Below, one piece after another: positions 1-27,012 of a DNA stretch of 27,012 bases. The stretch is from a virus: positions 1 to 27,012 of the IMG/VR virus record IMGVR_UViG_3300030333_008346. One strand, written 5' to 3'. How positions within the stretch are numbered: position 1 is the stretch's first letter; every line of letters begins with the position of its first letter. Position numbers and translations under genes: made by a program. The notes below the pieces were generated by a model that was not told the origin of the DNA, searched no databases, and saw only the letters and a list, made by a program, of their open reading frames with translations.

Positions 1-395
1 AAGAACAAAAGAAAAAGTTCGTCCAACTCGTCAAGCGTCACTTCCCCGATCTACGGAAAACGATCAATGAACTACAAAAGAATGTTATTGATTCAGAGCT
101 GTGCATTACTAGCGTTGTTAGTGATAACGAGTTGCTCGAAGCCGTTTACAAAAAAATAGCTTCTCAGCAATGTTTAGAAGCAAGGAGATATCTAATTGAA
201 AACGAAGATAGGTTTCAAGGTGATTATGATACTCTATTAAGTAACTATCTAAACTTTATCTACTCTGCTAATATCGATGATATCAAAAAGAAAGAGATGA
301 TTGCTATTATTGCAGATCATCTCTATAAAAGTGCGTTTGTTGTAGATAAAGAAATTAACGCCTTTGCGTGTTTAGTAAATCTGGAAAAGATTTAA
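1..395 (+). CDS. 44: Sliding-clamp loader large subunit (gp44-like), C-terminal part
   Basis: The frame is open from the left edge of the window (first full codon at 3), so this is the 3' end of a gene, about 130 residues. It begins with a segment containing HFPDLRKTINELQ, which matches the end of the AAA+ lid in T4 gp44 (FPDIRRTIN). An all-helical domain follows (ARRYLIENEDRF, then DYDTLLSNYLNFIY) and ends with DKEINAFACLVNLEKI, the same pattern as the gp44 collar domain and its NTELHLAYLFIQLA end. In T4, gp44 and gp62 load the gp45 clamp for replication, and the loaded clamp also activates late promoters, which are abundant in this window. A TTG at 132 could be taken for a start but lies inside the conserved domain. 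The stop shares TTAA with the convergent gene. Recognition is from memory of the T4 protein; no alignment was run. Confidence 0.85.
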   Translation, partial: EQKKKFVQLVKRHFPDLRKTINELQKNVIDSELCITSVVSDNELLEAVYKKIASQQCLEARRYLIENEDRFQGDYDTLLSNYLNFIYSANIDDIKKKEMIAIIADHLYKSAFVVDKEINAFACLVNLEKI

Positions 396-952
396 GCTTT
401 CTTAAGATCAGACAAATACTGATTTGTATACGATGTAACAGCTGGGGAAGGAGTAGCTGGATCGCAAGGAATCTCAGTATTTTGTTTCGGTAATGCTCTT
501 ACTGGATTCTCTGGTGCCTGTGGGGCTGTCGTCTCTTCTGCTTCTTCTGGCTTAATATTAACGTCGCTCTTACGGTAAAGAGTATCAGGGATAGGCAGAA
601 GATTTGGAGCGTATTGCACGGCGTGTCCAAGTAAACCAGGTACCGTAACGTGATGGGAATATCTACCGCCCCCTTCATCGAGCGCCAGATTTAAATTTAC
701 ATCTAAGGAAGACTGTTGTGAACTAGCAGGGTAGCGAGTAGGTGCTGTATCTTTAATGCCGGTAACTCTAATATGAAGACCGGAGTCTTTCATATTAGCT
801 AAAAGATCTTTTGTAGCTTTGGGGAGCGCTTTATAACAATCAGTTGATTCATAGTCATCATTAAACTCAAAAACATCACCGACGAGGAAGCCTCCGCGCT
901 CGTATCTCCTCATATAAGATTCATGCAAGTTAACAAACTTTTTATCTGCCAT
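392..952 (-). CDS. Unrecognised late protein, 186 aa, Pro/Glu-rich C-terminus
   Basis: I do not recognise a function. The protein starts MADKKFVNLHESYMRRYERG and has a GFLVGDVFEF segment near residue 30, then a polar beta-type middle with GGGRYSHHVTVPGLLGHA. A Pro/Glu/Ala-rich, probably disordered tail follows from about residue 130. There is no signal peptide or membrane segment. I chose the ATG at 952 over an upstream in-frame ATG at 976 because a late-promoter motif (ATAAATA, minus strand 958-964) sits 5 nt before it and inside the extra codons. The late promoter and the adjacent baseplate block suggest a virion or morphogenesis protein; this is inference. The start codon lies in a predicted hairpin at 944-970. 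The gene is downstream of the 88-aa gene and ends convergently with the clamp loader, overlapping it by 4 bases. Confidence 0.8.
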   Translation of the reverse strand: MADKKFVNLHESYMRRYERGGFLVGDVFEFNDDYESTDCYKALPKATKDLLANMKDSGLHIRVTGIKDTAPTRYPASSQQSSLDVNLNLALDEGGGRYSHHVTVPGLLGHAVQYAPNLLPIPDTLYRKSDVNIKPEEAEETTAPQAPENPVRALPKQNTEIPCDPATPSPAVTSYTNQYLSDLKKA

Positions 953-970
953 AATATTATTTATGCAGAC
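944..970 (-). promoter_or_regulatory. Predicted hairpin hiding the start codon of the 186-aa gene
   Basis: On the minus strand, GTCTGC-ATAA pairs with TTAT-(G)-GCAGAT. This gives about ten pairs including one G-U, with one bulged G and a 6-nt loop. The ATG at 952-950 is in the 3' arm and the late-promoter motif ATAAATA (964-958) spans the 5' arm and loop. RNA read through from the 88-aa gene could fold this way. RNA started at the late promoter would lack the 5' arm. Confidence 0.5.
958..964 (-). promoter_or_regulatory. Late promoter motif (ATAAATA)
   Basis: ATAAATA on the minus strand ends 5 nt before the ATG at 952. It matches the core of the T4 late promoter, TATAAATA. If initiation is about 6 nt past the motif, as in T4, the transcript starts at or next to the A of the start codon. 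Confidence 0.65.
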
Positions 971-999
971 CTGCAAATAATCACACGGTATTGCGGAAC

Positions 1000-1266
1000 T
1001 TAATCTCTAAGAAATTCTGCTAAAGTATGAAGCGCTGTAAACACCTCTTCGTCGTCCTGTATAGCGAGTCCTAAGTCTTCTTCAATCTCAAAAGAATGTG
1101 TTGTATATACGGACTTTTCATGAACAAATCGCCCGTCTTTGATGTATACTCGCCCTTCATTTGGATTAGGGAAATTCATTCTAGAATACACCTCTTCTTT
1201 AAGAGCCCTTACTAGTTCAAATGGAGTTATTTCTACATCAACAGCAGTTTTACCTTTAACACGCAT
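1000..1266 (-). CDS. Small unrecognised protein, 88 aa
   Basis: Unrecognised. This is a small soluble acidic protein with a short helix-like segment (FELVRALKEEVYSRM, about residues 17-31), a beta-hairpin-like stretch (GRVYIKDGRFVHEKSVY), and an acidic C-terminal half ending in a helix (FTALHTLAEFLRD). It has no Cys motif or membrane segment. It is transcribed divergently from gp25. Its start is fixed by a 25-nt block (GGAAC, TATAAT, then ATG 11 nt later) that is repeated almost exactly before the 77-aa gene at 26225. The signal is of TATAAT type rather than late type, so expression before the late phase is likely. The 186-aa gene follows after a 47-nt gap on the same strand. Confidence 0.7.
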   Translation of the reverse strand: MRVKGKTAVDVEITPFELVRALKEEVYSRMNFPNPNEGRVYIKDGRFVHEKSVYTTHSFEIEEDLGLAIQDDEEVFTALHTLAEFLRD

Positions 1267-1288
1267 ACTATAATTATATTATAGTTCC
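1267..1288 (-). promoter_or_regulatory. TATAAT-type promoter or operator block, copy 1
   Basis: On the minus strand GGAACTATAATATAATTATA (1288-1269) is followed by GT and the ATG at 1266. TATAAT is at 1283-1278, 11 nt from the ATG, so the leader would be only a few bases. The same 20 bases precede the gene starting at 26225, also 2 nt from its ATG. I see no clear -35 element. The core is nearly palindromic. Confidence 0.5.
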
Positions 1289-1312
1289 TTAAATTGGATT
1301 TACCACCCAGGT

Positions 1313-1320
1313 ATTAAATA
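1313..1320 (+). promoter_or_regulatory. Late promoter motif (ATTAAATA) of gp25
   Basis: ATTAAATA ends 6 nt before the gp25 ATG at 1327. It differs from the T4 late core TATAAATA at two positions but has the same placement as the better matches at 5921 and 9463. It would drive the gp25/gp6/752-aa unit. Confidence 0.5.
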
Positions 1321-1326
1321 TTATAA

Positions 1327-1815
1327 ATGGCTCTTATAAAATTAACAGATGTATCAGTTGATAAAAGTGAAGATGCTGCTTTAAAAGAAGGGTATCTGTA
1401 TAAGGATCTCTTTCTTGATTTAGTACCAGAGGTATATTACAACAAACAGCTAAATAAAGCTGTAGTTTTAAAAGATGTACAAGGGTCGTACGATATACAG
1501 GCAATTAAAAATAGCATTATAAATATATTCTTAACTTCACCGGGACAAAAAATATTAAACCCACAATTTGGTTTAGATTTGAGAAGATATCTTTTTGAAC
1601 CTGTAAACAGCTCTACTGCGTACATGATAAAATATGACATAGAGACTAAGTTACCTGATCAGGAGCCGAGAATACAATTATTAAATGTAAATGTTGATGC
1701 TATTACAGATGAGCAAGAATTTTACATAGCTATGCAAATAAACATACCGTCGCTAAATGCATACGGGATAACACTTAAGTCGTTATTAAATAGTAACGGG
1801 TACTACGTATTATAA
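1327..1815 (+). CDS. 25: Baseplate wedge protein, gp25-like
   Basis: This is a GPW/gp25 family protein of the phage baseplate wedge, related to the lysozyme-like wedge or sheath-initiator protein of contractile injection systems. Supporting sequence is the run from about residue 55: SYDIQAIKNSIINIFLTSPG, then the FGLDLRRYLFEP segment and the DQEPRIQLLNVNV segment with the characteristic E-P-R. At 162 aa it is slightly longer than T4 gp25 (132 aa), mostly through an N-terminal extension. In T4, gp25 sits in the wedge core with gp6 and gp53 and is close to where sheath assembly begins. The ATG at 1327 is supported by a late-promoter motif 6 nt upstream. The gp6-like gene follows after 4 nt, so translation is probably coupled. 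There is no Shine-Dalgarno sequence. Confidence 0.92.
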   Translation: MALIKLTDVSVDKSEDAALKEGYLYKDLFLDLVPEVYYNKQLNKAVVLKDVQGSYDIQAIKNSIINIFLTSPGQKILNPQFGLDLRRYLFEPVNSSTAYMIKYDIETKLPDQEPRIQLLNVNVDAITDEQEFYIAMQINIPSLNAYGITLKSLLNSNGYYVL

Positions 1816-1819
1816 AATC

Positions 1820-3667
1820 ATGCCAAATTCTACAAACGATATATCAAATAAATTTTTAGATTTTAATCTACCGCAAGATGCATATGTTGCGTTTGATGCT
1901 GTAAGCTTAAAGGATTATATTATTGATCGATTAGACGATAATGAAAAATTTACGGATCAAAATTATGAAGGTAGTAACTTAGCAGCAGTAATTGATATAA
2001 TTGCTTATTCTTACCATGTTCTTTTATTTTACTTAAACAATACAGCTGCTGAGGTAAATTTTGATCAAGCTACTCTATATGAGAATATGAATAAGATCGT
2101 AAAGCTCATAGGGTATAAGCCGGCAGGTAAGCAAACCTCTATTGTACCAATAAATGCGGTTGCTTCTGCTGGTCTACCTACCGGTAATTACACTATTCGA
2201 AAATATTCTTACTTTCTAGCAGACGGTATTCAATATAATTTTATTGGAGATATTTCGTTTAATAGAAACTCACCTGGTGAAGTAGAAAAACTTGAAACAG
2301 TAAATAACGAAGCTATATTATATCAAGGTTCTATTAAAGAATATCCGGATTATACAGCTCAAGGTGAAGAGTTTGAAGTCTTACCAATTGTTGTTGATAA
2401 TATTGTCGATAATACAGATGATAAATTTATTGCTGATGGTACAATAAGTGTTTATGTTAAGGAGGCAGGTAACGATACGTATTATGAATACGATATTGTA
2501 GAGAGTTTATATCTTTCAAAGTCAGTCGACCGCGTTTGCGAGCTTAGATTAAATGAATACGGTCACTATGAAGTAAAATTTGGTAACGGGGTGTTTGGTA
2601 AAAAACTAACACAAGGTGATATTGTGTCTGTTGATTATTTGTTATCTGATAACGTTGCAGGTGTTATTAGCAAAAACGTTATTAATGGTAATAAACTATT
2701 TGTCTACGATTCAACTAGACAACGTGAGTTATTTCAAGATCTATACCCAAACAAGAGTGAAACTACCTTTTTAAATATTTCAAATAGCTCAAAAATTACA
2801 TTTAATAACCCACTTAATTCTTCTGCTCTTTCAACAGAAGAAACTGTTGAGCAGATTAGATTAAATGCTCCGAAATTATTTTCTTCACAATTAAGATTAG
2901 TAACAGAAAAGGATTATCAAGGATTTTTGGATAGAAATTTAGCTAACGTAATTACTAGTACACGTGTTGCAAATAATGATAGTTATATTAATGAATATAT
3001 ACAGTATTTTTATGATATATGTGTTGATCCTAATAAAGTAAATAGGGTAATAATTAACCAGGTAAATTTTGCTGATGCGTGTGATTTTAATAATATTAAC
3101 GTATTTGTTGTACCTAGATTTACCATTACTGAGGATAAAACTTATCCGCCCTTTTTAAGCAATTCATTTAAGAATTATATTGTAACGCAGACGCAGGACA
3201 GAAAAATGCTGTCTAATACTGTTGTTCCGAGAGATCCAATTTATATGGCTTTTGGATTAGGAATCGGTGATACGACTAATTTAACGTTGGATATATTAGA
3301 TCAAACTAAGCTATACGCTGTTAGGGAGACAAATAACAAAATTAATAAAACAACACTTAAGACGCGAATAGCTAGCATAATTAAGAAGTTTTTTGATCCT
3401 GAGGAAAACTCGCTTGGTCAAAATTTAAGCTTAACAAATCTTACCAATAATATTCTTTCTTTAGAGGGAATAAAGCGAATAGAGACTAGAAATGAATTAA
3501 CAGGGGAAATATTCACCGGTGGGGTGTCGTTTTTATCTTTTAACCCACAGTACCCGGAAAGTGATATAGAATTAGTAAACCAAGATAAAACATTACCGTT
3601 TTTTAAGTTTCCTTACTTATACTCACCGTTATCCGTGGCTAAGCGAATCGTTATAACAGATGAGTAA
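1820..3667 (+). CDS. 6: Baseplate wedge protein, gp6-like
   Basis: This protein of the baseplate J/gp6 family forms the inner wedge ring of the contractile-tail baseplate; in T4, gp6 dimers join neighbouring wedges. At 615 aa it is close to T4 gp6 (660 aa). The N-terminal region has YSYHVLLFYLNNTAAEVNF (about residues 63-81) followed by LYENMNKIVKLIGYKPAGKQ, a pattern typical of T4-type gp6. A central ELRLNEYGHYEVKFGNGVFG stretch and a VTEKDYQGFL segment near residue 360 also match the family. The start lies 4 nt after the gp25 stop. The end overlaps the next gene by 8 nt. No promoter is seen between gp25 and gp6, so the two are probably co-transcribed. Order gp25-gp6 is common in T4-like phages. 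Confidence 0.9.
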   Translation: MPNSTNDISNKFLDFNLPQDAYVAFDAVSLKDYIIDRLDDNEKFTDQNYEGSNLAAVIDIIAYSYHVLLFYLNNTAAEVNFDQATLYENMNKIVKLIGYKPAGKQTSIVPINAVASAGLPTGNYTIRKYSYFLADGIQYNFIGDISFNRNSPGEVEKLETVNNEAILYQGSIKEYPDYTAQGEEFEVLPIVVDNIVDNTDDKFIADGTISVYVKEAGNDTYYEYDIVESLYLSKSVDRVCELRLNEYGHYEVKFGNGVFGKKLTQGDIVSVDYLLSDNVAGVISKNVINGNKLFVYDSTRQRELFQDLYPNKSETTFLNISNSSKITFNNPLNSSALSTEETVEQIRLNAPKLFSSQLRLVTEKDYQGFLDRNLANVITSTRVANNDSYINEYIQYFYDICVDPNKVNRVIINQVNFADACDFNNINVFVVPRFTITEDKTYPPFLSNSFKNYIVTQTQDRKMLSNTVVPRDPIYMAFGLGIGDTTNLTLDILDQTKLYAVRETNNKINKTTLKTRIASIIKKFFDPEENSLGQNLSLTNLTNNILSLEGIKRIETRNELTGEIFTGGVSFLSFNPQYPESDIELVNQDKTLPFFKFPYLYSPLSVAKRIVITDE

Positions 3668-5918
3668 TATACAAGTAAATTATGCGACATTTGATGTAGA
3701 AGATTATAAGAAGGAAGCACTGTTATCTTCTTATAATCTTCCTTTCACCCCACTTACCTTTAAGGCTCGTATTCCTAGCTCTCTTGGAGGAACTGCAGTA
3801 ACTACTCAATATAATACTCTTAAGGCAACATTTGATTTTGGAGACGGTAGTTATGGCAACACTCTTACGAGTTCGCATGTTTATGAATACCCGGGCGTTT
3901 ATAACGTAAGAATGATTTTACGTGATTGTAATAATAATTCTATACTTGCGTCCTATAGCACAGATGTAACAATACATGACTACATAACTAACACCGTTAC
4001 GGTAACTGCTAATAATGTTACCAGTGGTTTAGGAAAGACAAATTTACTGAATTTGTCTGCCGGAGAGTTTTCTAACCCAATTGTTATTAACTCAAAATCG
4101 CCATTTTATCAAAATTTACAAGATATATTTTTTAGTGTATCAGGCTGTGATGTTCTTAATTATTATAATTTAGATGCTAACAAGTTTAACAATCTTAAAA
4201 AATTTAATTCCTTCTACAAAAAAGAATATATATCGACACTATCCGGATATGAATATACACCAATAAACAAGATTTCTCTATCTTCATCTAACATATTTGT
4301 TCGTTTAAGCACTAACGGGATTGCAAAGGGTAAAGGATTAACAGCCTATTCAATAGTAAATACGCTAAGCACTCATATATCAAGCTTTAATGTTGGGTCG
4401 TCTGGACAAGACATAATATACTTTAAAACTGATGATCAAAAACACGCTGGAACGCCTGTTAATTTAATTTTCTTTAAGAATAGAAATGATATTTTCTCTG
4501 ATAGTTTAGCGGGATATAAAAATAATAATTATACCAATAACTTTACCGTAACTCTTTCCTCTTTAGTTGGTCCAACCTCTGCAGAAAATTTAAGTAACAT
4601 ATCAATAACTTCGACAGGTATACCCGGGGAAGGGGATAGTGTTGATACTTTCGAAATTTCTCCATCACAATTTAAAGGATTAGATATACCGTTCATTCTT
4701 GCACCGAAAAATGACAACTACTACACGATGAAGTCGTTGTCGAGTCATAGGTACCCAATCTTTGAGCTTCTCTCTGGTAGATCACCTGAAATTATACCTG
4801 GCGTTAGTGGGGTACCGGTAAGTACAACACACTACACTATACAAACTTTAAGCGCTACATTATCCTCGATAAATACAAATTTTTGGTATAGGGGTGCTTT
4901 AAAATTTAATGATACTACTTTGCCTATATCCGGTGAACCGGCATTTCTAACACTTAGTGCAAAATGTCCATATGAGGATGTATCCACATCAACAACAAAT
5001 ACTGTAACAGGATTTACTTCATTTACTTGCTATCCAAAAAATTACTACGAAGCATATAAGCAAAATGAAGATTTTGATTACGAACAAACAATAAAAGATT
5101 TAAGGTTTCAAGAGGTCTTGTTAGATAAAAATATACTATTTACAGACTTTTTAGGAACAATATTTGGTAATATAAGCAGTAACTACACAGTGTTGGGTAA
5201 AAAGCTTTGGGAAAAAATTCAAAACTTCACATCAAATAATAATGATATAGATTACTGTGATATTAATTCTCTTATTAATATGTCTACTCTAACTGATGAC
5301 GACGGGCTAGTATTTGATAGATCGTTAGCCCAACAGCCAGAGTTAGTAGAAAGGTTAATGAGTATATTGAGTTTAAATTACAACAAATTTAGAGGAACAA
5401 AAAATAAATTTGAAAGTAATTTTGATCCTCAGGGCCATACAACAAAAAGGGTTTATGGAAAAAATTTAGGAGGGTTGTTAAACACAACAAAATACGAAAT
5501 ATCTGCTGGTACAGATATTGTAGCGTATGAAAAATTTAGTGAAACATATACAAGATTAAACACGTTTCAACCTCTATGTGCACTTAGTGGTAATCAAGCC
5601 TCACAATCTGGTAGAACAACAACATATATGTTGAGTGATTTTACTACTAAATATGATCGAACTAGTAGTGCACCGTATTGGGGATGGCCTCTTGTTTTAC
5701 CCCCTACATATAATACACCGGCAGAAGTAGATAAATTTTATTTATTTTATAGCTTATCTAGTGGTTTTGATAATACTATTGAAGATGGATTAATCGATTA
5801 TTCTAACGGGCTAACAACATTAAAACATGATACGCCTCTAAGCGCGCTTGTAGGAGATAATAATGTTTTTGATGTTATGATTCAGAACTCTTTATTTAGT
5901 AGTCTATCTCTGTTCTAG
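3660..5918 (+). CDS. Large tail/baseplate structural protein with N-terminal PKD-like domain, 752 aa
   Basis: The N-terminus (about residues 30-115) looks like a PKD-type Ig fold: FDFGDGSYGN, then HVYEYPGVYNVRM and a closing strand before DYITNTVTV. A long Ser/Thr/Asn-rich beta-type region follows. The C-terminal third is different and more charged, with ELVERLMSILSLNYNKFRG, GTDIVAYEKFSETYTRLNTF and YWGWPLVLPP. I infer a baseplate or tail protein from its place right after gp6 with an 8-nt overlap. A role like T4 gp7 or gp8 is possible but I cannot show it. There is no signal peptide or catalytic motif. A perfect 15-bp inverted repeat lies at codons 14-27 (3699-3741). Confidence 0.85.
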   Translation: MSNIQVNYATFDVEDYKKEALLSSYNLPFTPLTFKARIPSSLGGTAVTTQYNTLKATFDFGDGSYGNTLTSSHVYEYPGVYNVRMILRDCNNNSILASYSTDVTIHDYITNTVTVTANNVTSGLGKTNLLNLSAGEFSNPIVINSKSPFYQNLQDIFFSVSGCDVLNYYNLDANKFNNLKKFNSFYKKEYISTLSGYEYTPINKISLSSSNIFVRLSTNGIAKGKGLTAYSIVNTLSTHISSFNVGSSGQDIIYFKTDDQKHAGTPVNLIFFKNRNDIFSDSLAGYKNNNYTNNFTVTLSSLVGPTSAENLSNISITSTGIPGEGDSVDTFEISPSQFKGLDIPFILAPKNDNYYTMKSLSSHRYPIFELLSGRSPEIIPGVSGVPVSTTHYTIQTLSATLSSINTNFWYRGALKFNDTTLPISGEPAFLTLSAKCPYEDVSTSTTNTVTGFTSFTCYPKNYYEAYKQNEDFDYEQTIKDLRFQEVLLDKNILFTDFLGTIFGNISSNYTVLGKKLWEKIQNFTSNNNDIDYCDINSLINMSTLTDDDGLVFDRSLAQQPELVERLMSILSLNYNKFRGTKNKFESNFDPQGHTTKRVYGKNLGGLLNTTKYEISAGTDIVAYEKFSETYTRLNTFQPLCALSGNQASQSGRTTTYMLSDFTTKYDRTSSAPYWGWPLVLPPTYNTPAEVDKFYLFYSLSSGFDNTIEDGLIDYSNGLTTLKHDTPLSALVGDNNVFDVMIQNSLFSSLSLF
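3699..3741. repeat. Perfect 15-bp inverted repeat inside the 752-aa gene
   Basis: GAAGATTATAAGAAG at 3699-3713 is matched exactly by its reverse complement CTTCTTATAATCTTC at 3727-3741, with a 13-nt loop. It lies 39 nt inside the gene and 32 nt past the gp6 stop. The coding sense is kept (EDYKKEALLSSYNLP). In RNA it would form a stable 15-bp stem. Confidence 0.85.
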
Positions 5919-5920
5919 AG

Positions 5921-5927
5921 ATAAATA
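5921..5927 (+). promoter_or_regulatory. Late promoter motif (ATAAATA) of the 999-aa gene
   Basis: ATAAATA directly follows the upstream stop (TAG 5916-5918) and ends 6 nt before the ATG at 5934. It is an exact match to the last seven bases of the T4 late core. Confidence 0.7.
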
Positions 5928-5933
5928 TGTTTA

Positions 5934-8933
5934 ATGGACACTATCGTTACAGGCTTCCCTGAGGTAAATTTATCGATAACTAATCCTAATGTAAAATCTG
6001 AAAATGCATTAGATCGATCTACCCCGTTTTCATTTGTTGAGTTCATCGAGACAGTAAGCGAGTCGTACAAGCCGGAAACTTTAACACAATTTTATAGTAC
6101 ATACATTAATAGGTGGAATAAAAAAACTATTAGTGCACCAAAAGATAATAAAAAAATAATTATTGACCGGTACCGTGATTTCTTAAAGGATATAACTTTA
6201 GATTTTTCTACTAATGCTGAGAGAACTTTTCTTACTCAATTAGATTTTTCTGATCCTTACGATGTAGAAGTTGCAATGTCTTTCTATAGTAAAAAAATAA
6301 GAGATATTATTTCATATTATAAGAAGAAGAGAGATACCCTACATTATGCATCTACAAAAGCAAAGGTAAAGGGCAGCTCTCTTGGAGTAGAGCAAGCAAC
6401 TATTAACCTTATTCTCGATTTTCTAGAAAATAGAAGCACAGCAGCGCGTGATTATGATGTAACTAAGATCAAAGAAAATTTAACAATTTCTATTACTGAA
6501 TATTTTGATAATTTTTCGCAATATTTTAATAGATTGCCTGATTCACATGACTATGGTAGAACTTTTAAAAGTTATGATCCAGCTGGATTACCTAAGGATA
6601 ATATATTTTTAACTGATGATGAAGATTTAGTTCAGCAGGTCTTTGCTAATGTAGGGGAAGATCTAATTACTCTTAAAGAAGGTCGAGAAAGTTTGAACTA
6701 TAATATTACTGAAGATTCTTTATTTAGTAATAAAAGAGAGCTTACCGAAAAATTTATGGGCGTAGATTTTTTTTATCTGCAAACAGATGAAAACGGAACG
6801 CCGAATCTAGATGAAAATGGCGCGCCGCCGCTTTTATTTAAAGCTAAAAAACCTTACGCTAATTTCTTAAATCAAGATTTCCCTTCTACAGCTTCTGTAT
6901 TCTCAAATGAAATTATTAGTGAGCGTGATTTAGGGTTCTTTAGACCGCAAAATTCAGCAATTGTTACTATTGAGGGTCGCCGATTAAAGTTTTTTACTAA
7001 AAAAACTTACCCACCTAATCAACTATATATATTTCCAAACCCAAATTTGTTTACTAACACAGACGGTGTATTAACGTTTATAGTTGATACCTCAAGATCA
7101 ATTAATAATGCTAGTAAAGGAATTGCTGTAAATCAGCCTAACACAGATAGAGATAGTACTTCTTTTGTAGGTTATAATTCTAAAATAGGTAATAGTGTTA
7201 ACTTAAACACAGATCTATCATATTTGTTTGATCAAGGATATATAGATGATAGTAAAAAGGATTTATTTGGTAATATTTTTGGTTTAGTAAAAGATAATAA
7301 TTATTATCGAAATAATGTTGTTTTAGAAGAAGCGAAAAAAATTAAGAGTTTAATGTTAAATGGTTATCAATTTTTTGATGACTTATATGGTGAAGGATTT
7401 ACGTTCGATTACAGATCAACAGATACAACAACTTATTCTGAAACTATAAGATCTGGACTCTCGACATTTACAAACGGATTTACCGGTAGAGGTCCGGCAA
7501 ACTTAATACCTGATACACCAGGTAACTGGACCAGCTTTCCAACATCTGCATATAATATTTTCTTTAGATATTTTAATCCTTACCAGCAGTTACTACAACC
7601 TTCAAATTTTTTAGAAGTTGATTATGGCCGGCCACAATCCCTAACAATAGATGCAGATATTAAAGAGGGTGCATATTTTAAATTTTCTGATACAGAATCC
7701 CTAGTAGATCCTACAAGCGCTACTGTTAAGGGAATCTCACCAGTATCTCAATTAAGTTCATATGCTAATAGTTCTGCTCAATTTTATTTTTCTGAACTAA
7801 CAGAAGCCGGTATAGGTGAATTCAACGTTAATCCGCCTTATCCGGATAATGCGGATTTCGCGACTAGGACTATATTTACAGCATTATGTGACCCGACAGA
7901 TACGTGGACAAAAAGTTTATCGGGTAATTTTACTTATAATGTACGTTTATCAGGTGGTTCAGGAAATACTGGTAATAATGTTAAAAATTACGATGGGTTA
8001 AGATTTACAGATAATATTGTATTTAATTATACCCCGCCTGAAGAGAACTTTGACTATAATGCAACTGTTTTTTCTAAAACTTCAATAGCAGACGTTACGT
8101 CAGCACATGAGAGCTTTTTTGACAAAAGTGAACATCTAGGTAAGATTTATGTAAAAAATATAAACAAAGCCTGGGATGAGCCAGCTGTAAGAGAGTTTAC
8201 AGAATGGTTCCCTTACCTTACTTTAAAATATAATAATTCAATTTGTAATGAATTGTCTACTGCTGTAACTAATTTTGATATCTTTTATAATACGTTATTT
8301 GTTGAAACAAGTGGGCATATGATTATTGAAAGATGTAATTATGTAGATAATAAATTTAAAACACCTAATACATTTACAAACACATTAACTATTAATACAA
8401 ACTTTTTTGATAAAGTAAGTAATCGATTAAAGGTAGATAATAATGTGTTTTATTGTAAAATGGCAAGAACACAATTAGGGTTTAAAGGGGATAGATTTTA
8501 CCCGGAAATATACAGATATAACTATCAGGCTGATAAAACTGAACAGATATTTCCAACGACCGGAAATCCAGTATTATCTTCAGCGCTATACTTTAATTTA
8601 ACAGGAGATGACTCAGTATATATAGAATGTAGTAAGCCAATACTTACATATAGTAGCGAAAATGAACAATTCAATTTAGCAGTTATTATAAAAGATCAGA
8701 ATAAAGGACCGGTTCTGTTAAACTATCTTTTTGAATATGTCGATGAAATTAAATTTTTAAACTCCGAGGCATATGTATGTAACAATAGTAGATTTACATT
8801 TAACTTTACACAGTCAGCGCGAAATATTGTTAATTTTAAAAATTTAAATTTTGTTTTATCTTCGACAGTGCCATCGCTAACCACAACAGATGTTTCACCA
8901 AAACCGCTGTCTGCAGCAGCTTTAATACTATGA
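5934..8933 (+). CDS. Large virion structural protein, 999 aa, probable baseplate/tail
   Basis: I do not recognise the family with confidence. Residues 1 to about 250 are mainly helical and charged, with RYRDFLKDITLDFSTNAERT and FYSKKIRDIISYYKKKRDTL, possibly a short coiled coil. The rest is Asn/Ser/Thr/Tyr-rich and beta-type, with repeated aromatic strands and no visible catalytic motif, signal peptide or membrane helix. Its size is near T4 gp7 (1032 aa) and it stands two genes after gp6, so a wedge protein of gp7 type is one possibility, but only by position. The start is fixed by the late-promoter motif 6 nt upstream. The end overlaps the 178-aa gene by ATGA, so the two are coupled. Confidence 0.85.
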   Translation: MDTIVTGFPEVNLSITNPNVKSENALDRSTPFSFVEFIETVSESYKPETLTQFYSTYINRWNKKTISAPKDNKKIIIDRYRDFLKDITLDFSTNAERTFLTQLDFSDPYDVEVAMSFYSKKIRDIISYYKKKRDTLHYASTKAKVKGSSLGVEQATINLILDFLENRSTAARDYDVTKIKENLTISITEYFDNFSQYFNRLPDSHDYGRTFKSYDPAGLPKDNIFLTDDEDLVQQVFANVGEDLITLKEGRESLNYNITEDSLFSNKRELTEKFMGVDFFYLQTDENGTPNLDENGAPPLLFKAKKPYANFLNQDFPSTASVFSNEIISERDLGFFRPQNSAIVTIEGRRLKFFTKKTYPPNQLYIFPNPNLFTNTDGVLTFIVDTSRSINNASKGIAVNQPNTDRDSTSFVGYNSKIGNSVNLNTDLSYLFDQGYIDDSKKDLFGNIFGLVKDNNYYRNNVVLEEAKKIKSLMLNGYQFFDDLYGEGFTFDYRSTDTTTYSETIRSGLSTFTNGFTGRGPANLIPDTPGNWTSFPTSAYNIFFRYFNPYQQLLQPSNFLEVDYGRPQSLTIDADIKEGAYFKFSDTESLVDPTSATVKGISPVSQLSSYANSSAQFYFSELTEAGIGEFNVNPPYPDNADFATRTIFTALCDPTDTWTKSLSGNFTYNVRLSGGSGNTGNNVKNYDGLRFTDNIVFNYTPPEENFDYNATVFSKTSIADVTSAHESFFDKSEHLGKIYVKNINKAWDEPAVREFTEWFPYLTLKYNNSICNELSTAVTNFDIFYNTLFVETSGHMIIERCNYVDNKFKTPNTFTNTLTINTNFFDKVSNRLKVDNNVFYCKMARTQLGFKGDRFYPEIYRYNYQADKTEQIFPTTGNPVLSSALYFNLTGDDSVYIECSKPILTYSSENEQFNLAVIIKDQNKGPVLLNYLFEYVDEIKFLNSEAYVCNNSRFTFNFTQSARNIVNFKNLNFVLSSTVPSLTTTDVSPKPLSAAALIL

Positions 8934-9466
8934 ATACGTATAATTTTAATATTTCTACCTTCGGTCCTAACGATACTAGAGTTTACAACGAAATTGATCT
9001 GTTTGACGTAACTAGCTTTAATTTAAATTTAGTTGACGTTTATACGAGAACTTTTCCAAACTATGTAGCAATTGATTGGGGTGATAATACGCCTATATTT
9101 GAACCAGATGTTTCTGTTTTTCGAGATTATACAAAGGACTCTATCTACCCGGAAATAATTAACGGAGTGGCACCAAAGTACTTATCTGATGTGTATAACC
9201 ATATATATGAGCCTTCAAGCTATGCATTAAATAAATCTGTAGTATTAAAAATTAACATAGGTTATGTTACAGGTGAGACGACGACATTGAGTGCTCCTCT
9301 GAATATACGTACAGAGGGATATTATCAAACAATAGAAGATGTTGAAGTAGTTGGTTTGGATCTTTTGAATAATAAAAATAATAGTTCGAGATTTACACTA
9401 TTAACCAAAAAAGATGATTATATTGTTCAGCTAGATAACGAATCTTATAAAGAAGACACAGCATAA
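8930..9466 (+). CDS. Small PKD-like structural protein, 178 aa
   Basis: Near residue 47 it has YVAIDWGDNTPIF, and near residue 85 it has DVYNHIYEPSSYAL, followed by VVLKINIGYVTGE. The D-W-G-D-N loop and the later H-x-Y strand are the signature of a PKD-type beta-sandwich, here with a long insertion between them. Such domains often serve as structural spacers or binding modules on virion surfaces. It is coupled to the 999-aa gene by an ATGA overlap, so it may partner with that protein. Its stop codon TAA (9464-9466) lies inside the next late-promoter motif. No other function can be read. Confidence 0.8.
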   Translation: MNTYNFNISTFGPNDTRVYNEIDLFDVTSFNLNLVDVYTRTFPNYVAIDWGDNTPIFEPDVSVFRDYTKDSIYPEIINGVAPKYLSDVYNHIYEPSSYALNKSVVLKINIGYVTGETTTLSAPLNIRTEGYYQTIEDVEVVGLDLLNNKNNSSRFTLLTKKDDYIVQLDNESYKEDTA

Positions 9467-9469
9467 ATA
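9463..9469 (+). promoter_or_regulatory. Late promoter motif (ATAAATA) overlapping a stop codon
   Basis: ATAAATA contains the TAA stop of the 178-aa gene and ends 6 nt before the ATG at 9476. The spacing equals that at 1327 and 5934, which supports the ATG at 9476 over a TTG at 9470 that overlaps the region just after the motif. Confidence 0.7.
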
Positions 9470-9475
9470 TTGTTA

Positions 9476-11854
9476 ATGGGATCTTTAATAAAATCTAGTT
9501 TAAGCGCACTTAGCTCAGCTGAAGCTAGCTTTTGCCCGATGAATATTGCTCTAGATCAATTTCCACGAACCTTTAATGGAGGTTTTAAAATAAATTTTAT
9601 TCAAGCTTTGTCAAGTTCACAGAGCTTTAAAAATTTAAACTATACTAATTTTTATCTTACGAATAATTTTTTACTAGATGATGTAACTACATATACTTCA
9701 CCCGATATAAAGCCCACAACATATTCTACAACATTAAATTTTGGATTTAGCAGTGGCGCGTTTTGTAAATTTAAATCTGCTTCTATAAGCTCCTTTAAAC
9801 TTGAAAATAAAATTTATGAAGCAGAAAATTATGGGGTTCCTGAAATTGTTTCTAGTAATGGAGATGTTTTTGAAATCGATCTAGTAGATAATTTTAATTG
9901 CAGGGTATCTACTAGAATAAATGATCTTCGATACTTTTTAGTTGTTGAAGATAGCGATGTATTTACTGATACTCGGGAAGTATTATTTGTATCAGAAAGT
10001 CAAATACCGTTGTCTGGTTTTAACTTAAGATATAACTTATCAAAATATCTAACTAACAGTTATATTAATTTATACTCAACAAAAAATGCTAGTAGTGTAC
10101 TTAATACATATGTAATTACTAGCGATGGTGGTAAGGTGATAGCGCAACGACTAGCGCCTGGGATTACTTATGATCAGTTTGTTGTTAATTCGTATAACAT
10201 ACGACTTGATCAAGAACTAAATTTAAAGACGCCTTCGCCGTATAATGCGTCATATATTACATACAGCAACACTGGTAAGATTAACAACTCAAAGAGTGAT
10301 TTTAACTTACCGTCAAATTATTTATTTTATAGCTCGAGTAATGATTCTTCGCAAGTGTTTAACTTGCTTAATTTAAAAAATATAGTTAACACACAGGACT
10401 CATTTACATCTTCTAATAATCTTTTATCGACATCTGAAACTGCTATATTTTCGCAAAATCTAAGAAATTATACTAGTATTTTTACAGATATAGATAGTGA
10501 ACAAAATGAAACATTAGCATTAAACTATGTATACAATAATTACGACTTAGTTATAACACCCGGTACAACTCATTTTACAACTCCATCTTCTTTACAGCCT
10601 TTTAATAAAATAAACATCAATGACACAAAATTTGCTGATTGTGGTTCTTTTGCATTTCCGACACCAGATTTATCAGATCGTGTCTATAACCTAGATGACA
10701 ATACAGACAAGAATGAAAATGTAACTTACCTTTGTACATGGCTTTCTGCCGGTAGTATTGGTCAGCGTGGGGAGTGGGTTGATAGATATTTTTATCCAGA
10801 TTTAACAACAAAAGAAGAGGCACTGCAAGGAATTTTTGCATATGACATTACTTACGACACGGCGGTTGAAAACTTAATAATGACAAACTCCGCTTTAAAA
10901 ACTTCGATTTCAAAAAAATATTATTTTGATAAAAAAAGTGATTTGGTATTTGAACCTTCTAAGCGGTATAAGTACGTTAGAGTATCAAAAAATGATTTTA
11001 TCGTAAAATCACCAACAAACTACTGTGATACTTCTATTATAGGTGAGAAAATAAATAATTATTTTACTACTATAAATAAAAATGGTGGTTTTGGATTAGG
11101 GTTTACTATACAAAACGACGCAAATAATTTTTATATAGAGTCACAGCGAAATGCGATAGATGGAGGAATTAGATTCGAAAAAATAGGGAAAAAATGTAAA
11201 TTTACATATAAGTTTTTTGATAATAGTTCAACTGGTCTTAGTTTATCTGCGAGAATAGGTAAAACAACTTTTGAATACGATTTCGAAATTGATTTATTTG
11301 AAAAAAATAATATTTTCATATCTTTTGATGCTACGTTAGGCGTTGGTAAACTGTTTCTTAATTCTGTTGAAGTTTATAGCTTTAAGCTTAATGCATTTCA
11401 GATGTTTACAAAAAATTTACTTTTTGGGGATATATTTTTATATTATAAAGATGAAAACAATGTAGATAAAGATATAGAAATACTTCGTAATGCAGCTTCC
11501 GACCCAAAAGAAAGGATTGCAATTGATAATTTATATCTTTCATTAGAACCGTTAGATGAAAATCAACGGTTAGCGTTTCTTTTTGGTAGCAATTTGAATA
11601 CAATACAAGACATTACGATATCACTACCTTGTGGAATGAGAAACTTAACTGATAATATTGATTTGGTAAATTCAATTAATACTAATCTTAAACATAAAAG
11701 CAATGTAGTTGATATTAACATTAAGAATTTAAATATTACTAATCAGAGTATTAGAGAAGAGGTAAAAAATATTATAATGTCAAATATTGGTAACGTAGTA
11801 CCGAAAACAACAAATATTAACGATATTAAATTTATAGACTATAAAAATGATTGA
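9476..11854 (+). CDS. Tail structural protein with lectin/LamG-like domain, 792 aa
   Basis: Most of the protein is Ser/Asn/Thr-rich beta structure typical of phage tail surface proteins. Around residues 535-690 the pattern changes to GGFGLGFTIQNDANNFYIES, then CKFTYKFFDN, then FISFDATLGVGKLFLNSVEV. This is the usual strand order of a concanavalin/LamG-like jelly roll, which often binds carbohydrate. The family call is by pattern, not by alignment. The start at ATG 9476 is preferred to TTG 9470 because it keeps the 6-nt promoter spacing. The end overlaps the next gene by 8 nt, as gp6 does with its neighbour. It is probably an outer baseplate or fibre-attachment protein (inference). Confidence 0.82.
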   Translation: MGSLIKSSLSALSSAEASFCPMNIALDQFPRTFNGGFKINFIQALSSSQSFKNLNYTNFYLTNNFLLDDVTTYTSPDIKPTTYSTTLNFGFSSGAFCKFKSASISSFKLENKIYEAENYGVPEIVSSNGDVFEIDLVDNFNCRVSTRINDLRYFLVVEDSDVFTDTREVLFVSESQIPLSGFNLRYNLSKYLTNSYINLYSTKNASSVLNTYVITSDGGKVIAQRLAPGITYDQFVVNSYNIRLDQELNLKTPSPYNASYITYSNTGKINNSKSDFNLPSNYLFYSSSNDSSQVFNLLNLKNIVNTQDSFTSSNNLLSTSETAIFSQNLRNYTSIFTDIDSEQNETLALNYVYNNYDLVITPGTTHFTTPSSLQPFNKININDTKFADCGSFAFPTPDLSDRVYNLDDNTDKNENVTYLCTWLSAGSIGQRGEWVDRYFYPDLTTKEEALQGIFAYDITYDTAVENLIMTNSALKTSISKKYYFDKKSDLVFEPSKRYKYVRVSKNDFIVKSPTNYCDTSIIGEKINNYFTTINKNGGFGLGFTIQNDANNFYIESQRNAIDGGIRFEKIGKKCKFTYKFFDNSSTGLSLSARIGKTTFEYDFEIDLFEKNNIFISFDATLGVGKLFLNSVEVYSFKLNAFQMFTKNLLFGDIFLYYKDENNVDKDIEILRNAASDPKERIAIDNLYLSLEPLDENQRLAFLFGSNLNTIQDITISLPCGMRNLTDNIDLVNSINTNLKHKSNVVDINIKNLNITNQSIREEVKNIIMSNIGNVVPKTTNINDIKFIDYKND

Positions 11855-13871
11855 ATATTTTAAATATACAACCGGTAATTCATTTACTCTAAGCGGTGTA
11901 GATTACACGGGCTTTGTAAATGTACGCGCAGGTATACCGTATACAGGAAAAACGTTTTCTAATACCTCACAAATTCTTAAAACAAAAAGTACCTTTTTCG
12001 CTAACTGTATTTTAAATAAATTGGAATTTGATAGAACTACTACCCCGGTTAGTGAATCTAGTGTACTGACAAAACCAGTCGTGTCACCAAGAGCTGTAAT
12101 TGATCAATCTTTTATTGACACAAATTTACAAATTCTTAATAAAAATAACCTAAACCTATATGCTCTTAACATTATATCACAAACAGATTTATTAAACTTT
12201 AAAAATTCTGCAAAGAGCGGAAATGCTTATTTTCTTGGATTATCGAGTGGTAAAAATGACGTTCGGAACAATGACACAAAAATGGCTAAAGATAATCTTT
12301 TTCCGATTCAAATAGACCCATTTAGCTATATCGATAAAGTGGAAGGTGTTAATGTACTCGATGATACGATAGATAGTACTCTATTTGTTTATGACGATGA
12401 AACGTATTTTTATTTTACTACAACACCAACAGCTTCACACACTTTTTCTGGTAGTTTTGTAAAAAATAGTAAATTTATGCCTGTTACCCCAGAAAGCGAC
12501 ACCGGGGAAACATTATTTAAAGGAGGTACTAGATTTACATACGACAATACAACAGATATACTTTATAGTTTATCAGCGAGCTCTAATCAAGTACAGCTTA
12601 ATTTGTATGATAATAGCTTTGTTAATCCATGTCGTAAATTAAAGCTAGTCGATAAAATTATTATTGAAGAAAATATTGTAGATGAAGCGGTTAAGATAGG
12701 AAATAACTTGCTTGGTTATAGATATGCGGAGAGAGTTGAAGAGGGTGAGGTAATTTATATTGCTCTCAGAAACAAATTTTCTCAAAAACTAGTTAAAGAT
12801 ATAGCTGCTGAAGATGAAGTTATAATTGCTTTTGATATTAGGGATTCAGATGATTCTGTATTGATATTAACACAGCCTGGTCAAGCACCGCCAGAAGCTG
12901 TAGCTAATAGTACAGGTGCAGAAGGTATATTTTATTTATATCATCTAGATGCGGAAAATTTACCTGACACGTTAACAGCTGAATTAAATCCTAAGGTTGT
13001 ATATAGACATCAACCAACATATGATATTACTGCTGTTGCTGCTCCGGAAACAACTAGATACTCTAATGATATTCAGTTACTTTTTTCACAAAATGATTCA
13101 AATATATTTTTGATAAACGATAAAGGATTTATAACAACTAGGTTTATATCAAATCCATCTGAAATTTCCGGATTCGGAAATCCAGACAGTTTACAATATT
13201 TACCAGATATGTATTTTAATAATACCGGTGAAAGGTTTAATAAAATACAGAAAAAATTTAATTCGAATACACTTAAATCTAACTATTTTAATTATATTAA
13301 TTATCTAATTACAAAAAATGATAACGATTTGTTCTTTTTACTTCACACTATAGGACGTATATACCTTTTTAAAGAAAGTAGTCTTTTATATCAAAATTTT
13401 GTACCTCTTGATCTTGAAAATCTATATAAGAAAATTACAAGCTGTGAATCAAGCTTGGGCATTTCGTTAAATAGTGAAATACAGAATATTATTAAAGATA
13501 CAGTTAGCATATTTTTAAATCTTAGCCTCATACCTAAGAAATCTATATCAAGCGGGATCCCAATACTAAGAGACTACACTACATATACCGGGCTAGATGT
13601 TAATTTTAGAGACATGGAGTTTCATGAAAACGAAGCAGTGGATTATAATGTTGTTACACGAGTAATAAATGAGCTATTCGAATTACAACAGCAAGTTTTA
13701 AATAGTATTTTAGAAGTTGAAGATGTTTTAGAAGAAGAAGAATTTTTAACTAGTGACGAGGATCAGTTTTCTGGTATTAACGTTGTTGGGGATACTGAAT
13801 TTGTGAATCTTAATACTACTGAATCAAGCAATGGGTCGTCTCCATCGAGCGGTGGATCCACAAATTATTAA
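11847..13871 (+). CDS. Unrecognised virion structural protein, 674 aa, acidic Ser/Gly tail
   Basis: Unrecognised. It opens with a short beta-type domain (YFKYTTGNSFTLSGVDYTGF) and continues as mixed beta structure with many Asn, Ser and Thr. The C-terminus has a helical stretch rich in Glu and Leu (about residues 600-632: NELFELQQQVLNSILEVEDV), then an acidic segment and a Ser/Gly-rich flexible end. The helix could be a trimeric coiled coil, but the sequence alone does not prove this. The gene overlaps the lectin-like gene by 8 nt and shares its late unit, so it probably belongs to the same tail substructure. A late promoter for the next gene follows directly after the stop. Confidence 0.8.
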   Translation: MIEYFKYTTGNSFTLSGVDYTGFVNVRAGIPYTGKTFSNTSQILKTKSTFFANCILNKLEFDRTTTPVSESSVLTKPVVSPRAVIDQSFIDTNLQILNKNNLNLYALNIISQTDLLNFKNSAKSGNAYFLGLSSGKNDVRNNDTKMAKDNLFPIQIDPFSYIDKVEGVNVLDDTIDSTLFVYDDETYFYFTTTPTASHTFSGSFVKNSKFMPVTPESDTGETLFKGGTRFTYDNTTDILYSLSASSNQVQLNLYDNSFVNPCRKLKLVDKIIIEENIVDEAVKIGNNLLGYRYAERVEEGEVIYIALRNKFSQKLVKDIAAEDEVIIAFDIRDSDDSVLILTQPGQAPPEAVANSTGAEGIFYLYHLDAENLPDTLTAELNPKVVYRHQPTYDITAVAAPETTRYSNDIQLLFSQNDSNIFLINDKGFITTRFISNPSEISGFGNPDSLQYLPDMYFNNTGERFNKIQKKFNSNTLKSNYFNYINYLITKNDNDLFFLLHTIGRIYLFKESSLLYQNFVPLDLENLYKKITSCESSLGISLNSEIQNIIKDTVSIFLNLSLIPKKSISSGIPILRDYTTYTGLDVNFRDMEFHENEAVDYNVVTRVINELFELQQQVLNSILEVEDVLEEEEFLTSDEDQFSGINVVGDTEFVNLNTTESSNGSSPSSGGSTNY

Positions 13872-13879
13872 TATAAATA
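13872..13879 (+). promoter_or_regulatory. Late promoter motif (TATAAATA), full T4 consensus
   Basis: TATAAATA is an exact match to the T4 late promoter core. It begins 1 nt after the upstream TAA stop (13869-13871) and ends 7 nt before the ATG at 13887. Confidence 0.75.
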
Positions 13880-13886
13880 TTAGAGT

Positions 13887-16742
13887 ATGCCAGAGAGTCT
13901 TTCACAGAGCCGGATATCAGATCAATACACATCACTACTACATGTAAGCGGTGCAGATATTAGTCAACATTATGCTCTTGAAGACGGTGTTCAAGTGCCA
14001 AAAGCTGCAATAGTATACGATGGTGATGGAAACATGACTGGTGTATCTTTAAGTTCACAAGATGATAGATTTGTAATTAATAATTTTATCCAGCCGGTTG
14101 GTTGGTCTTATCAATTAGAATGGTTAGATGCTTTTTTTCCAATAAATTGTATAATTATTACTTCTGATTATATTAATCCCATGACTAGAATATATGGTAC
14201 AAAGTGGGTATTAGAATCACAAGGATTATTTACTGTTGGAGCGGGTACTGGTACAGATAAGAATAATAAAAGCTATACTTTTACAGCTGGTAATAAATTT
14301 AGAGAATCACCTAAAAATGGAGATCGAGCTGGTGAATTTGCAACAATGTTGAGTATTAAAGATATACCTCCACATAGTCATGACACTAATACACAAATAC
14401 AAGCTGTTCCTGAGCAGCTAGCAGGAGAAGGTACTAATGCTACTTTTATATTTTATTTTGGATCAACTGTAAACCCTGATCAATTAACGAGAGAAGATGC
14501 TCGATACTTAGATGACGATGCTATTGAAGCATTCGAATATAATACCACTTATAATGGAATTCCAAACTACAGAGATCATGTTATAAGATCACGATATGAA
14601 TCAGGTTTATTTTTTACAGATGCTGATTTTGATCCTAGATTTGGAAATCAAACACTACAAGGTTGGGCTCCTCCACAGGCAGGAGGGCCCGGGTGGGGTG
14701 GTATATTGAATACTAGTGGAAAATTTATTGGCAATAGTCCTAGGCCTATTGATGTTGATTGGAGTCTCAATAATGTAACTTATAGGTTAAATAAATCTTT
14801 TCATGATCCACGAGCTAGTGATAGAGTTCACCCTGGGCGATTTCCGGACAGGGAGTTAATTAAAGCGCGTGATTTTATTATACAAGTTCTTGGTGTAGAA
14901 CGCGCGGCTGAAGCTTTGGCGGGTGTAAATAGATTAACAGAACTGAATCAGCAAGTAGATCAAGCATTTAGAGGTGAAAATACATATTACGGACATACTC
15001 CGCAAAACAAAATTATTAAATCGAGTACTACAGGTCAATATATAAGACATAATAATATACCACCAAATTACCCTCTTTACTTTTGGAGGCGTGTCCCACT
15101 TGATTATGTACAAGATCTACCACCGCAAGACCGGCCAAGCGCAGACTTACCTATGCAGTTTGTGATTACAGAAAATCAGGTTTCAACTAAAGATAATATT
15201 TTTAATTTAAATGAATGGGCAGCTGGTGAAGGGTGGAATGGGGAAGCACCGGTTACCATAATTGTTGATGAGGGTGTTTACATTTACTCTGATGATCCAA
15301 ATAATGATAAAGTGCCGGGAATGGTCATAGATCACTTCCCTGGAGGCCTAACATTAATAAACAAGGGGTTTATTATGGGCAGGGGTGGTGATGGTGGTAG
15401 TTACTATACCGATGGACAAAATGGTGGGGACGCTATACATGTTATAGGTAACTCTGAAATTACTATTGATAATACCGCCGGCGGCATCGGCGGTGGCGGT
15501 GGCGGTGGTTCTGCCTCCAAGCTTGGTAATTCGGGTGGTGGCGGCGGAGCTGGCGGCGGTTGGGGTGGAACCGCATCAATATTTCAACTTCCAGGGTGGA
15601 ATAACTATGGCGATGGGGATGGTAGAGTAATAACTACTAGTGAAGTGGAGGCTAATAATTTGAGTGTCTTTGATTATCTTGATAATAAGCCATATAAACC
15701 AACTGCTGCAGGTGGAAGGGGCGGAGCGCCCGGTCAATCTGGAGGCCACGGTCGATGGTATAATAATTTTGTTAGTCAGTATTCTCTTCAACTATTTAAA
15801 GCTCAAGGCGATATTGTAACAGTTGGTTGGGGACCGTCGCGTGTGTTATTACCAGGCGTGGGTGGTGAAGCTGGAGGAAGCGGCGCTGGGGGTAGAGCCA
15901 TAAGCAGGGGTGTTGACGATCAAGGGTCAGGTGGTGGAGGTGGTCGTATATTAACGTCTACCGCTAGCGGCGGAGGTACAGGAGGTATCCCTGGAGCGCG
16001 TTTCGGTGCTATAGATGCTGATGGTAACATAAGAACTGATGGTCCAGCATGGAGTAACACAGCACCACGTAATAACAAATCAGTCAATGTACGGGTAGTA
16101 AAAAGACCAAATAGATCAAGAGATGCAGAATTTGAAACATATGTAACAGCTTATAATAGTGGTCAACCATACCGCGGTTGGAATTCCGGATATAGGTTAA
16201 GATCACCATTTGGCTATGGAAATGGCGCACACTGGGCAGTAGGTCCACATTGGAGAGCTAATGGAGTTAATAGAGGCACAACTGGTCTTCCTTATATTAT
16301 AGCTGGTGTAGATAGACCGGGTAGTGATTCTCATACAGAATTTCAAGTAACAACAACTTTAAACTACAATGGATTTTCCTACTTATCGCCTACTGGTTGG
16401 GATGGTTATAATCATAGATCTGCGCTAGTTCACGGTGGTAGTACTAATCAACCCGGTATATATGAACCTGCTAATGCCAGACGCGTAATTGGCAATCAAG
16501 ATTTATGGAGCGGGGTTTACACGGCGAATACTGCTGCTGGGGGTGGTGGTTGGGGCGCCCCTGGTGGATTAGCATGGAGAGGAGGACGGACATGGCGACC
16601 AGTAATGGACACGAGAGGATCTGGGCCAATGATAAGAAAAGCAGGGGATGGCGGGCTTACAGTAAAAGCAATGGCCGGGAAAGTTACAATAATCGGTGGT
16701 TTAGTATATGGTGAAACTCAAGGAAATGTCAACATTAGATAG
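13887..16742 (+). CDS. Fibre/baseplate protein: gp10-C-like core fused to a glycine-rich adhesin, 951 aa
   Basis: Residues 1 to about 405 form a core paralogous to the whole 364-aa protein downstream. Both begin MPESL, then WLDAFFP at about residue 80, a KWVLESQGLFTVGAG strand, a PPHSHD motif at 161-166, and HNNIPPNYPLYFWRRV at 388-403. This is the usual end of gp10-C/collar-type domains of T4-like phages. The paralog stops there. This protein continues for about 545 residues with INKGFIMGRGGDGG (near 491) and poly-Gly runs (about 530-560 and 650-700), similar to glycine-rich tips of phage fibres such as T-even gp38 adhesins. It is probably a receptor-binding protein (inference). It has a consensus late promoter of its own. 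Confidence 0.82.
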   Translation: MPESLSQSRISDQYTSLLHVSGADISQHYALEDGVQVPKAAIVYDGDGNMTGVSLSSQDDRFVINNFIQPVGWSYQLEWLDAFFPINCIIITSDYINPMTRIYGTKWVLESQGLFTVGAGTGTDKNNKSYTFTAGNKFRESPKNGDRAGEFATMLSIKDIPPHSHDTNTQIQAVPEQLAGEGTNATFIFYFGSTVNPDQLTREDARYLDDDAIEAFEYNTTYNGIPNYRDHVIRSRYESGLFFTDADFDPRFGNQTLQGWAPPQAGGPGWGGILNTSGKFIGNSPRPIDVDWSLNNVTYRLNKSFHDPRASDRVHPGRFPDRELIKARDFIIQVLGVERAAEALAGVNRLTELNQQVDQAFRGENTYYGHTPQNKIIKSSTTGQYIRHNNIPPNYPLYFWRRVPLDYVQDLPPQDRPSADLPMQFVITENQVSTKDNIFNLNEWAAGEGWNGEAPVTIIVDEGVYIYSDDPNNDKVPGMVIDHFPGGLTLINKGFIMGRGGDGGSYYTDGQNGGDAIHVIGNSEITIDNTAGGIGGGGGGGSASKLGNSGGGGGAGGGWGGTASIFQLPGWNNYGDGDGRVITTSEVEANNLSVFDYLDNKPYKPTAAGGRGGAPGQSGGHGRWYNNFVSQYSLQLFKAQGDIVTVGWGPSRVLLPGVGGEAGGSGAGGRAISRGVDDQGSGGGGGRILTSTASGGGTGGIPGARFGAIDADGNIRTDGPAWSNTAPRNNKSVNVRVVKRPNRSRDAEFETYVTAYNSGQPYRGWNSGYRLRSPFGYGNGAHWAVGPHWRANGVNRGTTGLPYIIAGVDRPGSDSHTEFQVTTTLNYNGFSYLSPTGWDGYNHRSALVHGGSTNQPGIYEPANARRVIGNQDLWSGVYTANTAAGGGGWGAPGGLAWRGGRTWRPVMDTRGSGPMIRKAGDGGLTVKAMAGKVTIIGGLVYGETQGNVNIR

Positions 16743-16759
16743 TATTTTCAAATTGTGAC

Positions 16760-16766
16760 ATAAATA
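16760..16766 (+). promoter_or_regulatory. Late promoter motif (ATAAATA) of the 364-aa gene
   Basis: ATAAATA lies in the 32-nt gap after the 951-aa gene and ends 8 nt before the ATG at 16775. Confidence 0.65.
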
Positions 16767-16774
16767 ATAGTAAT

Positions 16775-17869
16775 ATGCCAGAGAGTTTAACAGATCAATT
16801 TATATCTGATTTTTATACTTCTTTACTTCACTTAAGTGGAGCAAAGCTTGGCAACAATTTAAATAAAGTTTTTGATGGAGCTGGTAATTCTACAGGTCTT
16901 GCATTAAGCGGAGATAGAGTAGTTGTTAATAACTATATATATCCTAAAGGATTTACAACAAGTCCTACAGAATGGTTGGATGCTTTCTTTCCAGTTGGTT
17001 GCGTGCAATTAACCTTAGATAATATAAATCCGCAAACTAGAATAGCTGGTACAGTTTGGCAAATTATTGCTGAGGGTCAATTTTTAGTTGGTGTAGGTGA
17101 ATTTATAGATAAAAATGATGATTATAGAAAGTTTTGTGAATATGGCGTAACGCCTGGATCCGGTCAGTTAGATGGGGAATATGAGTCTAAACTTAATGTT
17201 GCAAATTTACCACCACATCAACATGATATGAATGTTGGGGCTAGTGATGTTTTTATATCATCTGGCAGTCCTGTAGGTAATGGTCAAACTTTTCAAGCTA
17301 CCGCAGTCGGAACAGAAAATTCGTCCGTTGGATTTCAAGAGCAGCAACAAAGACGAAATACACTTGCTGCTAAATCTGGCTGGAATTTAAATGATCCTAA
17401 TGGAAGTAGTGCTAGTACAGATGATCCTAGCGACCCGGGCTACATTCAAGACGAAATGAGAAAATCTCTTGATCTTAACTTTCTAAGAGGTTCTGCAGCT
17501 AATTATTCGCAAGATGTTCGAGACTTTTATCAAACAGACGAGAGATTTAAATATAAAGAAGTAATTGGTTTATGGAATGGTGAAACACGTTTTGTCTCAA
17601 GTGTAATTCCTGATACTGCAGGCCCACAGTGGGATTTTAATGTATATGAAGCTTGTATTGACCTTGGTGCAGTTGATGTGGGAGCAGCACAAGCAGGTGA
17701 ACTTGCTACAACGCAAAACGCAACTCCGGTGGTTGTAAAAGGAACAGAACTAGTTACTGTCAATGAAGGGGCAACTAATGTACAGCAATCAACATTAGCC
17801 GGCGACGGTGATACACATAATAATATACCACCATCATACGGTGTGTATGTATGGCAAAGAATATCATAA
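16775..17869 (+). CDS. gp10-C/collar-like baseplate or fibre protein, 364 aa
   Basis: This is a short paralog of the 951-aa protein. It has the MPESL start, WLDAFFPVGCVQLTLDNINP (about residues 69-88), TVWQIIAEGQFLVGVGE, a PPHQHDM motif with H148 and H150, and ends at HNNIPPSYGVYVWQRIS (348-364). The FPVG, G-x-FLVG and H-x-H arrangement followed by NNIPPxYxVYVWxR is the pattern of gp10 C-terminal and tail-collar-type domains, where H-x-H may bind metal. About 200 residues of polar sequence sit between the H-x-H and the final motif. It probably forms a trimeric short-fibre or collar part (inference). The next gene follows 6 nt later without a promoter, so the two are co-transcribed. Confidence 0.85.
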   Translation: MPESLTDQFISDFYTSLLHLSGAKLGNNLNKVFDGAGNSTGLALSGDRVVVNNYIYPKGFTTSPTEWLDAFFPVGCVQLTLDNINPQTRIAGTVWQIIAEGQFLVGVGEFIDKNDDYRKFCEYGVTPGSGQLDGEYESKLNVANLPPHQHDMNVGASDVFISSGSPVGNGQTFQATAVGTENSSVGFQEQQQRRNTLAAKSGWNLNDPNGSSASTDDPSDPGYIQDEMRKSLDLNFLRGSAANYSQDVRDFYQTDERFKYKEVIGLWNGETRFVSSVIPDTAGPQWDFNVYEACIDLGAVDVGAAQAGELATTQNATPVVVKGTELVTVNEGATNVQQSTLAGDGDTHNNIPPSYGVYVWQRIS

Positions 17870-17875
17870 AAAATC

Positions 17876-19432
17876 ATGGCAAATATTACTATAGTAAAAT
17901 TAAAAGTTAGAAGAGGCACTGATGCGCAACGAAAAGAAATTATTTTGGATCAGGGTGAAGTTGGCTATACTTTAGATTCAAAAAGACTATTTGTAGGAGA
18001 TGGAGCATCTTATGGAGGTAAAGTTGCAGGAAATGTTAATGTAGGGCCGTTTGCTAGCGAAGCTAGTTTAGGACCAGCTACTAGTGAATCGCCATTTCTT
18101 CAAGTAGGTGATATTGGATATGCAAATAGTAAGCTGTATATATTAACTGGAGCCTCTCATACCGGGGAGGCATATACTAATACATTATGCGGGTGGGGTT
18201 ATATAGGTAATGTTCCAGATAATACCTTTATTGGTTTTGATTCTAATAATAAACTAACCATTAAAAAACAATCACTCGACGGTCAATATCTTGGATCGTC
18301 GTTTTTTGGCGAAGGTCTATTATCATCAAACTCTTCTGCATCTGTTGCTCTTAACACTGATTATTTAGTATTATCAAATTCACGTATATCACCAAAAGTT
18401 GGTTCTATTACTAAAAGAGAGTTAGCTTCTTTTACTGATACAACAAGCGGTATAAAAGGCGGGGCAACTACTGACGGTGTTATAGAACCTATATCGTTAA
18501 ATGTGTTTGAAAAGCAATTTGGTTTTGATGATAACAAGAGACTTGTACTAAACAGTCTTGGATCTTTAACTATTCCTGTTTCAACCTTTGCTGGTGGTGG
18601 TACAGGAACATTACTAGGTGGTGGTTTACAGGTAACAACCGCTAATCAACTAGAAGCTGCCTTTCAGTCAGTTGATACAGATATACTTGCTCTTAATGAC
18701 GGCGTCTTAACAACAACCGGGGCAACTTCTGGTTATCAAGAGATGCCTTATATTAATGTCCAAAAAGGTCTAGTTACTGATGTACAAAGCTCAATATGGG
18801 ATGTTATTACTGCGACAGGTTTATCTGGTACAGGGTTTGGAGATAATGTACCGGTTGGTACAATATTACCACATGCGCAAGCATTTACAACACCGCCAGC
18901 AGGATATTTGCTCTGCGATGGTAGTGCTTTAAATGCTACAGCAAATCCCGAATATACAAATCTTTTCGATAAGATAGGAACTGTATACGGTGGTACAGGA
19001 AAATCTAACTTCCTTATTCCTAAATTAACAGGAAGTGATGTTATGTTATATGGAGCTGGTGCAGCTATAGAGAATCCATATTCAACAACCAACGTCCGAT
19101 ATCTAAGTGCTACTGATGCCGAGCCTGGTGCAACCCACCGTGGCCCGGACACGAAGCCGCCGTATAATGTTCTTAGTGCCTTTGGTGTAAACTTTATTAT
19201 AAAATATGCCGAAGATCCAATATTTAACATATTTAACGGTGCACCAAATCAGGTTAGACATAGAATGGGAGGAAAATACTCACAGCAAGTATGTATAGGT
19301 GAAGATTCTGCTGGTAACGGAGTTAGCTTAAGTTCAGCAGGATTTATTACAATGTCGCTTTCCGGAAAAGTTCGTGATCCTTCAAGTAATGAAACTTTTA
19401 ATAGATTTGCAATACCTGTTTACAGCTACTAA
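17876..19432 (+). CDS. Tail fibre protein: RRGT head domain plus tail-collar domain, 518 aa
   Basis: Residues 8-43 carry KLKVRRGTDAQRKEIIL followed by GEVGYTLDSKRLFVGDG. This is the small N-terminal domain seen in many fibre proteins and in the Bordetella phage tropism determinant, used for attachment to the virion. A Ser/Thr-rich shaft follows. Residues about 325-385 are a phage tail-collar domain: VPVGTILPHAQAFTTPPAGY, LLCDGSALN, then YGGTGKSNFLIPKL. The C-terminal 130 residues are beta-type, possibly a tip. It is a paralog of the 559-aa protein next to it. Only 6 nt separate it from the 364-aa gene. Its stop TAA (19430-19432) is inside the next late-promoter motif. Confidence 0.88.
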   Translation: MANITIVKLKVRRGTDAQRKEIILDQGEVGYTLDSKRLFVGDGASYGGKVAGNVNVGPFASEASLGPATSESPFLQVGDIGYANSKLYILTGASHTGEAYTNTLCGWGYIGNVPDNTFIGFDSNNKLTIKKQSLDGQYLGSSFFGEGLLSSNSSASVALNTDYLVLSNSRISPKVGSITKRELASFTDTTSGIKGGATTDGVIEPISLNVFEKQFGFDDNKRLVLNSLGSLTIPVSTFAGGGTGTLLGGGLQVTTANQLEAAFQSVDTDILALNDGVLTTTGATSGYQEMPYINVQKGLVTDVQSSIWDVITATGLSGTGFGDNVPVGTILPHAQAFTTPPAGYLLCDGSALNATANPEYTNLFDKIGTVYGGTGKSNFLIPKLTGSDVMLYGAGAAIENPYSTTNVRYLSATDAEPGATHRGPDTKPPYNVLSAFGVNFIIKYAEDPIFNIFNGAPNQVRHRMGGKYSQQVCIGEDSAGNGVSLSSAGFITMSLSGKVRDPSSNETFNRFAIPVYSY

Positions 19433-19435
19433 ATA
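19429..19435 (+). promoter_or_regulatory. Late promoter motif (CTAAATA) overlapping a stop codon
   Basis: CTAAATA includes the TAA stop of the 518-aa gene and ends 9 nt before the ATG at 19445. It has one difference from ATAAATA and the longest spacing of the series. Confidence 0.5.
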
Positions 19436-19444
19436 TTAAAACAC

Positions 19445-21124
19445 ATGGCTATCCAAATTTTAGAAAATACTTTATTAAAACTTCTTGTTAGAAGGGGCAC
19501 AGACTCTGATCGGAAGCAAATTACTCTTGAAACGGGAGAGATTGGATATACTACCGATACAAAAAGATTATATATAGGAGACGGTGTTACACCTGGTGGC
19601 GTACTCGTTGGTAATAAGTGGGCAGGAAATGCAGCGGATTTAACTACTCTTGCTCCTGTTGTTACCGGGGATTATGGGTATGATACAGATAATAATGAAT
19701 TTAAAATATGCACAAAAGGTACTGGTTCAGTTGCTAATGATTGGACAACCGTATCAAACTTAATAAGCGCTAGCGATCGTACAATTGCTATTAACTCTGC
19801 AAATCAAATTAGAGTTGGAAGACGTACTGATGCTGGTGGAGGTGGTTTGTCAGCTGGTAATATTGATTTTGATGCGTTAGGAAACTCTATAACACTCGAC
19901 GTTTCTAATAGAGTATCATTAAGCTCTGCGATAAGTGTTGATTCAATATATCAACGCAGTACAGATCTTACTAGCTACTTAGACCTTCCCGGTAAATTAA
20001 AAATTAGAACTATCGATTACACCTTTCCAGGCGCGTCACCTCAAGCAGATACATTCTTAGGTTATAGTACAACAGATAAAGCAGGAAAATCACAACTTAC
20101 TTGGAAGGTACCTAACGTAGTACATTCAGCTGTAGCGCCAACAACTGCCGCACTTGTACCTGTTGGAACTATAGTACCATATGGTTCTGCTGGTGCAGGT
20201 GCACCATATGGCTGGTTACATTGTAACGGCCAAGCAGTTGATGCCGTTACATACTCTGAGCTTCTTACTGCAATAGGACCTGGGTATGGTAGAAACTTTG
20301 TTCTTAACACCTTTAACGTTCCAAATTTAAGCTCTACAATGCTATATGGTATTGGTGATACAGGCATGCCCTCTAGTGCGACAACCGTCGCTGCTGGATT
20401 ATCATCTGGAAATCCCAGATTTTCTCTTTCAGCTTCGGGATTTGCTTTTATTATTAAAGCTTTTGGCGGTGTAACAAATCCAACATTGACAGTTACAAAT
20501 AATCTTTCAGCATCTGTTAAAGCAGGTGCTGGTCAACCGGTATTTGATAAAACTGGTACAACCTTTAACCCGCTAAGTGGTGAGGTATCAATAACTAGGC
20601 CAACACCTGGATTTAAAGTAATTACACAGGTTGGAGGGAGTCCAACATTTACAATGCCTGGGGGTATTTCATTTGTAAAATTTTATGTTACTGGTTCAGG
20701 TGCTAAGGGTGGTTACCGAAGTGGTAATGCTGGAGCCACAGCGATTGGGTATTTATCTGCTGCCCCAGGAACTGTATTTCCAGTTAAAATTGCTGCTCCG
20801 CCTGCTAATAATGAAGGCAATTCAAGTATTATATATGTACCGGGTGGAGGATCAGCTTTAGTTACAGCCCCTGGTGGTAAGTTTGGAACAAACACAGCAC
20901 CATCTCCTACTATTGCCACTAGTGATTATTTACCAACTGAAACAGTATCAATATTAGGGGGTGTTGGTAACGTGGATACAAATGATAGTGGCGAGGAGGA
21001 AGGCAACGGTGGGTCAAGTTATTATGGTAACGCTCCAGCTTACGGTGGTGGTCAATCAAGTCATAGTAACCGCGGGGTCGGTCCGTTACCTCGATCCGGA
21101 GTTATAGTGTTTGAATGGAACTAG
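19445..21124 (+). CDS. Tail fibre protein: RRGT head, tail-collar and glycine-rich tip, 559 aa
   Basis: The N-terminal domain (about residues 11-46: KLLVRRGTDSDRKQITL, then GEIGYTTDTKRLYIGDG) and the collar domain (about 239-297: VPVGTIVPYGSAGAGAPYGW, LHCNGQAVD, FNVPNL) are shared with the 518-aa protein, so the two are duplicates. The C-terminus differs. From about residue 400 it has FTMPGGISFVKFYVTGSGAK, then GYLSAAPGTVFPVKI and many Gly/Asn/Ser residues, the pattern of glycine-rich adhesin domains. The protein ends VIVFEWN. It is probably an alternative or additional receptor-binding fibre (inference). The start is supported by a late-promoter motif 9 nt upstream. Confidence 0.88.
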   Translation: MAIQILENTLLKLLVRRGTDSDRKQITLETGEIGYTTDTKRLYIGDGVTPGGVLVGNKWAGNAADLTTLAPVVTGDYGYDTDNNEFKICTKGTGSVANDWTTVSNLISASDRTIAINSANQIRVGRRTDAGGGGLSAGNIDFDALGNSITLDVSNRVSLSSAISVDSIYQRSTDLTSYLDLPGKLKIRTIDYTFPGASPQADTFLGYSTTDKAGKSQLTWKVPNVVHSAVAPTTAALVPVGTIVPYGSAGAGAPYGWLHCNGQAVDAVTYSELLTAIGPGYGRNFVLNTFNVPNLSSTMLYGIGDTGMPSSATTVAAGLSSGNPRFSLSASGFAFIIKAFGGVTNPTLTVTNNLSASVKAGAGQPVFDKTGTTFNPLSGEVSITRPTPGFKVITQVGGSPTFTMPGGISFVKFYVTGSGAKGGYRSGNAGATAIGYLSAAPGTVFPVKIAAPPANNEGNSSIIYVPGGGSALVTAPGGKFGTNTAPSPTIATSDYLPTETVSILGGVGNVDTNDSGEEEGNGGSSYYGNAPAYGGGQSSHSNRGVGPLPRSGVIVFEWN

Positions 21125-21156
21125 TTGCTTTATAAGCAGAATATTATAACTACTGT

Positions 21157-21321
21157 ATGGAAGAAATTATTGTAGAAGGTCTCAACTACGAAGATTTTGT
21201 AGATTTGAAAGAAATTTTATCTAATAATACTAATTTTAGTGCAAAAGAGCGTAATCTATACAATAGTAATTGTAATTTAATTGAAAGGATAGATCAAATT
21301 TTACAAGCATTTGAAGAATAA
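21157..21321 (+). CDS. Small unrecognised protein, 54 aa
   Basis: ATG at 21157, TAA at 21319-21321, 54 residues beginning MEEIIVEGLNYEDFVDLKEI and ending LIERIDQILQAFEE. It is acidic and probably two helices. It starts 32 nt after the 559-aa gene, and its stop lies inside the late-promoter motif of the 70-aa gene, the same arrangement as at two other junctions here. That layout and the protein-like composition support a real gene, but the size leaves doubt. No function is recognised. A TATAAC-like sequence precedes the start without a good late motif. Confidence 0.55.
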   Translation: MEEIIVEGLNYEDFVDLKEILSNNTNFSAKERNLYNSNCNLIERIDQILQAFEE

Positions 21322-21324
21322 ATA
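21318..21324 (+). promoter_or_regulatory. Late promoter motif (ATAAATA) overlapping a stop codon
   Basis: ATAAATA contains the TAA of the 54-aa gene and ends 5 nt before the ATG at 21330. Its downstream half forms the 5' arm of the hairpin at 21321-21344. Confidence 0.65.
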
Positions 21325-21344
21325 CTTGCATGAATGCAAGTGTT
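21321..21344 (+). promoter_or_regulatory. Predicted hairpin hiding the start codon of the 70-aa gene
   Basis: AATACTTGCA pairs with TGCAAGTGTT across a TGAA tetraloop: ten pairs, one of them G-U. The start codon ATG (21330-21332) is split between the stem top and the loop. Read-through RNA could fold this way. RNA begun at the ATAAATA promoter would start at about 21330 and lack the 5' arm. Confidence 0.6.
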
Positions 21345-21542
21345 TGCAGAGCTAATGCACTCTGTGAAGAGTTTTCCGACTACGTTATATACGATAACGA
21401 GTTAAATAGTATTCTGTTTAATATACCATTTCAGCATTTTGATACAATACACTTAGAGTTAGAGAAATTAGGTTATATTTTAGTGTTTAAAACACGAATT
21501 AAGAAAACAAATTCTCTAACCTGTACTTTTATAAAGGAATGA
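21330..21542 (+). CDS. Small unrecognised protein, 70 aa
   Basis: A 70-residue protein starting MNASVCRANALCEEFSDYVI, with the middle FNIPFQHFDTIHLELEKLGY and a basic C-terminus. It has three cysteines (C6, C12 and one near the end) but no recognisable motif, and no membrane segment or signal peptide. The ATG lies 5 nt after a late-promoter motif and within a predicted hairpin, a layout known for T4 genes translated only from late RNA. The gene stands between the fibre genes and the lectin/mucin/glycosyltransferase unit. No function can be assigned. Confidence 0.65.
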   Translation: MNASVCRANALCEEFSDYVIYDNELNSILFNIPFQHFDTIHLELEKLGYILVFKTRIKKTNSLTCTFIKE

Positions 21543-21545
21543 GTA

Positions 21546-21553
21546 ATTAAATA
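21546..21553 (+). promoter_or_regulatory. Late promoter motif (ATTAAATA) of the lectin-mucin-glycosyltransferase unit
   Basis: ATTAAATA begins 4 nt after the upstream stop and ends 5 nt before the ATG at 21559. It has the same sequence as the motif before gp25. No further late motif with this spacing is seen before the next three genes, so it may drive all four. Confidence 0.5.
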
Positions 21554-21558
21554 TATAT

Positions 21559-22461
21559 ATGGCAGCATTAGAAGGTTACCCGACTGATATATCGTTACCC
21601 GCAGAATCTAGATTTTATACCTTTGTAGAGGTAGGTAAATCTTTTAATTCTAATTACGATATTACATGGTCTTTTCAATATAAACTACCTAGCTCAAGCT
21701 TTGATGCCAATAATACAACTTTTAAGAATTACCAGTTAGGTTTTTCAACATTTTTAACTAATTTACCTAGACCGTTATCATGCTTACCGGGACAATTTTT
21801 AGGTGATCAAGATCCTGAGTATATATTATCAGCATATTCATTATTAACAGAAGCTGAGGAGGTACTAAAAACAGAAGCAAACTCTAGTATTTTACTTGAA
21901 GGTGGTATATTAAGTGGGATGTTAGTTAAGGTTGCATTTGATTCTACAGGGAGATATGCTTTAACTGGGAGAGATGATAGACCAGGAGTGAAGGCTGAAA
22001 ACGTACTAAGGGAGTCAATTGTTGCACGAGACTTTTTACATAATGTAATTGCTTATAATCATCTTTCGTCTGTATCTACTACATTTAGTACTATATCTAC
22101 AGATACATATAGAACTTTGAGATTTAGATACGCTAATCTAGGGCAAACATTATATATAGATTCTCGCGAAAGTGATACAACTACTTACACTTTACTCACA
22201 GCACTTAAACTAGGTACGAGATACCGTTCTCTATCAAATATTGAAAATATATATTGTGGGTTTTCATTTAGTACACCTATATCAGCTACTCTCCCTGCAA
22301 CAGCTGCGGCATATAATTTAAGTGCAAAAGATTTTTTCTTGAGGAACTTCCATGTTGAAGGCTATGAAGGTAGTGAAGTGCTCACAGAAACTATATTAAC
22401 ACCTTCATTGAGCTCTGTACCAAATACAGTGTCAACAACTGTAACTAATATCACTGCATAA
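21559..22461 (+). CDS. Probable virion surface protein with lectin-like fold, 300 aa
   Basis: No family is recognised with certainty. The sequence reads as one beta-sandwich: DITWSFQYKLPSSSF near residue 35, then YRTLRFRYANLGQTLYIDSR near 190, NIYCGFSFSTPI near 230, and FFLRNFHVEGYEGSE near 265. A strand of the type L-x-I-D followed by G-F-S-F and F-x-L-x-N-F-x-V-E-G resembles LamG or legume-lectin-like domains. Carbohydrate binding is therefore a reasonable guess, not shown. The C-terminus is Ser/Thr/Val-rich. It shares its late unit with the mucin-like gene, whose ATG overlaps its stop (TAATG). It may be the partner or tip of that protein. Confidence 0.8.
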   Translation: MAALEGYPTDISLPAESRFYTFVEVGKSFNSNYDITWSFQYKLPSSSFDANNTTFKNYQLGFSTFLTNLPRPLSCLPGQFLGDQDPEYILSAYSLLTEAEEVLKTEANSSILLEGGILSGMLVKVAFDSTGRYALTGRDDRPGVKAENVLRESIVARDFLHNVIAYNHLSSVSTTFSTISTDTYRTLRFRYANLGQTLYIDSRESDTTTYTLLTALKLGTRYRSLSNIENIYCGFSFSTPISATLPATAAAYNLSAKDFFLRNFHVEGYEGSEVLTETILTPSLSSVPNTVSTTVTNITA

Positions 22462-24350
22462 TGGCAACATCAGATACAACACCCGACCCTATGGATCTTA
22501 TATCAGGTACTCCAGAACCTGCCGGGATTAATATAGGCAGTCCAAATGTTGCAATATCAGATATTGTCTGCGATATAACTTCATACCCTCTATTAGGGTC
22601 TGGTGGTGTACCAAATTCTTTCCAAAACACTACTGGTATTGTTGATATTAATTATGTTACTTTAACTGAAAACGTTGACGGTAGTATAATATATTATGTC
22701 GAAGATTTCAATAATAAAGAAGAATTAAGCGACGGAGAGACAGCATCTACTATTAATGATGATCCTAATACCCCTGACCACAAAGGAAGGGTTTACTTAA
22801 GTCTAACAGGAGTAGTGTTGGCAGCTGATCCGAGTGATGGTAGTATGGATGTAACTGTTACTCTTCAACAAATTATTAATGGTGAGCCGTACACAAAATC
22901 ACTTACCAAAAATATATCTAACCCTGTAAGACCGAGTAGAATTACTACAACACCGCCACCAACAACGGGGCCACCTGACGATGGTACCGGAAGTACTACG
23001 AGTACTACGACACCGCGGCCTATAATACAAGAAAATTTATACACTTCTGGTGGGGAGTTTATTTTAAGAAGCACAGGTGAAGAATATATAGGGTTCTACC
23101 ATATTCACCCTGATAAAGGACCTATGGAAGGTCCATTACATATAGATGCCCCGCATGGATATTTAGATATAGTAGAAGATGAACCTACTACAACCCCACC
23201 ACCAGGAGCTACAACTCCACCGCCAGGAGCTACAACTCCGCCGCCAGGAGCTACGACGCCGCCACCGACCCCACCTCCATCAACTCCACCTCCATCAACT
23301 CCACCTCCATCAACCCCGCCGCCAGAAGAACAAGAGTGGACTTTATCTATAGTAAATGATTCACAGGATAATAATATATTTTTATTTGCTCCAGAAAGTG
23401 GACGAATTGCTCTAAGACCAGGTGAAACACAAGTAATTACAAAGAAACAAAATCTTTTTAGTTTTCGTCTGCTCGACTCTCCGGCCGGTACAAAATATCA
23501 AGAAAATAATTTTACACATACTGCAACCACAGAAGATGCCGGAATTCCGGACCTGGAGCTTGTTAACACTAGTTTTAATGGTTATATTACTAGAAACTTT
23601 AATGGGTCAATCTCTATAGCTATTGGGGCAAAAAGAACGACAACTACGTCTACAACTACCTCAACAACAACAACAATACCACCTCGGGTTTATTGTGAGT
23701 TGCCAAAAGTGTGGGACGAACAAGCTGGTAAATGTGTATGCCCGGATGGTTTTAGAGAAGATGAAGAAGGAAATTGTATACCTATAGGTGATACTTCTAC
23801 AGAAAACATAGATGAAAGTACATCTGGAGGATCATCTGGGTTTCCTGATGGTAGTGATGGTTTTGACTCCGGGTTAATTCGCACTGGACCGGGTCCAACA
23901 GGAGGTTGGGATCAATCTTATACTGAGGAGACTACTACACCACCGCCCACAACCTATCCACCGTATTACACCACTACCACTACTACAACCTCAACAACAA
24001 CGTCGACAACACCGTACTATACAACCCCACCGCCTCCATGTACGCAGACAACTAGAAGGCCGCACTCAGCGCCACAAACTCGACCTCCGAGAGTGACACC
24101 AGCTCCCGGTACACCAGCGCCTCCGACGCCTAGACCCCCGGAAGAGGTTGAAGACACAACGACAACCAGAGCGCCAATTTACCCTGCACCAATATTACCC
24201 CTACAAGTACCGTTCTTAATGATTCCAGAAGCAATTACTACTACCCCGGCGGTTGTAACTACTACAACTCCGAGTCCAGTAACTAGTACACTTCCGCCTA
24301 CTACAACAATATGTCCTGAAGATCCTGATTGCAATATTCTGCAATTTTAG
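22461..24350 (+). CDS. Mucin-like Thr/Pro-rich virion protein with repeats, 629 aa
   Basis: This is a modular protein. An N-terminal beta-type domain (about 15-155) is followed by a Thr/Pro linker (161-190) and a small module with YTSGGEFILRSTGEEYIGFY then H214, H216, H227 and H232. After that comes a repeat linker (244-290) made of TTPPPGA and STPPP units, a second beta domain (about 292-390), Thr runs (392-409), and a four-cysteine module (C412, C425, C427, C439) with CVCPDGF, resembling a small EGF-like unit. A long Thr/Pro-rich end (491-629) follows. There is no signal peptide. The Thr/Pro tracts resemble mucin stalks, and two glycosyltransferase genes follow directly, so glycosylation is a strong suspicion but not shown. 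The start overlaps the previous stop by 1 nt. Confidence 0.85.
   Translation: MATSDTTPDPMDLISGTPEPAGINIGSPNVAISDIVCDITSYPLLGSGGVPNSFQNTTGIVDINYVTLTENVDGSIIYYVEDFNNKEELSDGETASTINDDPNTPDHKGRVYLSLTGVVLAADPSDGSMDVTVTLQQIINGEPYTKSLTKNISNPVRPSRITTTPPPTTGPPDDGTGSTTSTTTPRPIIQENLYTSGGEFILRSTGEEYIGFYHIHPDKGPMEGPLHIDAPHGYLDIVEDEPTTTPPPGATTPPPGATTPPPGATTPPPTPPPSTPPPSTPPPSTPPPEEQEWTLSIVNDSQDNNIFLFAPESGRIALRPGETQVITKKQNLFSFRLLDSPAGTKYQENNFTHTATTEDAGIPDLELVNTSFNGYITRNFNGSISIAIGAKRTTTTSTTTSTTTTIPPRVYCELPKVWDEQAGKCVCPDGFREDEEGNCIPIGDTSTENIDESTSGGSSGFPDGSDGFDSGLIRTGPGPTGGWDQSYTEETTTPPPTTYPPYYTTTTTTTSTTTSTTPYYTTPPPPCTQTTRRPHSAPQTRPPRVTPAPGTPAPPTPRPPEEVEDTTTTRAPIYPAPILPLQVPFLMIPEAITTTPAVVTTTTPSPVTSTLPPTTTICPEDPDCNILQF
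23190..23267 (+). repeat. 21-bp tandem repeat (TTPPPGA), 3.7 copies
   Basis: Units at 23190-23210, 23211-23231 and 23232-23252 encode Thr-Thr-Pro-Pro-Pro-Gly-Ala. A partial fourth unit (23253-23267) encodes TTPPP. Copies differ at only a few third-codon positions, which suggests recent expansion. Confidence 0.9.
23268..23325 (+). repeat. 15-bp tandem repeat (TPPPS), about 3.8 copies
   Basis: Units ACTCCACCTCCATCA at 23283-23297 and 23298-23312 are identical. The unit at 23268-23282 has one change, and a partial unit (TPPP) follows at 23313. It directly abuts the 21-bp repeat. Confidence 0.88.
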
Positions 24351-24361
24351 TAATTATTAGT

Positions 24362-25192
24362 GTGGGAAAACTTACTATTGGAACATGTGTTCATGATGAT
24401 TTTGAGGGTCTTTACTTTACACTACAATCTATAAGATTGCATCATAAAGACGTATTAGATCGATTAGAATTTGTTGTTATTAACAACAATCCAAAATCAC
24501 CAGAGGGTCAAGAGATACGTAAATTAATGGCTTGGATAAAACAACCTTTAACATATGTTGAATTTGATGCATTTTCTGCAACATCTTTAAGAGATAAAAT
24601 TTTTGGTCTAGCTAATACGGAGTATGTTTTAGTAATGGATTGTCACGTATTACTCGAGTCTAATAGCTTAGCTAAGTTACTTGATTTTTATGACGCAGGA
24701 AAGGATAAAGGAAATCTTCTACAAGGTCCTCTAGTGTATGACGATATAGAGGGTATAAGTACGCATTTTGATCTCAATAAATGGGGCGCAGATATGTGGG
24801 GTGTATGGGAAACAGATAAAAGGGGGAGAGATCCAAATTCAAAACCTTTCGAAATACCAGCTCAAGGTCTCGGGCTGTTTACTTGCAGAAAGGACAGTTG
24901 GTTAGGGTTTAATAAAAAATTTAGAGGTTTCGGTGGTGAGGAAGGGTATATACATGAAAAGTATCGTAACGCGGGCCGAAAAACGATGTGCTTACCTTTT
25001 TTACGATGGTTACATAGATTTGGTCGTCCGTTAGGCGTATCCTACAGTCCAACAATAGATGATAGGTTTCGTAATTATATGATAGGTTTTCAAGAAATTG
25101 GTAGAGATACTAATGAGATTATTGAAAGATTTAAAGATAAAGTATCACAAGAGCATATTCAAGCTGTTAAAAAAGAACTGGATATAGTATGA
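24362..25192 (+). CDS. Glycosyltransferase, GT-A fold, family 2/27-like, with DxH motif
   Basis: The start KLTIGTCVHDDFEGLYFTLQ, then FVVINNNP, are the nucleotide-binding strands of a GT2-type GT-A enzyme. With the GTG start at 24362 (276 aa), VLVMDCH places D93-C-H95 at the metal site. A D-x-H here, instead of D-x-D, is typical of polypeptide GalNAc-transferases (family 27). Later come IPAQGLGLFTCRKDSW, FRGFGGEEGYIHEKYRNAG (about 188-206) and LRWLHRFGRP, which parallel the acceptor-site GGLF, WGGEN and final GH-x-x-R of that family. I call it GT2/27-like and cannot prove the sugar or acceptor. An upstream TTG at 24329 is possible but would overlap the mucin-like gene by 22 nt and adds a non-conserved hydrophobic stretch. 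It is a soluble enzyme with no membrane anchor. Confidence 0.85.
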   Translation: MGKLTIGTCVHDDFEGLYFTLQSIRLHHKDVLDRLEFVVINNNPKSPEGQEIRKLMAWIKQPLTYVEFDAFSATSLRDKIFGLANTEYVLVMDCHVLLESNSLAKLLDFYDAGKDKGNLLQGPLVYDDIEGISTHFDLNKWGADMWGVWETDKRGRDPNSKPFEIPAQGLGLFTCRKDSWLGFNKKFRGFGGEEGYIHEKYRNAGRKTMCLPFLRWLHRFGRPLGVSYSPTIDDRFRNYMIGFQEIGRDTNEIIERFKDKVSQEHIQAVKKELDIV

Positions 25193-25995
25193 GAGAAACA
25201 GTTGGTATAGTGGTAATAGCTTCAAATGGCTATTTTCCACTTGGAATACGATTTATAAAAAAATTTGATAGCTTCTATAGAGGTGATTATACTATCAAGT
25301 ATTTTTTCTTTTCTAATACTTCCCCACATAGCTGTATATCAAAGGAAATGTCTCGTCGAGTGAAGCATATGCCTGTATTGCACGAAACGTGGGTAGATAG
25401 CACTAATTCAAAATTTACCGGTATAAAAAGTATCGATGAAGTGCCAGAATGGCGAGATATAGATTATATCTATTATTTCGATGCTGATACAAATATTTCA
25501 AAACCGTTTAAGGATTGGTTTATTGGTGATCTTGTGGGCGGTGAACACTTTCATTCAAGAAAATGGATGCAAGAGGGGTTAAGTAGCTTTCCGTTCGAAC
25601 GAAACGAAGACTCCCAATGTTATATTCCTGAAGATACAAATCTATTTACAATGTACTATTATGGGGCTTTCTTTGGGGGAAAGCGTAATAAGGTTTTTGA
25701 TTTCAGTGATACATTAATAGAGAGGCAAATAGAGGATAGAAATAAAGGTATTGAGCCTATTTTTAACGACGAAAGTTACATAAACCACTATTTTCATTAT
25801 AATATGCCAAAAATAATCTACACAGAACACTTTCCCTTCTTAGTTAGTTGTAAGGGTGGGTTAGAATCTTTTGGTACGCCAGAAAAGGGGTGGTTAAGAG
25901 ATCCAAATATTAATATCGATAGTTTAATTAAAACTTTACAGAGAAATAAAAACGAAACTATTGATGTTGCTAATGGTAAAATTGTAGTAGGTTAA
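25189..25995 (+). CDS. Family 6 glycosyltransferase (ABO blood-group-like)
   Basis: This 268-aa protein matches the GT6 catalytic domain, which transfers Gal or GalNAc in alpha-1,3 linkage to a galactoside. Visible GT6 features are YYFDADTNISKPF with D98-A-D100 (metal site), VGGEHFHSRKW (117-126), FPFERNEDSQCYIP (134-147), YYYGAFFGG (156-164) and NDESYINHYF (193-202). The mammalian enzymes have the same ERRPxSxAYIP, GGFFGG and DESHLNKY elements. Most bacterial members I know of have N-x-N where this one keeps D-x-D. There is no membrane anchor, so it acts in the host cytoplasm. It is coupled to the previous glycosyltransferase by ATGA. Its stop shares TTAA with the convergent 77-aa gene. The sugar donor and acceptor are unknown. 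Confidence 0.92.
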   Translation: MRETVGIVVIASNGYFPLGIRFIKKFDSFYRGDYTIKYFFFSNTSPHSCISKEMSRRVKHMPVLHETWVDSTNSKFTGIKSIDEVPEWRDIDYIYYFDADTNISKPFKDWFIGDLVGGEHFHSRKWMQEGLSSFPFERNEDSQCYIPEDTNLFTMYYYGAFFGGKRNKVFDFSDTLIERQIEDRNKGIEPIFNDESYINHYFHYNMPKIIYTEHFPFLVSCKGGLESFGTPEKGWLRDPNINIDSLIKTLQRNKNETIDVANGKIVVG

Positions 25996-26225
25996 AGTCT
26001 ACCTAGTGAAGCTTCTACTTTAAGATCATGCTTCATTGAGTGAAATCTTTCATCAATATACTTTTGAAAAGCAAGAGGTTTAATCCAGTTATTACTCTCA
26101 ATATCGATATCTTCTTTACCGCCTACTACTTCAAGTGCTTCAATTAGACAAGCCCAACGAACTAGTTCATCAAAGTCCATTGTCTTCGTTGTACCGTCTT
26201 TTAGTTTAAATTCATGTTTATTCAT
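25992..26225 (-). CDS. Small unrecognised protein, 77 aa
   Basis: Unrecognised. It starts MNKHEFKLKDGTTKTMDFDE, a beta hairpin-like opening followed by a helix (ELVRWACLIEALEVVGG), then FQKYIDERFHSMKHDLKVEA. It is charged, with one Cys and no motif or membrane segment. It is the last of three minus-strand genes read from the right edge and starts 12 nt after the zinc-ribbon gene. The 20 bases before its start (26247-26228) are identical to those before the 88-aa gene at 1266, which fixes the start and suggests shared regulation. It ends convergently with the GT6 gene, overlapping by 4 bases. Confidence 0.7.
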   Translation of the reverse strand: MNKHEFKLKDGTTKTMDFDELVRWACLIEALEVVGGKEDIDIESNNWIKPLAFQKYIDERFHSMKHDLKVEASLGRL

Positions 26226-26247
26226 AATATAATTATATTATAGTTCC
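26224..26247 (-). promoter_or_regulatory. TATAAT-type promoter or operator block, copy 2
   Basis: On the minus strand GGAACTATAATATAATTATA (26247-26228) is followed by TT and the ATG at 26225. It is identical to copy 1 over 20 bases, with the same distance to the ATG. TATAAT is at 26242-26237. An 18-bp perfect palindrome (26224-26241) covers the core and reaches into the start codon. It overlaps the end of the zinc-ribbon gene. Confidence 0.5.
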
Positions 26248-26693
26248 GTTCCTGGCTTATAGTCGGATGTTATTTTTATATCATCGCTTTCTTTTACTTC
26301 TTTCGCTAAATCAGTAAACGCTTTATTAACATCGAGAGTTTCAGTTAAGAGAGTTGGTACTAAATTAACATCTATTCTATACGTATTATTACACTTTTCA
26401 CACGTATATGTATTATCCATATTAATAAAAATATTCTCCTGAAAGGTATAGTTATTACACGGGCATACAATTGTTGCTTCATTGAGATTAAGTAGCTGTT
26501 GTAATTCTCCCTCGAACTCAGCAGTTAGATTATCTACCTTATTAATCTTAAGAGATGAAATAATAAAAGCAATTAAAAATTGGCAAACGAAAGCGAGAAC
26601 TGCAGTCTCCCAAAATCCAAATATATTACGTAATCCAAAACCAATAGCAACAGATACTAATATGGTAATAAAAAGCGACCTTAAGATAGTCAT
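26238..26693 (-). CDS. Membrane protein with two helices and a zinc ribbon, 151 aa
   Basis: Two hydrophobic helices lie at about residues 4-20 (LRSLFITILVSVAIGFG) and 29-47 (ETAVLAFVCQFLIAFIISS). They are followed by a soluble domain with C77-P-C79 and C98-E-K-C101, a C-x-C / C-x-x-C arrangement that should bind one zinc ion as a ribbon. An acidic tail completes it. Both helices close together suggest a hairpin in the inner membrane with the ribbon in the cytoplasm (inference). I do not recognise the family. The ATG at 26693 overlaps the stop of the next gene upstream (ATGA), so the pair is coupled. Its last codons lie inside the promoter-like block of the 77-aa gene. Confidence 0.78.
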   Translation of the reverse strand: MTILRSLFITILVSVAIGFGLRNIFGFWETAVLAFVCQFLIAFIISSLKINKVDNLTAEFEGELQQLLNLNEATIVCPCNNYTFQENIFINMDNTYTCEKCNNTYRIDVNLVPTLLTETLDVNKAFTDLAKEVKESDDIKITSDYKPGTEL

Positions 26694-27012
26694 ATAGCTA
26701 TTTTAGCCAGATCATCCGGAATATCAAGTATCAGTTCGTTAATTTGATCAATTTTATTGTTAATATTATCAATAACACCACTGGCAATATTTTCATTAGA
26801 TTTTGCTGCTGCTAACATATTTCTTACTTCAACTAAATTTGTAAACGTGTCTCCAAGGAGCTGATTCATTTGCTGTAAGTGATATGGTAAGATAGGTGGA
26901 GCTTTTTGGTGCTTTTCATTATCCTTATAGATGCCCATTTGATCTGAAGCATTCATATGAAAGTTGATAGGCTTATCTTCTGGGCCTACACTGTAAGGAA
27001 ATTCTGGTCCAT
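26690..27012 (-). CDS. Unrecognised protein, partial, with helical C-terminus
   Basis: The frame is open to the right edge, about 107 residues, so the true start is probably outside the window. An in-frame ATG at 26956 would give 88 aa. The upstream codons read like protein (PEFPYSVGPEDKPINFHM) and no promoter or ribosome site precedes 26956, which favours the longer reading. The C-terminal two-thirds is helical (YHLQQMNQLLGDTFTNLVEV and ASGVIDNINNKIDQINELIL), possibly a coiled coil. It has no catalytic motif. It is coupled by ATGA to the zinc-ribbon membrane gene, so the two may work together (inference). Confidence 0.65.
   Translation of the reverse strand, partial: GPEFPYSVGPEDKPINFHMNASDQMGIYKDNEKHQKAPPILPYHLQQMNQLLGDTFTNLVEVRNMLAAAKSNENIASGVIDNINNKIDQINELILDIPDDLAKIAI

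Follow-up and report, generated by a model that had tools for sequence, protein, structure and literature searches.

The polypeptide GalNAc-transferases of family GT27, found in animals and protists, start mucin-type O-glycans. A second glycosyltransferase family, GT6, includes the ABO-type transferases, BoGT6a and a gene of phage P-SSM2. Glycosylation of the virion as such is already known from mycobacteriophages, whose glycosyltransferases act on structural proteins of the phage itself (Freeman et al. 2023, cited in PMC12619734). The glycans described in that text sit on capsid and tail-tube C-termini, whereas the putative target in the locus presented here is a long Thr/Pro-tract protein. 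A different role has been given to the host-recognition-cluster glycosyltransferases of pelagimyophages and cyanomyophages, which have been read as modifiers of the host O-antigen (PMC7029224).

Our locus lies in the window, i.e., the whole stretch of DNA analysed, a 27,012-base virus record from an uncultured, marine T4-like phage. As in pelagimyophages and cyanomyophages, which are T4-like marine phages, glycosyltransferase genes stand among tail-fibre genes; however, Thr-rich partners are unmentioned in PMC7029224, and the host O-antigen reading does not explain the pairing with tract proteins that we describe. One window enzyme resembles the GT27 enzymes in its GT-A fold, which spans the whole enzyme, in a D-x-H site and GGE-type motif, and in being paired with a protein rich in Thr, Ser and Pro, but differs in its low identity, in having neither a lectin domain nor a profile match, and in its setting, which is the prokaryotic cytoplasm with no Golgi. 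The other scores above the Pfam GT6 cut-off and has the DxD and NDES motifs but, unlike the GT6 family at large, it sits in a variable slot within a proposed protein-glycosylation cassette; P-SSM2 holds a distant GT6 relative of it (24.8% identity). We put at roughly 0.7 the probability that these genes form a cassette for O-glycosylation of a phage protein, in which the GT-A enzyme would start the glycan and the gene in the slot would modify it.

Gene layout of the window

A 615-aa protein at 1820–3667 is a baseplate wedge subunit with kin in cyanophages and other marine phages, and two tail genes of the window contain Collar and Mtd_N domains. With tail fibres nearby, four genes form a unit, namely n300, a Thr/Pro/Ser (T/P/S) tract protein (T/P protein), a GT-A enzyme and a GT6 enzyme, and 3′ of the GT6 gene lie m77, m151 and m88 on the opposite strand. 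The features of the unit are:

21559–22461, + strand: n300, conserved 300-aa protein, first gene of the unit and synteny marker across phages (ORF; homologous loci)
22461–24350, + strand: 629-aa Thr/Pro/Ser-tract protein, proposed O-glycosylation substrate, putative fibre (ORF, composition, same-place homologues)
22530–22918, + strand: N-terminal domain of the T/P protein, modelled as beta-rich (alignment, model, fold search)
22917–23021, + strand: T/P/S tract 1, residues 153–187 (composition)
23022–23195, + strand: module ..ENLYTSGGEF..YIGFYHIHPDKGPMEGPLH.. of the T/P protein (matches in related phages)
23184–23324, + strand: T/P/S tract 2, residues 242–288 (composition)
23637–23684, + strand: T/P/S tract 3, residues 393–408 (composition)
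23916–24140, + strand: T/P/S tract 4, residues 486–560 (composition)
24258–24326, + strand: T/P/S tract 5, residues 600–622 (composition)
24312–24350, + strand: C-terminal tag CPEDPDCNILQF-stop of the T/P protein (common to mostly unalike T/P proteins)
24362–25192, + strand: GT-A glycosyltransferase, 276 aa, GTG start, proposed initiating enzyme (PF00535, AlphaFold2 model, fold search)
24638–24646, + strand: D93-x-H95, putative metal site of the GT-A enzyme (invariant, 46 relatives)
24926–24955, + strand: GFGGEEGYIH motif of the GT-A enzyme, probable counterpart of GT27 WGGEN (conservation)
25007–25015, + strand: W216-x-H218 of the GT-A enzyme, candidate third metal ligand (invariant)
25189–25995, + strand: GT6 glycosyltransferase, 268 aa, variable slot, proposed elongating enzyme (PF03414, motifs, slot survey)

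An ORF check agreed with an earlier note on this DNA in the positions of the T/P protein, GT-A and GT6 genes and in the three junctions: TAATG, where the n300 stop TAA (22459–22461) overlaps the T/P protein ATG at 22461; an 11-nt gap between the T/P protein stop at 24350 and the GTG of the GT-A gene at 24362; and ATGA, where the GT-A and GT6 genes overlap at 25189. The late promoter that it had placed upstream of the unit was rejected, as the window contains 136 copies of TATAAATA with at most one mismatch, where chance alone predicts 128, and sigma-70 sites are at background level. The sole TATAAATA-like site near the unit, TATATATA at 21552–21559, touches the ATG. The start given in that note, 21546, is 13 nt 5′ of n300, which brings the unit to four genes.

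The tract protein and its C-terminal tag

The 629-aa protein is as tract-rich as had been claimed, with 17.8% Thr, 15.3% Pro and 7.3% Ser. It peaks at 93% T/P/S per 30 residues (other measured ORFs of the window reach at most 50%), and its longest T/P/S run is 24, a length reached in none of 5000 shuffles. The five tracts are separated by small domains. Thr codons are mixed (ACA 45, ACT 41, ACC 15, ACG 11) and adjacent identical Thr codons occur at 0.30 against 0.32 expected; a microsatellite origin was therefore rejected and the tracts look selected at the protein level.

Homologues in the same place range from 753 to 2431 aa. The N-terminal domain gave a beta-rich model (pLDDT 77.5), for which the best match in the PDB, at Z 7.6, was to sandwich domains of GH2 enzymes, which is usual noise and not diagnostic. 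The FYHIHPDKGPMEGPLH module is also found in T/P proteins of related phages and in tail-region genes several kb upstream of n300, which fits the T/P protein being structural; its position and modules suggest that it is a fibre.

A C-terminal tag with the consensus C-x(n)-C-[NK]-x-L-x-[FYW] is common to the proteins encoded upstream of the enzyme, and those of distant phages show little obvious likeness to the window T/P protein beyond it. Across 74 clusters of enzyme-bearing phage loci, C-x-x-L-x-[FY] ends 56 of 8852 open frames of at least 40 codons, nearly all of them T/P-rich and adjoining the enzyme. A tag-bearing ORF stands directly upstream of the enzyme in 45/74 clusters, and several phages encode two or three tag-ending proteins each.

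Fold and motifs of the GT-A enzyme

The 276-aa enzyme matches PF00535 (Glycos_transf_2), the sole Pfam family to exceed its cut-off, with 27 bits against 23.3 (E 5e-6), and the PHROGs and NCBIfam libraries hold no model matching it. An AlphaFold2 model built from 46 relatives reached a pLDDT of 92.7. This structure prediction, proposed earlier as a check on the enzyme, returned GT27 folds at the top: among the PDB entries listed, the best 29 were all GT27 polypeptide GalNAc-transferases (Z 19.7–23.5, ~250 residues matched, 13–16% identity), followed by K4 chondroitin polymerase at Z 18.9. Among predicted viral structures the single close match was an uncharacterised phage protein with 30% identity.

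The metal site proposed in the earlier note is present as D93-C-H95 and is invariant in the 46 relatives. For the GGLF/WGGEN-like acceptor region that it claimed we found ..GLGLF.. and RGFGGEEGYIH, which are invariant or nearly so in the same relatives: G189, F190, G191, E193, E194, Y196, I197 and H198 do not vary, and G192 and G195 hardly do. By its position, (R)GFGGEEGY appears to stand in place of the GT27 WGGEN.

At the level of sequence the link to GT27 was sought through PDB profiles and not found, with no GalNAc-transferase chain up to E 10. The ricin-type C-terminal lectin domain is absent, nothing following the catalytic domain. For these two reasons we do not assign the enzyme to GT27. 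It is nevertheless predicted to work like the GT27 enzymes, fold likeness alone not being proof of function.

Association of enzyme and tract genes across phages

A total of 264 relatives of the GT-A query were found in viral contigs; a search of 50,697 phage records gave no match to the family, and two enzyme queries run by tblastn returned no cultured-phage relatives. The relatives from viral contigs were reduced to 74 clusters; L073 has no upstream sequence by which to judge it. In 44/73 clusters the gene directly upstream of the enzyme reaches 70% T/P/S or more over 30 aa, compared with 8/1034 of the genes more than two places away; when a random gene of the same locus was taken instead (5000 draws), at most 13 tract genes were obtained. 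Most of these upstream partners are mutually unalike. The co-occurrence survey suggested in the earlier note therefore bears out the tract gene beside the GT-A enzyme but not the third member of the set, as that gene is seldom a GT6. All phage loci are metagenomic, many records are fragments, and genes were called by a simple, crude script, which took opposite-strand reading frames in L049, L055 and L110.

On the enzyme tree the tract label needs five changes, against 18 with shuffled labels; the labels (53 rows) were set by hand, include three frames that the caller missed, and also count neighbours on other strands or with the tag alone. Three lineages in the crown are exceptions with no T/P gene nearby (L036/037/054/057/062, L031/034 and L156/147), where the enzyme directly follows n300, and the tag is absent from all searched records of the first of these. 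Glycosyltransferases without any Thr/Pro partner, which the earlier note had named as evidence against its proposal, thus occur in part of the family.

Phages that lack the enzyme

A natural comparison is offered by n300, which has 41 homologous loci and occupies an equivalent position whether or not a phage carries the enzyme; the n300 of the window and that of L211 gave no cultured-phage match by tblastn. The long tagged protein is kept in enzyme-less phages (L204, L207, L210, L211, L217, L222 and L309), and a search of the whole records of seven enzyme-less loci, one of 171 kb, did not find the enzyme. In the enzyme-less loci the tracts are either short or missing altogether (median maximum 0.58 versus 0.90 with the enzyme). 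Tracts of at least 0.8 in the n300–m77 interval occur in 29/37 loci with the enzyme and 0/8 without it (Fisher 6e-5, where L156 and L147, which do carry the enzyme, overlapped by n300, are counted as enzyme-bearing, and where, as with our other p-values, independence is overstated because loci are related by descent and gene calling is crude). The tag is kept while tracts are low, and therefore the tag follows the fibre, whereas tract richness follows the enzyme.

Tract richness tracks the enzyme quantitatively, not absolutely. Shorter Thr runs persist in L217, L219 and L210, all without the enzyme, and are 10–13 long in L217 and L219 (L219, with 0.77 T/P/S in 30 residues, was merged with L217 in the comparison); L024 has the enzyme and hardly any tract run. 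L223 and L224, which have no tract gene, hold an apparent remnant of the enzyme's C-terminal part, which matches weakly and is interrupted by two stops. As the tag is kept in syntenic proteins of phages without the enzyme, it is unlikely to be a glycosylation signal, and our guess is that this Cys tag more likely serves assembly or attachment.

The GT6 enzyme and the variable slot

The GT6 identity proposed earlier is supported by PF03414 (79.1 bits against a cut-off of 25, E 3e-22), while the 268-aa enzyme scores 84.9 with the NCBIfam subfamily model Gltr_6, below its cut-off of 250. The GT6 motifs D98-A-D and NDES (193–196) are also present in L001, L083, L090 and L100.

The variable slot, located between the GT-A enzyme and m77, holds a GT6 gene only in the window and its nearest relative, L001. 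Elsewhere it contains a GT2-like gene (L015, L019, L022), GT2 and GT32-like genes with a methyltransferase (L020, L021), a GT29-like sialyltransferase-family protein alongside a PIG-L deacetylase domain (L028), a polysialyltransferase-like protein with a GT2 and a sulfotransferase (L025) or a GT31-like galactosyltransferase (L106), and in some phages it is empty. GT6 relatives at other loci do not have T/P proteins among their neighbours. The claim that GT6 is the matched second partner was accordingly not sustained and GT6 as an obligatory partner was rejected; since slot content varies, the GT6 enzyme is better seen as one of several interchangeable extending enzymes. Slot genes are of glycan-extending families, and their turnover would fit selection for glycan variety.

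Bacterial relatives

In many bacteria the enzyme forms part of a longer protein, frequently joined to a GT25- or GT9-like domain, and two bacterial enzymes have HprK-related N-terminal parts. Cultured, non-pathogenic species that carry it include Desulfofustis glycolicus and Yoonia tamlensis. A Thr/Ser-tract gene lies at most two genes away in 15/75 bacterial clusters against 2/368 in the background (p 8e-11), and four in five clusters have no tract neighbour. Example tract proteins begin with TAT-like signals, followed by the tracts. A PqqD domain is found within the tract protein in L262 and L283 and fused to the enzyme in L238. PqqD proteins serve peptide-modifying systems as peptide chaperones, and these domains therefore point again to a protein substrate. 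The phage tail region plays no part in these loci, which thus provide separate support.

Discussion

We infer the reaction, with its donor sugar and order of steps, from the fold of the GT-A enzyme, its association with tract genes, the natural comparison and the bacterial loci. Working in the host cytoplasm, before or during virion assembly, the 276-aa enzyme would transfer the first sugar to Thr or Ser within the T/P/S tracts of the upstream gene's product. The gene in the slot, here GT6, would then add a further sugar or modification and be swapped between phages. The substrate would be a tail-associated protein made of small domains, T/P linkers and a conserved C-terminal Cys tag. The glycosyltransferase gene adjoins the gene of its putative structural substrate, as expected of a phage virion glycosylation system, and the T/P protein is probably part of the virion. 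Of the earlier proposal that the phage glycosylates its own T/P protein, the part concerning the GT-A enzyme is thus well supported, whereas the partnership with GT6 is weaker. The glycan may stiffen the linkers, act as a shield, aid adhesion, vary antigens or mimic a receptor.

It is unlikely, in our judgement, that both enzymes instead alter the lipopolysaccharide or another surface glycan of the host against superinfection, with the T/P gene adjacent through gene collecting in the host-recognition region. Such a role agrees with the reading given for pelagimyophage host-recognition-cluster glycosyltransferases (PMC7029224), with the ability of GT6 and the slot families to act on saccharides, with the three lineages that have the enzyme but no T/P gene, and with bacterial fusions to GT25-/GT9-like domains known from LPS synthesis. 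It does not, however, predict the pairing in 44/73 clusters with mostly unalike tract proteins (background 0.8%), the low tract content of enzyme-less phages, the GT27-like fold or the TAT and PqqD features found at bacterial loci, and the GT6 kin at other loci without T/P neighbours also speak against it.

We give still less weight to the view that the tracts are bare stiff linkers and that the glycosyltransferase acts on another virion protein, either n300 or the neighbouring fibres. The exceptional lineages, with the enzyme right after n300 and no T/P gene, would suit it, as would the fairly high Thr and Ser content of n300 (11.7% each) and the near lack of tracts in L024, but n300 is equally present without the enzyme whereas tract content shifts, and the bacterial kin beside tract proteins have no n300. 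Glycosylation of phage DNA against host restriction is very improbable: phage glycosyltransferases are often DNA-modifying, a general observation repeated in PMC12619734, but the unit is surrounded by tail genes, its nearest structural matches are enzymes acting on proteins and polysaccharides, and no modified-base gene was seen near the unit within the window.

Our search of open-access journal literature found no paper on the pairing of the GT-A enzyme with tract proteins. If the cassette reading is true, it describes a second, different route to glycosylated phage particles and gives a function to a glycosyltransferase family without a PHROGs or NCBIfam match, making sugar-carrying proteins predictable. 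Part of the host-recognition glycosyltransferases of marine phages would then be reread as enzymes that build glycoproteins of the phage. Relatives in bacteria are tractable systems and candidate tools for placing O-glycans on Thr tracts in E. coli. The recurrence of the pairing in many aquatic phages and some bacteria suggests that prokaryotes and viruses make mucin-like glycoproteins. We rate as evenly balanced the wider proposal of a prokaryotic counterpart to mucin-type O-glycosylation, in which a GT27-like family would start glycans on the Thr/Ser tracts of proteins otherwise unalike and phages would swap the extenders, e.g., GT6, GT29-like, GT31-like and sulfotransferase genes. The likeness to animal mucin synthesis poses the question of common descent versus convergence.

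Modules and C-terminal tag of the Thr/Pro-rich proteins

The following features concern the Thr/Pro/Ser-tract (T/P) protein, a putative fibre and the proposed substrate of the GT27-like enzyme, and related phages.

Window 23022-23195: YIGFYHIHPDKGPMEGPLH module in the T/P protein
L204:562-714 and L211:661-837: YIGFYHIHPDKGPMEGPLH module in related phages
Window 24312-24350: tag at the C-terminus of the T/P protein, of the pattern C-x(n)-C-[NK]-x-L-x-[FYW]-stop

In related phages the module is common to T/P proteins and to genes several kb upstream of n300 (encoding a conserved 300-aa protein), which suggests that their tail proteins exchange modules. The T/P proteins sharing the tag are mostly unlike one another elsewhere, some genomes carry two or three of them, and enzyme-less phages encode tract-poor proteins with the same ending. 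The tag is perhaps an attachment or assembly signal. It recurs in L003, L022, L048, L119, L077 and other loci.

Surroundings of the enzyme gene

L028:10822-14377, L025:1040-3222 and L106:2295-3746: variable slot 3' of the enzyme
L223:2468-2707 and the corresponding position in the L224 record: apparent remnant of the enzyme's C-terminal part

Across these three loci, the slot holds GT29-like, PIG-L, polysialyltransferase-like, sulfotransferase and GT31-like genes. L223 and L224 are phages without a tract protein; directly 3' of n300 they carry a fragment with two stops, an apparently decayed C-terminal piece of the enzyme. In L030-L035 the enzyme gene is grouped with m88, m151 and m77 (opposite-strand genes in the window), on the strand opposite the fibre genes, and the tract partner is absent from its vicinity.

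Thr/Ser-tract proteins also adjoin bacterial homologues of the enzyme (L229, L238, L262, L283, L293). These proteins have TAT-like signals, some of the loci also encode PqqD domains and sulfotransferases, and the arrangement appears to be a bacterial system for protein glycosylation that has not been described before.
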